A DNA stretch of 64,000 nucleotides, taken from contig NZ_BALY01000006.1 in the NCBI RefSeq assembly GCF_000615445.1, forward strand, positions 1 to 64,000. The letters run 5' to 3'. Positions 1 to 64,000 of this stretch are shown piece by piece; within the stretch, counting starts at the first letter, position 1, and each line of letters begins with the position of its first letter. Below the pieces are notes generated by a model. It ran no database searches and was not told where the DNA came from. It saw nothing but the letters and a program-made list of their open reading frames with translations. Source of the stretch: Lactobacillus hamsteri DSM 5661 = JCM 6256 (GTDB lineage Bacteria > Bacillota > Bacilli > Lactobacillales > Lactobacillaceae). Made by a program: the position numbers and the translations under genes.

Positions 1-84
1 GGGCACCAATAAATTATTCAGAATGAAACAATCATCATTAACTTTAAACAAGATTTGAATATGATTAAAAGCTTTTTCATTCAT
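1..84 (-). CDS. Possible 5' end of a gene running off the left edge (unrecognised)
   Basis: An open frame on the minus strand runs from an ATG at 82-84 to the window edge without a stop; the 28 visible codons begin M-N-E-K-A-F and continue with a mix of charged and hydrophobic residues. It would be the next gene downstream of the Rgg-type regulator on the same strand. There is no clear ribosome binding site; instead a perfect 12-bp palindrome (AACATATATGTT, 88-99) lies just upstream of the ATG. I do not recognise the product from so short a piece, and chance openness in AT-rich DNA is a real alternative. Confidence 0.3.
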   Translation of the reverse strand, partial: MNEKAFNHIQILFKVNDDCFILNNLLVP

Positions 85-229
85 AAAAACATATATGTTA
101 TTGAATAAATTTATTAAGATTAATGCTTTAAGTCATATACTCAAAACAAAATCCATTTTAATCAGCATTCATTAATATGTTATTAAAATTCCTTAATTTT
201 GAATTTTTTATTTAAATTTACTTTTTATA

Positions 230-1087
230 TTACTTATAAATATCCTTAATTTGAGAAAAAGCAAAATTAAAATTATCAACCTCATTATTAAATTTCAGTA
301 TTTTTAGAGCTTCAAAAAATATTTGCATATTCTTTTCATTTTTATTATTTATATAGTCTATCAGCATTTGCATAAATTGCATTCTAATTAATTCGAATGC
401 ATGATCATCTGTGATGTTTTGTTTACTTATAATTTCTAATATTTTTGTTGCTAATTTAACTTTCTTTTTCTTTAATAATACAAATACGACGTTAATAACT
501 GTATTAAGAACCATAGTATTGTTTATTTGATTACACTCTACACTATGACTAATTAATGACCGTGCAGCTTGATAAACTTGCACAGAATTTAATAATAATT
601 GAGTATTACCAAATAAAATTATATCTTCGATATACCATTTTTCTATCTCAGAAAAATGAAGCCATAAAAGTGATGTATCCTTTTCTGAAAAGAGATTATA
701 ACCTGATAAGTCCAAATAAAAATTTGCTGCAATCGCTAATCTAAAGAAAATAGTTTTATTTTGAGGATTAAGTTGATAATTACTTTTCAATATTTTTATT
801 AATTCTCGAAGTTCAATTACGTCATTATTAGCATACATTTTAACTACATCATCTGTATAAATACGCAATTCGTATGATTCATATTCTTTAAAGAAATCAC
901 TTGGTTGAACGTTGATTCTATTTAATAACTTTATGAAAATATCAAGATCCATCGTAGTTTTCCCATTTTCCCAACTACTTAAATGAGATTTTGAAGTAAT
1001 ACCATTAGTGGCTTTTTCTATACTTATTCCTTTGCTTCTTCTTATTTTTTTAAATTGGATATTAAATTTATTACTTTGATAAAACAT
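230..1087 (-). CDS. Rgg/MutR-family peptide-responsive transcriptional regulator
   Basis: 285 residues, the usual Rgg length. Residues about 10-65 form an XRE-type helix-turn-helix with the Rgg pattern SKSHLSSWENGKTTMDLDIF; the remainder is helical and low in Gly/Pro, as expected for the TPR-like domain that binds a short hydrophobic peptide in Rgg proteins. Family members switch promoters of neighbouring genes in response to a secreted, re-imported peptide. A GAGGAG ribosome binding site lies 12 nt before the ATG. The gene is markedly richer in AT than the housekeeping genes to the right, consistent with accessory or acquired origin. It faces a small hydrophobic ORF only 21 bp away (1109-1222). 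Family is clear; target and ligand are inferred. Confidence 0.85.
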   Translation of the reverse strand: MFYQSNKFNIQFKKIRRSKGISIEKATNGITSKSHLSSWENGKTTMDLDIFIKLLNRINVQPSDFFKEYESYELRIYTDDVVKMYANNDVIELRELIKILKSNYQLNPQNKTIFFRLAIAANFYLDLSGYNLFSEKDTSLLWLHFSEIEKWYIEDIILFGNTQLLLNSVQVYQAARSLISHSVECNQINNTMVLNTVINVVFVLLKKKKVKLATKILEIISKQNITDDHAFELIRMQFMQMLIDYINNKNEKNMQIFFEALKILKFNNEVDNFNFAFSQIKDIYK

Positions 1088-1108
1088 TAGGAAAGGATGC
1101 TCCTCATT

Positions 1109-1222
1109 ATGAAATTTGCTCTTGAAAAATTTATTTTAAATATTATCATCGGCGGAGGCTTAGTTGTAATTACTCAGCCCACATTCTTATATATACTTAA
1201 CTCTATTCAAAATATGAAGTAA
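1109..1222 (+). CDS. 37-residue hydrophobic micro-ORF, candidate Rgg pheromone precursor
   Basis: An ATG at 1109 preceded by AGGAAAGGA (1089-1097) opens a 37-codon frame ending in TAA at 1222. The peptide starts M-K-F-A-L-E-K-F and has a hydrophobic core containing N-I-I-I-G-G-G-L-V-V-I, then ends I-Q-N-M-K. Streptococcal short hydrophobic peptides (SHPs) are encoded divergently beside rgg and their active forms resemble an acidic residue followed by I/V runs and GG, so the core is SHP-like, but the polar C-terminus is atypical because SHP pheromones come from the extreme C-terminus. A strong hairpin terminator follows at 1263-1300. An in-frame ATG at 1097 overlaps the ribosome binding site and is less likely. 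A small membrane peptide is the main alternative. Confidence 0.55.
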   Translation: MKFALEKFILNIIIGGGLVVITQPTFLYILNSIQNMK

Positions 1223-1262
1223 AGTATGAAATATATTGTTCTACTTACATTCAAATAAAAAA

Positions 1263-1300
1263 GGCCATTCAAATGCGATAAACATCGCAAATGAATGGTC
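1263..1300. terminator. Bidirectional terminator between micro-ORF and glucose permease
   Basis: Long near-perfect inverted repeat (GGCCATTCA...TGAATGGTC with ATGCGAT/ATCGCA inside) flanked by A-runs on the left and seven Ts on the right, so it can stop transcripts from either convergent gene. Confidence 0.9.
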
Positions 1301-1314
1301 TTTTTTTAATTTCA

Positions 1315-2178
1315 TTATTTAGCAAATCCAGTTAAAACACTGCCGCCAATGATGAAAATCAAACCTACAGTTACGTAAATCATTTCACGCTTTGACTTAG
1401 ATTCATGCAAGAACCAAATTCCACCAAAAGTAGAAATTACAGAACAAAGTTGACTGTAAATGAACGCATTAGTTACACCATTTTGCTTAACTGAGAATAA
1501 GTAGAATAATGTACCAACACCAAATTCAATTCCTGCTAAACAGTTATGCAAAGTTACTTTTTCATGATAAATATGCGTGTTATGTGAGAACAAAACGTAT
1601 AAGGTCGTTCCCACTAATACGCCAAGCATTTCCGGAAAAATATAATCTAAACCAGTTGCACTTGGATTAATAGCTTTGCCAATTAATTTTGGAGAACTTG
1701 AGTAAATCCAAAAGCCGATCGTTGTTGCAAGAAGAAACATGATATTCTTCATTGTCGCATTGCCCGAACCATTATCATCACTCTTAGAACTCAAAACAAT
1801 TCCGATAACTACTAAAGCTAAGGCAATAAAACCAATAATCTTAGCAGTTGATGTTGGCCATTCACCAAAAATCAATACACCAATTAAAGAATTACCAACT
1901 AATTGAAAACCAGCAGAAAGCGGAATTGTCCCACTAACGCCAATTCTTGTATATGAAATGAACTGACCTAATTGTCCAATCGTCCAAAGCGCACCAGCAA
2001 TAAAAGCAATTGCCCAAACACTTGCATCAAAGGCCGGACGCGTAAACAAATAAATAATTAATGCCGTGACGGAAGCACCAATTCCCATCCCTGCAATTTG
2101 ATTTGCAGGAGAACCTTTAACAGTTAAAGGAATTAGTCCCCAACCGACAATGTTAATCAAAGCAATTAATAATGCCAT
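1315..2178 (-). CDS. GlcU/RbsU-family sugar uptake permease
   Basis: 287 residues made almost entirely of about ten hydrophobic segments, length and pattern of the glucose/ribose uptake (GRP) family within the drug/metabolite transporter superfamily, proton-coupled sugar import at the cytoplasmic membrane. Motifs shared with its paralogue near 55 kb include GWGL(I/M)PL near the N-terminus, GALWT(I/V)GQ(L/V)GQ, and the Q-N-G-V/SQLC-V-IST-GG block near residues 230-255. A ribosome binding site (AAAAGGAG) precedes the ATG. A perfect palindrome CTGTTATAACAG (2227-2238) lies in its upstream region and could be an operator or part of the promoter. Sugar specificity cannot be read from sequence. Confidence 0.85.
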   Translation of the reverse strand: MALLIALINIVGWGLIPLTVKGSPANQIAGMGIGASVTALIIYLFTRPAFDASVWAIAFIAGALWTIGQLGQFISYTRIGVSGTIPLSAGFQLVGNSLIGVLIFGEWPTSTAKIIGFIALALVVIGIVLSSKSDDNGSGNATMKNIMFLLATTIGFWIYSSSPKLIGKAINPSATGLDYIFPEMLGVLVGTTLYVLFSHNTHIYHEKVTLHNCLAGIEFGVGTLFYLFSVKQNGVTNAFIYSQLCSVISTFGGIWFLHESKSKREMIYVTVGLIFIIGGSVLTGFAK

Positions 2179-2284
2179 ATAAGCAAAATCTCCTTTTTAA
2201 GTTGTATATACATGTAGACCCATATACTGTTATAACAGACTTTTTCTTATTTTCCTTAATTAAAGTGCTTTCAAAATCAAAAAA

Positions 2285-2308
2285 AGATCTGAAAATTAAT
2301 TCAGATCT
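2285..2308 (-). terminator. Terminator of pepD
   Basis: Stem AGATCTGAA / TTCAGATCT with a short AT loop, followed on the minus strand by a run of Ts; sits just past the pepD stop. Confidence 0.85.
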
Positions 2309-2333
2309 CTTTCGTTTATACTTTTAACTTATA

Positions 2334-3758
2334 TTAAAGGTTAGCATCCATGTTGAAAGTCAACTTAGACATGTTGATTGATTCAACCATCATCTTGCCC
2401 CAAAGCTTTTCACTGTCTTCCTTAGTATGAGCAACAGTTTCTTGGTTAGCCTTAGTAAGGTATTCAGTCAATTCTTCGCCTGACTTGCCTTCAGCACCCT
2501 TAATAATTTCTTCAACACAACCTCTGTAGTAACGGTTAAGTTCAGTTAAGTAATCAGTGTCAAGTTGAACAAATTGTGGGTAATGGCTTTCAACAAGAGC
2601 AGCCAATGACTTGTAGTACCACCAAGCATCATTCATGTTGTAATCCATTGAAGTGTTGTTGTATGAAGGATCAGTATCGCTCATATTAGCAAAGAATGGA
2701 ACAAATGGAGTGAATGTTGGACCACCAATACATAACCACATAATAGCAGCACGATCAGCAGGAACATCGCTTCTAATTTGCAAAATGTGTGAGTTTTGAG
2801 TTCTGTTCAAACCAATTGGACGGAAGCGTACCTTTTCTTCTTCAGTACCCTTGCCAAATGGATCATATGGAGTGTCTTGGTAGTGAGAACCCAAAGCAAC
2901 TTGAATGTCTTCTCTAGTGATCTTCTTAGTTGCCTTGCGGATAAATGGAATGTCGCCATCTTCTGGGTCTTGTTCAATTTCTGGATTGAACAACTTTTGA
3001 ATATACCATTGACGGTTAGTGTTGTAGTGACGGTCTTGTTCAGTGTAAGTACCGAAAATGTGACGGAAGTTCCAACCTTCATGGTCGGTGTTCAAATGAT
3101 GTTCGTCAACAAATTCACGAATACCATCACTCCACATGAAGTAATCAGGATTATCAAAATCAACTTGTTCGATAGCCACACGGTTACCAGTTGCAGCATA
3201 GCAATCGTCAGGAATTCTTTCAGCTACCCAGTGGTGACCAGTAACAATTTCCATGTACCAAATTTCATCTTTATCACTGAATAAAACTGAGTTACCTGCA
3301 GGTGAACCGTATTTAGCAATCAATTCACCTAAACGTTTAACACCGTCTCTAGCTGAGTGAATGTAAGGCAAGACAACAGTTTGCATACAATCTTCATCAA
3401 GACCATCTTTAACAAGTGGGTCAAAAGCTAAAGTTCTTTCGTTACCGTAAGTTGATTCAGTACATGACATACATACGTTTTCTTCATTAATACCTGATTC
3501 ATCGTAGTAGCCACGGTGCTTGTAATCAACGTTTGGTACGGCTGGGACACGTTGAGCGTCTTCAGGAAGATCCATTTCAAATTTGTTAAGCCATGACTTA
3601 ATGTGACGACCCTTTTCACCATGAGCTGCTGGTTCAATAATGAACTTTTGTGGCGTAATAGGTCTAAAAGTATCATCGTTACGAGCAATCATTGTTGTGC
3701 CATCAATAGAAGCCTTTTTACCAACAAGAATTGTTGTACATGCGCTAGGTTCTCTCAT
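2334..3758 (-). CDS. pepD: Dipeptidase PepD, peptidase family C69
   Basis: 474 residues, the usual size of lactobacillar PepDA enzymes. The family hallmark is the near-N-terminal nucleophilic cysteine, here Cys7 in S-A-C-T-T-I-L-V-G-K-K-A-S, followed by DGTTMIARNDD. These cytoplasmic Ntn-hydrolases cleave a broad range of dipeptides and complete degradation of peptides imported by Opp. The ATG at 3758 has a good AGGAG site upstream. It lies 55 bp after ftsY and ends in its own terminator. No truncation or odd features. Confidence 0.93.
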   Translation of the reverse strand: MREPSACTTILVGKKASIDGTTMIARNDDTFRPITPQKFIIEPAAHGEKGRHIKSWLNKFEMDLPEDAQRVPAVPNVDYKHRGYYDESGINEENVCMSCTESTYGNERTLAFDPLVKDGLDEDCMQTVVLPYIHSARDGVKRLGELIAKYGSPAGNSVLFSDKDEIWYMEIVTGHHWVAERIPDDCYAATGNRVAIEQVDFDNPDYFMWSDGIREFVDEHHLNTDHEGWNFRHIFGTYTEQDRHYNTNRQWYIQKLFNPEIEQDPEDGDIPFIRKATKKITREDIQVALGSHYQDTPYDPFGKGTEEEKVRFRPIGLNRTQNSHILQIRSDVPADRAAIMWLCIGGPTFTPFVPFFANMSDTDPSYNNTSMDYNMNDAWWYYKSLAALVESHYPQFVQLDTDYLTELNRYYRGCVEEIIKGAEGKSGEELTEYLTKANQETVAHTKEDSEKLWGKMMVESINMSKLTFNMDANL

Positions 3759-3813
3759 AATTTTTCTCCTCGTATTTAATATAACTAAATATGATAATAA
3801 CTTAACTTTAACA

Positions 3814-5174
3814 CTATACTAGGCCATGGAAAAGACCAATTGCATAGTTTGCCGCATCAAAATCAGCCAAATCTTCAGGCTTTTCACCAAGACCAACTAA
3901 TTTAACCGGCAAGTTCATTTCGTTTCTGATTGCCAAAACAACCCCACCCTTAGATGAACCATCAAGCTTAGTCAAAACCAAACCTGTTAATTTAGTTGTT
4001 TTGTCAAAGTCCTTAGCTTGAAGAAGGGCATTTTGTCCCGTTGAACCATCCAAGACTAAAAGAGTTTCAGTTGGTTGTTCTGGGGCCAATTTTTTAATAG
4101 TTCTTTGGATTTTCTCCAATTCGCTCATTAAATTCTTTTTGTTTTGAAGACGACCAGCCGTATCAACTAATAAGTAATCTGCTTTTTCATCAATAGCACG
4201 TTGAGTTGCATCATAGACAACTGAAGCTGGATCAGCTTTTTCCTTGCCAGTAACAACGGGAACATCTACACGCTTGCCCCATTCAACTAATTGTTCAACA
4301 GCTCCGGCTCTAAAAGTATCGGCAGCAGCCATGATAACTGATTTGCCTTGATCCTTAAATCTTTTAGCTAATTTACCAATTGTCGTGGTTTTACCCGCAC
4401 CATTTACACCAACAAACAAATAGACATTAGGCTTTTGATCTTCATGATAAATCAATTTTTCATCGTCAGGATTACCGTTTTGATCATACAGATCAACCAA
4501 CTTTTCAACGATAACTCGTTTCAAATCATCATGTGACTTAGCCTTTTGAAGCTTAGCTTCGTCACGCAATTCCTCGGTTAATTGTTCGGCAGTTTCAAAG
4601 CAACATCTGATTCAATCAATAAATCTTCAAGATCATCAAAGAAGTCCTCATCGACAGATCTGAATTTTGCAAAGAAAGCATTTAATTTTGCACCAAAACC
4701 TTTATTGGTCTTTTCAAGGCCTTTTTCATAAAGTTTGGTTTGATCAGCTTCTTTTTCTTCATCCTCTGTTTCTGAATCAGATTCTGCAGTTTCATCATTA
4801 GATTCTACATCGTCTTCGGTATTTTCTTCTTCATCAGTTGATTCTTCAGGTTGAGATTCTACATTCTCTTCTTCAGTTGCATCTATTGAAGTGTCTTCAT
4901 CAGCCTTTTCTTCTACATCTGCTTCTTCATGAGAATCCTCTACTACTGTTTCGGTTTCTTCTGCCCCTTCAATTTCAGTAGTATCTTCTTCGGTATTATT
5001 ATCTTCAGTCTCAGATTCTTCCTGATTTTCGGGCTCTACATTAGTCTCTTCATCAGATTTTTCTTCTACTTCTTGATCAGTTTCTTCTTGTTCAACCTGA
5101 TCTTGTTCCTTTTTTTCTTCTTCATCATCTTTTTTACCAAAAAGAGATTTTTTAATTCGGTCAAATAAACCCAC
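3814..5174 (-). pseudogene. ftsY: ftsY, signal recognition particle receptor, interrupted by a 1-nt frameshift
   Basis: FtsY docks SRP-ribosome complexes at the membrane. The N-terminal piece (from GTG 5174) has the short MGLFDRIKKSLF amphipathic start and a roughly 110-residue Glu/Asp-rich A domain; the frame breaks after ...LLIESDV and ends at 4578. The rest lies in the next frame and carries the complete NG GTPase: GVNGAGKTTTIGKLA (Walker A), DTAGR and TKLDGSSKGG. Adding one G at about 4600 (GTTG-CTTTG to GTTGGCTTTG) restores DVGFETAEQLTEELRDEA and a 453-residue protein. Because FtsY is essential, sequencing error is more likely than a real mutation. The GTG start overlaps the smc stop by one base (TAGTG), indicating translational coupling. 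Confidence 0.9.
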
Positions 5175-8100
5175 TATTTCTTCACCTCATTTTTCATATC
5201 TTTTAATGATACTGACAAAACCTGCGAAACACCAGATTCTTGCATTACAACGCCAAATAATTGATCAGCTTGTTGCATAGTACCACGTCTGTGAGTAATA
5301 ACGATAAATTGTGTATGCATATCATACTTTTGTAAAAATTGGGCAAAACGCGCAACATTCGCATCATCCAAAGCAGCTTCAACTTCATCCAAAATACAGA
5401 ATGGGATAGGATTTACTTGAAGCATAGCAAAAAGCAAAGTAATCGCCGTTAATGCTCTTTCCCCACCGGAAAGCAAAGTTAAAGGTTGCAACTTCTTGCC
5501 AGGTGGTTGAGCAATAATTTCAATTCCTGTTTCCAACATATTATCTGGTTCGGTTAATACTAATTTGGCATTACCGCCACCAAAGACAACTGGGAAAATT
5601 TGCGCAAAACTAGCAGCAATCTTATCAAAGGTTTGACCAAAACGTGTCTTTACTTCTTGATCCAATTCAACCATTGATTTTTCAAGATTTTCTCGAGCAC
5701 TAAGCAAATCATTTTGTTGTTGATTAAGGAAATCATAGCGTTCTTTTACATCATCGTATTCTTCTATGGACTTTAAGTTAACTGGACCAATATCTTCAAT
5801 TGACATTCTGTGAAGCTTAACACCCTTCTTCAACTTATCCCGTTCTTCAGGAGTATTTTCACCTTCAGCGTTAGCTAAGGCAGCCTCATAAGTTAATGAA
5901 TAATCCTCGCTTAAAGTATCGAGCTTCTGATTAATTGAACTGTTAAATTTAGCAATTTGAACAGAATATTCTTCTTGCTCATTAGCAGCATCTTTACGCA
6001 AATCATAGTTACGACTTGCAACTTGATCTAATTGATTAATTTGCGCATCAAATTGGCCTAATTTAGAAGATAATTCATTAAGCTGAGTTTGCAACTTCTC
6101 TTTTTGCTTACCAATTTCTTGACTTTGTTTTTGCAAATCTGCTTTCTTTTGAACAGAAAGTTTACCATTTTGAATCAAAGATTGAAGCTTTTCATTTAAA
6201 GTTTCTACTTGATTCTTACTATCTTGAAGTTGAATTTGCTTTTCCTTACGTTGACTGGTCAAATTTTCTAATTTGTTTGAGTACACAGCAATCTTAGGAT
6301 CTAAGTCAGAAACTTTATCTTGAATCTCTTGATTTAATGAAGCAAAATTCTTAATTCTTGCTTGAATTTGATCAATTTTTTCTTTTTCAAGATCAGCTTG
6401 TTTATTTAGATCATCACGTTGTTTTTCAGTATCTGCGATTTGACTCTTCAAGGATGCAATATGTTCTTTTCTTTGTTCGGCTCTCGTTTCAAAAAGCTTG
6501 CTTGCATCAGAGAGGCGCTTAACTTCTTTTTCTTGGTTTTGGAAAGAAATTGCCGTTTCATTGACATTTTGCGTTAAATAAGTGATTTCATCATGCAATT
6601 TTTGCAAATTATCACGAACTTGGACAACTTTATCGTTTAAAGTGGTTAATTCTTTTTGTCCTTGTTCAAATTGTGTCTTTAATGATGAAATTTGCGTTTC
6701 TAAATTATTAATTTCGGCAGTTGTTTGCAATGGTGAATTATTGCGTTGATTACGCATCCCTCCCGTCATTGAACCACCAGGAGAAATAACGTCTCCATCA
6801 AGAGTAACAACTCGATAATGTCCAACTTTTTGAGAAATCGCCATCGCTGTTTCAATCTTGTCAACGATAATGACACTGCCTAGCAAATAATTAATTGCTG
6901 CAGAAATATCGGTTTTAGCTTTACTATCAACAAGTTCATTAGCAACGCCAATAAAGCCATCAAAGGATTTCAAAGTAGTTACTGTTGAACTTGGAATACC
7001 AAATTGCCGCAAACCATCTAAAGGTAAGAAAGTTGCTCGTCCAGCGTGAGTTTGCTTCAAAGTATTAATGGCATCCCGAGCACTATTTCTTGAATCAGTA
7101 ACTAAGTTTTGAACGCCACCACCTAAGGCAGTGGTGATCGCTGCCTCCAATTTAGCAGGGAAAGAAATTAATTCACCAATAGCACCGATAACACCCGGAT
7201 AATCATTTAAGTGATTCAAAACATTTCTAACGCCGGAGTAATAACCTTCATGACGCTTTTGAATATTCACTAAAGCTTCATGGCGAGCACTAATTCTTTG
7301 CAACTTGCTTCTTTGCTCAGTTACAGTTTGGCGTAAAGAATTAAGCTTTGTACTTAAATCATGTTCTTGATCACTAAGTTCATTTTCCTTAGCAATTTTC
7401 TTTTCACGCTTTGCAGTTAATTCCTTGCCTTCAACACGTAAAGTTTCAAGTTCAGCTTGAGCCTTCTTGAGTTGCTCAGCCACATTGTTATTTTGATATG
7501 ATGTGTCCTCTGACGTGCGTTTTAACTCATTTTGTAAATAAACTAATTGGTTATTATTAGATGTTTGATCCTGCAAAAGCTGGATATATTCATTTCTTTG
7601 ATCCTCCAACTTTTGATTCAATTCGTCAGGATTTTCATTTAATTGACCCGTTAATTCGTCACGTTTTTCTTGAAGTTTAGCTTTTTCATTCTTTAACTCA
7701 ACTTCTTGATCTTTATATAAATTAAATTCCTCATTTAATTTATCAATTTTGATCTTTAAATTCTTAACCTGATTTTGATATTCAACTTTGGTTGCTTCAT
7801 CAAATTGCTTTGATTGTTCCGCAACTTGCAAGTTGGTATTAATTTCAGAAACTTCTTGCGTTAATTTAAGCAACTTATTTTGAATATCTTCACGTTCTTC
7901 ACGTAACTTTTGATATTCATTACGCTTTTCAGTAACAGCTGCTTGTGATTGCTTTACTTCTTCATCTAATTTTGACAAAAGAACTTGATTCTTATCTGCT
8001 TTCTTTTGTTGAGCTAATCTTTGATTATTTAAATCTTCAATCTCAAAAGCAAGCAAAGTTTTTAATTTTTTATCCAAACCAGCCTTTTGGAATTTATATT

Positions 8101-8740
8101 CCTTTGCTAACGAACTTTGCTCGTGTAAAGGTTCAATTCTATTTTCAAGTTCTTTAACCAAATCATTGATACGAATCAAATTATCATTAGTTTTGTTAAG
8201 TTGCGACTGCGCCACTTCTTTTTGTTGTTTAAAATGCAGTACGCCAGCTGCTTCTTCAAAAATTTCTCTTCTTTCTTCAGGACGAGAATTTAAGATTTGA
8301 TCAACTCGCCCTTGAGAAATAATTGCCAAACTATTTTGGGAAATACCTGAATCTAAGAAAAGCTCGCGCACATCTTTTAATCGAACATTTTGATTATTAA
8401 TCAAATATTCACTATCGCCTGAACGTAGCAAACGTCTTGTTATTGATACTTGATCTTGATCAAAATTTAGTTCACGTTTTTTATTATCGAAAACTAAAGT
8501 TACTTCTGCTCGATTAAGAGGTTTCCGAAGCTCACTTCCGGCAAAAATAATATCCTTCATGTTATTTCCACGTAAAGTTTTAGCTCTTGATTCACCCATT
8601 GCCCAGCGGATAGCTTCTGTAATATTACTCTTACCGCTTCCGTTAGGACCAACAATACCGGTTATTCCACTTCCAAAATGGACAGTTGTTTTTTCAGCGA
8701 AAGATTTGAAACCATCAATAATTAATTCAGTTAATGGCAC
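5174..8740 (-). CDS. smc: Chromosome segregation protein SMC
   Basis: 1188 residues with the full SMC plan: Walker A GPNGSGKSN at 31-38, a long coiled coil, a hinge at about 500-650 (Gly-rich, GVIGAIGELI and PGGSMTGG), a second coiled coil, then the ABC signature LSGGERALTA and Walker B FCILDEVEAALDD near the C-terminus. It forms the bacterial condensin with ScpAB and organises and segregates replicated chromosomes. The GTG start follows an AGGAGGTGG site that overlaps the rnc stop, so rnc-smc-ftsY are one transcript, as in Bacillus. Confidence 0.97.
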   Translation of the reverse strand: MPLTELIIDGFKSFAEKTTVHFGSGITGIVGPNGSGKSNITEAIRWAMGESRAKTLRGNNMKDIIFAGSELRKPLNRAEVTLVFDNKKRELNFDQDQVSITRRLLRSGDSEYLINNQNVRLKDVRELFLDSGISQNSLAIISQGRVDQILNSRPEERREIFEEAAGVLHFKQQKEVAQSQLNKTNDNLIRINDLVKELENRIEPLHEQSSLAKEYKFQKAGLDKKLKTLLAFEIEDLNNQRLAQQKKADKNQVLLSKLDEEVKQSQAAVTEKRNEYQKLREEREDIQNKLLKLTQEVSEINTNLQVAEQSKQFDEATKVEYQNQVKNLKIKIDKLNEEFNLYKDQEVELKNEKAKLQEKRDELTGQLNENPDELNQKLEDQRNEYIQLLQDQTSNNNQLVYLQNELKRTSEDTSYQNNNVAEQLKKAQAELETLRVEGKELTAKREKKIAKENELSDQEHDLSTKLNSLRQTVTEQRSKLQRISARHEALVNIQKRHEGYYSGVRNVLNHLNDYPGVIGAIGELISFPAKLEAAITTALGGGVQNLVTDSRNSARDAINTLKQTHAGRATFLPLDGLRQFGIPSSTVTTLKSFDGFIGVANELVDSKAKTDISAAINYLLGSVIIVDKIETAMAISQKVGHYRVVTLDGDVISPGGSMTGGMRNQRNNSPLQTTAEINNLETQISSLKTQFEQGQKELTTLNDKVVQVRDNLQKLHDEITYLTQNVNETAISFQNQEKEVKRLSDASKLFETRAEQRKEHIASLKSQIADTEKQRDDLNKQADLEKEKIDQIQARIKNFASLNQEIQDKVSDLDPKIAVYSNKLENLTSQRKEKQIQLQDSKNQVETLNEKLQSLIQNGKLSVQKKADLQKQSQEIGKQKEKLQTQLNELSSKLGQFDAQINQLDQVASRNYDLRKDAANEQEEYSVQIAKFNSSINQKLDTLSEDYSLTYEAALANAEGENTPEERDKLKKGVKLHRMSIEDIGPVNLKSIEEYDDVKERYDFLNQQQNDLLSARENLEKSMVELDQEVKTRFGQTFDKIAASFAQIFPVVFGGGNAKLVLTEPDNMLETGIEIIAQPPGKKLQPLTLLSGGERALTAITLLFAMLQVNPIPFCILDEVEAALDDANVARFAQFLQKYDMHTQFIVITHRRGTMQQADQLFGVVMQESGVSQVLSVSLKDMKNEVKK

Positions 8741-8751
8741 AAACCCACCTC

Positions 8752-9435
8752 CTATTCAAGTTCGTCTAATGCAGCCTTAGCAGCCTGTTGTTCGGCCGCT
8801 TTTTTATTATGACCTTCACCTTGAGATTGAACTTTACCATTAATCTTTAATTCAACCACAAAGTGAGATGGCAATTGTGATTCACTGATTGTTTCATATT
8901 CAATATTAACAGGACCATCTTGTTGCAATAATTCTTGCAAATCAGTCTTGTAATCACGAGAATCATCAAATTCACCTTTAGCAATCAATGGATAAACCGT
9001 TAAATGCAAGAAATGTTGCACAGCTGGCATCCCTTGATCAAGATAAAGCGCCCCATTGAATGCTTCAAAAACATCTTCAAGCAAAGTCTTTCTATGACGT
9101 GCTCCTACCTTTTCTTCACCATTACCAAGATTAATTTCATCTTGGAAGCCGCATTCAATTGCGAATTCCGAGAATCCTTCTGTACGAACGATGTTAGATC
9201 TCATTCGTGTCAATTCACCTTCATTTAATTCTGGATAATGACGGTAAAGATAATCTGAAACAGCAATTTCTAGAACAGCATCGCCTAAAAATTCCAACTT
9301 TTCATAATCACGTACACCCTCTGGATGTTCATTTGCATATGAAGAATGTGTAAATGCTTCTTCAAGCAATTTAATATTGTGGAACTTAATTCCGTATTTT
9401 TCGTTTAATCTATTTAAAAATTCTGCACTAACCAT
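8752..9435 (-). CDS. rnc: Ribonuclease III
   Basis: 227 residues. Catalytic domain contains the RNase III signature YEKLEFLGDAVLE with the metal-binding acidic residues at about 46-53, plus LLEDVFEA; the C-terminal 70 residues are a double-stranded RNA-binding domain (DYKTDLQELLQQDG...KKAAEQQAA). It processes rRNA precursors and structured mRNAs. First gene of the rnc-smc-ftsY operon and preceded by an extended -10 promoter. Confidence 0.97.
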   Translation of the reverse strand: MVSAEFLNRLNEKYGIKFHNIKLLEEAFTHSSYANEHPEGVRDYEKLEFLGDAVLEIAVSDYLYRHYPELNEGELTRMRSNIVRTEGFSEFAIECGFQDEINLGNGEEKVGARHRKTLLEDVFEAFNGALYLDQGMPAVQHFLHLTVYPLIAKGEFDDSRDYKTDLQELLQQDGPVNIEYETISESQLPSHFVVELKINGKVQSQGEGHNKKAAEQQAAKAALDELE

Positions 9436-9463
9436 ATTTCATGCCTTTCGTACTATTACTATG

Positions 9464-9487
9464 ATTATACCAGTTTTGAGGCCATAC
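9464..9487 (-). promoter_or_regulatory. Promoter of the rnc-smc-ftsY operon
   Basis: Minus-strand TGGTATAAT is an extended -10 box (TATAAT at 9464-9469); a T-rich -35 lies about 17 bp upstream, near the tail of the oppA terminator. Confidence 0.6.
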
Positions 9488-9491
9488 AAAA

Positions 9492-9519
9492 AAGGCTACT
9501 CGCAAAGAGAAGCAGCCTT
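9492..9519 (-). terminator. Terminator of the distal oppA
   Basis: Hairpin AAGGCTGCTTCTC / GAGTAGCCTT followed by a T run on the minus strand, 18 nt past the oppA stop; ends the opp operon. Confidence 0.85.
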
Positions 9520-9536
9520 TTTTATAATTTTTAAAA

Positions 9537-11306
9537 TTACTTAGCAAGTGATACCCAGTACCAGTTAGGGAAGCCATTACCCATTGACTTGGATGGCTTA
9601 AGTGAGTAACCAGTAAGATTCTTATTAACAGCAGTAATTTGATAGCTGTTTGATACAGGAACAACATAAGCTTGATCAAACATGTACTTTTGCCATTTAT
9701 GGAATGCATTTACTCTGTAATTATTGTTAAATGACTTTTGTGAATCAATTTCATCAAGCAACTTGGTGTTTTCTGGAGTTGCAAAACGACTGTAGTTCAT
9801 TGGAGCATGCTTACCATACAAATCTTGTGGTGAAGGTTCACTTGAAAGTGACCATGCACCCATAAACATATCAACTGATGGATCATCATGTTGAACCTTA
9901 TCGTAGAATGAGTTGAATTCGATCAAGCGACCACCAGTCAACTTAACGTTAAGGCCCATCTTCTTCCATTGTTGGATATAGTTTTGAACAACTGGTTCTT
10001 GAGTTGAGTTACCAGTCATAGCTGCAAGACGAATAGTCAATGGCTTGCCATTAGGTTGTACACGGTAAGTACCCTTCTTCTTGAAGCCTGCTTTATCAAG
10101 GATTTCGTTACCCTTCTTAATGTTATAAGTGTAACCCTTAATATTCTTGTCAAAGTAGTCACCAAATTGTTGTGGGATCAAAGTTGGAACTCTGAATGAA
10201 AGACCAAAGCTGTAACGCTTAGCAACTTGGTTTACGTTCATACCATAAGCAATAGCTTGACGCAAAGCCTTGTTGTTCATCTTAGCATTCTTATCCATGA
10301 CATTTTCGTTCTTAGCAGCATCCCATTTACCAACCTTAAAACCAAGGTAGGAGTATGATAATGGAATAGTGGCGATAAAGTTAACACCCTTGGTGTTCTT
10401 AACGTTTTGCCATTGTGAGTTGATAACTTGAGTTACGTCAAACTTCTTAGACTTAATTGATTGAGCAACTGAGTTTGGTGAAATAACTGAAGCAACAATC
10501 TTCTTAATCTTTGGAGTACCTCTCCAGTAGTACTTGTTAGGAACCCAAGTTACTGATTGACCACGAACAACTTTAGCTAACTTGTAAGCACCAAAGTAAA
10601 GAGGCTTCTTACGGATCTTGTCGCTTGACATCAAATCAGCAAACTTAACATCCTTTAAGTAATGATATGGAGCTGCGGTTTCCCAAATATAACCGTTACC
10701 TGATTGGTTCATACCTGGCTTCATAGTCTTAAAGTGTAAAACAATCTTGCGGCCATTTTCACCATCTGGCATTTCAATACCTGAAATAGTGTTTGACTTA
10801 CCTTCATGGTATTCTTTCAAACCAACCAATTCAGCTAAACTTGAAGTGTAACGTTGTGACTTAGTTGCCTTGTTAGCAATAATTTCATATGCGTATTCGT
10901 AATCTTTAGCATTAACTTGCTTGCCATCTGACCACTTAACGCCCTTCTTAATATTGATAGTAACAGTCTTGGCCTTTTGATCAACATCAATAGTAGCTGC
11001 ACCTTTGTTAGTGAACTTGTAAGTATCGTCAGTAGCAAATAAGCTTTCTGCACCATATTGAGCTACTTCAGTATCAGTAGCACTTGTAGCAAGTTCGTCA
11101 TTGAAAATACCAGTAAATGGAGTATCTGTTTCAACGGCAACCTTAACTGTACCACCGTTCTTAGCAGGCTTAGTTGGAACTGCTGAACTAAACTTAGCAG
11201 CAGTCTTTGATTCATCGCCTGCTCTATTTGAATTACCACAAGCAGCTAAAGTAAGTGCTACTCCTGATAATAATGTAATGCCAGCAAAAATCTTGGCTTT
11301 TTTCAT
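9537..11306 (-). CDS. oppA: Oligopeptide ABC transporter substrate-binding lipoprotein OppA (distal copy)
   Basis: 589 residues from the ATG at 11306, which has GAGGAG upstream; an in-frame upstream ATG at 11357 lacks a site and would bury the signal peptide. The N-terminus is a lipoprotein signal (MKKAKIFAG..., lipobox L-A-A-C), so the protein is anchored outside the membrane. The body is a family 5 extracellular solute-binding protein that captures peptides for OppBCDF. It is clearly paralogous to the adjacent copy: shared stretches include ETDTPFTGIFN, KGVKWSDGKQVNAKD and RLIEFNSFYDKVQ. Own terminator on each side suggests separate control of dosage from the permease genes. Confidence 0.93.
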   Translation of the reverse strand: MKKAKIFAGITLLSGVALTLAACGNSNRAGDESKTAAKFSSAVPTKPAKNGGTVKVAVETDTPFTGIFNDELATSATDTEVAQYGAESLFATDDTYKFTNKGAATIDVDQKAKTVTINIKKGVKWSDGKQVNAKDYEYAYEIIANKATKSQRYTSSLAELVGLKEYHEGKSNTISGIEMPDGENGRKIVLHFKTMKPGMNQSGNGYIWETAAPYHYLKDVKFADLMSSDKIRKKPLYFGAYKLAKVVRGQSVTWVPNKYYWRGTPKIKKIVASVISPNSVAQSIKSKKFDVTQVINSQWQNVKNTKGVNFIATIPLSYSYLGFKVGKWDAAKNENVMDKNAKMNNKALRQAIAYGMNVNQVAKRYSFGLSFRVPTLIPQQFGDYFDKNIKGYTYNIKKGNEILDKAGFKKKGTYRVQPNGKPLTIRLAAMTGNSTQEPVVQNYIQQWKKMGLNVKLTGGRLIEFNSFYDKVQHDDPSVDMFMGAWSLSSEPSPQDLYGKHAPMNYSRFATPENTKLLDEIDSQKSFNNNYRVNAFHKWQKYMFDQAYVVPVSNSYQITAVNKNLTGYSLKPSKSMGNGFPNWYWVSLAK

Positions 11307-11383
11307 TATTAAATTCTCCTCTATTAATGAAGCAAGTTGATACTTTAATGTTAGCACTATTACAAATTAGTTACAATCAACAA

Positions 11384-11414
11384 AAACAGGCACTTCATTT
11401 CGAAATGCCTGTTT
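11384..11414 (-). terminator. Terminator between the two oppA genes
   Basis: AAACAGGCA / TGCCTGTTT hairpin with a T run on the minus strand, between the proximal oppA stop and the distal oppA start. Confidence 0.8.
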
Positions 11415-11496
11415 TCTTGTTAGTTAATGGAATTTATATTGTTATGAAAGTTTCAGTAAAGGATTAATTTTGTGTTTGTGATTGTTGGAAAGTTTA

Positions 11497-13248
11497 TTAC
11501 TTGTTAAAGCCAACCTTGTACCATACTGAGTTAGCATCTGATGGTTTAAGTGAGAAGTTACTAATCTTGCTATTTACAGCACTAATTGAGTAACTATTAG
11601 TCATTGGAACAACGTAAGCTTGATCATCCATGTATTTTTGCCACTTGTGGAATGCATCTACTCTGTAGCTATTATTGAATGACTTTTCAGAATCAATTTC
11701 GTCAAGCAACTTAGTATTTTCCTTAGTATTGAAGCGACTAAAGTTAAATGGAGCATGTGCTGAGTAAAGATCTTGTGGTGAAGGTTCACTTGAAAGTGAC
11801 CATGCACCCATAAATACGTCAACTGATGGATCATCATTTTGAACCTTGTCATAGAATGAGTTAAATTCAATCAAACGACCGCCAGTTAATTTAACATTAA
11901 GACCAATCTTGTGCCATTGTTGAATGTAGTTTTGAATAGTTGGTTCTTTAGTTGAGTCACCAGTCATAGCAGCCAAATGAATTACTAATGGCTTACCATT
12001 AGGTTGTACACGCCACTTACCCTTCTTCTTGTAACCGGCTTTATCAAGCAATTGGTTAGCCTTCTTCAAGTTGTATGGGTAACCCTTAACGTCTTTATCA
12101 AAGTAATTATTAAATTGTTCAGGAATTAAAGTCGGAATGCGGAATGACAAACCGTGAGTATAACGCTTAGCTACGGCATCAATGTTCATTGCATATGCCA
12201 TAGCTTGACGCAATGACTTATTGTTCATCTTAGCCTTAGGATTTTCAACGTTTTCGCCGTTCTTCCATTTACCAACCTTAAAGCCCATGTAGCTGTATTC
12301 CAAAGGAACTTTAGCTACAAAGTTAACATTCTTAGTACCCTTAACTTGGTCCCATTGACTATTGATAACACCAGCAATATCAAACTTATGACTCTTGATA
12401 GCTTGAGAAGCTGAGTTAGGGTTAACAACTGAAGCAGTAATCTTGTTTAACTTAGGAGTACCTCTCCAATAGTACTTATTAGGAACCCAAGTAGTAGATT
12501 GACCACGAACAATTTTACTTAACTTGTATGGGCCAAAGAACATAGGATTCTTACGGATCTTGTCTGAAGATTGAAGTTTATTAAATGGAACATCCTTCAA
12601 GTAGTGGTAAGGACTTGCACTTTCAAGGAAGTAACCGTTACCTGATTGAAGCATACCTGGCTTCATTTGCTTAAAGTGAATTACAATCTTACGACCATTT
12701 TCACCATCTGGCATTTCAATACCTGAAATAGTTTTAGCCTTACCATCGTGGTATTCTTTCAAACCGACAATATTTTGAAGTGAGCCAGTATAACGTTGGG
12801 AAGCTGTACCCTTGTTAGCCATAATTTCGTATTCATATTCAAGGTCCTTAGCGTTAACTTGCTTACCGTCTGACCACTTAACACCCTTCTTAACTTCGAT
12901 GGTAACAGTCTTTGCTTTTCTATCAAGCTTAAAAGTTGCTGGACCTTTATTATTGATCTTGTAATTATCATCAGTATCAAATAATGATTCGTTACCAAAT
13001 TGCATTACATCTGAGTCAGTAGCAGTTGTTGAAAGTTCGTTATTAAAAATACCAGTAAATGGAGTATCAGTTTCAATAGCGTAACTTAATGAGCCACCTT
13101 TTTTAACAGCTTTAGTAGGTGTGGCTTCTTTAAATTTCTTTGCGTCACTTGCACCTGAATTATTATTACTCTTATTGCCACAAGCAACTAATGATAAAGC
13201 TGCTGCAGTAACAATACCAATTGAGCCTAAGAGCTTGGAAGTCTTCAT
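11497..13248 (-). CDS. oppA: Oligopeptide ABC transporter substrate-binding lipoprotein OppA (proximal copy)
   Basis: 583 residues with a lipoprotein signal ending L-V-A-C and a Ser/Asn-rich linker, then the family 5 solute-binding fold. Ribosome binding site GGGGG lies 11 nt before the ATG. It directly follows the permease gene oppC, the position of the canonical oppA, and the downstream oppA is presumably a tandem duplicate that diverged. Extended identity across motifs such as GLKEYH.GK..TISGIEMPDGENGRK shows recent common ancestry. Two binding proteins sharing one permease would widen peptide range or raise capture capacity; specificity differences are inference. Confidence 0.93.
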   Translation of the reverse strand: MKTSKLLGSIGIVTAAALSLVACGNKSNNNSGASDAKKFKEATPTKAVKKGGSLSYAIETDTPFTGIFNNELSTTATDSDVMQFGNESLFDTDDNYKINNKGPATFKLDRKAKTVTIEVKKGVKWSDGKQVNAKDLEYEYEIMANKGTASQRYTGSLQNIVGLKEYHDGKAKTISGIEMPDGENGRKIVIHFKQMKPGMLQSGNGYFLESASPYHYLKDVPFNKLQSSDKIRKNPMFFGPYKLSKIVRGQSTTWVPNKYYWRGTPKLNKITASVVNPNSASQAIKSHKFDIAGVINSQWDQVKGTKNVNFVAKVPLEYSYMGFKVGKWKNGENVENPKAKMNNKSLRQAMAYAMNIDAVAKRYTHGLSFRIPTLIPEQFNNYFDKDVKGYPYNLKKANQLLDKAGYKKKGKWRVQPNGKPLVIHLAAMTGDSTKEPTIQNYIQQWHKIGLNVKLTGGRLIEFNSFYDKVQNDDPSVDVFMGAWSLSSEPSPQDLYSAHAPFNFSRFNTKENTKLLDEIDSEKSFNNSYRVDAFHKWQKYMDDQAYVVPMTNSYSISAVNSKISNFSLKPSDANSVWYKVGFNK

Positions 13249-13421
13249 ATTTTCATTCCCCCGTCTTTGGAATATATTTTTATTAATCTTTGAATCAAGT
13301 TAATGATTAAATAATACCATGATTAATTAAAATTGCAATAGTTTTATGAGAATTATTTTAATTTTTGTATCAATATTTTTAACTTATAATTTCATATATG
13401 TGTATGCAAAAGTGCACAAAA

Positions 13422-13448
13422 AAGCCTTTATCTCAACGATAAAGGCTT
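13422..13448 (-). terminator. Hairpin terminator between oppC and oppA
   Basis: Perfect 11-bp stem AAGCCTTTATC / GATAAAGGCTT, loop of 5, with T run. Lies between the permease genes and the binding-protein genes. Confidence 0.8.
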
Positions 13449-13473
13449 TTTAATATTTTATTAAACTAATATT

Positions 13474-14400
13474 TTAGTTCTCACGTTGTCTTGCGTCACC
13501 CGCACGTTGCAAAGCACGACCAACATAACTAATACTCAATGAAATAATCAAAAGTAAAAGCGTAGCTGGGAGCCATAACCATGGACGGTTAATAACGTTT
13601 ACTGGGTCATTGGCAAATCCGATTAAAGTACCAAGAGATGGAGTTGTTGTTGGTAAACCATAACCTAAGAATGAAAGTGAAGTTTCAATACCAATGTTTC
13701 CGGCAATTGACAAAATGACATCGATAATAATCATTGAAGTAATGTTAGGCAAAACTTCACGGAACATAATTTGGAAATCATTTGATCCTGAAGTCTTTGA
13801 TGCCAAAACATAATCACGTTCACGTTGTGATAAGACGAATGATCTATAGTAACGCGCCGTGGTTGTCCAACCAAACATTGAAATCAACCATACCAAAGTT
13901 ACAGCATTGTAGTTTGGCAAAACTTGTGTCAAAACAATGATAATTGGCATTTGTGGCAAAATTTGTACGAAGTCAACTACTCTCATGATAATTGAGTCAA
14001 TTACGCCACCGTAGTAACCAGCTACTAAACCAACAATCAAACCAACAATTTCGATGATTAAGGTAACAGAGATACCAATCATGATGGAGTTTCTACCACC
14101 CATGATCAATAACTTAAGAATATCACGACCACCATCGTCAGTACCTAGCAAGTGACCAGCTTCACCCCAGCCATAGTAAGCATCGGCAATGTTAATTTCT
14201 GTAACTTGTGCCTTGTTCAAGAATAATGAACCACCGAAAGTGAAAAGCAAAATTAAAATAATAATTACTAATGCAGATACAGCAGCCTTATCCTTGAGGA
14301 TTTCACGCATAACAATCTTAAAACCAGATGGTGGAAGAGAGGCCTTAGGCTTGTCATTCTTAACAGTATTCTTCTTTGTATTTTCTTTTTTATCAGCCAT
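13474..14400 (-). CDS. oppC: Oligopeptide ABC transporter permease OppC
   Basis: 308 residues, with a Lys-rich cytoplasmic N-terminus and about six membrane segments. The inner-membrane permease signature is present (DYVLASKTSGSNDFQIMFREVLPN, the EAA loop that contacts the ATPases), as is LLGTDDGGRDI typical of OppC/DppC. Pairs with OppB to form the channel. Separated by 14 bp from oppB; the operon order is oppD-F-B-C-A-A. Confidence 0.95.
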   Translation of the reverse strand: MADKKENTKKNTVKNDKPKASLPPSGFKIVMREILKDKAAVSALVIIILILLFTFGGSLFLNKAQVTEINIADAYYGWGEAGHLLGTDDGGRDILKLLIMGGRNSIMIGISVTLIIEIVGLIVGLVAGYYGGVIDSIIMRVVDFVQILPQMPIIIVLTQVLPNYNAVTLVWLISMFGWTTTARYYRSFVLSQRERDYVLASKTSGSNDFQIMFREVLPNITSMIIIDVILSIAGNIGIETSLSFLGYGLPTTTPSLGTLIGFANDPVNVINRPWLWLPATLLLLIISLSISYVGRALQRAGDARQREN

Positions 14401-14414
14401 TTTTTCTCTCCTCC

Positions 14415-15374
14415 CTATTGAATTCTAATACGTGGGTCGATGATACTCATAATGATATCTGATAACAAGTTACCAATTAAAGTTAAGATACCAAAGATAA
14501 GAATCAAGGCTGTCAAAGTAGTATAGTCACGTTGTCCGATTGAATCAAGGAACAACTTACCCATACCAGGATAACTGAAGACAGTTTCAATCATCATTGA
14601 ACCACTAAGCAAACCGGTAATTGTGTTACCTAAGAATGCAGCGATTGGAAGAAGAGAGTTTCTTAAAATATGCTTATGGAAAACAACGTTTTCTGGAACA
14701 CCCTTACTACGAGCAGTTCTTACATAATCTTCAACCTTGTTATCTACAATACCTGTTCTTAAGTATTGAACAGTACCTGTAGTAGTAATCAAAGCGTAAA
14801 GAATTGCTGGCAAAATCATGTGGTAGAAGCGGCTTCCTAAAACGCCCCAGAATCCGGTAGCGTTACCTGAAACTGATCCTGAAATTGGGAACCAACCTAA
14901 AGTAAATCCGAATAACCACAAACCTAAGATATAGAATACGAACCCTGGAATAGCAAGAGTAATGTAGTTAAAGATTTTAACTGAAGTATCTTGCCATTCA
15001 TCTTGGTGACGACCAGCAGTAATTCCCAAAGGAATTGCAATTGCGTAAGTCAAAATAGTAGTTAAAAGTGAAAGCCAGAAAGTGTTAACAGCACGATCGG
15101 CAATCAATGAAGAAACAGCTACGTGTTGAATATAACTTGTACCTAAATCTCCATGGAATAAATTACTTACCCATCTACCATATTGAACATACCAAGGATC
15201 AAATAAACCAGCTGCCTTCTTTAAGGCATAAAGTTGTTTAGGGTCAGTGTTAGGGTTAATAGAACCACTAAATGGGTCACCCGGCATCATCTTAGCTAAG
15301 AGGAAGACCAATAAACTCAAGATAATCAATTGCGGGATCATGATTAACAAACGACGTAAAACGGTTTTCCACAT
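14415..15374 (-). CDS. oppB: Oligopeptide ABC transporter permease OppB
   Basis: 319 residues, OppB/DppB type: N-terminal membrane helix, MPGDPF motif, then five further helices. EAA loop DYVRTARSKGVPENVVFHKHILRN faces the cytoplasm for coupling with OppD/OppF. Starts 2 nt after the oppF stop, so the two are translationally linked. Confidence 0.95.
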   Translation of the reverse strand: MWKTVLRRLLIMIPQLIILSLLVFLLAKMMPGDPFSGSINPNTDPKQLYALKKAAGLFDPWYVQYGRWVSNLFHGDLGTSYIQHVAVSSLIADRAVNTFWLSLLTTILTYAIAIPLGITAGRHQDEWQDTSVKIFNYITLAIPGFVFYILGLWLFGFTLGWFPISGSVSGNATGFWGVLGSRFYHMILPAILYALITTTGTVQYLRTGIVDNKVEDYVRTARSKGVPENVVFHKHILRNSLLPIAAFLGNTITGLLSGSMMIETVFSYPGMGKLFLDSIGQRDYTTLTALILIFGILTLIGNLLSDIIMSIIDPRIRIQ

Positions 15375-15376
15375 GC

Positions 15377-16363
15377 TTAATCACTCTCCTTTTCTTCTTG
15401 TTCTTCGAGTTTAGCTTCTGCGACTTCATCTTCTGGAAGTGCTACCCAGTGCTTATCAGCAATCTTTTGCAATGGGAAGACACGACCATTTTTGTCGTAC
15501 CATTTGCTTTGGTTTTCTTCAAATTCACGTTCAACAGCTTCACGGTGCTCTTTGTGCTCTTCACGATGTTCAACATCCACTTGAGGAATAGCTGAAAGAA
15601 GACGCTTAGTATAAATATGAATTGGGTGCTTATAAATTTCTTCACGACTACCAAGTTCTACCAAACGGCCACGGTGCATAATTGCCAAGTTTTCTGACAT
15701 ATGCTTAACAACACCTAAATCGTGAGAAATAAATAAGTAAGCAATATTATATTGTTGTTGAATATGCTTCATGAAATTCAAAACCTGAGCTTGAACTGAC
15801 AAGTCCAAAGCAGAAGTTGGTTCGTCGGCAACGATCAACTTAGGATTTGTAGCTACCGCACGGGCAACACCGATTCTTTGACGCTGACCACCAGAGAATT
15901 CGTGAGGATACTTATAAATCGCATCGCTTGGCATCCCTACGATATCAAGCAACTCTTGAACACGATCACGTTCTTGATCAGTAGTTAAATTTTCAAAGTT
16001 ACGGATTGGTTCAGCAATAATATCTTCAATTCTCTTTCTTGGGTTCAAACTTGACATTGAATCCTGGAAGATCATTTGAACATCTTTATTGTAGTTTAAC
16101 TTCTTTCTATTAGAAGCTTTAGTAACATCCATGCCCTTATAAATAATTTGGCCACTTGTTACTTTTTCTACACCAACAATTGCTTTACCGGTTGTTGATT
16201 TACCTGAACCAGATTCACCAATTAATCCGTAGGTTTCACCTTCATTAATTGAAAAGTTAACACCATCTACAGCACGAACATAATCAGTAATTCTGTTCCA
16301 AAACCCTGAACGAATTGGGTAGTGGACTTTTAAATCTTTAATTTGAATAATTTCTTTTGACAT
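15377..16363 (-). CDS. oppF: Oligopeptide ABC transporter ATP-binding protein OppF
   Basis: 328 residues. Walker A GESGSGKST at about 50-58, signature HEFSGGQRQRIGVARA, Walker B LIVADEPTSALD and switch His in FISHDLGVVKHMS. The oligopeptide/dipeptide C-terminal extension is present, followed by an acidic tail rich in Glu. Drives uptake as a heterodimer with OppD. Six bp downstream of oppD. Confidence 0.95.
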   Translation of the reverse strand: MSKEIIQIKDLKVHYPIRSGFWNRITDYVRAVDGVNFSINEGETYGLIGESGSGKSTTGKAIVGVEKVTSGQIIYKGMDVTKASNRKKLNYNKDVQMIFQDSMSSLNPRKRIEDIIAEPIRNFENLTTDQERDRVQELLDIVGMPSDAIYKYPHEFSGGQRQRIGVARAVATNPKLIVADEPTSALDLSVQAQVLNFMKHIQQQYNIAYLFISHDLGVVKHMSENLAIMHRGRLVELGSREEIYKHPIHIYTKRLLSAIPQVDVEHREEHKEHREAVEREFEENQSKWYDKNGRVFPLQKIADKHWVALPEDEVAEAKLEEQEEKESD

Positions 16364-16369
16364 ATAAGC

Positions 16370-17410
16370 TTACTCCCCACTTGCTGCCTTGACTTCTTGT
16401 TTCTTAACATCTTTGTCATCTTCAAAGTGGAATGTCTTCCAGCAAGTACATCTTACCCAGTGACCAGGTTCAACTTCATGAACCTTAGGTTCTGCTTCAT
16501 GAGCGCTAGCTGGAATCCAAGGAATTCTTGCTGCAAAACGGTCACCTGTACGTGGCATATTCTTCAATGAAGGAACTGTACCATGAATAACATGTAAATC
16601 TTCGTTTTCATCGTCACTTTGTGGCATTGAGTTCAAAAGTGAACGAGTATATGGATGAAGCGGATGTTCAAAAATTGTCTTAACATCAGATTTTTCAACA
16701 ATTTGACCAGCGTACATAACTGCAACTTGATCAGCAGTTTCTGCAACAACACCTAAATCGTGAGTGATCAAAATAATACCTGAGTGAGATTTTTGTTGAA
16801 TTTTTTCAAGCAAGTCCAAAATTTGCGCTTGAATAGTTACATCCAAAGCAGTTGTTGGTTCATCAGCAATAATAACTTCAGGATCACATGCAATTGCCAT
16901 AGCAATTACGACACGCTGACGCAAACCACCAGATAATTCGTGTGGGTACATTTCGTACATTTCTGTTGGGTTTGGCATACCTACTTGCGTAAATAAATCA
17001 ATAACTCGTGCACGACGAGCTTTTTCGTCCATATCTGTATGATAGTAGAGAGTTTCTGCAACCTGATCACCAACACGCATTAATGGGTTCAAACTTGCTA
17101 ATGGGTCCTGAAAGATCATTCCAATCTTATTTCCACGAATCTTATTGAATAAAGATTCATTCAAACCAACTAGGTTTAATTCATTATAAAGAATGTCCCC
17201 AGTTACTTTGGTGTTTTTATGATCATACAAGCCAATAATACTTGATGCAATCGTACTCTTACCACAACCAGATTCACCAACAATGGCCAAAATCTCATCG
17301 CGTTTTAAAGTTAGATTAACATCATCTGCAGCATCATAGAACTTGCCTTGCAAGCGGTAAGCTGTGTGCAAGTGCTGTATATCTAATAATAGATCGCTCT
17401 GCTTCTCCAA
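16370..17410 (-). CDS. oppD: Oligopeptide ABC transporter ATP-binding protein OppD
   Basis: 346 residues with Walker A GESGCGKST (about 44-52), signature HELSGGLRQRVVIAMA, Walker B VIIADEPTTALD and ITHDLGVVAE. C-terminal oligopeptide domain carries a C-T-C pair (GHWVRCTCW), a remnant of the Cys-rich motif seen in many OppD proteins. Start is a TTG at 17410 with GGAGG eight nt upstream; an overlapping ATG nearby is out of frame. First gene of the operon. Confidence 0.95.
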   Translation of the reverse strand: MEKQSDLLLDIQHLHTAYRLQGKFYDAADDVNLTLKRDEILAIVGESGCGKSTIASSIIGLYDHKNTKVTGDILYNELNLVGLNESLFNKIRGNKIGMIFQDPLASLNPLMRVGDQVAETLYYHTDMDEKARRARVIDLFTQVGMPNPTEMYEMYPHELSGGLRQRVVIAMAIACDPEVIIADEPTTALDVTIQAQILDLLEKIQQKSHSGIILITHDLGVVAETADQVAVMYAGQIVEKSDVKTIFEHPLHPYTRSLLNSMPQSDDENEDLHVIHGTVPSLKNMPRTGDRFAARIPWIPASAHEAEPKVHEVEPGHWVRCTCWKTFHFEDDKDVKKQEVKAASGE

Positions 17411-17432
17411 AGGTCATTCCTCCATCTCAATA

Positions 17433-17451
17433 CACCTTTTATTAAAAGGTG
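17433..17451. promoter_or_regulatory. Inverted repeat in the opp 5' untranslated region
   Basis: Perfect 8-bp arms CACCTTTT / AAAAGGTG around a 3-nt loop between the opp promoter and oppD. Could be an operator or an RNA hairpin in the leader; which protein binds, if any, is unknown. Confidence 0.45.
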
Positions 17452-17477
17452 CTTAATTTTCTTTAATTTATTTTCTA

Positions 17478-17506
17478 ATTATAAACACAAAGCCGCTCTC
17501 TTGCAA
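17478..17506 (-). promoter_or_regulatory. Promoter of the opp operon
   Basis: Minus-strand TTGCAA (17501-17506), 17 bp, TATAAT (17478-17483). The -35 lies inside the acpP terminator loop, so the acpP terminator and opp promoter share DNA. Confidence 0.75.
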
Positions 17507-17521
17507 ATTGAGAACGGCTTT
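17489..17521 (-). terminator. Terminator of acpP
   Basis: AAAGCCGTTCTC / GAGAGCGGCTTT hairpin with a T run; 16 nt past the acpP stop and overlapping the opp -35. Confidence 0.85.
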
Positions 17522-17536
17522 TTTTAAAAAAATATT

Positions 17537-17776
17537 TTATTGATGATCTTTGATGTATGCGACAGCATCGCCAACAGTCTTGATTTTTTCAGCATCATCA
17601 TCTGGAATTTCGGCACCGAATTCATCTTCCAATTGCAAGATAAATTCTACCAAATCAATAGAATCTGCATCTAAATCATCGGTAAAACTAGTATCCTTAG
17701 TAATTTTATTTTCATCAATTTCAAAGTTATCTGCAATCAAGCTTTTAATCTTGTTAAAAATTTCTTCTTCTGACAT
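17537..17776 (-). CDS. acpP: Acyl carrier protein
   Basis: 79 residues from ATG 17776, which is preceded by AGAGGA; a longer frame from 17800 lacks a site. Contains the phosphopantetheine attachment motif D-A-D-S-I-D-L-V-E (Ser about 37) in an acidic four-helix protein. It carries growing acyl chains and supplies acyl groups to PlsX, encoded just upstream. Confidence 0.95.
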   Translation of the reverse strand: MSEEEIFNKIKSLIADNFEIDENKITKDTSFTDDLDADSIDLVEFILQLEDEFGAEIPDDDAEKIKTVGDAVAYIKDHQ

Positions 17777-17812
17777 AATTTTTCCTCTTTTCAAAAACAT
17801 TTTAATTATGAA

Positions 17813-18814
17813 TTATTTGTTAGAAAATTCTTTTTTGAATTCATCAACCAAATTTTCATCTAGCATTTTATCAATTTGCTTTAAAGTGTAATAAACAGGT
17901 CTTTCATTTGAACGACCATGGGTCTTAACAACAGGTGAATTTACGCCAAGCAAAACAGCACCACCATGTTTAGCGGTATCATATTTTGAACGTAAATCAC
18001 CAATAGCATTTTTAATCATTAAAGCACCAAGTTTGGTCATGAGACCATTATTAAGCAAGCTGTCTTTTAATGAATGAAGCAAAACGCTAGACATACCTTC
18101 AACACTCTTTAAAGCAATATTTCCTGAAAAGCCATCTGTAGCTACGACATCGGCTTTACCAGTCATGATTTCATTACCTTCAATATTACCAATAAAGTTC
18201 AAATCGCTGTCTGCAAGCAATTTATACGCAGCTTGATGTACTTCATCACCTTTATCGCTTTCAGCACCATTATTTAAAAGAGCTACGCGAGGATTTTCGA
18301 TATTTCTAATCTTTTCTGCATAAAAAGTTGCCATTTGAGCCCATTGCAAAATATATTCCGGCTTACTTTTGGCATTTGCACCAACATCAATGATATTAAA
18401 ACCATTATCATTATTTTGTGCAGGTAAGGTTGGCATCAAACCTGGACGGCTAATTCCTTTAATACGTCCAATAATGAAAATACCACATGCTAAAAGAGCG
18501 CCTGTATTTCCTAATGAGAACAAAGCATCAGCCTTGCCTTGCTTAACGTAATTGGCTGCTACTACCATTGAAGAATCTTTTTTACTTCGAATAGCTTTTA
18601 CAGGTTCATCTTCATCGTTAATAATTTCTGTAGTTGGCACTACTTCAAATTGATCAGTGATTTGATCAGCTGGCAAATATTTGCGAATCTCTTCCTTGTC
18701 ACCAAACAAAATAAATTTAGTGTTAGGAAGTTCAGCCTTAACTCTTAAAATACCATCAATAATCGCTTTAGGAGCATTTTCGCCGCCCATCGCATCAATT
18801 GCAATTCTTTTCAT
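17813..18814 (-). CDS. plsX: Phosphate acyltransferase PlsX
   Basis: 333 residues; N-terminus MKRIAIDAMGGENAP is diagnostic. Converts acyl-ACP and phosphate to acyl-phosphate, the donor for PlsY in phosphatidic acid synthesis, and also interconverts acyl-phosphate made by fatty acid kinase with acyl-ACP. Between recG and acpP; the fapR, fabD and fabG genes that separate these in Bacillus are absent here. Confidence 0.96.
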   Translation of the reverse strand: MKRIAIDAMGGENAPKAIIDGILRVKAELPNTKFILFGDKEEIRKYLPADQITDQFEVVPTTEIINDEDEPVKAIRSKKDSSMVVAANYVKQGKADALFSLGNTGALLACGIFIIGRIKGISRPGLMPTLPAQNNDNGFNIIDVGANAKSKPEYILQWAQMATFYAEKIRNIENPRVALLNNGAESDKGDEVHQAAYKLLADSDLNFIGNIEGNEIMTGKADVVATDGFSGNIALKSVEGMSSVLLHSLKDSLLNNGLMTKLGALMIKNAIGDLRSKYDTAKHGGAVLLGVNSPVVKTHGRSNERPVYYTLKQIDKMLDENLVDEFKKEFSNK

Positions 18815-18831
18815 AAAATACGCAACTCTTT

Positions 18832-20871
18832 CTAAACTCTATTTTGTTCTAACTTTTTATATTCTAACACTTGTTTTAATGAAATATTTTTTGTAGAACT
18901 CAATTCCGGATCTTTTTGTACTATAGCCTTAGCAACTTTTTGAGCAACGACCAAAGTATTATAGTCATTAACTACATTGCCGACTCTAAATTCAGGCAAA
19001 CCAGATTGAGCTTTGCCAAACAAATCACCTTCACCACGCATCTTTAGGTCTTCTTCAGCAAGCTTAAAGCCATTTGTAGTACCAGCAATAATTTTCATTC
19101 TTGCTTTACCAGAATCGGTTTTTGGATCTGCGATAAATACGCAATAACTTTGCGTCTGACCACGACCAATACGTCCACGGAGTTGGTGAAGCTGGCTTAG
19201 ACCAAATCTATCAGCATTATAAATAATCATCATATTTGCATTAGCCACGTCTACCCCAACTTCAATTACGCTAGTAGTTACTAAAATATCAATATCACCG
19301 GCCGCAAACTCATCCATAATTTGATCTTTTTTAGTGCCTGGCATTTGCCCATGAAGCAAAACAACTTTTTGATTTGGAAAATCGTGTGCTAACTTCTCAT
19401 GCAATTCTTCTGCATTTTTTAAATCCATTGTTTCAGATTCAGTAATCAAAGGCGTAACTGCATAAATTTGGAAGCCTTGTGCCAATTGGTCATGCATTTT
19501 TTTATACACTTCATCCATTTGACTACTAGTTTTCCAAGCCGAAATAATTGGCTTACGTCCTGAAGGTAAATGATGAATTTCCGAAATAGTCATGTCACCA
19601 TACACTGTTAAAGCCAGCGTTCTCGGAATCGGAGTCGCTGTCATTGCTAAAATATCAGGTCGATTACCTTTATTAATTAATGCTTGACGCTGACCAACCC
19701 CAAAACGGTGCTGTTCATCAATAATTACTAAACCTAAATTTTTAAAAATGACATTTTTTTGAATTAAGGCATGCGTACCAATGACTACATTTATCGTTCC
19801 ATCAGTAAGCTCACGATATATTTCTCTTCTTTCAAGAGTTTTAGTATTTCCTGTCAAAAGAGCAACACGTACACCTAAAGGGCGCAATAGATCATCAATC
19901 TTCTTAAAATGTTGCGTGGCTAAAATTTCAGTTGGTACCATTAAGGCCGCTTGATAGCCTGCCGTAATTGCCGCAAAAATTGCATATACAGCTACTATAG
20001 TTTTACCAGAACCAACATCTCCCTGAAGAAGACGGCGCATTTGACGGCCAGAATGAATATCAGCAAAAATTTCATTCACTACGTGTTTTTGATCGTCAGA
20101 TAATTCAAATGGCAAAGATTTTGTTAACTTAGCAATTTCTTTTAAATCATAGTGCTTTTCCTTACCCTGAACATTTTTATTTTCTTGTTCAGAAAGCAAA
20201 GCCAACTGCATTTCAAAGATAAAGAATTCTCTAAAAATTGCACTTCTTTTAGCCAATTTTGCTTCATTGTCATTTTTAGGATGATGCATTTTAACAATTA
20301 TTTCTTGATCAGACAACAAACGATATTTTTGCCTAATTTCTTCTGGAACAATATCTGTCACTTGATCTAAAAATGAATCAATTGCTAAATTAATTAACTT
20401 GATTAATTTCTTTTGGTGAACATTTTTATTAGCAGGATAAATTGGCGACATCCCACTATCATTTTCTTTTGCAGCCACAAATTTAAAAGCAGATAAACTT
20501 TGTCTAGCAACATTATACTTGCCATAGACTGCTACTTCTTTACCAATTTCAATTTGATTTTTAAGCCAAGGCTGATTAAAAAAATTGACCATGATTACAT
20601 CATGGTCAATTCTCAATTTAAAGCTTAAGCGACTCTTTTTATAGCCAAAACGGCTTACAAAAGGTTCAGTAGCTACAATTCCTTTTAACATTACCTTCTG
20701 ACCATCCATGATTTGATCAAGAGGCAAAGTCTGTAATTCATCATACCGAAATGGAAAATAGAATAATAAATCGTAAATACTGTAAATTCCTAGGCTTCCA
20801 AGATCAGCTGCAGTCTTCGTCCCTACACCTTTTAAATCAGTGACCGGAGCAAATAATGCATTATTATTCAT
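18832..20871 (-). CDS. recG: ATP-dependent DNA helicase RecG
   Basis: 679 residues: wedge/OB domain, then SF2 helicase with Walker A LLQGDVGSGKT, DEQH box (IIDEQHRFGV), TATPIPRTLA, and C-terminal VIEVGVDVANA and QLHQLRGRIGRG motifs. Remodels stalled replication forks and Holliday junctions. Stop is 2 nt before the fakA start side of the operon. Confidence 0.97.
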   Translation of the reverse strand: MNNNALFAPVTDLKGVGTKTAADLGSLGIYSIYDLLFYFPFRYDELQTLPLDQIMDGQKVMLKGIVATEPFVSRFGYKKSRLSFKLRIDHDVIMVNFFNQPWLKNQIEIGKEVAVYGKYNVARQSLSAFKFVAAKENDSGMSPIYPANKNVHQKKLIKLINLAIDSFLDQVTDIVPEEIRQKYRLLSDQEIIVKMHHPKNDNEAKLAKRSAIFREFFIFEMQLALLSEQENKNVQGKEKHYDLKEIAKLTKSLPFELSDDQKHVVNEIFADIHSGRQMRRLLQGDVGSGKTIVAVYAIFAAITAGYQAALMVPTEILATQHFKKIDDLLRPLGVRVALLTGNTKTLERREIYRELTDGTINVVIGTHALIQKNVIFKNLGLVIIDEQHRFGVGQRQALINKGNRPDILAMTATPIPRTLALTVYGDMTISEIHHLPSGRKPIISAWKTSSQMDEVYKKMHDQLAQGFQIYAVTPLITESETMDLKNAEELHEKLAHDFPNQKVVLLHGQMPGTKKDQIMDEFAAGDIDILVTTSVIEVGVDVANANMMIIYNADRFGLSQLHQLRGRIGRGQTQSYCVFIADPKTDSGKARMKIIAGTTNGFKLAEEDLKMRGEGDLFGKAQSGLPEFRVGNVVNDYNTLVVAQKVAKAIVQKDPELSSTKNISLKQVLEYKKLEQNRV

Positions 20872-20873
20872 TT

Positions 20874-22532
20874 TTATTCAACTGAAACTAAGAAATGGTA
20901 AACAGGTTGGCCACCATCATGAATTTCAAATTCAAGGTCATCATGATTATCTTCCAATTGTTCAACTACTTGATCAGCCAAAGTCTTGTTGGCATCACGA
21001 CCATACATAATAGTCACAATTTCTGAATCTTCATCAAGCATCTTTTCAACCATTTCAACAGTAGTCTTAACAAGATCAACATTATCAACCTTGATGCTAC
21101 CGTCTACAATACCTAAGTAGTCATTCTTATGAATTTCTACATCATCGATTGTAGTATCACGGTTAGCTTGGGTAACTTCACCAGAAACAACTGTATCAAG
21201 ATCTTCAGTCATTGCTTCAACATTATCTTCAACTGAAGCATCTGGATCGAATGAAAGCATTGCAGTTAAACCTTGAGAAATAGTCTTAGTTGGAACAATG
21301 CCCACAGGAATATCACTAACTTCAGCAGCTTGTTTAGCAGCCATAACGATATTACCGTTGTTTGGCAAAATAATTGCCTTCTTAGCTCCTGACTTCTTAA
21401 TTGCATCAACAATATCAGCAGTAGATGGGTTCATAGTTTGACCACCTGAGATGATACGGTTTACGCCTTCGCTTTCGAAGAGCTTTCTAATTCCGTTACC
21501 TGAAGCAACCGCAATAACAGCAAAGTCAACTGCTTCTTGCTTTTCTTCTTCATCATTAACAATGGTTTCATGTTGGATACGCATGTTATCGATCTTGATC
21601 TTGCCCAATTGACCAAATTGGCTACCATATTTGAAGACTTCACCTGGGTGTTCAGTATGAACGTGAACCTTAGCAACTTCGCCATCAGAAACAGCGAGAA
21701 GTGAATCACCAATTTCGGACAAGTGCTTTCTGAATTCTTCAAGATCAAATGGCTTCTTGTCTGGAACATCGGCATTTAGGTCAACCATAATTTCAGTACA
21801 GTAACCATTAGTAATATCTTGAGTTGCTAATTGACCTTGAACAGATTGATGGTGCATTGCGTTGATCATTTCATCCATTTCGCCTTCATCAGGTTGATAT
21901 TGATCAGCAAAGTTTTCACCAAGAATACCTTCTAAGAAGCCTTCATAAATAAATAGCAAGCCTTGACCACCTGAGTCGACAACGCCAACTTGCTTTAATA
22001 CTGGAAGCAAATCAGGGGTAGTCTTAAGAGCCTTCTTAGCTCCTTCAACAACAGCTTTCATTACTTCTTCGACATCATCAGTATCATTTGCCTTGTCGGC
22101 ACCTTCTTGTGCAGCTACGCGAGCTACAGTTAAAATAGTACCTTCAACAGGTTTCATAACAGCCTTGTAAGCTGTTGCTACACCATTAGTAAACGCATTA
22201 GCTAATTCTTGAGCATTAAGGGTCTTCATGCCTTGAGTTGCTTTATAAAAGCCTCTAAATAATTGTGAAGTAATAACACCACTATTACCACGAGCACCCA
22301 TAAGCATTCCTTTAGCTAAACTTTCAGTTAAATCACCTACGCTTGTGCTTGGATTTTCTGAAACGGCCTTAGCTCCACTTTCAATTGTTAAATTCATGTT
22401 AGTACCAGTATCACCATCAGGAACTGGGAAAACATTTAATGAATTAACAAATTCTGCGTTTTTGCCCATTCTATGAGTCGCAACGCGAACCATATCTCTA
22501 AATTGCTTACTATCTACTTCTTTTAAAACCAA
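20874..22532 (-). CDS. fakA: Fatty acid kinase catalytic subunit FakA (DAK2/DegV-linked, YloV)
   Basis: 552 residues. N-terminal DhaL-like kinase domain with FPVPDGDTGTNMNLT and GARGNSGVITSQLFRG, a central domain, and a C-terminal EDD/DegV-related domain ending in DGGQPVYHFLVSVE. With a DegV-type FakB it phosphorylates exogenous fatty acids to acyl-phosphates used by PlsX/PlsY. Proximity to plsX and acpP fits that role, valuable in lactobacilli that scavenge fatty acids. Confidence 0.93.
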   Translation of the reverse strand: MVLKEVDSKQFRDMVRVATHRMGKNAEFVNSLNVFPVPDGDTGTNMNLTIESGAKAVSENPSTSVGDLTESLAKGMLMGARGNSGVITSQLFRGFYKATQGMKTLNAQELANAFTNGVATAYKAVMKPVEGTILTVARVAAQEGADKANDTDDVEEVMKAVVEGAKKALKTTPDLLPVLKQVGVVDSGGQGLLFIYEGFLEGILGENFADQYQPDEGEMDEMINAMHHQSVQGQLATQDITNGYCTEIMVDLNADVPDKKPFDLEEFRKHLSEIGDSLLAVSDGEVAKVHVHTEHPGEVFKYGSQFGQLGKIKIDNMRIQHETIVNDEEEKQEAVDFAVIAVASGNGIRKLFESEGVNRIISGGQTMNPSTADIVDAIKKSGAKKAIILPNNGNIVMAAKQAAEVSDIPVGIVPTKTISQGLTAMLSFDPDASVEDNVEAMTEDLDTVVSGEVTQANRDTTIDDVEIHKNDYLGIVDGSIKVDNVDLVKTTVEMVEKMLDEDSEIVTIMYGRDANKTLADQVVEQLEDNHDDLEFEIHDGGQPVYHFLVSVE

Positions 22533-22553
22533 ATCTAATAACCTCCGCTTGCG

Positions 22554-22916
22554 TTAGTCGTCAAGTACCTTAACGCTTTGAATGATAACATTAACGGCCT
22601 TAGTATCAATACCAAGTTGATTCTTCAAATTATATTTAACGCTATCTTGTACATTGCGGCTTACTTCTGAAATCTTCAAACCGTAACCAACGATAATATA
22701 AACATCAACCGTAATTTCATTATCTTCTGACTTGACAACAACACCGCGCTTATAATTGGCCCGATTAAGAATACCGTCAAAGCCATCACGGATAGCATTC
22801 TTTGATGCCATACCTACAACGCCGTAATTAGACGTAGCTGCACTACCAACAACAGTTGCAATTACTCCGTTTGAAATATCGATCAAACCATCTTTTGTTT
22901 TGATTTTAACAGCCAT
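22554..22916 (-). CDS. yloU: Asp23/Gls24 family envelope-stress protein YloU
   Basis: 120 residues matching the Asp23/Gls24 family (VGSAATSNYGVVGMASKN, EITVDVYIIVGYGLKISEVS..VQ..VK). Members are small cytoplasmic or membrane-associated proteins linked to alkaline or envelope stress; exact role is unknown. yloU-fakA adjacency and divergence from rpmB is conserved in Firmicutes. CTCC-complement ribosome site precedes ATG 22916. Confidence 0.9.
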   Translation of the reverse strand: MAVKIKTKDGLIDISNGVIATVVGSAATSNYGVVGMASKNAIRDGFDGILNRANYKRGVVVKSEDNEITVDVYIIVGYGLKISEVSRNVQDSVKYNLKNQLGIDTKAVNVIIQSVKVLDD

Positions 22917-23017
22917 GTTTCTCCTCCGTCTTTATTGTTCTCAATATACGTATTATTTTATCATAGTAAAACACTAAACGCTTATTAAAACCAATTTATT
23001 AAAAAATACTTTTCAGG

Positions 23018-23046
23018 TTGAATTACGAGCCAACATATGCTATCTT
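23018..23046 (+). promoter_or_regulatory. Promoter of rpmB
   Basis: TTGAAT (23018-23023), 17 bp, TATCTT (23041-23046) with an upstream TGC extension. Confidence 0.7.
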
Positions 23047-23084
23047 AATTAAGTATGACAACACAACTAAAGGAGGTTTAGCAA

Positions 23085-23270
23085 ATGGCAAAAGATTTTG
23101 TAACAGGTAAGAAGACTACTTTTGGTAACAAGCGTTCACACTCAAAGAGATCAGCTCGTCGTGCATGGAAGCCAAACCTTCAAAGAGTTCGCATTCTTGT
23201 TGATGGTAAGCCAAAGCGCGTTTGGGTATCAACTAAGACTTTGAAGTCTGGTAAAGTAACTCGTGCCTAA
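23085..23270 (+). CDS. rpmB: 50S ribosomal protein L28
   Basis: 61 residues, basic, beginning [15 protein letters not shown] with [13 protein letters not shown] typical of L28. No CxxC zinc motif, i.e. the zinc-independent form. Strong AAAGGAGG site. Isolated single-gene transcript divergent from yloU. Confidence 0.97.
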
Positions 23271-23284
23271 TTTGACCAAAAAGG

Positions 23285-23310
23285 CCCCACCGAATTTTTA
23301 TTCAGTGAGG
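23285..23310 (+). terminator. Terminator of rpmB
   Basis: Imperfect hairpin CC-CAC-GAAT / ATTC-GTG-GG followed by seven Ts. Confidence 0.75.
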
Positions 23311-23343
23311 TTATTTTTTTGCTTAAAATTTATATTCAAAAAA

Positions 23344-23406
23344 GCTCTAAGAAGATTCTGATACATCCTACTGTCTACTTGACAGGGAATGTATCATTCT
23401 TAGAGC
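23344..23406 (-). terminator. Terminator carrying a 38-bp insertion in its apex
   Basis: Outer stem GCTCTAAGAA (23344-23353) / TTCTTAGAGC (23397-23406), with A/T runs outside. Without the insertion the hairpin would have a loop of about 4 nt and terminate the minus-strand gene at 23422. The inserted segment has inverted ends that extend the stem. Confidence 0.85.
23359..23396. mobile_element. 38-bp miniature derivative of the IS3-family element at 46 kb
   Basis: Starts TGATACATCC and ends with 29 bp identical to the right end of the IS at 46198-48065 (CTACTGTCTACTTGACAGGG then AATGTATCA). Flanked by a 3-bp direct repeat TTC (23356-23358, 23397-23399), the duplication size of the full element. 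No coding capacity. Interpreted as an internal deletion product or minimal end-only element mobilised in trans. Confidence 0.75.
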
Positions 23407-23421
23407 TTTTTATTTATTTAA

Positions 23422-23727
23422 TTACTTTTCAATATTATGCTTTTCATCACTATCTGAAATTTCGTCTGCCATTCTTTCTTGAATTGGAGTATAGGCATAC
23501 GCATTAATCATTTCGCCTAATTTTGTTGGCAAGCCTAAATCTTGGAATACCACGCTTCTTGCACTACCATGAACAGCAGCTACTTCTTTTTTCTTCTTTT
23601 TATCAAAAACGTGAACTCTGTTCTTATGCATATAATCTTCTACATTTCTCTTAGCACGATCCAAGCGAGCTTCATAACGATCATTTTCAAATGCTGCAAC
23701 TTGTTTTTCAAAATCTATATATTTCAT
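23422..23727 (-). CDS. Uncharacterised 101-residue protein
   Basis: From ATG 23727, preceded by GAGGATG-type site; a longer frame to 23796 overlaps thiN and lacks a site. Highly charged, helical N-terminal half (EKQVAAFENDRYEARLDRAKRNVEDYM), Lys-rich centre and acidic tail. No motif recognised and no function assigned. It follows thiN by 46 bp and ends at the terminator containing the mini-element. Confidence 0.7.
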   Translation of the reverse strand: MKYIDFEKQVAAFENDRYEARLDRAKRNVEDYMHKNRVHVFDKKKKKEVAAVHGSARSVVFQDLGLPTKLGEMINAYAYTPIQERMADEISDSDEKHNIEK

Positions 23728-23773
23728 ATTTGCATCCTCATACTTTCTTATTAATATTTTACACATATTTTTG

Positions 23774-24460
23774 TTAAATGTTGTAAAAACGATCAATATC
23801 TTTCGAAAAAATCACGGCCACAAGGCCTGAATCAAGTTTCAAGTCAAAACTATGCGTATTTGGTAAAAACTCATTAGAAGAAAAAATACGCGGATACAGG
23901 CTAGAAAATTTTTCAAGAAGATATCGAGAGCCTAAAATATTTAAATTTTTTACTTCTTCTAAGCTTGCAACTCCAAAATATGGATAGCCCTCTTCTTTTT
24001 GAACTTTATATTCTCCTGCACCAAAAAATTTAATTTTATTTTGGCAATCAATTAAAGTAATTTGATCGGCAAACTTGCGGATATCCGGATTTAAAATCAT
24101 AAATAAGTTAACCAAAAAATGATCAATTCTGCCCCCAGTTGCTCCTAGCAAAGTTAAATCAGCAACATGGTAATCCTTAAAGGCCGTTTGAATCATTAGT
24201 TCTGAATCAGTTAAATCTTTAATTGGATTAGAATAACGAATATCTTTAACCGTAACTTCAATTTTAGCCAATTCCGATGGTTTTAAAGAATCAAAATCTC
24301 CAATTGCCAAATCTGGAATAATATTTAATTCTTCTAGCAAAAAACTGCCGCGATCAACGCCAATAATTAAATCACCGTTTTTTTGAGCAGCAGTTAAAAT
24401 TTCTTTTATATTTTTGGGCCATAATTGTCGTGGCCCGCCTAAAAGTGCATATGCTTTCAT
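23774..24460 (-). CDS. thiN: Thiamine pyrophosphokinase
   Basis: 228 residues with the TPK features: GGPRQLWPKN at the start, IGVDRGSFLLEELNIIPDLAIGDFDSL, DLTDSELMIQTAFKD and LLGATGGRIDHFLVN. Transfers pyrophosphate from ATP to thiamine to make TPP, the final salvage step. Overlaps rpe by 4 nt (ATGA), end of the stp-prkC-rsgA-rpe-thiN run conserved in Firmicutes. Confidence 0.94.
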   Translation of the reverse strand: MKAYALLGGPRQLWPKNIKEILTAAQKNGDLIIGVDRGSFLLEELNIIPDLAIGDFDSLKPSELAKIEVTVKDIRYSNPIKDLTDSELMIQTAFKDYHVADLTLLGATGGRIDHFLVNLFMILNPDIRKFADQITLIDCQNKIKFFGAGEYKVQKEEGYPYFGVASLEEVKNLNILGSRYLLEKFSSLYPRIFSSNEFLPNTHSFDLKLDSGLVAVIFSKDIDRFYNI

Positions 24461-25116
24461 TTGATTATTTCATTTAATTTGTTAATTTGCTCAGAAATAC
24501 TGCCATTTCTAAAAATATATGAGCCGGCTACAAATATTTCTGCACCAGCATCTTTCGCAATTTTGGCAGTTTCACCATCAATTCCGCCATCAACTTCAAT
24601 TGGAATTTTAGGATTAATCTGATCGAGTAATTGTCTTGCTTCTTTAATTCTCGATACCGATTCTTGCAAAAATTTTTGTCCACCAAATCCAGGATAAACT
24701 GTCATTAATAAAACCTGATTAATTTTTGGTGCAAATTTTTCAAGAACAGATATCGGCGTATCAGGATTCAAAACAAGAACTGCTTTAACTGAATTTGAAT
24801 TTAAATAATCAAGCCAATAATTGAGTTTTCCTTCATCCATAGCCTCGTAATGCAATTCAACTAAATCTGCCCCAGCCTTTACAAAAGCTGGAACTAAAAG
24901 CTTAGGATTATCACTCATCAAATGAATTTCCGCATCAATCATTGGAAATTCACGTTTAAAATCACTAACTAATTCAGGACCGAAAGAAAGATTGGGAACA
25001 AAATGTCCATCCATAATATCAATATGAAATCTAGTAATTCCTGCATCAGTAGCTTTCTTTATTTTTTCTCCTAAACTCAAATTATCAGCATTCAAAATTG
25101 AAGGTGCTATTAACAT
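24457..25116 (-). CDS. rpe: Ribulose-phosphate 3-epimerase
   Basis: 219-residue TIM barrel. APSILNAD at the N-terminus, metal/catalytic block FHIDIMDGHFVPNLSFGP, HLMSDNP, MTVYPGFGGQKF and EVDGGI. Interconverts ribulose-5-phosphate and xylulose-5-phosphate in the pentose phosphate and phosphoketolase routes. Good AGGAGG site. Confidence 0.97.
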   Translation of the reverse strand: MLIAPSILNADNLSLGEKIKKATDAGITRFHIDIMDGHFVPNLSFGPELVSDFKREFPMIDAEIHLMSDNPKLLVPAFVKAGADLVELHYEAMDEGKLNYWLDYLNSNSVKAVLVLNPDTPISVLEKFAPKINQVLLMTVYPGFGGQKFLQESVSRIKEARQLLDQINPKIPIEVDGGIDGETAKIAKDAGAEIFVAGSYIFRNGSISEQINKLNEIIK

Positions 25117-25128
25117 ACTTTTACCTCC

Positions 25129-26025
25129 TTATTTTAAATATTCAGGGATTCTTCCTTCAGTAATTTCAGTTCTCATAGCTAAATAATCATCATAACGACT
25201 CTGAATAATTTTTTGATCTGCAAGCTCTTTTTTCACTTCACAACCAGGTTCTTTTAGATGCTGACAGCCCCTAAATTTACAATTGCTACTAGCCCGTCTA
25301 AATTCAATAAAGTAATTGCAAAGTTCGTTAATCTTAATTGGAGTTAAGTCAATTGAAGAAAAACCTGGTGTATCTGCCAAAAAGCCCTCTCCAACTTTAA
25401 ACAATTGTACTTGTCTAGTTGTGTGCTTACCACGATTCAAAACCATTGAAATCTTGCCTGTTGCTTGGTTAGCATCTGTTTTTATTTGATTCAATAAAGT
25501 CGACTTCCCAGCACCAGACTGACCAGCTAAAGTCCAAATTTGATTTTCCTTAATCATGCTTGGAACTTTCTCAACTAATTCTTTTGCATCATAAAAAACA
25601 GGATAGCCAATTTTTTCATAATATGACAAATCTTGCTTAATTTGAGCCAATTTAGAACTATTTTCTAATAAATCACTCTTGGAAAGATAGATAGTTACTG
25701 CCACTTTTTGCCAAGAAAAAAATGTTAAAAAGCGATCTAGCAATTGAACTGAAAAATCAGGCTGAACCGCTGAAATCACTAACAAAACATGACTTACATT
25801 AGCAACAGCTGGACGTCCAATTCTATTAAGGCGAGGCAAAATTTTAACTAAATAACTAGTACCTTGATCATCAATTTGAATTTCGACATGATCACCTACA
25901 GTTGGTTTTTGCTTTTTTTGTCTAAAAACTCCTCGTGCTCTTGTTCTTATAACGCCTTCGTTTGTTTGAACGTCATAAAAACCAGCGATCAAACCAACTA
26001 CTGTACCTTCAGCTTGTCTTGTCAT
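25129..26025 (-). CDS. rsgA: Small ribosomal subunit biogenesis GTPase RsgA
   Basis: 298 residues: N-terminal OB fold, circularly permuted GTPase (G4-like YLSKSDLL before G1 [13 protein letters not shown], then DTPGFSSID), and a C-terminal zinc knuckle with Cys/His residues (C-NYF...[14 protein letters not shown]). Checks 30S maturation. Overlaps prkC by 4 nt. Confidence 0.96.
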
Positions 26026-28055
26026 TTAGTCACCTTTTCATTAAGAATTGTTTGTCCATCGCGGACAACACGTAATTGTCCATCGCCTTCTTTAAGTGAG
26101 AATGGAATTGAAAAACTCATATCATGCTTAATATACAAATCACGATAAATATTGCCTAAAGAATGATCATCATCTTTGATATAAATTTGAACGTGATTAC
26201 CTTCACCAGATGATTTTTCGTCCATCTTTTTATTGTCCGAATCATCATTTTCATCTTTAGTTGGTGCAACATAATCAACCGTAAAAGTCTTAGTAATATT
26301 AGTTACCTTTTGTTCTTCCTTAGGGCCCTTAGATACTACAATCGTTACTGTTGAGCCACGTTCAACGCGTGTTCCAACTTTAGGTTGCATAGAAATAACC
26401 ATGCCCTTTTCAACGTCTTCAGAATATTCCTGATTAATTTGTAAAGTTAGGCCATGTTCTTTTGCATAATCTTGCGCACTCTTCAAAGAATAATTCTTCA
26501 AATCTTTCAAAGTAATCAGACTCTTCTTAGGACGCGGTGGTTTACCTTGAGAAACAACTAAAGTAATTGTTGTTTGTTTAGGTTTCACTTCAACTCCAGC
26601 AGCAATGCTTTGAGAAATTACCTGTCCTTCCGGAATTTCCATCGAATACTGATTTTCACGAATTACATCAAAGCCCAAATTTTCTAATTTATCTGCAGCA
26701 AGTTCATAATTTTCTCTAACAACATCAGGAACTTTAGTCATTCCGGCACCACTAGAAATAATTATGTCAACGGAACGACCTTTTTTAACTGAATCTCCAG
26801 GAGAAGGCTTAGTTTCAATTACTTTTCCGGCATCAATACTATCGGAATGCTTTCGAATAACTTCACCAATTTCCAGTCCTGCCTTTTCGAGTTTATCCTT
26901 AGCTGTTCCTTCAGATAAATTAGTAACATCAGGGACACGAATTTTATTTTCATTATTATTTTTGCCACTTAAAGCGAAAATCATAATAAATACTATTAAA
27001 AAAGCAGCAATACCAATAAAAACAAACCACCATTTATGGTTCTTCACAGTTTGCCAAAAACTTGGCTTTTCTGATGCCTTATTTTTCTTAGTATTATTTT
27101 CCTCTGAGTCTAAATCCTTCTTTTCGTCTTTTTCCTCAGAATCACTTTCTTTAGGTTTAAATCCTGGCAAAATAATTGTTTCATCATTATTTACACCGTG
27201 ATTAGGAACAAAAGGCGGTTCATCTTTTCTGCTAAAATCCAAGCTTGTATCAAGATCAGCCTTCATTTCTTGCGCAGAGGCATAACGATCACGAGGATCT
27301 TTAGCTGTAGCTTTTAACACAACATTTTCAAGAGCTTGCGGTACATCCGGATCCTTTTTTCTAATTGAAGGAATTGGTTCTTGAGCATGTTTAAGTGCAA
27401 TAGCAACAGGAGTATCCCCGTTAAAAGGCACTTTGCCTGTAATCAATTCATAAAGAATAATTCCTAATGAATAAATATCTGATTGTTTAGTAACCAACCC
27501 GCCACGTGTTTGTTCAGGAGACATATAATGAACTGAACCCATAACAGAATTAGTTTGAGTAATAGAGCTTTGATTTAAAGCAACGGCAATCCCAAAATCA
27601 GCAATTTTAACATTCCCGCGTTTATCCATCAAAATATTTTGAGGCTTTAAATCTCTATGAATCACATTATGCTTATGAGCCAAAGCAACAGCACTTAAAA
27701 TTTGATTCATAATTCTAATTACTTCATGCAAATCAAGCGGAGAATTGTCGCGAATATAATCTTTTAAGTCTGGACCATTCACATATTCCATGACCATGTA
27801 TGGTAAACCTTGATCGTTACCAACATCAAGAACAGAAATAATATTTGGATGACTTAACTCACTAGTCGCTAATGCTTCACGTTGAAAACGAGCTTCAATT
27901 TGAGGATCTTTTTGCAAGTCTAAGCGTAAAACTTTTACCGCTACTTTACGTTGGAGAATAATGTCCTCAGCTAAATAAACATTAGCCATCCCACCTTCGC
28001 CCAAAGTATCAAGTATCCGGTAACGTTCGCCGAGCAAATAACCTTTATCGATCAT
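26022..28055 (-). CDS. prkC: PASTA-domain serine/threonine kinase (PrkC/StkP)
   Basis: 677 residues from ATG 28055, nine nt after AAGGAGG; an ATG three codons earlier abuts that site. Kinase domain: GEGGMANVY loop, VAVKVL Lys, HRDLKPQN catalytic loop, DFGIA, and activation loop Ser/Thr. A charged linker, one membrane helix (about 345-365, [21 protein letters not shown]), then three extracellular PASTA repeats that sense peptidoglycan fragments, and a beta-rich tail. Regulates cell-wall synthesis and division; partnered with the overlapping phosphatase gene. Confidence 0.96.
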
Positions 28056-28800
28056 TTGCTTCATCCTCCTTGTTCCAAACTAAGCAAACGGTAATATTAT
28101 CACCACCGCCCAATCGATTAGCTTCATTGATCAATTTGTTGCAACGTTCCTTCAAAGATAAATCTCTAGTTGCCAAAATTTGCTGAATCTGTGGATCACT
28201 TAACGAGTTTGTTAAACCATCTGTACAGAGCAAAATCATATTATTATCATGAAGCGCAATAGTTTTATATTCTGGATCTATCGTACTTGAAACACCTAAT
28301 GCCTGCGTAATGATATTCTTTTGAGGATGGTGCTTAGCTTGTTCTTTAGTAATTTGACCCATTTTCACAAGTTCATTAACTAATGAATGATCTTCGGTTA
28401 ATTGGACAAATTCACCATCAGCATAGCTATAAGCACGAGAATCACCTAAATGAGCAACAAGTACAGCATCTTTAAAGGCAAAAGCAAGTACAATTGTCGT
28501 ACCCATGCCGTTCAAATCTTGAAAACGATCTGCTGTTTTTAAAATAGTTTCATTTTCAGAACTTAATTGGACGTTTAACCATTTTTGTGCAATTTTTGCA
28601 TCTGTAAAATCTGTTGTCTTAAAATTATGTCCCAAGTGACTAACAGCCATAGTTGAAGCTACGTCACCACCTTGATGACCACCCATGCCATCACAAACAA
28701 TGGCTAAAGTAATATCACTCTTATTTTTAAAAACTCTTACAAAATCTTGATTACTTTTTCGTATTCTACCAATACTAGAAGCATATGCTGTTTCAATCAA
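28045..28800 (-). CDS. stp: PP2C-family protein phosphatase Stp/PrpC
   Basis: 251 residues with metal-binding motifs CDGMGGHQGGDVAS, HLGDSRAY, LTEDHSLVNELV and LCTDGLTN, GGGDNITV. Dephosphorylates PrkC and its substrates. TTG start at 28800 with GAGG eight nt upstream. Its 3' end overlaps prkC, tying the two in fixed ratio. Confidence 0.96.
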   Translation of the reverse strand: MIETAYASSIGRIRKSNQDFVRVFKNKSDITLAIVCDGMGGHQGGDVASTMAVSHLGHNFKTTDFTDAKIAQKWLNVQLSSENETILKTADRFQDLNGMGTTIVLAFAFKDAVLVAHLGDSRAYSYADGEFVQLTEDHSLVNELVKMGQITKEQAKHHPQKNIITQALGVSSTIDPEYKTIALHDNNMILLCTDGLTNSLSDPQIQQILATRDLSLKERCNKLINEANRLGGGDNITVCLVWNKEDEANDR

Positions 28801-28804
28801 AAGC

Positions 28805-30130
28805 TTAACCTCGTAATCTAAATTTGGCTATAAAGAAGCCATCACTACCATAGCTATCTGGCAAAATTTTCAGCATCCCAGTCTTAGTGCCAATTTTTTC
28901 CAATTGAAATGGCACAAGTTCAAAATCAGGATGATGCTTCAAAAATTGCTTAACCACATCTTCATCTTCTTCGTGAGAAATTGTGCATGTTGAATAAACT
29001 AACTCACCATTTTTCTCAAGAATTCGACTAACATTATCTAAGATAGCTAATTGAATTTTTTGCAAACTCAATAAATCATTTTTATTTTTTGTATAACGTA
29101 TTTCTGGTTTTCTTCTTAATAATCCTAAACCAGAACATGGCGCATCTACCAGTATTTTAGCAAATTGTTTATCAGAAAAGTACTCATTCGCCTTTCTTGC
29201 ATCAATAGCTACTGTTTTTACATGGTCAGCCACGCCCATTCTTTTAGCATTTTGACGAACTAAACGTAATTTCTTTTCATGAATATCTAAGGCTGTAACT
29301 TCACCTGTAGTTAAATGCTCCGCAATTTGAACAGTTTTTCCGCCAGGTGCACTACATGCATCTAATACTTGTTCATCACCAGAAAAATCAAACGCATCAA
29401 CAACTAAACTAGCAGCTTCATCTTGAATTGTTAATTTTCCTTCTTTAAAAAGCGAAGTTTCAGCCACTCCACCATGAGCAAGTATAGAATCATGGCTAGA
29501 TAATCCCGACTCTTTTGGATCATACCCTAATTTTCTAAGTTGCGATAAAGTATCTTGAAAACGGGAAAGACTAGATAGACGCACACTATTTTTTGCTGGT
29601 TTATTAATACTATTTAAAATATTTTCTGTGCGTTTTTCGCCCCAATTATCAATAAAGTATTTAACAAGCCATTCAGGAATACTTTCCTTAATACTTAAAT
29701 ATTTTACTGGATTGCTTTTATCTGGCAAAATCGGGCCACGTCTTGTTAAAGAACGTAAAATTCCATTTACAATTCTAAATCCTGAAGAATGATGTCTACC
29801 AAATTGCTTAGCAAGTTTATTGGCTTCATCAAGAACTGCTCGATTTGGCACTTTATCTAAAAATAAAATTTGATAAGCAGACATTAACAAAAGTGGCTTT
29901 AAGTATTTTTCACTTAACTTTGTCTTTATTAAATCATGCAATTGATAATCCAAATAAATTCGATATTGGATCGTACCATACACCAAACGTGTAGCAAGAT
30001 TTTGATCAGCAACAGATAAATTAGAATGGCGCAAATTATTATTCAAACTAATATTTGAATATGATCCATCTTGTAAAACACGAATTAAAGTTTCTAAGGC
30101 AATAGAACGGGCAGTTTTAGTCTTCGACAA
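28805..30130 (-). CDS. rsmB: 16S rRNA cytosine-967 C5-methyltransferase RsmB (Sun)
   Basis: 441 residues. N-terminal NusB-like helical domain (ARSIALETLIRVL...), then SAM-dependent methyltransferase with DACSAPGGKT (SAM loop), VDAPCSGLGLLRRKPEIRY (catalytic Cys) and YSTCTISHEEDE (second Cys). Overlaps fmt by 14 nt. Confidence 0.95.
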   Translation of the reverse strand: MSKTKTARSIALETLIRVLQDGSYSNISLNNNLRHSNLSVADQNLATRLVYGTIQYRIYLDYQLHDLIKTKLSEKYLKPLLLMSAYQILFLDKVPNRAVLDEANKLAKQFGRHHSSGFRIVNGILRSLTRRGPILPDKSNPVKYLSIKESIPEWLVKYFIDNWGEKRTENILNSINKPAKNSVRLSSLSRFQDTLSQLRKLGYDPKESGLSSHDSILAHGGVAETSLFKEGKLTIQDEAASLVVDAFDFSGDEQVLDACSAPGGKTVQIAEHLTTGEVTALDIHEKKLRLVRQNAKRMGVADHVKTVAIDARKANEYFSDKQFAKILVDAPCSGLGLLRRKPEIRYTKNKNDLLSLQKIQLAILDNVSRILEKNGELVYSTCTISHEEDEDVVKQFLKHHPDFELVPFQLEKIGTKTGMLKILPDSYGSDGFFIAKFRLRG

Positions 30131-31061
30131 TTTTTTCTCCTACTGTAAACTTACTTGCTTGGCCATTTAAAAAGTTCTTGACTGGCATCTTCTTTTTGCC
30201 TGAAGGTTGCAATTCAAGCAAGTTTAAGACTGTACCGTTAGCAAAGCTAATTGCAAAACGTTTTTTGTTATCAACTACACAACCAGCTTCTAAATCAGTT
30301 GAGTCATCAGCAACTTCGGCTTTCCAAACCTTAAGTCGCTTACCATTAACCATCATGTAGGCACCTGGATCTGGATTTAAACCACGGAGTAAATTATTTG
30401 CTTCTTCAGCAGTCATTTCTGTGGTAATTCTTTCTTGTGCCTTGGTAATATTAGGTGAAAATACAACCTTGCTTTCATCTTGTGGTGTCTTAGTTGCTGT
30501 ACCATCTACAATTTTTGGCAAAGTTTCAAGTAAAAGATCACGGCCAATGTATGACAATTTTTCAAAAATGCTGCCAGCAGTATCTTCAGGTTCGATATCA
30601 ATTGCCTTTTGGGCATACATATCGCCGGCATCCATCTTTTTAACCATTTCCATAATAGTTACACCAGTTTGCTTATCACCATTAATTAATGAATATTGAA
30701 TTGGTGCACCACCACGATATTTAGGAAGAAGAGAACCATGAACATTCACAGCAGCAATTTTTACTGAATTTAAGAATTTAGTTGGTAAAAATTGGCCGTA
30801 TGCCGCTGTAACAATAAAGTCAGCATGCATATCAATTAATTCATTAAGTTCTTCTGAGCCAGATAATTTAACTGGCTGATAAACAGGTAAATTAAGTTCT
30901 TCTGCTGCTACTTTTGCAGGAGTTTTAGTTATCTTTTGCTTACGTCCCACTTTTTTATCAGGTTGAGTAACAACAGCCTTAATATCGTAGCCTTCTTCAA
31001 CTAATCCTTTTAATACTGGAACAGAAAAATCTGGGGTTCCCATAAAAATAATTGAATTCAT
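30117..31061 (-). CDS. fmt: Methionyl-tRNA formyltransferase
   Basis: 314 residues: IIFMGTPDFSVP N-terminus, NVHGSLLPKYRGGAPIQ with catalytic Asn/His, GVTIMEMVKKMDAGD, and the C-terminal tRNA-binding barrel. Formylates initiator Met-tRNA. In Bacillus def lies next to it; it is absent here. Confidence 0.96.
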   Translation of the reverse strand: MNSIIFMGTPDFSVPVLKGLVEEGYDIKAVVTQPDKKVGRKQKITKTPAKVAAEELNLPVYQPVKLSGSEELNELIDMHADFIVTAAYGQFLPTKFLNSVKIAAVNVHGSLLPKYRGGAPIQYSLINGDKQTGVTIMEMVKKMDAGDMYAQKAIDIEPEDTAGSIFEKLSYIGRDLLLETLPKIVDGTATKTPQDESKVVFSPNITKAQERITTEMTAEEANNLLRGLNPDPGAYMMVNGKRLKVWKAEVADDSTDLEAGCVVDNKKRFAISFANGTVLNLLELQPSGKKKMPVKNFLNGQASKFTVGEKIVED

Positions 31062-31073
31062 TAAGATTCCTCC

Positions 31074-33470
31074 TTAAATAATTCGTTCTGGTTCATTGTC
31101 GATATAAACGTTTAATCCGTATTTTTTAATTTCTTGCGCTGAATCTTGAATTTGATGCAATAAGGTATTCAAATTCATTTCTTTTTTATATTTTACCAGT
31201 ATTTGATAATAATATTGATTCTTTAAGCGAGAAATTGCACTTGGCGTTGGACCTAAAATAATTGTATCAGGATGTAAATTGCGTTCCAACTTACGTTTAA
31301 TATTAAATGCTTCTTTCGCCGCATTCTGTTCTTTTTTTGATGCAATCGAAATTAATACGGTATAAAAATATGGTGGATAATTTCCTTCATGACGAACTCG
31401 CATTTCATAACCATAAAAACGTTCATAATCTTGTGTTTGTGATAATTGAATCGCGTAGTGATCAGGATTATAAGTTTGAATAATAACTTCACCCGTTTTT
31501 TCAGCACGGCCTGCTCTTCCCGCAACCTGCGTTAACAATTCAAATGTTCTTTCTGAAGCATTATAATCCGGAAGCCATAATCCCGTATCCGCGTTAATTA
31601 CGCCTACTAAAGTTACGTTTGGAAAATCCAAGCCCTTTGCAATCATTTGCGTTCCTAATAAAATATCAGCTTCATGATCACCAAATGCATCTAAGATTTT
31701 TTTATAACTTCCTTTTCGACGCGTAGTATCCACGTCCATCCGCAAAATTCTAACTCCAGGCATCAATTCTTCAAGTTCTTCTTGAACTTTCTGCGTACCT
31801 GAACCTAAAAAGCGAATTTTCGCGCTTTGACAATTTGGGCAGCGTGTTGGAATTGCTTCTTTATAGCCACAATAATGGCACTGCATCATGCCTGTATCCT
31901 TATGCATGGTGAGCGACAAGTCACAATTTGGACATTTCATGACATAGCCACATTCTCTACAAAGCATAAAGTTAGCAAATCCGCGCCTATTGAGCATTAA
32001 AATCACTTGTTCCTTTTTCTCCAAGCGATCTTTAATTGCTTCGACAAGTTCAACAGATAAATCAAATTGTCCGCCCGCAAATTGAACATGTTTTAAATCA
32101 AGCAAATGAACTTCTGGCAAATTTTTATTATTGGCACGTTTAGTTAAACGTAAAAGTTGGTATACGCCTTTTTGTGCACGGGCCCTGCTTCCTAAAGATG
32201 GTGTTGCGCTTCCCAAAACTAACGGACAATGATTATAATTGCTGCGCCAAATAGCTACGTCACGAGCATGATAACGAGGATTGTCTTCTTGTTTATATGA
32301 AGATTCATGTTCCTCATCGATAATTATTAATCCCACATTATTTAAAGGTGCAAAAACGGCGCTACGCGCGCCAACCACTACTCTAACCTCACCACGACGA
32401 ATTCTGCGCCATTCATCATATAATTCACCATCAGAGAGTCCACTATGAAGAACAGCAACATTTTCACCGAAACGTGCTTTCACTTGTCTAACCATTTGCG
32501 GAGTAAGAGAAATTTCCGGCACAAGCATTAAAGCATTACGCCCATCAGAAAGAGTCTTGCTAATCGCATGTAAATAAACTTCCGTTTTTCCGCTACCGGT
32601 TATTCCTTCTAATAAATATGTTTTTGCTTGCTTATTTTTTATAGATTCGGCAACTTGATCAAGAGCATATTGCTGCTCATCATTTAAAATTACTTTCTTG
32701 TCTTTTACTTCATCATCAAAGCCACTTAAAGGATTGCGGTATACTTCAACAGCATCTTTAGTAAGCCAACCTTTTTTCACCGCACTTGTCAGCACAGAAG
32801 TTTTAATTTTTAATTCTGATTCTATATTTGATTGCTTTTTTGGATATTCATTAAAGTTATCAATAATATCCGTTAACAGTTCTCTTTGCTTTAACGCATT
32901 TTGGCGCAAACTATTTAAAATCTTTTGATATTCATCTTTATCTAAGGCCAATGAATATTCATTTTCAGTTTTCTTTTTAGCTTTATTTTCAACCAAGTAT
33001 TCGATTTTAGCCTGATCATTTCTTAATAATTTGCGTGCAAGAGCAATTTGATCGACATCAGTCAATTTATTTAAATCAACCGGATCACCTTGAAACAAAG
33101 GTAATTCTTTTGCTTCTGCCGTAATAGGCGTCAAGATTTTACGATAATTTGCACGCATTAATCGTGGTAACATTGCCTTTAAAATAGTAATTCGATAGGC
33201 AAAAATTTTTTGTGCTAAATCAGCTGACAATTTTATTAATTCAGGCGTTAACGGTGGCATTTCATCTACAACCAGCAGCAAATCTTTTAATTTGCCTTTA
33301 TATTCACTGTTTTGGGTTAAGCCAACTACAAATCCCTGCACTTTTCTTGGCCCAAATGGCACAAAAACTCTTGAGCCTATTTCTACATCTTTTAACTTAT
33401 CAGGAACATGATATTCAAAAATGCGATCAGTCTGTTTGGCAGCAACATCTACAATTACCTGAGCAATCAT
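31074..33470 (-). CDS. priA: Primosomal helicase PriA
   Basis: 798 residues. DNA-binding N-terminal domain, SF2 helicase with GITGSGKTEVYL, IDEEHESSYKQ (DEEH box) and SATPSL, eight Cys in two zinc sites (C-RECGYVMKCPNC and CHYCGY...CPNC), and AGRAGR. Reloads the replisome at stalled forks. AAGGTG site five nt before ATG. Confidence 0.97.
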   Translation of the reverse strand: MIAQVIVDVAAKQTDRIFEYHVPDKLKDVEIGSRVFVPFGPRKVQGFVVGLTQNSEYKGKLKDLLLVVDEMPPLTPELIKLSADLAQKIFAYRITILKAMLPRLMRANYRKILTPITAEAKELPLFQGDPVDLNKLTDVDQIALARKLLRNDQAKIEYLVENKAKKKTENEYSLALDKDEYQKILNSLRQNALKQRELLTDIIDNFNEYPKKQSNIESELKIKTSVLTSAVKKGWLTKDAVEVYRNPLSGFDDEVKDKKVILNDEQQYALDQVAESIKNKQAKTYLLEGITGSGKTEVYLHAISKTLSDGRNALMLVPEISLTPQMVRQVKARFGENVAVLHSGLSDGELYDEWRRIRRGEVRVVVGARSAVFAPLNNVGLIIIDEEHESSYKQEDNPRYHARDVAIWRSNYNHCPLVLGSATPSLGSRARAQKGVYQLLRLTKRANNKNLPEVHLLDLKHVQFAGGQFDLSVELVEAIKDRLEKKEQVILMLNRRGFANFMLCRECGYVMKCPNCDLSLTMHKDTGMMQCHYCGYKEAIPTRCPNCQSAKIRFLGSGTQKVQEELEELMPGVRILRMDVDTTRRKGSYKKILDAFGDHEADILLGTQMIAKGLDFPNVTLVGVINADTGLWLPDYNASERTFELLTQVAGRAGRAEKTGEVIIQTYNPDHYAIQLSQTQDYERFYGYEMRVRHEGNYPPYFYTVLISIASKKEQNAAKEAFNIKRKLERNLHPDTIILGPTPSAISRLKNQYYYQILVKYKKEMNLNTLLHQIQDSAQEIKKYGLNVYIDNEPERII

Positions 33471-33488
33471 TTAATCACCTTGCAAAAA

Positions 33489-33517
33489 ATGACCTCCATC
33501 CAGCGATGGAGGTCATT
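33489..33517 (-). terminator. Terminator between rpoZ and priA
   Basis: AATGACCTCCATC / GATGGAGGTCATT perfect stem with 4-nt loop and T run; ends gmk-rpoZ or attenuates entry into priA. Confidence 0.88.
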
Positions 33518-33530
33518 AAAATCATTATTA

Positions 33531-33755
33531 CTAATCTTCAAGATTAACTTCAGCGTGAGCTGGGTCAACTGTAACCTTACCAGCAGCAATTTCTTCAAGT
33601 GCCTTGCCAACGTATTTATCACACTTAAAATTCTTCATTGTTGGTGGGTCACCAGCTTCAAGTTCATGTGCTCTCTTAGCAGCTAAAACTGATAATGAGT
33701 AACGTGAATCAACACGTGAAAGCAATTTATCAATAGATGGGTATGTAATTCTCAT
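33531..33755 (-). CDS. rpoZ: RNA polymerase omega subunit
   Basis: 74 residues: [30 protein letters not shown] matches the conserved omega core. Assists assembly of RNA polymerase. Next to gmk (2 nt apart), as in most Firmicutes. Confidence 0.95.
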
Positions 33756-33757
33756 AA

Positions 33758-34372
33758 TTAGTCCTCCTCGACCATTTTGCGGTAATCATCAATCACACGT
33801 TTAACGCTAACATGTTCAGCATCAACAATTGCTTTAATATGATCAACTGCATTAGCAACAGTATCGTTTACTACAGCGTAATCATAATCCTGCATAACTA
33901 AAATTTCTTTACGTGCTTGCTTGATACGACCTCGAATAACATCTTCAGATTCAGTACCGCGACGTTCCAAACGTAAATGCAAAGTATGCAAATCAGGTGG
34001 AGTCAAGAAAATGAATACTCCATCTGGCATTTTTTCACGTACCTTTTGCGCACCATTAACGTCAATTTCAAGCAAAACATCTTTACCTTCATCAAGCATC
34101 TTCTTAACAGGTGCTAGCGGCGTACCATAATGATGGCCAACATATTCATTATATTCCAAAAGCTCGCCTTGTTTAATAGCTTCTTGAAAACGATCTTCAC
34201 TTACGAAGTAATAGTCTTGACCATCAACTTCACCTGGACGAGGCTTGCGAGTTGTCATTGAAACTGAATATTCAAATGGAAATACCTTGTTTTCAACAAT
34301 TGCGCTTTTAACAGTTCCTTTACCAACACCTGAAGGACCTGAAAGCACAAGTAATAAACCTTTATGTGCCAT
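33758..34372 (-). CDS. gmk: Guanylate kinase
   Basis: 204 residues with P-loop [32 protein letters not shown] (GMP-binding) and [11 protein letters not shown]. Phosphorylates GMP to GDP. ATG 34372 follows GGAGAG. Confidence 0.97.
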
Positions 34373-34466
34373 GCCGAACTCTCCTACAAATACTAATATA
34401 AATAGTTTGCACTAAAAACGACATATTTTCAAGTATTGCCGGTTGATAATATTTCCATCTTAAAAA

Positions 34467-36152
34467 TTATTCATCTTCTTTAAAGCTCTTCATCAAATCA
34501 ACCGCATTTTGCTTTGCAGCCGCTGTAACATCGCTTCCCGCCATCATTTGGGCAATAGCTGTAATTGTTTCTTCCTTAGAAAGAGGGCCGACTTGTGTGA
34601 AAGTTGCGCCATCTTTAACTTGCTTTGCTACCAAATATCTTTGATCACCTGCAGCAGCAACTTGCGGTGAGTGAGTAATGGTAATAACTTGCTTATGCTC
34701 GCCAATTGAATGCATCTTCCTACCAATCGCGGCTGAAACTCGACCTGAAACCCCCGTATCAATTTCGTCAAAAATCATCGTCCCAACTGGTTCTACACGG
34801 CTAAAGATTGACTTTAAGGCTAAAATAAGACGTGATTGTTCCCCACCAGAAACAATTTTAACTAATGGCATTAAATCTTCACCCGGATTAGGTGCAATCA
34901 AAAAGACGATTGAATCCGTTCCTTTTTCGGCAAAAGATTTTGTTTCTTCAAAATTGATTGAAAAACGTGCCTTTTCCATGTAAAGGTCGGTTAATTCATG
35001 CTTAATCTGTTCTTCCAGATTTTGGGCAACTTTTTCACGAATTAAATGAAGCTCTCTAGATTTCTTAGTTAATTTTTCTTCTAATGCAGAAATTTCACTT
35101 TGTAGTTTTTCTTCATCTAATCCGCCTGTTTCAAAGCTATTTAATTCTTTTTGAACCTTCTCATAAAATTTAAAAACATCTGCTAGAGTCGGACCATATT
35201 TTTTCTTTAACGAATTCAAAGTATCCAAACGATTAGTAACATATTGGAATCTTTCTTCATCAAAATCCATTTGATCCATTAATGACGACAGTTCACTCCG
35301 TGCATCATTTAAGGCATAAACTCCATCATCAACTGTTTTGGCAAAATCTTTAAATTTATTGCCAAATTCAGTTAAATCCGTTGCAGCATTTTGGGCATCC
35401 CCCAATAATGTAGCAATCCCATGCTCATCATCGTCATAAAGCTGCATAAAATAATTGGCCGTATCAGCAATCTTTTGATAATTATTTAATTCATTAAATT
35501 CATCTTCCAGCTTTTCGTCTTCATCTGGATCTTCTAAGTCAGCTGATTCAAGTTCATTATTCTGAAATTGCAAAATGTCTTGCTTTTGAGCTAGCTCTTG
35601 CGCATCCTTTTTTAAGTGATTAAGCTGTGCTGTTAATTTTTGCCACTTATAAAAATCTGTTTGATAATCTGCTAATTTCTCTTTAAAAGACTTAGGAGCA
35701 TAATTATCAACTAAATCAATCTGACGATCTTGATCCATTAAGATTTGCTGATCATTTTGTCCGTGAATATCAACTAAATAATTGCCAATTTTTCGCAAAA
35801 CATTAATTGTAGTAAGCTGCCCATTAATACGAACAACATTGCGCCCCTTATTAGCCAATTCTCTACTAATAACCAACTGATCGTCATCGTGTGGCAGGCC
35901 ATACTCTTCACATAATTCCGCAATCTGCTTTTTTTGATCTTCAAGTTCAAAAAGTCCCGTTACGACTGCCTTTTTTTCACCTGAACGGATCATTTCCTTT
36001 TGACCACGTCCACCCATTAAAAGTGAAACTGCATCGATAAGAATAGACTTACCAGCACCTGTTTCACCGATTAAAACAGTCATTTTTTCCTGAAAGCGAA
36101 CCTTCAAAGTCTTAATAATGGCAAAATTTTTAATATCCAGTTCAACTAACAT
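34467..36152 (-). CDS. recN: DNA repair protein RecN
   Basis: 561-residue SMC-like ATPase: Walker A LIGETGAGKSILIDAV, INGQ and QNDQQ near residue 120, central coiled coil, signature VSGGEQSRLILALK and Walker B MIFDEIDTGVSG, then THSPQVAA. Acts early in double-strand break repair. 12 bp downstream of tlyA; the arginine repressor often found between them in Bacillus is absent. Confidence 0.96.
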   Translation of the reverse strand: MLVELDIKNFAIIKTLKVRFQEKMTVLIGETGAGKSILIDAVSLLMGGRGQKEMIRSGEKKAVVTGLFELEDQKKQIAELCEEYGLPHDDDQLVISRELANKGRNVVRINGQLTTINVLRKIGNYLVDIHGQNDQQILMDQDRQIDLVDNYAPKSFKEKLADYQTDFYKWQKLTAQLNHLKKDAQELAQKQDILQFQNNELESADLEDPDEDEKLEDEFNELNNYQKIADTANYFMQLYDDDEHGIATLLGDAQNAATDLTEFGNKFKDFAKTVDDGVYALNDARSELSSLMDQMDFDEERFQYVTNRLDTLNSLKKKYGPTLADVFKFYEKVQKELNSFETGGLDEEKLQSEISALEEKLTKKSRELHLIREKVAQNLEEQIKHELTDLYMEKARFSINFEETKSFAEKGTDSIVFLIAPNPGEDLMPLVKIVSGGEQSRLILALKSIFSRVEPVGTMIFDEIDTGVSGRVSAAIGRKMHSIGEHKQVITITHSPQVAAAGDQRYLVAKQVKDGATFTQVGPLSKEETITAIAQMMAGSDVTAAAKQNAVDLMKSFKEDE

Positions 36153-36164
36153 AGTTTTTCTCTC

Positions 36165-36977
36165 CTAAAGACCGTTCACAGCCCGCTCAACAACTTCTGC
36201 CGGTGAACCATTCCAAAGATTTTGACCAGGATTTGCTTCATCTTTTTTAAGGTGAATTAAAAATTCAATATTTCCCTTGCCACCTTTAATTGGTGAATAA
36301 TCAATTCCTAAAACATCAAAGCCAATTTTCATTGCTTCATTCATTGTATGTTCAATTACAGCACGATGAACTTCATGATCATGAACAATACCATGCTTAC
36401 CAACATTTTCCGGTCCTGCCTCAAATTGTGGCTTAATCAAGCAAACGGCATCACATTGATCTTTCAAAATGTCATACATTGGTGGCATGATTAAATCAAG
36501 CGAAATAAAAGAAACATCTGTCATGGCAAAATCTGGCAATCCTTGATCAAAATCAGCAGGCTTGCTGTAACGGAAGTTCTGCTTTTCCATCACAATAACA
36601 CGCGGATCATCACGCAACTGCCAAGCTAATTGATTGTAGCCAACATCAAGGGCATAAACCATCTTAGCGCCATTTTGAAGCGCAACATCAGTAAAACCGC
36701 CTGTTGAAGCACCAATATCCAAACAAATCTTATCGTTTAAATTAATATCAAATACTTTTAAGGCCTTTTCTAATTTAAAGCCACCACGCGAAACGTATTT
36801 TTTACCATCATCTTTAATGATAAATTTTTCATCAACTGGAAATTGTGTTCCACTTTTATCAATTCTTTGATGATTATGATCTTGAACCAAGCCAGCCATT
36901 ATTGCACGTTGAGCTTGCGAACGTGAATGAAACAAACCTTGTTCAGTTAATAAAACATCTGCTCTCTTTTTTGCCAT
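36165..36977 (-). CDS. tlyA: TlyA-family S4-domain rRNA methyltransferase
   Basis: 270 residues: N-terminal S4 RNA-binding domain (KKRADVLLTEQGLFHSR), then FtsJ-like methyltransferase with DIGASTGGFTDVAL SAM loop, ALDVGYNQL and MTDVSFISL. Family members 2'-O-methylate rRNA (hemolysin A/TlyA, Bacillus YqxC). Starts immediately at the ispA stop. Confidence 0.92.
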   Translation of the reverse strand: MAKKRADVLLTEQGLFHSRSQAQRAIMAGLVQDHNHQRIDKSGTQFPVDEKFIIKDDGKKYVSRGGFKLEKALKVFDINLNDKICLDIGASTGGFTDVALQNGAKMVYALDVGYNQLAWQLRDDPRVIVMEKQNFRYSKPADFDQGLPDFAMTDVSFISLDLIMPPMYDILKDQCDAVCLIKPQFEAGPENVGKHGIVHDHEVHRAVIEHTMNEAMKIGFDVLGIDYSPIKGGKGNIEFLIHLKKDEANPGQNLWNGSPAEVVERAVNGL

Positions 36978-37846
36978 TTATAGCACCTTTTTATAAAGAT
37001 CCAAGAAACCAAGCAAAACTTCACTATTAAGATCCTTAAGATCATCCTTGGCTTCGTTAATTAATTCTTTCAACTTTTGACGACTCTTATCAATTCCAAG
37101 AAGAGTCAAAGTATTATTTTTGCCTTCTTCTTCATCTTTATGAGTTGCCTTGCCGGCTTCTTCGCTAGTTTCAACAATATCAACTAAATCATCATAAATT
37201 TGATAAGCACGGCCAAATACTCGTGAAAAATCAACAAGCTTAACCTTTTCAATATCGCTAGCCTTAGCATAAACTGCTGCCATTTCAACACTTGCTTCAA
37301 TTAAGCAGCCTGTTTTAAGCCATTCCATACGATTAATAAACTTGTCATCATTAGACACGCTAGAGTTATTGGTTGAATCAATATCTAAGTATTGACCGCC
37401 TACCATCCCGTTTGGGCCTACAGCTCTTGTAATAATTGAAACTAATTCTGCAGATTGACTTCCTTCAGCTATCCATTGGATTCCCATTGGCAAAAGAGCA
37501 TCTCCAGCCAAAATAGCTTCAGCTTCGCCCCATTTTTTATGGCTAGTTAACTTGCCACGACGATAATCATCATTGTCCATGGCAGGCAAATCATCATGAA
37601 TTAATGAATAAGTATGGATTAGTTCAATTCCACAAGCAATTCTAATTTCTGATTCGTCTATCTTTTTACCTAAAGTATTTAAAGTTGACAAAAAGAGCAA
37701 CGGACGGAGCGCTTGCCACCTGCCATTACCGAATAAGCCATAATCTGACTGATTTTATGATCATCAACTTCATCTTTTAAAAGCTTTTCTAAAAAGTCAT
37801 TAATAACTGGCGTCCAGTTTTCTTGAAAATATTCAAATGCTGACAT
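36978..37846 (-). pseudogene. ispA: ispA, polyprenyl (farnesyl) diphosphate synthase, interrupted by a 1-nt frameshift
   Basis: Class 1 prenyltransferase making farnesyl/geranyl diphosphate for undecaprenyl and quinone synthesis. From ATG 37846 (site AGAGGAAT) the frame encodes MSAFEYFQENWTPVIND to MAGGKRS, then runs to a stop. The next frame continues with RPLLFLSTLNTL, the first Asp-rich motif HDDLPAMDNDD, GGQ and the second motif DDLVD. Restoring one C at about 37708 (CGC-TCC to CGCCTCC) gives the family's GGKRLRPLL and 289 residues. Same isolated one-base-loss pattern as ftsY, so likely sequence error. Between xseB and tlyA as in Bacillus. Confidence 0.88.
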
Positions 37847-37848
37847 AA

Positions 37849-38091
37849 TTATTCCTCTGGTGCAGATGCATTATTTGGATCAAGTTTGTGTTCAGTACCG
37901 TCACTATCAATTAATTTAGCTACGGTTTCTTCTGCTTGGGTTAATTTTTTATCTAAATCACGACTAATTTTAACCCCTTCTTGAAATTCCTTTAAGGCAT
38001 CTTCTAATGGAACATTACCATTTTCTAAATTAGTAACGATTTTTTCTAAATCATTTAATTGTTCTTCAAAGTTATTTTTCTTAGCTGGCAT
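37849..38091 (-). CDS. xseB: Exodeoxyribonuclease VII small subunit
   Basis: 80 residues: FEEQLNDLEKIVTNLENGNVPLEDAL is the XseB signature. Assembles with XseA to degrade single-stranded DNA. Abuts xseA (one-base overlap) and ispA. Confidence 0.95.
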   Translation of the reverse strand: MPAKKNNFEEQLNDLEKIVTNLENGNVPLEDALKEFQEGVKISRDLDKKLTQAEETVAKLIDSDGTEHKLDPNNASAPEE

Positions 38092-39440
38092 TAATTTTTC
38101 CTCGTTTCTGTCACAATAGCTTTAGCTTGCCCATCTTTAAAATGCAAATTAATTTCACTATTCTTAGCAACCTGATTGATAGAGCTTATTGTTTTGCCTT
38201 TTTCATCAGTTGTATAAATAAAACCACGCTCTAGAGTTTTAAGTGGACTGTAGTCATCTAACTGTTGAACAGTCTTACTAAAGGTATTTCTTTTTCCAAC
38301 TAAATAATGCTTCATATTATCAAGCAATCTTTTAGTTGCAAACGAATTTTGTTGTTGCATTTGTGAAATCATCTTTTGAGGACTAGAAGCCACTAACTTT
38401 TGATTCAAAAGATTATAATTTTGGCGAGAATTATTAGTAATATTTTGCATTACACTGAATAGACGATTTTTCAGCATATCAACCATTTGAATCTGTTGAT
38501 CGTATAGTCTCATTGGTTCCCGCATAATAACTGAATTATTGACACGATTTAGACGATCACGTTTTTCACGAATATTAGCCTGCATACTACTAATTAAACG
38601 ACTGCGCAATTGATTAATAGTCACAAGCTCATCAGCTAAATTCGGTGTAGCATATTCAGCAGCCGCTGTTGGAGTAGCAGCACGAGCATCCGCAACTAAA
38701 TCACATAAGGTGGTATCCGTTTCGTGTCCAACAGAAGAAATAACCGGCATTTGCATATCGTAAACTTGACGCACAACTTTTTCTTCATTAAATGGCCATA
38801 AATCTTCTAGGGAACCACCACCACGTCCAATGATCATTACGTCGTACTCATCGCCTCGAGCAGCAATTTGCTGCATAGACGCAACTAAACTGTCAGCAGC
38901 TGTATCTCCCTGAACCTTGGCTGGAAACAAATCAATCTCCGCATGAGGGAAACGACGATTGGCTGTTACCATAATATCGTGAATAACGGCTCCTGAAGCA
39001 CTAGTTACAACAGCAATTTTATCTGGAAAACGTGGCAAAGGCTTTTTATGTTCTGGATTAAATAAACCTTCTTTAGCGAGCTTAGCCTGAAGTTGTTTTA
39101 ATTGTTCATACAAAGCACCTAATCCTGCAGGCTCCATATTTTCTGCATAGAATTGATACGAGCCCTGTGGGCCATAAACACTAACATATCCTGTAACATA
39201 AACTTTCATACCTTCTTCAGGTTTAAATTTCACCTTATCAAAATACGAACGAAACATTACCACATTAATTTTTGACTTGTCATCTTTTAGTGAAAAATAC
39301 TGATGAGAATTTCTTCTATAGCGAAAATTTGATAATTCACCTTGAAGAAAAACTTTATGCAAATACGGATCGTTTTTAAATTTTTGCGTAATATAATAAT
39401 TCAAATCCGTAACTGTCAGATACTTATTCTCTGATGCCAT
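38091..39440 (-). CDS. xseA: Exodeoxyribonuclease VII large subunit
   Basis: 449 residues: N-terminal OB fold (YLTVTDLNYYITQKF...VFLQGELSNFR), catalytic core with VVTSASGAVIHDI, GRGGGSLEDLWPFNEE and PVISSVGHETDTTLCDLVAD, then a long coiled coil. Overlaps folD by 17 nt. Confidence 0.96.
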   Translation of the reverse strand: MASENKYLTVTDLNYYITQKFKNDPYLHKVFLQGELSNFRYRRNSHQYFSLKDDKSKINVVMFRSYFDKVKFKPEEGMKVYVTGYVSVYGPQGSYQFYAENMEPAGLGALYEQLKQLQAKLAKEGLFNPEHKKPLPRFPDKIAVVTSASGAVIHDIMVTANRRFPHAEIDLFPAKVQGDTAADSLVASMQQIAARGDEYDVMIIGRGGGSLEDLWPFNEEKVVRQVYDMQMPVISSVGHETDTTLCDLVADARAATPTAAAEYATPNLADELVTINQLRSRLISSMQANIREKRDRLNRVNNSVIMREPMRLYDQQIQMVDMLKNRLFSVMQNITNNSRQNYNLLNQKLVASSPQKMISQMQQQNSFATKRLLDNMKHYLVGKRNTFSKTVQQLDDYSPLKTLERGFIYTTDEKGKTISSINQVAKNSEINLHFKDGQAKAIVTETRKN

Positions 39441-40278
39441 TAGCTCTCCTTGTTAGTTTTATAACTTGTTCCATCAAGAATTCAACTGTTAATGGACCCA
39501 CGCCACCTGGAACAGGGGTAATATAGCTAGCTTTAGGTGCAACGCTATCAAAATCAACATCCCCAACTAAATGTCCATTAACATGATTAATACCAACATC
39601 AATGACAATAACACCGTCTTTAACCATATCAGCTGTTACCAAACCGGCTTGTCCAGCAGCTGAAACAACGACATCCGCATTTTTAGTATATTGAGATAAG
39701 TTCTTAGTTTCTAAATGCAAAATCGAAACTGTAGCATCTCTTTCAAGCATAAGCGCAGCAACTGGCTTGCCTACAATGTTGCTACGTCCGATGACTACAA
39801 CATCTTTACCCTTTAAATCAATATTATAATGATCTAAAAGAGCAAGAATGCCGTCAGCAGTTGCTGGTTCAACAAAATGATTTCCTTGCCACAAACGACC
39901 AATGTTGCTTGGAGTTAAACCATCAACATCTTTTTCGGGATCAATTCTTTCAAGTACGCGATCAACATTAATTTGCTTAGGGGCTGGTAATTGTACCATT
40001 ACGCCATATACTTTTGGATCAGCATTCAATTTATCAATTAAGGCCAATAAATCTTCTTCTTTTTCATCTTCTGGCAACTGGTAAATTTTTTGAATTATTC
40101 CTACGCTTTCTGCACGGCGCTTTTTTGTACGTACGTAAATTTTGCTGGCTTTATTGTCCCCTACATTAATTACGCAAAAAAGAGGTGTTATCCCCTGCGC
40201 TTTTAAATCCTTAACCTTTTCTTTAAGTTTTTCTGCTCTTAAATTTGCGAAAGCTTTACCATCAAGAATTTTTCCCAT
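39424..40278 (-). CDS. folD: Bifunctional methylenetetrahydrofolate dehydrogenase/cyclohydrolase
   Basis: 284 residues with YVRTKKRRAESVGI (catalytic Lys region), MVQLPAPKQI, GRSNIVGKPVA and TPVPGGVGPLTV. Supplies 10-formyl-THF for purine synthesis and for fmt. Follows nusB across a terminator. Confidence 0.97.
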   Translation of the reverse strand: MGKILDGKAFANLRAEKLKEKVKDLKAQGITPLFCVINVGDNKASKIYVRTKKRRAESVGIIQKIYQLPEDEKEEDLLALIDKLNADPKVYGVMVQLPAPKQINVDRVLERIDPEKDVDGLTPSNIGRLWQGNHFVEPATADGILALLDHYNIDLKGKDVVVIGRSNIVGKPVAALMLERDATVSILHLETKNLSQYTKNADVVVSAAGQAGLVTADMVKDGVIVIDVGINHVNGHLVGDVDFDSVAPKASYITPVPGGVGPLTVEFLMEQVIKLTRRANGIRE

Positions 40279-40303
40279 TAAATCATTTCCTTTACTATCA
40301 AAA

Positions 40304-40331
40304 AATAGCCGGCAACATGCTGCCGGCTATT
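40304..40331 (-). terminator. Terminator after nusB
   Basis: AATAGCCGGCA / TGCCGGCTATT perfect stem with T run, 3 nt past the nusB stop. Confidence 0.9.
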
Positions 40332-40333
40332 AG

Positions 40334-40732
40334 TTATTGTTCAACAAAGTTTGCTAATACACCATTAATAAATGGTTTTGCCTTTGGATCAGCAAATTCA
40401 TCGCATAAGTTCAAAGCTTCGTTTACCGCTGCTTTTGGCTCAATTTCAGCACTATTTTTAATTTCATACAAAGCAACTTCTAAAATTGCTACTGTAATAG
40501 CACTAACACGATCTAATGTCCAACCTTTTTTAAGGTGAGCAGAAAGATCAGAATCGAGTTCTTCGCGCTTAAACATTACGCCTTCAATTAAAGTTTTTGA
40601 ATAGGCAGAAAGCTGCTTAAGATTAAGCGTTTCAACGATCTTAACTTCAACCTCTGCGGCAGTCAATTCTGGATCTTGATTAGCCAGAAAGATTGCTTGC
40701 ATAGCAACTTTACGACTTTCGTGTTGATTCAT
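40334..40732 (-). CDS. nusB: Transcription antitermination factor NusB
   Basis: 132 residues: ESRKVAMQAIFLANQD N-terminus and LRLKAAVNEALNLCDEFADPK-like C-terminal block typical of NusB. With NusE/S10 binds boxA RNA in rRNA transcription. Follows yqhY by 3 nt. Confidence 0.95.
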   Translation of the reverse strand: MNQHESRKVAMQAIFLANQDPELTAAEVEVKIVETLNLKQLSAYSKTLIEGVMFKREELDSDLSAHLKKGWTLDRVSAITVAILEVALYEIKNSAEIEPKAAVNEALNLCDEFADPKAKPFINGVLANFVEQ

Positions 40733-40735
40733 TAA

Positions 40736-41166
40736 TTACTCCTGATCGTCCTTTGGAAACAGTTCAGTTGTTTCATTTTCTTCAGTATCTTCATCTTCTG
40801 GAAATACTAAGCCAACAACGTGAATATTGATTGCTTTAAGTGTCAAATCTGTCATTTGAACCAATTGAGCTTTCAAAACCTTTTGCAATCCCATGCTATA
40901 GTCGGAACATTGACGCCAGATTCAACATATACATAAATATCAGCAACTAATTGACCATCTTCGTCAACAGCAACATTAACGCCTTTGCCATGGTCGCTAT
41001 GTCCTAATACTCTCTTGATGCCGGAGGTTAAATTACCGCGCATGCTGACCACGCCGTCAACTTTTTCGGCAGCAATTCCCAAAATGACTTCAAGGACACT
41101 TGGATCAATCTTAATTTGTTCGCCGTTTTCTTCACCACTAAGGAGAATCTTTGAACTATCTGCCAT
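40736..41166 (-). pseudogene. yqhY: yqhY, Asp23/Gls24 family protein, interrupted by a 1-nt frameshift
   Basis: From ATG 41166 the frame encodes the Asp23/Gls24 core (SVLEVILGIAAEKVDGVVSMRG, ADIYVYVESGVNVP) and then breaks at TIAWD. The following frame runs on with GLQKVLKAQLVQMTDLTL to an acidic tail and TAA at 40736. One extra A at about 40894 (GCATGG to GCAATGG) restores IAMGLQKVLK and a 143-residue protein. YqhY is linked to control of acetyl-CoA carboxylase in Bacillus. Conserved place between efp and nusB. Break probably reflects sequence error. Confidence 0.85.
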
Positions 41167-41183
41167 TTTTGTACCTCAAAAAA

Positions 41184-41753
41184 TTACTTATTTGCACGTG
41201 ATACGTAAGTACCGTCAGCAGTGTTAATAGTTAATACGTCACCTTCGTTAATGAAGAATGGTACGTTAACTACTAAGCCGGTTTCCATAGTAGCTGGCTT
41301 ACCACCACCTGAAGAAGTGTCACCCTTGATGTTAGGTTCAGTCTTAGCAACCTTAAGGTCAACAGTGTTAGGCAATTGAATACCTAAAGTTTCACCTTCG
41401 TGCATAATTACGTTAACTTCCATGTTTTCAAGCAAGTACTTACTTTCTTCCTTAACTTGTTCGTTAGGAATAGATAATTGATCGTAAGTGTTAGTATCCA
41501 TAAATACGTAACTTGAACCATCATTGTACAAGTATTGCATTGATTTAGTTTGAATATCTGCAGTTTCAACCTTAGCAGTTGAACGGAAAGTATTTTCTTG
41601 AACTGCACCAGTTCTCAAACTCTTAAGCTTTGAACGTACGAAAGCACTACCTTTACCTGGTTTTACGTGTTGGAATTCAACGATTCTCCACAAGTCATTA
41701 TTGTATTGAATGGTTAAACCGTTCTTGAATTCGTTAACTGAAATCATTGTCAT
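41184..41753 (-). CDS. efp: Translation elongation factor P
   Basis: 189 residues, three-domain [38 protein letters not shown] with the loop Lys in PGKG, and C-terminal [25 protein letters not shown]. Rescues ribosomes stalled at polyproline, relevant to synthesis of Pro-rich proteins. First ATG has GAGGG nine nt upstream. Confidence 0.97.
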
Positions 41754-41816
41754 AATATAAGTCCCTCATTTCTATATAATATATGTTACCAATTTGAGCG
41801 CCATTTGGCTATATTT

Positions 41817-42928
41817 TTACAGAGAAAGAAGTTCATCTTTTGGTAAATTCGATAAAGTTTCTGGTGTTTGATCATGAATCAAAATATCATCTTCAATTCT
41901 AACTCCGCCTTTGTTCGGTAAATAAATTCCTGGTTCAACCGTATGGACCATATTATTAACCAATTTTTCTTTTCCAAAAGGCAAAGCAGGTTGACATAAT
42001 TCATGAATTTCAAGTCCAATTCCATGACCTATGCCATGACCAAAATATTCACCATAGCCTTGCTCAGTAATATAATCACGAGCCGCTTTATCTACATCTT
42101 TTCCTGTATTACCGATAACGGCCGCTTCGATTCCACGGCGTTGAGCTTCATGAACAATATCATAAATTTTATGCATTTCTGCATCAACATTACCCAAAGC
42201 TACTGTTCTAGTAATATCAGCAGCGTAGCCATTATAAAAGCTTCCAAAGTCGATCACAATCATGTCGCCATCTTCAATTTTCTTGTCACTGGCAACTCCA
42301 TGTGCCCAAGCACTTCTAACGCCCGATGCTATAATTGTATCAAAATCTGGCCATCTCCGCCATTAACTTTAAATAAATAATCAAGTTTCGCACCAACTGT
42401 CCTTTCTCTAACGCCAGGCTTAATCATTGGCAGAATTGCTTTAAAGCTTTCCATAGAAATCTCAATTGCTTTACGTAAAGCTAAAATTTCAAGTTCATCT
42501 TTAACGTTTCTAACTTGTTCAACTAATTGTTCAGAAAAAATAAATTCAATACCTGGATTATCCTTCTTAAGTTGAGCAAAAACAGCTGCAGTCATGACAT
42601 CGGCTTCAACTAACACCTTTTTATAATTTGTCTTTTTCAAAGCCTTTGTTAATTCGCCAGCAACATCACTACTCTGTTGCATGATAACTGTCAATTCACC
42701 AGGAGCCTGAGCTTTAATTTGATCTGCAAAACGTGAATCTGAAAGCAAAATTCGTTCGCCATCTTTGCCTAAAATCAACTCTGCTTCTTCACCGGTAAAG
42801 TTGGTTAAATAGCGATAATTAGCCTGATTAATAATAATCATTGCATCCGCATTTTGCTTTTTAATCAAATCATCAACTCTCTTGATGCGATTATTAAGGA
42901 GCGCTAATAATTCTTGTGCCTTTTCCAT
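41817..42928 (-). pseudogene. pepP: Xaa-Pro aminopeptidase/dipeptidase (M24), interrupted by a 1-nt frameshift
   Basis: N-terminal creatinase-like domain from ATG 42928, then a break at GGDGQI. The next frame has the M24 metal site: VIDFGSFYNGYAADITRT (two Asp), HGIGHGIGLEIHE (His), TVEPGIYLPNKGGVRIEDD (Glu). Restoring one base at about 42350 (GGCCAGA to GGCCCAGA) joins them through GPDFDTIIASGVRSAWAHG and gives 370 residues. Cleaves Xaa-Pro bonds; Bacillus YqhT-like and syntenic with efp. Exact class (PepP versus PepQ) is uncertain. Confidence 0.87.
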
Positions 42929-42970
42929 TATGATCCCTTCTTTCTGCTTTTATATCATTATACAAAAAAA

Positions 42971-42995
42971 GACAAGAAGCACGTGGCTTCTTGTC
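42971..42995 (-). terminator. Terminator after rpmA
   Basis: GACAAGAAGC / GCTTCTTGTC stem with 5-nt loop and seven Ts on the minus strand. Confidence 0.9.
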
Positions 42996-43009
42996 TCCTA
43001 ATTTGCGTC

Positions 43010-43300
43010 TTACTTAGCTTCGTCAGCTGGGATAACAGAAACTTGCTTTCTGAACTTACCAAGACGTTCAAACTTAACAACACCGTTTACCAATGCAAAC
43101 AAAGTGTCATCTCCACCTTGACCTACGTTTTGGCCTGGGTGAATCTTAGTACCACGTTGACGGTAGATAATTGAACCTGCGTGGATTTCTTGACCGTCAC
43201 CAACTTTAGCGCCTAAACGACGACCAGCTGAGTTACGACCGTTGGCAGTAGAACCGCCACCCTTGTGGTGGGCAAATAACTTCAAACCTAAAATATTCAT
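43010..43300 (-). CDS. rpmA: 50S ribosomal protein L27
   Basis: 96 residues from the second of two near ATGs (43300), which lies 8 nt after GAGGTG. Has the Firmicutes N-terminal extension M-N-I-L-G-L-K-L-F before A-H-H-K-G-G-G-S; in Staphylococcus an equivalent extension is removed by the Prp protease to expose the peptidyl-transferase-reaching tail. The prp gene usually sits between rplU and rpmA, but here only about 18 bp separate them. Confidence 0.95.
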
Positions 43301-43318
43301 TATCATTTCACCTCTGAA

Positions 43319-43630
43319 TTAAGCTTCAATCTTTTCAACTGTAACCTTAGTGTAAGGTTGACGGTGACCATACTTACTGTGTGAGTGCTTCTTTGGCTTG
43401 TACTTGAAAGTTACAACCTTCTTTTCCTTGCCTTGCTTTTCAACTTTAGCAGTAACCTTAGCGCCATCTACTAAAGGAGCACCAACTTTAACATCCTTGC
43501 CATCTGAAACAAGAATAACTTGGTCAAAGGTAACTTCCTTACCTTCTTCTACATCAAGCTTTTCTACAAATACGCTGTCGCCTTCGGCAACTTTGTATTG
43601 CTTACCACCGGTCTTAATAATTGCGTACAT
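43319..43630 (-). CDS. rplU: 50S ribosomal protein L21
   Basis: 103 residues from ATG 43630, with GGAGG upstream; a longer frame to 43735 covers the structured leader and is not coding. [14 protein letters not shown] and the C-terminal [17 protein letters not shown] are diagnostic. Operon rplU-rpmA. Confidence 0.96.
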
Positions 43631-43635
43631 TTGTA

Positions 43636-43745
43636 CACCTCCGAAAAAAATACTTAGACTCGCCAATCGGGGCGTCTTTTTCCTAAAAGAACTTCTTGCC
43701 TCGAAATGTGCGGTTGCAGATGTGGAGGTCTCCACAAATACAACT
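43636..43745 (-). promoter_or_regulatory. L21 ribosomal protein leader
   Basis: About 110 nt 5' untranslated region with a hairpin GTGGAGACCTCCAC near the start and GACGCCCCGATTGGCGAGTC before the ribosome site. Position and structure fit the Firmicutes L21 leader through which L21 represses its own mRNA. Confidence 0.65.
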
Positions 43746-43750
43746 CTTAT

Positions 43751-43779
43751 AGTTTACTACCATAATTACAATTTTTCAA
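43751..43779 (-). promoter_or_regulatory. Promoter of rplU-rpmA
   Basis: Minus-strand TTGAAA (43774-43779), 17 bp, TAAACT (43751-43756). Confidence 0.6.
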
Positions 43780-43788
43780 CGAAAAAAG

Positions 43789-44628
43789 TTAGATTCCCCA
43801 ACGTCCGCCGTGAACTTTGGAAACATTGGAAGAAATAATAAAGGCATCCGGATCGATTTCATGAATTTTACTAATTAAAAAGCCATATTCATTGCGATCA
43901 ACAACAATTAATAATTGCTGTTTCTTGTCATCACTATAACCACCAACTACGTCATAAATTGTGAGGCCTTGGTAGTCTTTTTGAAGCTTTTTACGAATTT
44001 CTTCCAGTTTTTCATTACTCATGATTCTAACTTGATATTTCTTGTCAAAGCCAGTTTCAATATAGTTCATGGTAATTGCAGTCACTAATTGTGAAAAAGC
44101 AGCTAAGAAGAATGCGTTCCAGCCATCAACAAAAATGTTCAAGAAAATAACAATCATATCAATTCCAAGCAAGCCGATTGCAGGATCGATATAAAAGTAT
44201 TTTTTGAAAATCATTGGAAATACTGTCGTACCACCACTTGAAGCATTCACTCGATAAAGAAGCGAAACTCCTAATCCCATTAATGCTCCACCATAAATAA
44301 CGGCAAGCAAGTCACTTTCTACAACTTTAAAACTTGGCGTAATTTCCATTAAAAATGGCAAAATCAAACTACCTAATGCAATATTTCGCGTTGTAGTTTT
44401 TCCCAAGAAAATCCATGCAATTATCAGCATCAATACGTTTACTACAAATACCGTAATTGGTCGGTCAATGCCCCAAACAGCATCAACTAGAATTGAAATT
44501 CCTGTTGTACCCCCAGCGGCAATATTAATTGGACCGTAGAAGAAGTTAATTGAGATAGCTACAATTTCAAGTGCGATTAAAAAAATTAGCCATCTAAGCC
44601 AAGAACGTTTTTTAATGTTTTCTGTCAT
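43789..44628 (-). CDS. YitT-family membrane protein (DUF161/DUF2179)
   Basis: 279 residues: five or six membrane segments (SINFFYGPINIAAGGTTGISILVD, SLLYRVNASSGGTTVF) then a cytoplasmic DUF2179 domain with VDRNEYGFLISKIHEIDPDAFII. Family-wide function is not established. AAAGGA site before ATG 44628. Downstream of the rplU leader on the same strand side, with its own promoter region containing TATAAT. Confidence 0.88.
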   Translation of the reverse strand: MTENIKKRSWLRWLIFLIALEIVAISINFFYGPINIAAGGTTGISILVDAVWGIDRPITVFVVNVLMLIIAWIFLGKTTTRNIALGSLILPFLMEITPSFKVVESDLLAVIYGGALMGLGVSLLYRVNASSGGTTVFPMIFKKYFYIDPAIGLLGIDMIVIFLNIFVDGWNAFFLAAFSQLVTAITMNYIETGFDKKYQVRIMSNEKLEEIRKKLQKDYQGLTIYDVVGGYSDDKKQQLLIVVDRNEYGFLISKIHEIDPDAFIISSNVSKVHGGRWGI

Positions 44629-44716
44629 ATGAGCGTCCTTTCTTTTAGTTAGTAATTATATTCTAACTATTTTTAGCTATCCATGGCAACTGAATTACAG
44701 AAACATAAGAAATTAT

Positions 44717-46075
44717 TTATTTTTGTATTTTGTAATCAATAGATTGATTGCCTTCATATGCCGGAAGTCCCATTTCCGCACGATAAAGTGCTCTTTCAAA
44801 TGATTGATATCCCTTGCTAGAACTTACTGCAAATTTCGCACCGTATTTGCTGGCAAATTCACGAATGTTCCAAGTTGAATCATGAGCGGCAAAGGCGGTA
44901 ACTAAAATTACGATATCCAAATCTTTAATTTGATTTTCCATAACCTTCTTTTTGCCTTCAAAAGCATCAATTGGAATTGGAATCCCATTATAGCGAGTTA
45001 CAATTCCTTCTAGCATAGCTTCATTTTGATTATCGCCAATCGCAATTCCGACTCTTTGATAATGAAGATCCATATCTAGCTTGCTTAATTCTTCATTATT
45101 TTCTGATTTATCTTTATCCTTTTTCTTCTTTGCAGCATTACTATGCTTAGGCGGATCAACTTGATAAATCCAACGAATTTGTACAGCATCAGCAGGGTTC
45201 TTTTTCAAGCGGACATCCCCTGTATACCAAGCTAAATCAACGATTGATCCATCCTCCAAATGAATATTTTCTCCCTGATAATAACTTGAATCGACAGGAA
45301 TAGTTACTGCTTTGCCACGAATTCGTAATTTTTCGCCGCGAATATTGCGAGTAATTGCCAATTGTCCCTGCTTACCTTGGACAACAGCATATTTAAAGTC
45401 TTCAATCTGATCATAATCACGAGTTCTCAATTTTCTAAAACCGACAACTCGTAAGATTTCGGCTTCATAATTTTGATTAGTATTATCTTCCAACGCTTCA
45501 ACAATATCGCCACTCTTTAAATTTAATGAATGAATTTGTGATTCTTTAACTGTATATACCGTCTCACCATTATCATTAATTAAATCTGCACCTGAAACCA
45601 ATCGAATAATTGTATAACGTTCACCCTTACGATAATCGCGTTTGGGCTTGGGAGCTGATTTCATTGCTTCTTTGAAAATCTTAGAATTCACTGCATCTTT
45701 TGTTTCAATTGATTTTTGAATAGCTTGATCAAGCTGCCCCAACTCAGTACCAAACTTTTTGCCGACTCCCGGAATAAAAGTTAATTTATGAAGAGCTGAC
45801 AAAGATGTATTTTTTGCAGCCGGGTCACCGGGAGTTTCAATTAATTTAGTTAATCCCCGCAAAAATTGTTTTATTTCCTTATTATATGCATTATTTTGTG
45901 CAATACTTGCCGTATTCGCCGGCTTTTTCGTCTTCTTAGTACTTGTAGCAGTTTTATCATTATCTGCCATTGCGACAATAGTCTTAATGGCTGCCAAACT
46001 ATTTTCTAAACTCTTATCATCACTATCTGTTTTTAATAAAATTCTTTTAATATTATTTCTATAATCAAACATCAT
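44717..46075 (-). CDS. DUF2325 domain protein, function unknown
   Basis: 452 residues. N-terminal helical region with Lys/Thr-rich linker; a middle beta-rich part; C-terminal DUF2325-like Rossmann module (LDIVILVTAFAAHDSTWNIREFASKYGAKFAVSSSKGYQSFERALYRAE). A segment FIPGVGKKFGTELGQLD near residue 100 resembles a helix-hairpin-helix. No signal peptide or membrane helix, so probably cytoplasmic. Seen widely in lactobacilli to my knowledge; role unknown. The second of the two tandem ATGs (46072) has better spacing from GGTGAA. Confidence 0.75.
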   Translation of the reverse strand: MMFDYRNNIKRILLKTDSDDKSLENSLAAIKTIVAMADNDKTATSTKKTKKPANTASIAQNNAYNKEIKQFLRGLTKLIETPGDPAAKNTSLSALHKLTFIPGVGKKFGTELGQLDQAIQKSIETKDAVNSKIFKEAMKSAPKPKRDYRKGERYTIIRLVSGADLINDNGETVYTVKESQIHSLNLKSGDIVEALEDNTNQNYEAEILRVVGFRKLRTRDYDQIEDFKYAVVQGKQGQLAITRNIRGEKLRIRGKAVTIPVDSSYYQGENIHLEDGSIVDLAWYTGDVRLKKNPADAVQIRWIYQVDPPKHSNAAKKKKDKDKSENNEELSKLDMDLHYQRVGIAIGDNQNEAMLEGIVTRYNGIPIPIDAFEGKKKVMENQIKDLDIVILVTAFAAHDSTWNIREFASKYGAKFAVSSSKGYQSFERALYRAEMGLPAYEGNQSIDYKIQK

Positions 46076-46269
46076 TTCACCAGCTTTTTAAAAAATCGTT
46101 CTTAATAGCACTATTATATACTTACTTTTAATAATTAAAAATATCGATTCATTATTAAAGCAGATAAGTTGTCCAAATGAAAAAGACCTTCAACATCTGA
46201 TACAATCCCACTAAAGTGGACAATTGAAATACATAAAGTATTCAATTATTCACGAAGGTGGGATTTTTT

Positions 46270-46998
46270 ATGTCTAGAAAAAGCAAGTATTCATTTAAAC
46301 AAAAGAAATGGGCCGTTGAACAGTACTTGAATGGAAAGATGAGTGCTGTTGAAATATCCAGACAACTTAAGATGCCAGGAAAATACGGAAAAGATCAAGT
46401 AACCACATGGGCTCACCGATATCAAAGCAGCCAGGATGCTTTCTTAAGCAATGCCAAATATAATGCGCATTACTCTAAAGAATTCAAAGAAAAAGTTGTG
46501 CAGGAATACTTAAACGGCAATGGATCGCTGCTTTCTTTAGCCAACAAGTATGGGATTAGAAGTCAAGAAACAGTAAGAAAATGGGTTTCCAAGTATAATA
46601 GTCATATAGAAAATCGGGACTATGATCCCCATCCGGAGGCCCATATGACTAAAGCAAGAAGAAAAACTTCCCAGCCAGAAAGAATCAAAATTGTTCAGTG
46701 CTGTCTTGATCACGACAAGAACTATTCACAAACCGCGGCTAAATTCAAATGCTCTTATCAACAAGTTTATAGCTGGACACAAAAATATCTAGCTGACGGT
46801 GAGGCTGGCTTAGCAGATAAACGAGGCAAACGCAAGCAGCCAGAAGAACTTAGTGAGCTAGATTTAGCCAACCGCAGAATCAAAGAGCTGGAACGAAGGC
46901 TGAAAGAGGAACAAGCCAAGAATGAATTCCTAAAAAAATTAGATCAACTAGAAAGGATGTGCTTGCCGGACAGCCAAAATATAGACAAGCCGCAATAA
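46270..46998 (+). CDS. IS3-family transposase OrfA
   Basis: 242 residues from ATG 46270, seven nt after AAGGTGGG; an upstream GTG at 46258 lies inside that site. Contains three helix-turn-helix modules in tandem (YSFKQKKWAVEQYLNGK, YSKEFKEKVVQEYLNG, PERIKIVQCCLDHDKNYSQTAAKF), each followed by a W-rich segment, then a coiled coil ending ELERRLKEEQAKNEFLKKL. Longer than usual OrfA because of the repeated HTH. Binds the element ends. A slippery A-AAA-AAA (46932-46938) permits -1 frameshifting into OrfB. Confidence 0.92.
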   Translation: MSRKSKYSFKQKKWAVEQYLNGKMSAVEISRQLKMPGKYGKDQVTTWAHRYQSSQDAFLSNAKYNAHYSKEFKEKVVQEYLNGNGSLLSLANKYGIRSQETVRKWVSKYNSHIENRDYDPHPEAHMTKARRKTSQPERIKIVQCCLDHDKNYSQTAAKFKCSYQQVYSWTQKYLADGEAGLADKRGKRKQPEELSELDLANRRIKELERRLKEEQAKNEFLKKLDQLERMCLPDSQNIDKPQ

Positions 46999-47999
46999 AG
47001 AAACGCTGGAAAATAGAAACATATCAACTAATTCATGATTGCCATCAAAAATACAATTGGAAGATTGATCTAATGTGCCGGTGGGCTAAAATAGCCCGCT
47101 CAGCCTATTACAAATATTTTGATCCTCAACGTCAATCTAGTCAGCGTGATGAGCGAGATAAAAGGATTGAAGCTAAAATTATCGAAATAGCTCAGTCTAA
47201 CAACAGTCTGTTCGGGACGGAAAAAATGACTATGGCTGTTAATCGCCAAATGCCTGATGAAAAGCCAGTTTATCATAAAACTGTTTACCGCTTGATGCGC
47301 ATTAACGGCATCAGCTCCCAAAAGCCCAGATATCAGAAGCCTAAATTCAAGCATACAACGCCTGAGAAGACAGCCGAAAACAAACTAAAGAGAAACTTTA
47401 ATGCTTCTAAGCCTAACGAAAAATGGTGTACGGATATCACCGAGATCACTGCTCCTAACTTGCCTAAGGCATATCTTTGCACGATCTTTGATCTTTATGA
47501 TCGATACCCTGTAGGTTATGCAATCAGTAAGCGCAACGATACTGCCTTGGTTCAATCAGCTTATAAGCAAGCCATTAAAGCTTATCCGAATGCCCACCCG
47601 CTCTTTCATAGCGATCGCGGCTTTCAATTCACTCGTGCGCCTTTCCAAAATCAGTTAGAAAAGCAAGGCATGATCCAATCTATGTCGCGTGTTGGCTGCT
47701 GTATTGACAACGGTCCAATGGAGGGCTGGCAAGGCATCATTAAAGAAATGCGGGTTGTTCTTCATTCTCAACCAGCGAGCTATGATGAGCTTAATGCTTC
47801 TATCTGCAAGACTATTGACTATTACATTAATGAGGATCCACAGAAACGTTTTAATGGGCTAACAGCTGGTGAAATGCGAAGAGAAGCACTTAAAGACAAT
47901 ATCAAGAGTTGTCCTATTGCACCAAATCATCGAATTGAAAGATACTGGCAAAAGATACACGAAAAGAAAATTAAAGAAGCTAAAAAAATCCTCAGCTGA
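46959..47999 (+). CDS. IS3-family transposase OrfB (DDE integrase domain)
   Basis: 346 residues. HTH_21 region then rve core with DD(35)E: Asp in NEKWCTDITEIT, Asp in HSDRGFQF, and Glu in NGPMEGWQG, 35 residues after the second Asp. Intact, so the element may be active. The frame is -1 to OrfA; it could be made as a fusion of about 576 residues by slippage at the A7 run, or from the GTG at 46959 with GAAAGGA upstream. Confidence 0.93.
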   Translation: MLAGQPKYRQAAIKKRWKIETYQLIHDCHQKYNWKIDLMCRWAKIARSAYYKYFDPQRQSSQRDERDKRIEAKIIEIAQSNNSLFGTEKMTMAVNRQMPDEKPVYHKTVYRLMRINGISSQKPRYQKPKFKHTTPEKTAENKLKRNFNASKPNEKWCTDITEITAPNLPKAYLCTIFDLYDRYPVGYAISKRNDTALVQSAYKQAIKAYPNAHPLFHSDRGFQFTRAPFQNQLEKQGMIQSMSRVGCCIDNGPMEGWQGIIKEMRVVLHSQPASYDELNASICKTIDYYINEDPQKRFNGLTAGEMRREALKDNIKSCPIAPNHRIERYWQKIHEKKIKEAKKILS

Positions 48000-48093
48000 T
48001 TAATAATCAACTGAGGACTAAAAATTTTATGTAATTCTACTGTCTACTTGACAGGGAATGTATCAATCGTTGAAGATCTTTTGGAATTTTTAA

Positions 48094-48273
48094 TTAAGCT
48101 CTCCATTCACCGTTATTGCCGTATGAATGCTTGCCTAATTCATTAATAATAACGTGGATATGTTCCTTAGGAGCACCAGTATCGTTATGAACTGCGTCGG
48201 TAACATCCTTCATTAACTTAGTTAATTGTTCATCGGTTCTGCCCTTAATTAATTCAATATGTACAAATGGCAT
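48094..48273 (-). CDS. 4-oxalocrotonate tautomerase family protein
   Basis: 59 residues, too short for a default gene call. [16 protein letters not shown] has the family's catalytic Pro as residue 2 (amino-terminal after Met removal), and the small beta-alpha-beta subunit ends [11 protein letters not shown]. Tautomerises enol/keto substrates in related enzymes; the substrate here is unknown. AAGGAGA site. 34 bp after the ECF gene, possibly cotranscribed. Its terminator is split by the IS. Confidence 0.9.
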
Positions 48274-48307
48274 AATTTTTCTCCTTTAAGTAAAACAAAA
48301 TACCTTT

Positions 48308-48910
48308 TTAAATCATTATACGCTTTAAAACCTTTTTAAGTGGCAAAACAATAATTGGCGTTAAAACTGCTGTAAAAACGGACTCAACAACACCATTTAT
48401 TCCTAAAGCCACAATTAAAACGATAAATAATGAATTGCTGCCAGTAGTATTGCCAAGATACTTTATTAAACTTGCTGCATTATTCATAAATAATAAGCTA
48501 GTCAGGCCAATTACTAAAAACGTATTGGCAAGAGACGTTACAGCACCACTTAAAATATAGCCAATTTCTTCTTGGTGCATATATTTACCAATTAGTCCAG
48601 GAAGCCACCCTGCCACGATGCTAGGAACTAAAGAAATTATTGGATTTTGAAAAAGCATTAAACTAACCATGTCGCCAGGCTGAGTATAGGCAACAATTAA
48701 TCGCGTTATTCCCCAAAAGAGTCCAAATAACAGACCAGATTTTGGTCCCATTAATGAACCATAGATTGCAATTGTTAAGGGGATTGTAGTAATTGCCGGC
48801 AAAGTTGGCAAAATTCTGACATAACCAATATTGGGGACAAAAGTTTGCAAAATCAAAATTGCTGCAAAGATTGCCGTAATCGTTAATCTTGTAGTTTCTT
48901 TTTTTCTCAT
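48308..48910 (-). CDS. ECF transporter S component (vitamin-binding membrane subunit)
   Basis: 200 residues, five or six membrane segments, with the PF12822-type pattern LTITAIFAAILILQTFVP and LPTLPAITTIPLTIAIYGSLMGPKSGLLFGLFWG. S components bind one vitamin or cofactor precursor and share a common EcfAA'T module encoded elsewhere. The pattern is closest to pantothenate/folate-type S subunits, but the substrate cannot be assigned. GGGAG site before ATG 48910. Confidence 0.8.
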   Translation of the reverse strand: MRKKETTRLTITAIFAAILILQTFVPNIGYVRILPTLPAITTIPLTIAIYGSLMGPKSGLLFGLFWGITRLIVAYTQPGDMVSLMLFQNPIISLVPSIVAGWLPGLIGKYMHQEEIGYILSGAVTSLANTFLVIGLTSLLFMNNAASLIKYLGNTTGSNSLFIVLIVALGINGVVESVFTAVLTPIIVLPLKKVLKRIMI

Positions 48911-48962
48911 AACTCCCTATTCCTTATTAAAAGATAGTAAAATCTTATCTAAAAACTTCAAA

Positions 48963-50444
48963 TTAAACAAGTCTTTCTTCTATTAAGAAATTATTCCAGG
49001 TACTTTTCAAATGATCAAAATCAAACTTTTTTGAATTTTGATATGCACCTTGAGAATATTCTGCCATCAAATTAGAATTGGTGATTAACTCTTCAATTGA
49101 ATTTCTTAAAGCAGATTGGTCATTCGCTTTAATTAATTTTCCGCTTACTCCATCAGCAATAATATCCGCAGGGCCATAATTTATATCATAACTGATAGCT
49201 GGACAGCCATGTGCCTGTGCTTCAAGAAGCGCCATAGCAAAGCCTTCATTCTTACTAGTTAAAACTTCTAATTGAGCGGAATTATAGACTTCATCTAAGT
49301 CTTGCGCAAAACCGCAAAAATGAATATAATTTTCAGCCTGATTATCTGCAACCAATTTTTGTAATCTTTGATTTTCCGCTTCATCCGTATTGTTACCATA
49401 AATTGATAAATCTAATTCGGGATGTTCATCATGCAAATCAATAATTGCCTGAATAAGATGACTTAGTTGCTTTATCACATCAACCCTCGCCACAGCAATA
49501 ATCTTGCCAGGAATTCTACTGTCAAAATCTACTTGTATGTTCTTATCAATAAAAGTAACTGGAATCGCATAAGAATTTTTCACATTCAAAGCTTGTTTTG
49601 CATCTTGTGCTTCACGTGTAGTCGAAGAAATAACTCCTTGAAGTTTGCCCTTTTCAGTTAGTTGAGTAACAGGTTGATATACTGTATAAACTTGATCATC
49701 AAGATATCCCGATGGTGTCAATGCTGAATGGAAAATCACATAACTAGGAACAATTTTTTTCATTTGTTCAAAAGCTGGCAAAACTTGCGTGCAGCGATCA
49801 CAGTAAAATACTGCAGCTTGATCATTTTCTGCAATTTCATCCAAGAAATAGCCTTGAAATTCAGATATTTTATTAAAGCGCAGTGTATCATTACCGACTC
49901 TTAATTCAGTCAAAGTGAGCATTGGCTTTTTCTGATTGCTTTGACAAAAATATTGTCGAATAACTGGATTATTTTCATTATCAGCAAATTCACGAATCAT
50001 CAAATGAGCTTGATCATCAAAATATTCAGTGTAATCAACATGATTATTAAAGAAAAATTGCCGCTTAACCGTAAATCCATATTGATCAAGAAAATCAACA
50101 TAATATAGGCGATTATTATACAAATGTGCTTGGATTACGGCTCTGTCATTATAATAAGCATTATTTTCTTTTCGAATTAAGCCTTCCTTATTTAAAATAT
50201 GATTTAATGCCGAAACAGTATTAACTTCTATTTTGTTAGGAAGATTTTGAAAATAACGAAAAATATTAATTACTCTTCCCGCAGTACCAAGTTTATCCTG
50301 ACTTTCTACATTAAAGTCGTTTTTCTCTAATTCGATAATCTTACACGGAACATTTAATGCATCAAAAATTTGCATTCTTTTAACTTGAGCTAATTCAATT
50401 GCGGAAGTATTGTAATCTTCACGAGTAGTAATAAAGTAATGCAT
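48963..50444 (-). CDS. GT4-family glycosyltransferase (TagE/GtfA-like)
   Basis: 493 residues. N-terminal domain as in poly(glycerol-phosphate) glucosyltransferases (MHYFITTREDYNTSAIELAQVKRMQIF); C-terminal GT-B nucleotide-sugar domain with ARVDVIKQLSHLIQAI, IYGNNTDEAENQRLQ, FCGFAQDLDEVYNSA and the catalytic KNEGFAMALLEAQAHGCP (E-x7-E). Likely decorates teichoic acid or a surface glycoprotein with a hexose at the inner membrane face. Acceptor not determinable. Lies directly downstream of tRNA-Arg. Confidence 0.82.
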   Translation of the reverse strand: MHYFITTREDYNTSAIELAQVKRMQIFDALNVPCKIIELEKNDFNVESQDKLGTAGRVINIFRYFQNLPNKIEVNTVSALNHILNKEGLIRKENNAYYNDRAVIQAHLYNNRLYYVDFLDQYGFTVKRQFFFNNHVDYTEYFDDQAHLMIREFADNENNPVIRQYFCQSNQKKPMLTLTELRVGNDTLRFNKISEFQGYFLDEIAENDQAAVFYCDRCTQVLPAFEQMKKIVPSYVIFHSALTPSGYLDDQVYTVYQPVTQLTEKGKLQGVISSTTREAQDAKQALNVKNSYAIPVTFIDKNIQVDFDSRIPGKIIAVARVDVIKQLSHLIQAIIDLHDEHPELDLSIYGNNTDEAENQRLQKLVADNQAENYIHFCGFAQDLDEVYNSAQLEVLTSKNEGFAMALLEAQAHGCPAISYDINYGPADIIADGVSGKLIKANDQSALRNSIEELITNSNLMAEYSQGAYQNSKKFDFDHLKSTWNNFLIEERLV

Positions 50445-50480
50445 ATGTTCTACCTCTAAATTTTCATTTATATAACAAAA

Positions 50481-50506
50481 AAAGCAACACCCTCAGGCGT
50501 TGCTTT
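50481..50506 (-). terminator. Terminator of tRNA-Arg
   Basis: AAAGCAACGCC / GGTGTTGCTTT stem, 4-nt loop, seven Ts on minus strand. Confidence 0.9.
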
Positions 50507-50511
50507 ACTAA

Positions 50512-50585
50512 TGATCCGGGTGAGATTCGAACCCACGACCCACAGTTTAGAAGACTGTTGCTCTATCCAGCTGAGCTACCAGACC
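50512..50585 (-). tRNA. tRNA-Arg (anticodon TCT)
   Basis: 74 nt. Acceptor GGTCTGG pairs CCGGATC with discriminator A; D arm AGCTCAGCTGGATAGAGC; anticodon loop C-T-T-C-T-A-A on stem ACAGT/ACTGT; T arm GTGGGTTCGAATCTCAC. Reads AGA/AGG codons. CCA is not encoded. Solitary, with its own promoter and terminator. Confidence 0.97.
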
Positions 50586-50619
50586 ATGTATGTTTGTTGT
50601 CCTCAACAGAACAATAATT

Positions 50620-50648
50620 ATTATAGGGAATTTATTTAAAAAAATCAA
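50620..50648 (-). promoter_or_regulatory. Promoter of tRNA-Arg
   Basis: Minus-strand TTGATT (50643-50648), 17 bp, TATAAT (50620-50625), 35 nt before the mature 5' end. Confidence 0.8.
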
Positions 50649-50721
50649 GGAAAAATTTATTTTTTATCATTTATTCTTTTTTACAGTTAAAATATGAATG
50701 AATACAGAAAGGATTTTTATC

Positions 50722-51078
50722 ATGATTAAATTTTATGGTTACAAGCGTTGTTCTACTTCAAAGAAAGCACAAAAATGGTTAGATGATCATGGCATCAAAT
50801 ATGAATTTCAAGATTTAGTTGAAGAACCTCCAGCTATGAGTGATCTAATCAACTGGATGACTGCTCACCAAGATCGCAAAATTAGATACTTTTTTAATAC
50901 TAGCGGACAACATTATCGTCAACAAAATCTTAAAGAAAAGGTCCCAACTATGACAATTGAAGAAGCTGCAGAAATGATGTCTAAAGATGGTAAACTCATT
51001 AAACGTCCTTTAGTTGTTGATGGTGACAAACTTACTTGCGGCTTTAAAGAAAATATTTATGAAGAAACTTGGCTATAG
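50722..51078 (+). CDS. ArsC/Spx-like thioredoxin-fold protein
   Basis: 118 residues from ATG 50722, nine nt after AGAAAGGA; an earlier ATG at 50698 lacks a site. MIKFYGYKRCSTSKKAQKWLDDHGIKYEFQDL is the ArsC-family start, with one Cys (C-S-T-S) rather than the C-x-x-C of Spx. Later KVPTMTIEEAAEMMSKDGKLIKRPLVV is also typical. May be a redox or thiol-transfer protein (YffB-like); neither arsenate reduction nor Spx regulation is shown. Confidence 0.82.
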   Translation: MIKFYGYKRCSTSKKAQKWLDDHGIKYEFQDLVEEPPAMSDLINWMTAHQDRKIRYFFNTSGQHYRQQNLKEKVPTMTIEEAAEMMSKDGKLIKRPLVVDGDKLTCGFKENIYEETWL

Positions 51079-51080
51079 AA

Positions 51081-51104
51081 AAACTCCAGAATTATCTGGA
51101 GTTT
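51081..51104 (+). terminator. Terminator of the ArsC-like gene
   Basis: AAACTCCAGA / TCTGGAGTTT stem, short loop, T run; 3 nt after the stop. Confidence 0.85.
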
Positions 51105-51121
51105 TTCTTCTATATAATAAA

Positions 51122-51997
51122 CTATTTATTCCAAAGAAACTTAATCAAGGTTTTATCAACCGCCGGATTACTATGCAATTTTGAATGACGAGCAAGCTTT
51201 CCATGGAAAGTAACAACACGATAGGACTTCGCACGCTTAGCAACCAAATATTTAAGAGAAAGTGAAGAAACATTAGGAACTGTACCATCAGTGTGGCCGC
51301 CAATATCACCAATAATATTCAAAACACGGACTTTATTTTTAGGATACGTTTTTCTCACACCCATCATTTGACGATATGTGGCATTAATTTTATTTGGCTT
51401 ACCATCTTTATTAAGTTTCAGTCCATCTGGTTGACGAATATCAGCTGGAACATCGAAATTAAGCCCAGCAAAATGCCCTGCCATATCTACCTGCTTTTGA
51501 AGTTGTGGCATTTTCTTATTCCTACCATTTAAAAGCATGTAATAAATAATCGAAATATTTCCTAAAGAATGTCCCACCATATTAATTTTTGTAATCCCAT
51601 ATTGTCTTTGCAAAGCCCTAACCACATTAGTCGCATAAACACCATGCTCACGGAAGTTTAACTGACGATTGTTTTGATAATTAACCTCTACAATTGGATT
51701 TTTGGCATTTTTCTTCCAACGACCAACTAAAGTTACGTTCCCAGATGGTGCAACTTCAGCACGAATAACCGAATGAGTTACGCCAGCTCTCTCAGCAGCT
51801 TGTACCATATGTTCCTCAGCATGATAAGAGCTTCCGCCACCATGAAAAAACAAAGTTGGTGTTGAAGTGATTTTAGTTTGACGAACTACTTTTTCTGAAG
51901 AAATAATTGTCTTATTTTTATCATTATTTAAACGTGAACATCCTGTTAATAATAAAATTACAATAAGTGAAAATGAAAATATGATTCTTTTCTTCAT
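51122..51997 (-). CDS. Alpha/beta hydrolase lipoprotein (DUF915-like)
   Basis: 291 residues: signal with lipobox L-L-T-G-C (Cys20), so surface anchored. Hydrolase fold with FFHGGGSS (oxyanion), nucleophile elbow GHSLGN, later GDIGGHTDGTVP (acid region) and RHSKLH (candidate catalytic His). DUF915 hydrolases of lactobacilli are related to lipases and a surface-located cell-envelope enzyme; substrate unknown. Divergent from pepX. Confidence 0.82.
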   Translation of the reverse strand: MKKRIIFSFSLIVILLLTGCSRLNNDKNKTIISSEKVVRQTKITSTPTLFFHGGGSSYHAEEHMVQAAERAGVTHSVIRAEVAPSGNVTLVGRWKKNAKNPIVEVNYQNNRQLNFREHGVYATNVVRALQRQYGITKINMVGHSLGNISIIYYMLLNGRNKKMPQLQKQVDMAGHFAGLNFDVPADIRQPDGLKLNKDGKPNKINATYRQMMGVRKTYPKNKVRVLNIIGDIGGHTDGTVPNVSSLSLKYLVAKRAKSYRVVTFHGKLARHSKLHSNPAVDKTLIKFLWNK

Positions 51998-52146
51998 GTC
52001 TTATCCCTCCCTTTTTCATTATTTTATCCATTGTTATCATTTTTTTAAATATTCATTAGTTATTCTAGTTGATTATTGTTTCTTATAATCATAAAAACTA
52101 GTAAACTATATGTAATTAAAATTTTATTAATAAAGGAGCGCATTCC

Positions 52147-54528
52147 ATGAAATATAATCAATATGCTTATGTCGACACGGATTACGACAAGCAAGTTAAA
52201 GAACTTCGCGACATCAACTTTTTGCCACAAAATTTTAAAGACTGGAGTTTCAGTGACCTTTTAGCCAAATTAGTTAAAATGACAATTGCTGAAGCTAAAA
52301 GCGATGAAGCAAAAACTGCTAAATTAGCTGAATTTGCAGTTTCTGATACGCAAACTTTAGCTGAATTTATAGCCGAAAAGCCAGAAAAAATCGGCACTAA
52401 TCAATTCTATAATGTTGCTTTACAACTTCTTGGCTACCATGTTCATTACGATTATCAATTAGATGACCCTACAGGCTTTATGCAAAAACAAGCTTTGCCA
52501 GTTGTAAAAGATATTGATAGTATTGAAAAATTAGTTTCTGCTTTCTATCGTTTACTTAATACCCGCGCCAAAAATGGTCAACTTTTAATTGATGTAATGG
52601 CTGGGAAAGGCTACTTCACCCAATTCTGGGGCCAAAACGAATTTAAATACTTTAACGGCAAGTCCTTACCAGTTTTCAATACTGATAAAGTTATCCGTGA
52701 AGTTGTTTACGTAGAAACTGATTTAGACACTGATAAAGATGGCAAGAGCGATTTAATCCAGGTTACTGTATTCCGCCCTGCTGAATCCAACAACAACTTA
52801 AAAGTTCCAGCTTTATACACTGCTAGTCCATACTTTGGCGGAATCATTGCTAATGAAAAACGCAATCACAATGTTGACGAAAATCTTTCAGATGCTACCG
52901 AATGGGATGATCCAAAGTATGAAGCAAGTCCTGAAGTAAAGGCTCAAAAGCCCGGTACTGAAAACCGCCCTGCTACTGAAGAAGCTGTTCACAAATCTTC
53001 TTACCCATTAAATGAATATCTCTTAGCACGCGGATTTGCTAGTGTCTTTGCTGGTGGTATTGGTACACGCGGAAGCGATGGCTTAAGAATCACAGGTGCT
53101 CCCGAAGAAACCGAATCAGCAAAAGAAGTTATTGAGTGGCTTCATGGTGATCGCATTGCTTATACAGATAGAAGTAAAAAGCATGAAACTAAAGCTTCAT
53201 GGTGCAATGGCAACATCGGTATGACTGGTCGTTCTTATCTTGGAACTTTACAAATTGCAGTTGCAACTACAGGCGTTAAAGGACTTAAAACCGTTGTCTC
53301 TGAAGCCGCAATTTCTTCTTGGTATGACTACTATCGTGAACACGGTTTAGTCATTGCCCCTGAAGCTTGCCAAGGTGAAGACTTAGATCTTTTGGCTGAA
53401 ACTTGTCAATCAAACTTATGGGATGCCGGCTCTTACCTTAAGATCAAACCTAAATACAATGAAATGCAAAAACACTTGTTATCTCATGAAGATCGAACTA
53501 CTGGTCAATATTCAGATTTCTGGGAAGCAAGAAATTATCGTCATCATACAGACGGTATTAAGTGCTCATGGATTAGTGTCCACGGTTTAAATGATTGGAA
53601 TGTTAAACCTAAGAATGTTTACAAAGTATGGCAAAAAGTTAAGAATTTGCCTATTAAACACCACTTATTCTTGCACCAAGGTCCTCACTACAATATGAAC
53701 AATTTGGTTTCTATTGATTTTACTGATTTGATGAACCTTTGGTTTGTACATGAACTTCTCGATATTGAAAACAACGCTTATGACCAATGGCCAACTGTTA
53801 TGATTCAAGACAATCTTCATGCTGATAAATGGCATAAAGAAGATGATTGGTCAAACGAAATTGGCCAAGAAGTTACTTACTATCCAACTAATGATGGTGA
53901 TCTTCAAAAAGATGGCAATGGTAAGGACAAACAAAGTTTTACCGATGTAGGCGGCAAGGAATTTAAAGAAGCCAAAATTTCTGAAGAAGATTGGCAATAC
54001 AAATTTATTTGTGGTGACGAAAAATGGGCTAAACCTAGTCTTCGCTTTACCACTGATGAATTCATTCATCCCCTAACCATTGTTGGTCGTCCAGAAGTAA
54101 AAGTTAGAGTTAGTGGCTCTCTTCCAAAAGGCCAGATTTCTGTAGCATTAGTTGAACTCGGTAATAGAAAACGTTTGACTGCTACACCAAAATTCTTAAT
54201 GCGTGGTGGTCAAGAACTTGGCTATCGTTTCGGTACTGATACTTTGCAAGAATTCGTTCCAGACAAATTGACTCATGCTAAGCTTATTACTAAGGGCCAC
54301 ATGAACTTGCAAAACTATGAAGATATGATGAAGCCAAGCAAGATCGAAGCTGGAGAATTTGTTGATCTCGACTTTAAACTTCAACCAACCTACTATCGCC
54401 TTCCAATTGGTGCTAAGCTTGCTTTGATTATTTACTCAACTGATCAAGGCATGACTAAACGTCCTCTTGAAGATGAAACTTACACAGTGGATTTAGCAAA
54501 TACTGAAATTAAATTCTATCAAAAATAA
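52147..54528 (+). CDS. pepX: X-prolyl dipeptidyl aminopeptidase PepX
   Basis: 793 residues, matching L. helveticus PepX length. Family S15 serine peptidase: helical N-terminal domain, alpha/beta hydrolase core with nucleophile [10 protein letters not shown], Asp in HGLNDWNV and His in HQGPHYNM, and C-terminal jelly roll. Removes Xaa-Pro dipeptides from peptides, important on casein. AAAGGAG site. Monocistronic, ending at a bidirectional terminator. Confidence 0.97.
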
Positions 54529-54545
54529 TTTCATTTAATATACAA

Positions 54546-54576
54546 AAATACGGCAGATATTTCATCTGTCGTATTT
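54546..54576. terminator. Bidirectional terminator between pepX and the permease remnant
   Basis: AAATACG-CAGAT / ATCTG-CGTATTT stem with A and T runs both sides of the convergent genes. Confidence 0.88.
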
Positions 54577-54585
54577 TTAGTTTAA

Positions 54586-55447
54586 TTAAAAAATTGAAGT
54601 AAGAATTGCACCTGCAACGATTAAAATTAAACCAATTGCGGTATAAACATAACCCTTCTTAGTCTTTCTTTCACCTAAGAAAATCATTCCTCCGATAGTT
54701 GAAATAACTACACAAAGTTGAGACATAACAAATGCCAAGTTAACACCATTTTCTTGTACAGAAAGAATGTAACTAAGTGCCGCAACTGCATAAACCAATC
54801 CTGCCGGAATAACTTGATAGCTTTGCTTTTCTTTTAAAACTTTAATTTGCTTGGTACAAATAAGGTAAATCAAAACAGCAATAATCATTCCGACTGTTTC
54901 GCCTAAGAAAATTGTTACGCCGGAACTTAAGTGCCTTAGGAATTGAACTAGAAGAAATGTAGCCTAAAGTAGTGAAAACCAAAATAATTAATGTAGAAAC
55001 TTGATTTTTCTTATTGCCTTCTTCTGTTCCTTCATCAGTAAGTGAAGTGAAAACAACCCCTATAATCAAAGCAATAATTCCCAAGAAGCCAAATAGTTTA
55101 GCTTGACTACTTGACCATTCGCCAAAAATCAAAACCCCAACTAATGGAACACCTATTAACTGCAACCCAGTTGAAATAGGCATTGTTTCAGAAACACCAA
55201 TATTAGCATAACCAACATATTGTCCAACTTGACCAACTGTCCAAAGCGCCCCTGCAAGCATTGCAAACAAAAATGTAGTTGCATCAAATGCAGGACGCAA
55301 AATTGCAGTAACAATTGCGCCAAAAATAAATGCTCCGAGTACTGAACCTACAATTTGATTGTAAATCGAACTCTTTTTTACGCCAGCAACAAATAACGGC
55401 ATTAATCCCCAACCGATTGCCGGAATAAACAGAAATATATATTTCAT
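54586..55447 (-). pseudogene. GlcU/RbsU-family sugar permease paralogue, frameshifted
   Basis: From ATG 55447 (site GGGAGAG) the frame encodes an N-terminal two-thirds closely resembling the permease at 1315-2178 (AIGWGLMPLF, GALWTVGQVGQYVGYANIGVS). The frame breaks near 54925-54931 after SIPKALK; the next frame resumes with SGVTIFLGETVG and contains QENGVNLAFVMSQLCVVIST to the end. One surplus base or two missing ones restore 286-287 residues, the length of the intact paralogue. Could be true decay, since a second copy exists, or sequence error as elsewhere in the window. Confidence 0.8.
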
Positions 55448-55528
55448 CGTTTCTCTCCCTATATGAATCGTATAGTTAAAGATTTTACCAATGGAATACG
55501 TTTTCATACAAGTATAGATTATGCAAAA

Positions 55529-55558
55529 AAATAGTGTTAGTCGCAACTAACACTATTT
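55529..55558 (-). terminator. Terminator of pyrR
   Basis: Perfect 13-bp stem AAATAGTGTTAGT / ACTAACACTATTT around CGCA or its complement, T run on minus strand. Confidence 0.9.
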
Positions 55559-55562
55559 TTCG

Positions 55563-56221
<659 letters not shown>

Positions 56222-56248
56222 AATTTAAAAGAGCTATTATTTGCTTAA

Positions 56249-56277
56249 ACTATAGTTTTGATTTTAAATTTTGTCAA
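56249..56277 (-). promoter_or_regulatory. Promoter of pyrR
   Basis: Minus-strand consensus TTGACA (56272-56277), 17 bp, TATAGT (56249-56254). Confidence 0.85.
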
Positions 56278-56294
56278 CATACCATACCTTCCAT

Positions 56295-56317
56295 CATCTT
56301 TTTTTTATTAAAAGATG
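56295..56317. promoter_or_regulatory. Inverted repeat upstream of the ClC gene
   Basis: CATCTTTT / AAAAGATG arms around 7 nt of A/T, 40 bp before the ClC start. Resembles the CACCTTTT/AAAAGGTG repeat before oppD. Operator or transcript hairpin; unproven. Confidence 0.35.
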
Positions 56318-56357
56318 ATAGGATATGAATATATTGAATTTTAGGAAGCATTAACTT

Positions 56358-57707
56358 ATGATCAAAAAACCAAATCAAATTTTGAATCGTCCTTTTATTC
56401 CTAGAGTTACATTTGTTTTAGGACGCGGAATCTCTGTTGGAATAATAACTGGCTTAATTGTGAGTGTCTTTCGTTGGATACTTGATCAAGCAATGAAATG
56501 CGTTTATCACATTTATCCGCAAATGGCGACTCATCATGTTTTATTAATTCCCTACATTATTTTAATGATACTTATTTGTATTCTCCTAGGTAAAATCATT
56601 AGTCCTTATATCAAAAATTTGGCCGGATCTGGCATCTCTCAAGTTGAGGCTATATTTGAGGGAGAAAATTATATGCCTTGGTGGGAAATCCTTTGGCGCA
56701 AATTTGTTGGCGGAATCCTAGCCAGCGCGCCTGGATTAATGCTTGCACGAGAAGGTCCATGTATTCAAATGGGAACAATGGTTGGACAAGGTTTAGCTGA
56801 AGATTTGTATAAATCTGATAAAAAAGAATTACGACGTTTGCAACAAAGTGGAATTGCCGCAGGTCTTTCCGCCGCCTTTAGTGCACCAATGGCCAGTGTA
56901 TTTTTCTTAATAGAAGTAATCACCCACGAATTAAAGCCAATTGATGCTCTTTCCGCATTAGTTGCCAGCTTCTCAGCTGACTTAATAACTGTAATTTTCT
57001 TTGGTACTAAGCCTTGTTTATATTTACCAGTTAAAAATGATCTACCCTTACATGCTTACTGGGCACTACCTTTAATCGGCATTATTTTAGGAATTTTTGC
57101 TTATATTTATCAATATTGCTTATTAAGCTTACGACCAATTTTTAGCAAAATTACAATTATTCCAAGACAATATCATAGTATTATTCCATTGATATTAATT
57201 ATCCCGGTTGGTCTTTGGAATGCGAAATTATTAGGCGGTTCTCATCTCTTAATTTCAAGTTTATTTAAGCACGAAGTTCTTACTGATCTGTCTAAAGGTT
57301 CGACTACTTTAATATTAATTGCGATCGGCATATTTTTCATTCGCTTTATTTATTCAATGCTTTCATACGGAGCATCCGTACCCGGTGGTACATTCATGCC
57401 AATCTTGGTTTTGGGAGCTTTACTTGGCGTAATTTTTGCTAACGTGTTAGTTCACAACGATGTTATCAGCACAACTTACTATCCCCACATTATTATCATT
57501 TCAATGGCTGCTTATTTTGGGGCTATCGCTAAAGCTCCATTCACAGCTGTTATTCTGTTAACAGAAATGGTGGGAACCGTTGAGCAAGTATTACCAATGA
57601 TTCTAACGACTTTTATCGCTTATTACATTCTTGACCTTCTTGGTGGTCGTTCACTTTATGATGAACAAAGAATTCAAATGGACTTTAAACATCATCCTAC
57701 AGACTAA
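56358..57707 (+). CDS. ClC-family chloride/proton exchanger
   Basis: 449 residues with over ten membrane segments. ClC selectivity motifs: GSGISQVEA, AREGPCIQMG with the gating Glu (first Gly of GREGP is Ala), and GASVPGGTFMPILVLGA. The internal proton Glu is present (SAPMASVFFLIEVITHE), which favours a 2Cl-/H+ antiporter over a channel. C-terminal CBS domains are absent. Likely helps acid resistance. Monocistronic. Confidence 0.92.
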   Translation: MIKKPNQILNRPFIPRVTFVLGRGISVGIITGLIVSVFRWILDQAMKCVYHIYPQMATHHVLLIPYIILMILICILLGKIISPYIKNLAGSGISQVEAIFEGENYMPWWEILWRKFVGGILASAPGLMLAREGPCIQMGTMVGQGLAEDLYKSDKKELRRLQQSGIAAGLSAAFSAPMASVFFLIEVITHELKPIDALSALVASFSADLITVIFFGTKPCLYLPVKNDLPLHAYWALPLIGIILGIFAYIYQYCLLSLRPIFSKITIIPRQYHSIIPLILIIPVGLWNAKLLGGSHLLISSLFKHEVLTDLSKGSTTLILIAIGIFFIRFIYSMLSYGASVPGGTFMPILVLGALLGVIFANVLVHNDVISTTYYPHIIIISMAAYFGAIAKAPFTAVILLTEMVGTVEQVLPMILTTFIAYYILDLLGGRSLYDEQRIQMDFKHHPTD

Positions 57708-57719
57708 TGAAAAAATAAA

Positions 57720-57743
57720 AACTGACTCCAGACGGAGCCAGTT
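57720..57743 (+). terminator. Terminator of the ClC gene
   Basis: AACTG-CTCC / GGAG-CAGTT stem, AGAC loop, T run. Confidence 0.85.
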
Positions 57744-57792
57744 TTTTGTAACAAACATTTTAATAAATCTAAAAATAATACATTAGCCCTAA

Positions 57793-58497
57793 TTAGCTTC
57801 TCAAAGAGTTCTCGATTCTTTGCCTTTCTTCAGGCGTCAAATTAATATCCTTCACCTGAAAATCATCTTTTAAATTCATTAGTATAATCTTGTTTTCAAA
57901 CAAATTATAACGTAAGAGAACTTGAATAGGATCGACTTTTTTAACAGTAGCAATATCATTTAAAGTGTCATTATTTTCTTCGACAAAATCTTGTTCCACT
58001 TGAATTTTTTGTTTATTTAAAAATTCTTCAAGTTTAGGATCAACAAGGTTTAGCTTATCAAGCACTGGCTTAACTTTTGCCTTTTCAAGAAGTCCTTTTA
58101 AGCCATCCAAATATAAATCACTAACGCCTATACTCTTAATTCGACCTTTTATTTTCAATTCTTCAAGTTTTTGCCAAACTTGAATATTACGCTCATCATC
58201 TTCGCTGGCTTCCATGACAACTAGATCAAGATACTGCAAGTGAGCTGACTTTAATTTTTCTAAAATAAATATAGTAATATTATCTGCCGTAATTTCTTTA
58301 GAAATATTAAATTGTAAAAAGATTTGCGGTGAAATTTCACTCTTGTTTATAGCATTATTTTTATTGCCAATTAAATTAATTAAACGTCCACCACATTTTA
58401 CAGCTTTATTAATATCAGCATTTTTGGTTATACTCACGCCAAATTTAGGCATCAAGCAACCATCATTCAAAATAACAGCTTCATCAAAAATAGCCAT
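57793..58497 (-). CDS. Degenerate aldo/keto reductase-like protein
   Basis: 234 residues against about 275-280 for the family. The fold can be followed: ILNDGCLMPKFGVS at the start, QYLDLVVMEASE (normally YxDLYLIHWP), GRIKSIGVSDLYLDGL (normally GxIRxIGVSNF), LNDIATVKKVDPIQVLLRYNL. The tetrad is gone: the DTAxxYxNE region reads INLIGNKNNAINK, the TK Lys region reads LQFNI, and the His is replaced in VMEAS. The P-K-S NADPH site is also lost (ILMNLKDD). Intact frame, 13 nt from the OsmC gene, so probably a non-enzymatic or repurposed protein. Confidence 0.75.
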   Translation of the reverse strand: MAIFDEAVILNDGCLMPKFGVSITKNADINKAVKCGGRLINLIGNKNNAINKSEISPQIFLQFNISKEITADNITIFILEKLKSAHLQYLDLVVMEASEDDERNIQVWQKLEELKIKGRIKSIGVSDLYLDGLKGLLEKAKVKPVLDKLNLVDPKLEEFLNKQKIQVEQDFVEENNDTLNDIATVKKVDPIQVLLRYNLFENKIILMNLKDDFQVKDINLTPEERQRIENSLRS

Positions 58498-58510
58498 ATT
58501 TACCTACTTT

Positions 58511-58909
58511 CTAAAATTTTACATCAATATCAATTACTGACTTTAAAGTTTGATAAATGGTTGATACACGCAATACGTGATCGACAAATGCTTGTTTTTC
58601 CTTATCATTCATCGAAGTATCAAATAATAAATTGATTTCCATCTTTGAAACAATAGATTTACCATGTTCTAACTTTTTGGTAGTTGCTTTATTTTCAACT
58701 TTAAAATTTTTAACGTCTAACTGATGAACTTTAGCAATCATTGCTGCAGAAATTGAAAGACATGAATTAACTGATCCACATAAATATTCAGCAGGATTAG
58801 GGCCAGCATTTTGATCAACAGTATCACAAATAAACTCATGATTTCTTGCCTTATTAACAACTTGCCATTCTTTATCACTTACATGGCTATTTACTGTATA
58901 TTCTGACAT
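58511..58909 (-). CDS. OsmC/Ohr-family protein lacking the second cysteine
   Basis: 132 residues. OsmC fold with GPNPAEYLCGSVNSCLSISAAM, where Cys of SVNSC is the first redox Cys, but the usual C-P at the start of the last helix is S-T (RVSTIYQTL). Peroxide reduction by OsmC/Ohr needs both cysteines, so activity may be changed. GGAGAA site. Paired with the degenerate reductase gene. Confidence 0.82.
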   Translation of the reverse strand: MSEYTVNSHVSDKEWQVVNKARNHEFICDTVDQNAGPNPAEYLCGSVNSCLSISAAMIAKVHQLDVKNFKVENKATTKKLEHGKSIVSKMEINLLFDTSMNDKEKQAFVDHVLRVSTIYQTLKSVIDIDVKF

Positions 58910-58947
58910 TGCAATTTCTCCTTTTCATCACTATAACAAGAGTAGAA

Positions 58948-60213
58948 TTATTTAGCTAATTTTAAACTCACAGTAAAGATAATTTGATTATTTTTATAAC
59001 CAACATTGATTTTTCCTTTATAAGCTTTAACTAAACCTTGCGCCATAGACAAGCCAATTCCATAACCAGATTGAGTATTTTGATTGTGATGCGATTCATC
59101 CTCCCGATAGAAGCGATCAAAAAATTTACTATAATCAATATCTTTCCCCTCAGAGTAGCTATTAGCTACCGTCAAGTAAGCATGTTGATTCCAAGTTCCT
59201 CTACGCAAAGTTACATTAACTTGGCCATCTTTATCACAGTATTTTTGCGCATTATCAATCAAAATATTAAGCAATTCTGTTAAAGTTTTCTCTTCCGCCA
59301 AAACATTAATACCTGACTGAATATTAATATGATAAATCAGATCTTTTTGTTTCATTATCGAAGAAAAACTTTTTGCAGTATTAGTTACAATTTTTGAAAA
59401 ATCAACTTTACTTAAAGCAATTTGTCCAGTTTCGCCTAATCTGGCCATCGCGATTAAATTATTAACTAGAGCTGTCAAACGTTTAGTTTGTTCTTTCGTA
59501 CTTTCAGTCCACTCAGACTCATTTCCAAGCATCTCTTCCATTTCAGTATTAGCCGAAATAATAGCCAAAGGTGTTTTTAGTTCATGACCTGCATTAGTAA
59601 TGAACTGTTGCTGTTTTTGATGAGCGTTTATAATTGGCTGAATTGCTTTTTTAGAAAAAATAATCAAAATAATTGCGAAGAAAAGTAGCGCCGCTAATCC
59701 CAGCAGAGTCGCCAAACGAAGTAATGACCAAGCCCGTTGATAAACAAGAGAAATATTTAAAAATGTGATCATCTTGCCACCCATTTGGTTACGACTAATT
59801 TTATACAAATAATCATTGCCATTGATACGTTTAATTCCTTCAGCTTGTTTTTGATTCAAAGCTTTTTTAGAAGTTTCAATTATAGTCGATTTTTTAACTC
59901 CGTAAATTCGCTGATTATTAATAACAATAATTTTACCGTTGTTATCTTCCGCTACCGAAAAATGACGATATTGGTAAATAGATTCCGGATTATAGCGACC
60001 AGAAATGAAACTTTCTTGCTTATCAAATGCACCTTGAAAATTATTTGGCGTAAGCTGGCCATCATTTTGCACTAAAGTATCAAGTACGCGTTGAGACTCG
60101 TTATGAGCTTGATGAAAATTAAATAAGACAATTCCGCCAATAGATACGAATAAAACTAATGCTAAAGATAGAATTGAAATAATAATAAAGCGCCACCGAA
60201 ACTTTTGAATCAT
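58948..60213 (-). CDS. Sensor histidine kinase (OmpR-class two-component system)
   Basis: 421 residues: two membrane helices (about 10-35 and 165-190) around an extracellular sensor domain of about 130 residues, then HisKA with NAGHELKTPLAIIS and HATPase_c with LTELLNILIDNAQKYCD (N box), YGIGLSMAQGLV (G box). No HAMP obvious. Follows its response regulator by 13 bp. Signal unknown. Confidence 0.92.
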   Translation of the reverse strand: MIQKFRWRFIIISILSLALVLFVSIGGIVLFNFHQAHNESQRVLDTLVQNDGQLTPNNFQGAFDKQESFISGRYNPESIYQYRHFSVAEDNNGKIIVINNQRIYGVKKSTIIETSKKALNQKQAEGIKRINGNDYLYKISRNQMGGKMITFLNISLVYQRAWSLLRLATLLGLAALLFFAIILIIFSKKAIQPIINAHQKQQQFITNAGHELKTPLAIISANTEMEEMLGNESEWTESTKEQTKRLTALVNNLIAMARLGETGQIALSKVDFSKIVTNTAKSFSSIMKQKDLIYHINIQSGINVLAEEKTLTELLNILIDNAQKYCDKDGQVNVTLRRGTWNQHAYLTVANSYSEGKDIDYSKFFDRFYREDESHHNQNTQSGYGIGLSMAQGLVKAYKGKINVGYKNNQIIFTVSLKLAK

Positions 60214-60226
60214 TCTATCACCCTTT

Positions 60227-60892
60227 TCATTTAGTTAATTTGAAATTGCCACCTTTTTCACCTACAATTTTTGCCTTGCTTTGAATGGAAATAAACTTTT
60301 GACGCAAATAAGAGATATAAATCCACACCACTTGATCATCTGCATCTTCGTCGTCCTTCCAAACATGATTTAAAATTTCCTTTGTAGAAATTTCCTTTTC
60401 ATTATTTAAAATTAAATAAGATAGCAATTCTGTTTCTTTACTAGACAAACTAATTGAATTTTTTGCTTCTAATTTTTGATGTTCAGAATCTAAATGTAAA
60501 TCTTCGTATTCTAATTCATTATTAGAATAATCAGCGGCTCTTCTTTCTTGAGAACGAAGGCGAGCAATTAATTCTTTTAATGAAAAAGGCTTAGTTAAAT
60601 AATCATCGGCGCCGGATTCTAAACCAGTTACACGATCATCAATTTCTGCTTTTGCCGTAAGCATCATGACATAAGTTTTATCACCCATAGCCCGAATTTC
60701 TTTTAAGGCTTCAATCCCATCTTTAACAGGCATCATAATATCTAAAATAATGACATCGTAAGCATTATTTTTAACTTTTTCTACTGCTTCTTCTCCATCA
60801 AAAACAGAATCAACCTGATATTTTACACTTTCTAAAGCAACAGTAATTACTCGGTTCAATTGTGGTTCATCTTCAGCTAGTAAAATTTTCAT
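60227..60892 (-). CDS. OmpR/PhoB-family response regulator
   Basis: 221 residues: receiver with phospho-Asp in DVIILDIMMPVKDG, Thr in VMMLTAK, Lys in LTKPFSLKEL; C-terminal winged helix (LSSKETELLSYLILNN, YISYLRQKF). Starts 1 nt after the alarmone synthetase stop. Order synthetase-regulator-kinase matches relPRS of Streptococcus mutans. Confidence 0.93.
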   Translation of the reverse strand: MKILLAEDEPQLNRVITVALESVKYQVDSVFDGEEAVEKVKNNAYDVIILDIMMPVKDGIEALKEIRAMGDKTYVMMLTAKAEIDDRVTGLESGADDYLTKPFSLKELIARLRSQERRAADYSNNELEYEDLHLDSEHQKLEAKNSISLSSKETELLSYLILNNEKEISTKEILNHVWKDDEDADDQVVWIYISYLRQKFISIQSKAKIVGEKGGNFKLTK

Positions 60893-60893
60893 T

Positions 60894-61505
60894 CTAATTT
60901 TCTTCCCTTATTAATTGTCTAATCGTCTGCATACTTACATCACAAGAAGCAAGTTCATCGGCTACACGTTTAAGTTCTTTTCCAATCAATTCTGGATTTT
61001 TAATATTGTGTTTATACTTCATCTCATGCTCTAAACTTGCCCAAGTATCCATGGCAATTGTCCGTAATTGTACTTCAACATAATATTTTCCAGGAATATT
61101 GCCATCTACGTCTTCATCATTAGTTGTAATAAATAAAATTAAATGATATGAACGATAGCCGTTCTTCTTGGCATTAGTGATATAATCCTTTTTCTTCACT
61201 ACTTCAACATCTGGCATTTTTTCAATTAAGTTAATACAAGTATAAATATCATCGATAAAATTACATACGATTCTTATGCCAATACTATCGCGATTTTTAC
61301 GCAAAGCAGATTGTTCATTCAAAGGCAGTCCTTTACGTTGGCATTTTTCTTCCATGCTTTTTTCTGATTTAACTCTGCCGATCAAATGCTCAAATAATCG
61401 CTGATTATTGCTTTTTTGATAATCCACGTTCATTTTATTAATTCTAGTTAACAACTCATTCAAAATCTTTTCTAAAGTTGGTTGATACTTCCCGTAAATA
61501 TTCAC
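60894..61505 (-). CDS. Small alarmone synthetase (RelA/SpoT synthetase domain only)
   Basis: 203 residues, synthetase domain alone with no HD hydrolase, TGS or ACT domain. Motifs: HLIGRVKSEKSMEEKC, RDSIGIRIVCNFIDDIY (catalytic Asp), NGYRSYHLIL and EVQLRTIAMDTWASLEHEMKYK. Transfers pyrophosphate from ATP to GDP/GTP to make (p)ppGpp. GTG start 61505 with AGGGGA upstream. Context suggests RelP rather than RelQ type. First gene of the three-gene operon. Confidence 0.9.
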   Translation of the reverse strand: MNIYGKYQPTLEKILNELLTRINKMNVDYQKSNNQRLFEHLIGRVKSEKSMEEKCQRKGLPLNEQSALRKNRDSIGIRIVCNFIDDIYTCINLIEKMPDVEVVKKKDYITNAKKNGYRSYHLILFITTNDEDVDGNIPGKYYVEVQLRTIAMDTWASLEHEMKYKHNIKNPELIGKELKRVADELASCDVSMQTIRQLIREEN

Positions 61506-61584
61506 GTTATCATCCCCTAAACTGTCTTTTAATGAATTAAAGCATATCTTTTTTAAGAAAGTTTGAATTTTTAATCAAAAAAAT

Positions 61585-61609
61585 AAGTCTAAAGTTCAAC
61601 TCTAGACTT
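61585..61609 (-). terminator. Terminator of the MFS gene
   Basis: AAGTCTA-AGTT / AACT-TAGACTT stem with seven Ts on the minus strand, 8 nt past the stop. Confidence 0.88.
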
Positions 61610-61616
61610 AAAACAA

Positions 61617-62798
61617 TTAATGATGATCAATCGCACCATTTAAACGTTTACGATAAATCAAATAAACAATAATTACCAAAGGAATTAAAACTAATTCAAC
61701 TGGATAGAAATATTCGATAGGCAACGCGCTATCAATAAATCCTGACAAAATCGGGCCGAAAGCCATCCCAACATCAAGTCCCAGATAAAAAGTAGCACTT
61801 GCCAAACCTTGTTCACTAATTGGAGCAAGCAAAAGCGCTGTTGCCTGCAAAACAGAATAAATAATTCCATAGCCTAAAGCCATGCCGGCGGCTGCAAGTG
61901 CCATTTCCCAATTATTTTTCATAATTCCCAACATAATAATGTAGAAAGCAGTCGAAATGGTACTAATCCAAAACCATACACCGAATTTCACGGTGTCAAA
62001 ATAGCGTTTAAGACCTATTCTGATTACTAATAGCACTACGGCATAAATTAAGAAATATGAGCCAACGGCTACATTAACATGTTGTTGTTCAACATAAGTA
62101 ACAATATCAGCTTGCGTTGTAAAATATGGCAAAGCAAATAAAGTGGTTAAAATAGCGACTGGCAAAACATTCCATTGAATAATTTTAAAATGTTTTTTAT
62201 CTTTTTCTTTCTGCAATTTCTTAGTTGGTTTAGCATGATCACCAACAAATTGAATAGCGATAATCATCAAAAAAGCCGCTATTGCAGATGCGATCAAAGC
62301 CTCCCGATAACCGATTTTTTGATAAATATTGATTGAAACAGCTGGAGCCACAGCCATCGCCAAGGCATTCATCAAGCCATAAAACCCCATCGCTTCACCA
62401 ACATGTGATCGAGGTACCAAAAAAGCCAGCCAGGTTGTCATACAAACTGTGCAAAGGACATATCCTGTTCCGTTAATTAACCTGAATAAAATTAACCAGC
62501 CGCTTGCCGGAGCGACAATGTAGCCAATAATTCCCAGCAAAATCAAAATACCGCCAATTAATGACAAGCGATATTTGGAAAATTTATCTGTTAGATTACC
62601 TGCGATCGGTCTTAAAAACATTGCCGCAATACTCATTATTCCAACAATAATTCCAGCAAAACCACTACTTGCGCCTAAACTTTCCGCATAACCATTAATT
62701 AGTGGATTAACAAACATCGTACTAAACATAAAAAAGAAAGACGCCGCCATTACTAAAATAACGTCTTTGGTATAAATTGATTTTCTTTTTACCATCAT
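61617..62798 (-). CDS. Major facilitator superfamily transporter
   Basis: 393 residues, twelve membrane segments. Motif A-like RPIAGNLTDKFSKYRLSLIGG between helices 2 and 3; two six-helix halves separated by a basic loop (KPTKKLQKEKDKKHFK). Probable proton-driven exporter; substrate not determinable. GAGGG site before the ATG pair. Confidence 0.88.
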   Translation of the reverse strand: MMVKRKSIYTKDVILVMAASFFFMFSTMFVNPLINGYAESLGASSGFAGIIVGIMSIAAMFLRPIAGNLTDKFSKYRLSLIGGILILLGIIGYIVAPASGWLILFRLINGTGYVLCTVCMTTWLAFLVPRSHVGEAMGFYGLMNALAMAVAPAVSINIYQKIGYREALIASAIAAFLMIIAIQFVGDHAKPTKKLQKEKDKKHFKIIQWNVLPVAILTTLFALPYFTTQADIVTYVEQQHVNVAVGSYFLIYAVVLLVIRIGLKRYFDTVKFGVWFWISTISTAFYIIMLGIMKNNWEMALAAAGMALGYGIIYSVLQATALLLAPISEQGLASATFYLGLDVGMAFGPILSGFIDSALPIEYFYPVELVLIPLVIIVYLIYRKRLNGAIDHH

Positions 62799-62854
62799 TT
62801 TTCCCTCATTAAAAATACCAATATTTAGTTTAGCACTGATTTCAATCCAAAAAA

Positions 62855-62874
62855 AAGAAGCCCTAAGGCTTCTT
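62855..62874 (-). terminator. Terminator of the gal genes
   Basis: AAGAAGCC / GGCTTCTT stem, short loop, eight Ts; 3 nt after the galM stop. Confidence 0.9.
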
Positions 62875-62876
62875 TT

Positions 62877-63866
62877 TTATTCAAAATTCCAACAAACTTT
62901 GCGTTCGTATTTTTCATTAGGCAAAAGCGTAATTTCACCTAAATCACTACCACCTACCGGCGGACATTGTGCTTCAAAAGTAATGCCATCATATTGGCCG
63001 ATATTCTTAGCTAAACCAGTATGATCAAAATGATTTCCAGTATAAACTACAACAGCCGGTGCATTTGTGGTCATTGTCATTTTATGATTCTTGGATGATA
63101 AAACAACGGCCGGAGAGTTACCATTCAAAATCAAAGGATGATCCATCCCTCGACGAGATTTAATTTGCTCATCATCAGCAGTTAAAGCACCATTCACCGT
63201 TTTTTCCTTAGTAAAATCAAAGGCTGTATCTTTCACACTGGCCATTCCTTGAGTAGGAATACCATCAGCAGCAACGGGAACATAGTAATCTGCATTTACT
63301 TTTAATTTTAAATTCTTAGCACTTTCACCTAAAGAGAAGTAAGTATGGTTGGCAGGATTGAAAATCGTTAATTTATCGCTAACTGCATTAATCTCATACT
63401 TCAAATTGTTTTCATTATCAAGTTCACAAACAACATGAATTTTCATGTTACCAGGAAAACTATTACTACCATCAGGATCGAAATAAAACAAATCCACTTT
63501 TGCCTTATCATCTTCAGCATGAAGCTTAAAATCCCAAACTTTAGTATCTATTCCTAACCCGCCATGAACATGATTTTTTCCTTCATTAAGTGGCAATTGA
63601 ACAATTTCATTGCCATGCTTCCATTGTCCCGCTTTAACCCGGCCACAAATTCTACCAACGGTGCCACCTAAGTAATTGCGTTCCTTTGAATAATCTTCAG
63701 GTTTTTCAAGTGACAAAATCATATTTTTACCATCAGGCATTAAAACTTTTTCAAGCGTAGCACCGTAATTCAAAACTTTAACTTGCATCCCCGCATCATT
63801 AGTTAAAGTAATTTCGCAAAGATCTTTTTCATCTTTTCGACCATATTTAATAAAACTTGTTTCCAT
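62877..63866 (-). CDS. galM: Aldose 1-epimerase (galactose mutarotase)
   Basis: 329 residues with KNHVHGG (His), NPANHTYFSLG (catalytic His) and EAQCPPVGGS (catalytic Glu). Converts beta- to alpha-galactose for GalK. Starts 1 nt past the galT stop, so coupled; last gene of a gal operon that continues off the window. Confidence 0.95.
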   Translation of the reverse strand: METSFIKYGRKDEKDLCEITLTNDAGMQVKVLNYGATLEKVLMPDGKNMILSLEKPEDYSKERNYLGGTVGRICGRVKAGQWKHGNEIVQLPLNEGKNHVHGGLGIDTKVWDFKLHAEDDKAKVDLFYFDPDGSNSFPGNMKIHVVCELDNENNLKYEINAVSDKLTIFNPANHTYFSLGESAKNLKLKVNADYYVPVAADGIPTQGMASVKDTAFDFTKEKTVNGALTADDEQIKSRRGMDHPLILNGNSPAVVLSSKNHKMTMTTNAPAVVVYTGNHFDHTGLAKNIGQYDGITFEAQCPPVGGSDLGEITLLPNEKYERKVCWNFE

Positions 63867-63867
63867 C

Positions 63868-64000
63868 TTACTTACCTATGTTTTCAACTAAAGCATCTGT
63901 GAATTCTTGCCAGCCCTTTTCACCATCAGCATCATTCTTGAAGACACCTGCACATTGTAAAACATTTTCAAAAACTTCCACTAAGGCTTGTTCTAAAACT
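63868..64000 (-). CDS. galT: galT 3' end (galactose-1-phosphate uridylyltransferase), partial
   Basis: 44 codons to the TAA at 63868, entering from the right edge. The tail includes QCAGVFKNDADGEKGWQEF and ends V-E-N-I-G-K, resembling the C-terminus of Firmicutes-type GalT. The Leloir-pathway neighbour galM directly downstream supports this. Only the end is visible, so the assignment rests on that and context. Confidence 0.72.
   Translation of the reverse strand, partial: VLEQALVEVFENVLQCAGVFKNDADGEKGWQEFTDALVENIGK

Follow-up and report, generated by a model that had tools for sequence, protein, structure and literature searches.

Results

An IS3-family element in the loop of a predicted terminator

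Between a DUF2325 gene and a tautomerase gene of Lactobacillus hamsteri, an insertion sequence (IS) separates two short stretches of DNA that would pair as the arms of an intrinsic terminator. Is this position a coincidence, a product of selection on the host, or a target that the transposase chooses? The locus lies in a window of 64,000 nucleotides (the whole stretch of DNA that was analysed), and its features are as follows.

44717..46075, minus strand: DUF2325 gene on the far side of the insertion (reading frame and domain reading)
46181..46197, no strand assigned: left hairpin arm AAAAGACCTTCAAC (46181-46194) and left copy of the target site duplication (TSD) ATC (46195-46197)
46198..48065, plus strand: complete IS3-family element of 1868 bp, TGATACA...TGTATCA, TSD ATC
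46204..46269, plus strand: left-end RNA hairpin AATCCCAC...GTGGGATT with a T tract after it, immediately 5' of orfA (-26 kcal/mol, z -5.4)
46258..46998, plus strand: orfA, at most 246 aa with a likely ATG start at 46270; multiple helix-turn-helix domains
46932..46938, plus strand: A7 run in the sequence upstream of the orfA/orfB overlap
46959..47999, plus strand: orfB, 346 aa, IS3 transposase catalytic domain with D159, D219 and E255 as DD(35)E
47987..48019, minus strand: inward-facing terminator-like hairpin at the right IS end, 15-bp stem followed by T7 on the minus strand (z -6.9)
48066..48082, no strand assigned: right TSD copy ATC (48066-48068) and right hairpin arm GTTGAAGATCTTTT (48069-48082)
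48094..48273, minus strand: tautomerase gene whose predicted terminator is split (reading frame and domain reading)

The element has the hallmarks of the IS3 family, namely a DD(35)E transposase with 35 residues between D219 and E255, overlapping reading frames in -1 register with an A-rich run, and 5'-CA-3' ends with a short TSD. Target duplications in this family are usually 3-5 bp. OrfB scored 230 bits against the NCBIfam model transpos_IS3 (cut-off 160) and matched Pfam rve and HTH_21, and the terminal inverted repeats agree at 20 of 26 positions (32 of 40 over a longer span). Judging from its sequence and placement, the A7 run is probably a -1 frameshift site that fuses orfA to orfB. The left-end hairpin, on which the simple terminator detector made no call, is probably an attenuator against transcription entering from outside, and the right-end hairpin would stop transcripts coming in from the tautomerase side. 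No near match was found in the phage collection.

Removal of the IS together with one ATC copy rebuilt a 14-bp stem whose 3-nt loop is the duplicated ATC itself. Thirteen of the fourteen pairs are Watson-Crick; the remaining one reads C.A in the plus transcript and G.U in the minus one, and the folding energies are -13.0 and -17.0 kcal/mol, respectively. The hairpin starts 11 nt past the tautomerase stop codon, whose end is at 48094, and carries a U5 tail on the minus transcript. The target thus has the stable stem-loop and the U tract after a gene that define an intrinsic terminator, and it is placed where it is predicted to terminate the tautomerase gene. This agrees with the original prediction of an element lying exactly in a hairpin loop that serves this gene. 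The span then given, 46188-48082, starts within the left arm, whose first base is 46181. The simple terminator scanner is blind to the split hairpin, and its calls here are sites inside the IS only.

Empty sites and related copies

The prediction also expected that unoccupied versions of the site would bear the hairpin. A search for empty sites gave a match of some kind in 69 of 75 genomes, and the best 11 loci of other species were compared. The 3' end of the tautomerase gene could be aligned in five of those best 11, and four of the five had a hairpin call at the equivalent place, though their stem sequences are unrelated. In two related genomes (L165 and L169) the tautomerase and DUF2325 genes are adjacent, the hairpin is intact and there is no IS, as had been expected. 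The hairpin is weaker and imperfect in the fifth alignable locus, L172; at L164, which has a hairpin call, the direct neighbour of the tautomerase gene is not DUF2325. A DUF2325 gene was not found in the empty loci L168 and L172.

The genome that carries the window also holds a second element, 66% identical, at 71 kb of contig C76, together with a 151-bp right-end fragment (C49), a 23-bp right end (C75), additional left ends (C70 and C73) and a micro-copy within the window:

23359..23396, plus strand: 38-bp gene-free micro-copy with both IS ends, TSD TTC

T tracts occur in the outward flanks of the C49 and C75 pieces, the micro-copy and the C76 element. The micro-copy lies 2.5 nt off the apex of a terminator hairpin, AAAAAAGCTCTAAGA..TCTTAGAGCTTTTT, so the second terminator case predicted at 23 kb is real. 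It makes the host hairpin longer, giving one long hairpin of -35.4 kcal/mol. Palindromic micro-copies of 37, 38 and 71 bp (L063, 23359-23396 and L097) all lie within terminator-like hairpins, which they extend into single hairpins of -31.5 to -63.4 kcal/mol for the strands that were folded. These three pieces suggest a MITE-like family. The micro-copy in the window is downstream of a small gene that presumably encodes a protein resembling ribosomal protein L28. Elsewhere in the window, 9817-13086 holds two tandem copies of a region, ~1.9 kb apart and 76-85% identical over the matched pieces.

Insertion points and hairpin apexes

To place the tautomerase site among others, copies were collected and their empty sites rebuilt. 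A site was called apex-positive when the stem score was at least 20 and the apex lay at most 4 nt from the insertion point. The window set comprises copies from Lactobacillus, one from Erysipelotrichaceae and one from Ureibacillus, the last placed by the OrfB tree with the near relatives. The near relatives share 34-43% OrfB identity; 17 of the 24 loci L139-L162 were used, a choice made after seeing the data, leaving out L139, L154 and L158 (ends not sought), L142 (contig edge) and L140, L144 and L145 (no credible end pair).

Among sites with a 3-4 bp TSD, the insertion point was at an apex in 6/6 of the window set and 10/12 of the near relatives, compared with 94/4000 intergenic and 44/4000 random positions. 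One locus, L045 (40% OrfB identity), is counted in the window set and grouped by the tree with the near relatives; moving it changes the counts to 5/5 and 11/13. With the TSD ignored, 8/12 and 12/17 sites were apex-positive. At the intergenic rate, 16/18 would have a probability of ~1e-24 if the sites were independent, which not all of them are, so that the value shows scale only. The near relatives include related copies (four in G149, three in G572 and two in G723), and since a number of the elements and of the targets share descent, the effective sample is smaller than the counts imply.

Flank pairing gave the same picture. When the matched flanks of the 12 two-sided sites of the window set were joined, stem scores ranged from 7 to 38.5, with eight of the 12 at 26-38.5. 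The 132 mismatched joins averaged 10.7 and reached at most 22, below all eight high-scoring matched joins. The pairing of matched flanks and the apex counts across sites rule out a coincidence at a single site. The low-scoring sites L007, L020, L030 and L043 have neither hairpin nor TSD; because all four lack the TSD, and judging after having seen them, we infer that they are recombined copies. Among the near relatives, the apex-negative sites are L143 and L149, with a TSD, and L141, L146 and L152, without a 3-bp TSD.

A search for the end patterns in 75 genomes found 41 right ends in 15 genomes and 42 left ends in 16, and the reversed control pattern was found in none of the 75. Eighty distinct Lactobacillus ends remained after dropping the loci outside the genus (L038-L046) and near-identical flanks. 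TTTT occurs within 30 nt of 69 of these 80, compared with 22.5% of random positions, and at a distance of 10-19 nt for 55. In a later plasmid set, for which 11 of 39 records were used, all six sites with paired ends and TSD spanned a terminator-like hairpin and four of them were at the apex, L337 and L338 being off-apex. The ends or TSD of L333, L334, L335, L339 and L340 were unclean; L340 was apex-positive, L335 had no hairpin and the other three were without a call. Together, these results support the conclusion that the elements choose hairpin apexes, to an extent far above any intergenic bias, and the copies are not random with respect to hairpins.

Comparison with other IS groups

Copies of ISL3 elements and of other IS3 groups served as controls. 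The 14 ISL3 copies with a clear 7-8 bp TSD, drawn from 35 sites in all (6 terminator-like, 1 apex), spanned a terminator-like hairpin in 5/14 cases and lay at an apex in 1/14; the ends of the ISL3 groups of G001, G059 and G118 are unsure, and IS256 was left out as its boundaries could not be fixed. Since ISL3 reaches 5/14, a loose terminator call says little by itself. Nearness to terminators is partly common to other IS, which makes the apex the specific signal.

In thirteen further IS3 groups, 42/69 sites lay in a terminator-like hairpin, often off-apex in a stem arm, and twelve of these groups had at least two such copies; the background was 87/3000 random and 217/3000 intergenic positions. 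One of the thirteen, group q, is a near relative by the OrfB tree. Omitted from the group count were d (doubtful ends), e (no ends) and L219, L249, L254, r and t (end match below 20/24), and boundaries were shifted after inspection by 5 bases on the left side of group h and 8 bases on the right side of group o. The view that IS3 elements generally lack a preference for target structure, voiced in the original prediction, is not supported in light of these counts and of the known REP-targeting IS3 elements. The converse idea, that most IS3 groups choose apexes, likewise lacks support, with 15/52 apex sites among those with a 3-4 bp TSD in the thirteen groups, and 0/9 in groups f and s, where 7/9 sites span a hairpin.

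Groups l (G686) and o (G118) spanned terminators in 0/12 cases and lay at an apex in 1/12 (1/8 with TSD), the right end of group l being based on a weak repeat (15/24). Their genomes also carry terminator-associated IS3 groups. Both groups fall outside in the OrfB tree, on long branches whose join may be false.

Two further arrangements were observed. In groups f, g and s (L215, L216, L224, L286 and L287) the insertion lies in one arm of the terminator stem, not in the loop, as if in another register. In G004 the ends of L085, L120, L121 and L093 directly abut a 23-bp stretch that resembles the end of another IS3 element; several copies share this arrangement and their outer flanks differ, pointing to a nested or composite element.

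Recognition of the target

If apexes are chosen, what is read there? Stem sequences differ among the Lactobacillus target sites, which speaks against a transposase that reads sequence, be it T or A tracts or some loosely symmetric AT-rich motif, and for which the hairpin would be incidental. The TTTT distances given above fit such a reading, as does the T or A tract that adjoins the stem in all eight apex-positive sites of the window set. In G149 (Lactobacillaceae), all four near-relative copies (L147, L157, L161 and L162) have a REP-like palindrome as their target and lie at its apex; this genome has 29 half-sites of the palindrome, GCCGAGCACTGGAGCYC, with at most 2 mismatches (reversed control 0). 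At L147 a single side matches in full (15 of 15 bases, compared with 9 of 15 on the other). An A tract adjoins the stem at L157. No T or A tract does so at L147, L161 or L162, and the same holds for L155 in another genome, so that 4/10 apex-positive near-relative sites with TSD are tract-free. Because three of the G149 apex copies have no adjoining tract, it seems to be the hairpin that is read and not the tract, and we regard sequence reading as distinctly unlikely. The original prediction that terminator apexes are chosen therefore holds for the apex, and a terminator as such seems unneeded.

A paused RNA polymerase, an R-loop or an RNA hairpin might instead attract the transposase, in place of the DNA dyad. 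Terminators are the usual target and no site lies between divergent genes (0/25; see below), as expected if transcription guides insertion. However, REP-like palindromes without an adjoining T tract, which may or may not end transcription, are also used, and a DNA dyad accounts at least equally well for the precision at the apex and the small size of the offsets; on balance we think such coupling unlikely. Recognition of a dyad or cruciform is favoured over recognition of a T tract or recognition coupled to transcription.

Survivor bias, by which insertion occurs anywhere and only intergenic copies past stop codons persist, would place copies between convergent or tandem genes, where the window-set and near-relative copies are found, and ISL3 elements from partly the same genomes do lie in terminator-like hairpins at 5/14 clear-TSD sites. 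Survival, however, needs no apex within 4 nt, and neither intergenic positions (94/4000) nor ISL3 copies (1/14) approach the 6/6 and 10/12 seen here; in addition, IS3 groups l and o span terminators at 0/12 sites. As the sole cause, survivor bias is rejected on apex precision relative to the intergenic and ISL3 controls, and we hold this explanation to be very unlikely.

Gene neighbourhood and inward-facing hairpins

Neighbouring genes could be read from open reading frames at 25 of the 28 window-set and near-relative sites combined: 14 pairs are convergent, 11 tandem and none divergent. The corresponding numbers are 32, 32 and 5 for the other IS3 groups and 2, 7 and 3 for groups l and o. This is consistent with the predicted safe haven, in which insertion would spare host genes, as are the inward hairpins described next.

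An inward terminator-like hairpin was found at the right end of 26/27 elements (some of them copies of one element), compared with 5.1% of random windows, and by the simple detector at the left end of 15/27, compared with 3.8%. Read outwards, the right-end stretch gave such a hairpin in 1/27. Hairpins of this kind are not confined to the present elements, since ISL3 groups also have them (right end 3/5, left end 2/5, some ends being unsure). From these structures, we infer that the IS may substitute for the terminator that it breaks.

Discussion

We consider it likely that this IS3 copy-out/paste-in element inserts at the apex of hairpin-capable DNA dyads, mostly intrinsic terminators, and that its own hairpins replace the broken one. 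The site statistics show that the transposase selects the apex of dyads able to form a hairpin, and it is probably the dyad or an extruded cruciform that is sensed. Intrinsic terminators would be hit most often because, in low-GC Gram-positives, strong hairpins between genes are probably terminators more commonly than anything else. Joining of the element ends across the loop, with a spacing of ~3 bp, would account for the 3-bp repeats that are observed. The host terminator is split by the insertion, and the element supplies an attenuator-like hairpin on the left and an inward terminator-like hairpin on the right. With these inward hairpins, transcripts from either side should stop within ~100 nt. 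The expected outcome is that genes are spared, promoters tend to be avoided and the element's own transposase is silenced.

We give an even chance to a wider reading, in which a broad Firmicutes IS3 lineage is structure-specific. It would read a dyad of any sequence, insert in the loop and swap a two-way terminator for an inward pair in a nearly transcription-neutral manner, with REP targeting by IS1397 as a special case. Safe-site integration is widely relevant, and at stake is how a DDE transposase might read shape instead of sequence. Since intrinsic terminators are diverse in sequence and uniform in structure, these elements open structure-guided transposition to direct tests. Targeting would be a cause, besides selection, of IS accumulation between convergent genes, and terminators may wear out, be replaced or, through micro-copies, lengthen in this way.

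Among known systems, the named IS3 elements ISEnfa5 and ISSau2, OrfB relatives identified through plasmid annotation, resemble the element at 41.3% and 35.9% OrfB identity. IS150 of E. coli is also of the IS3 family but occupies a separate, neighbouring OrfB branch together with other terminator-associated groups (the tree is midpoint-rooted and its deep forks are unsettled); a copy in E. coli K-12 lies between mokA/hokA and sokA remnants. Hairpin terminators at the 5' and 3' sides inside IS ends are known as "mobile attenuators" (PMC2965389), and the accessible part of that paper draws no link to insertion into terminators. Class C (IIC) group II introns target intrinsic terminators, which is discussed in the available text as self-regulation that limits proliferation (PMC3522654). 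In contrast to our DDE transposon in the loop, those are described there as retroelements whose insertion site lies downstream of the stem-loop. Hairpin targets are not discussed in the accessible sections of the IS1447 paper (PMC6211511), and within the open-access literature, the scope of our search as opposed to subscription papers, no report of an IS that targets intrinsic terminators was found. REP targeting by IS3 elements is already known; on the evidence of this open-access literature, terminator-aimed IS3 insertion appears to be new.

A close parallel is IS1397, which inserts in the loop of the REP palindrome. The available text of PMC1525189 gives experimental evidence for REP selection by IS1397 and ISKpn1, and reports 5/5 ISPsy8 copies of one genome in REP elements; like our element, all three are IS3-family members inserted inside extragenic palindromes. 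Elements of the IS1397 type target one conserved REP sequence, whereas the insertions described here share the palindrome apex but, outside the repeated palindrome of G149, no single conserved repeat, their stems being unrelated in sequence and mostly those of intrinsic terminators.
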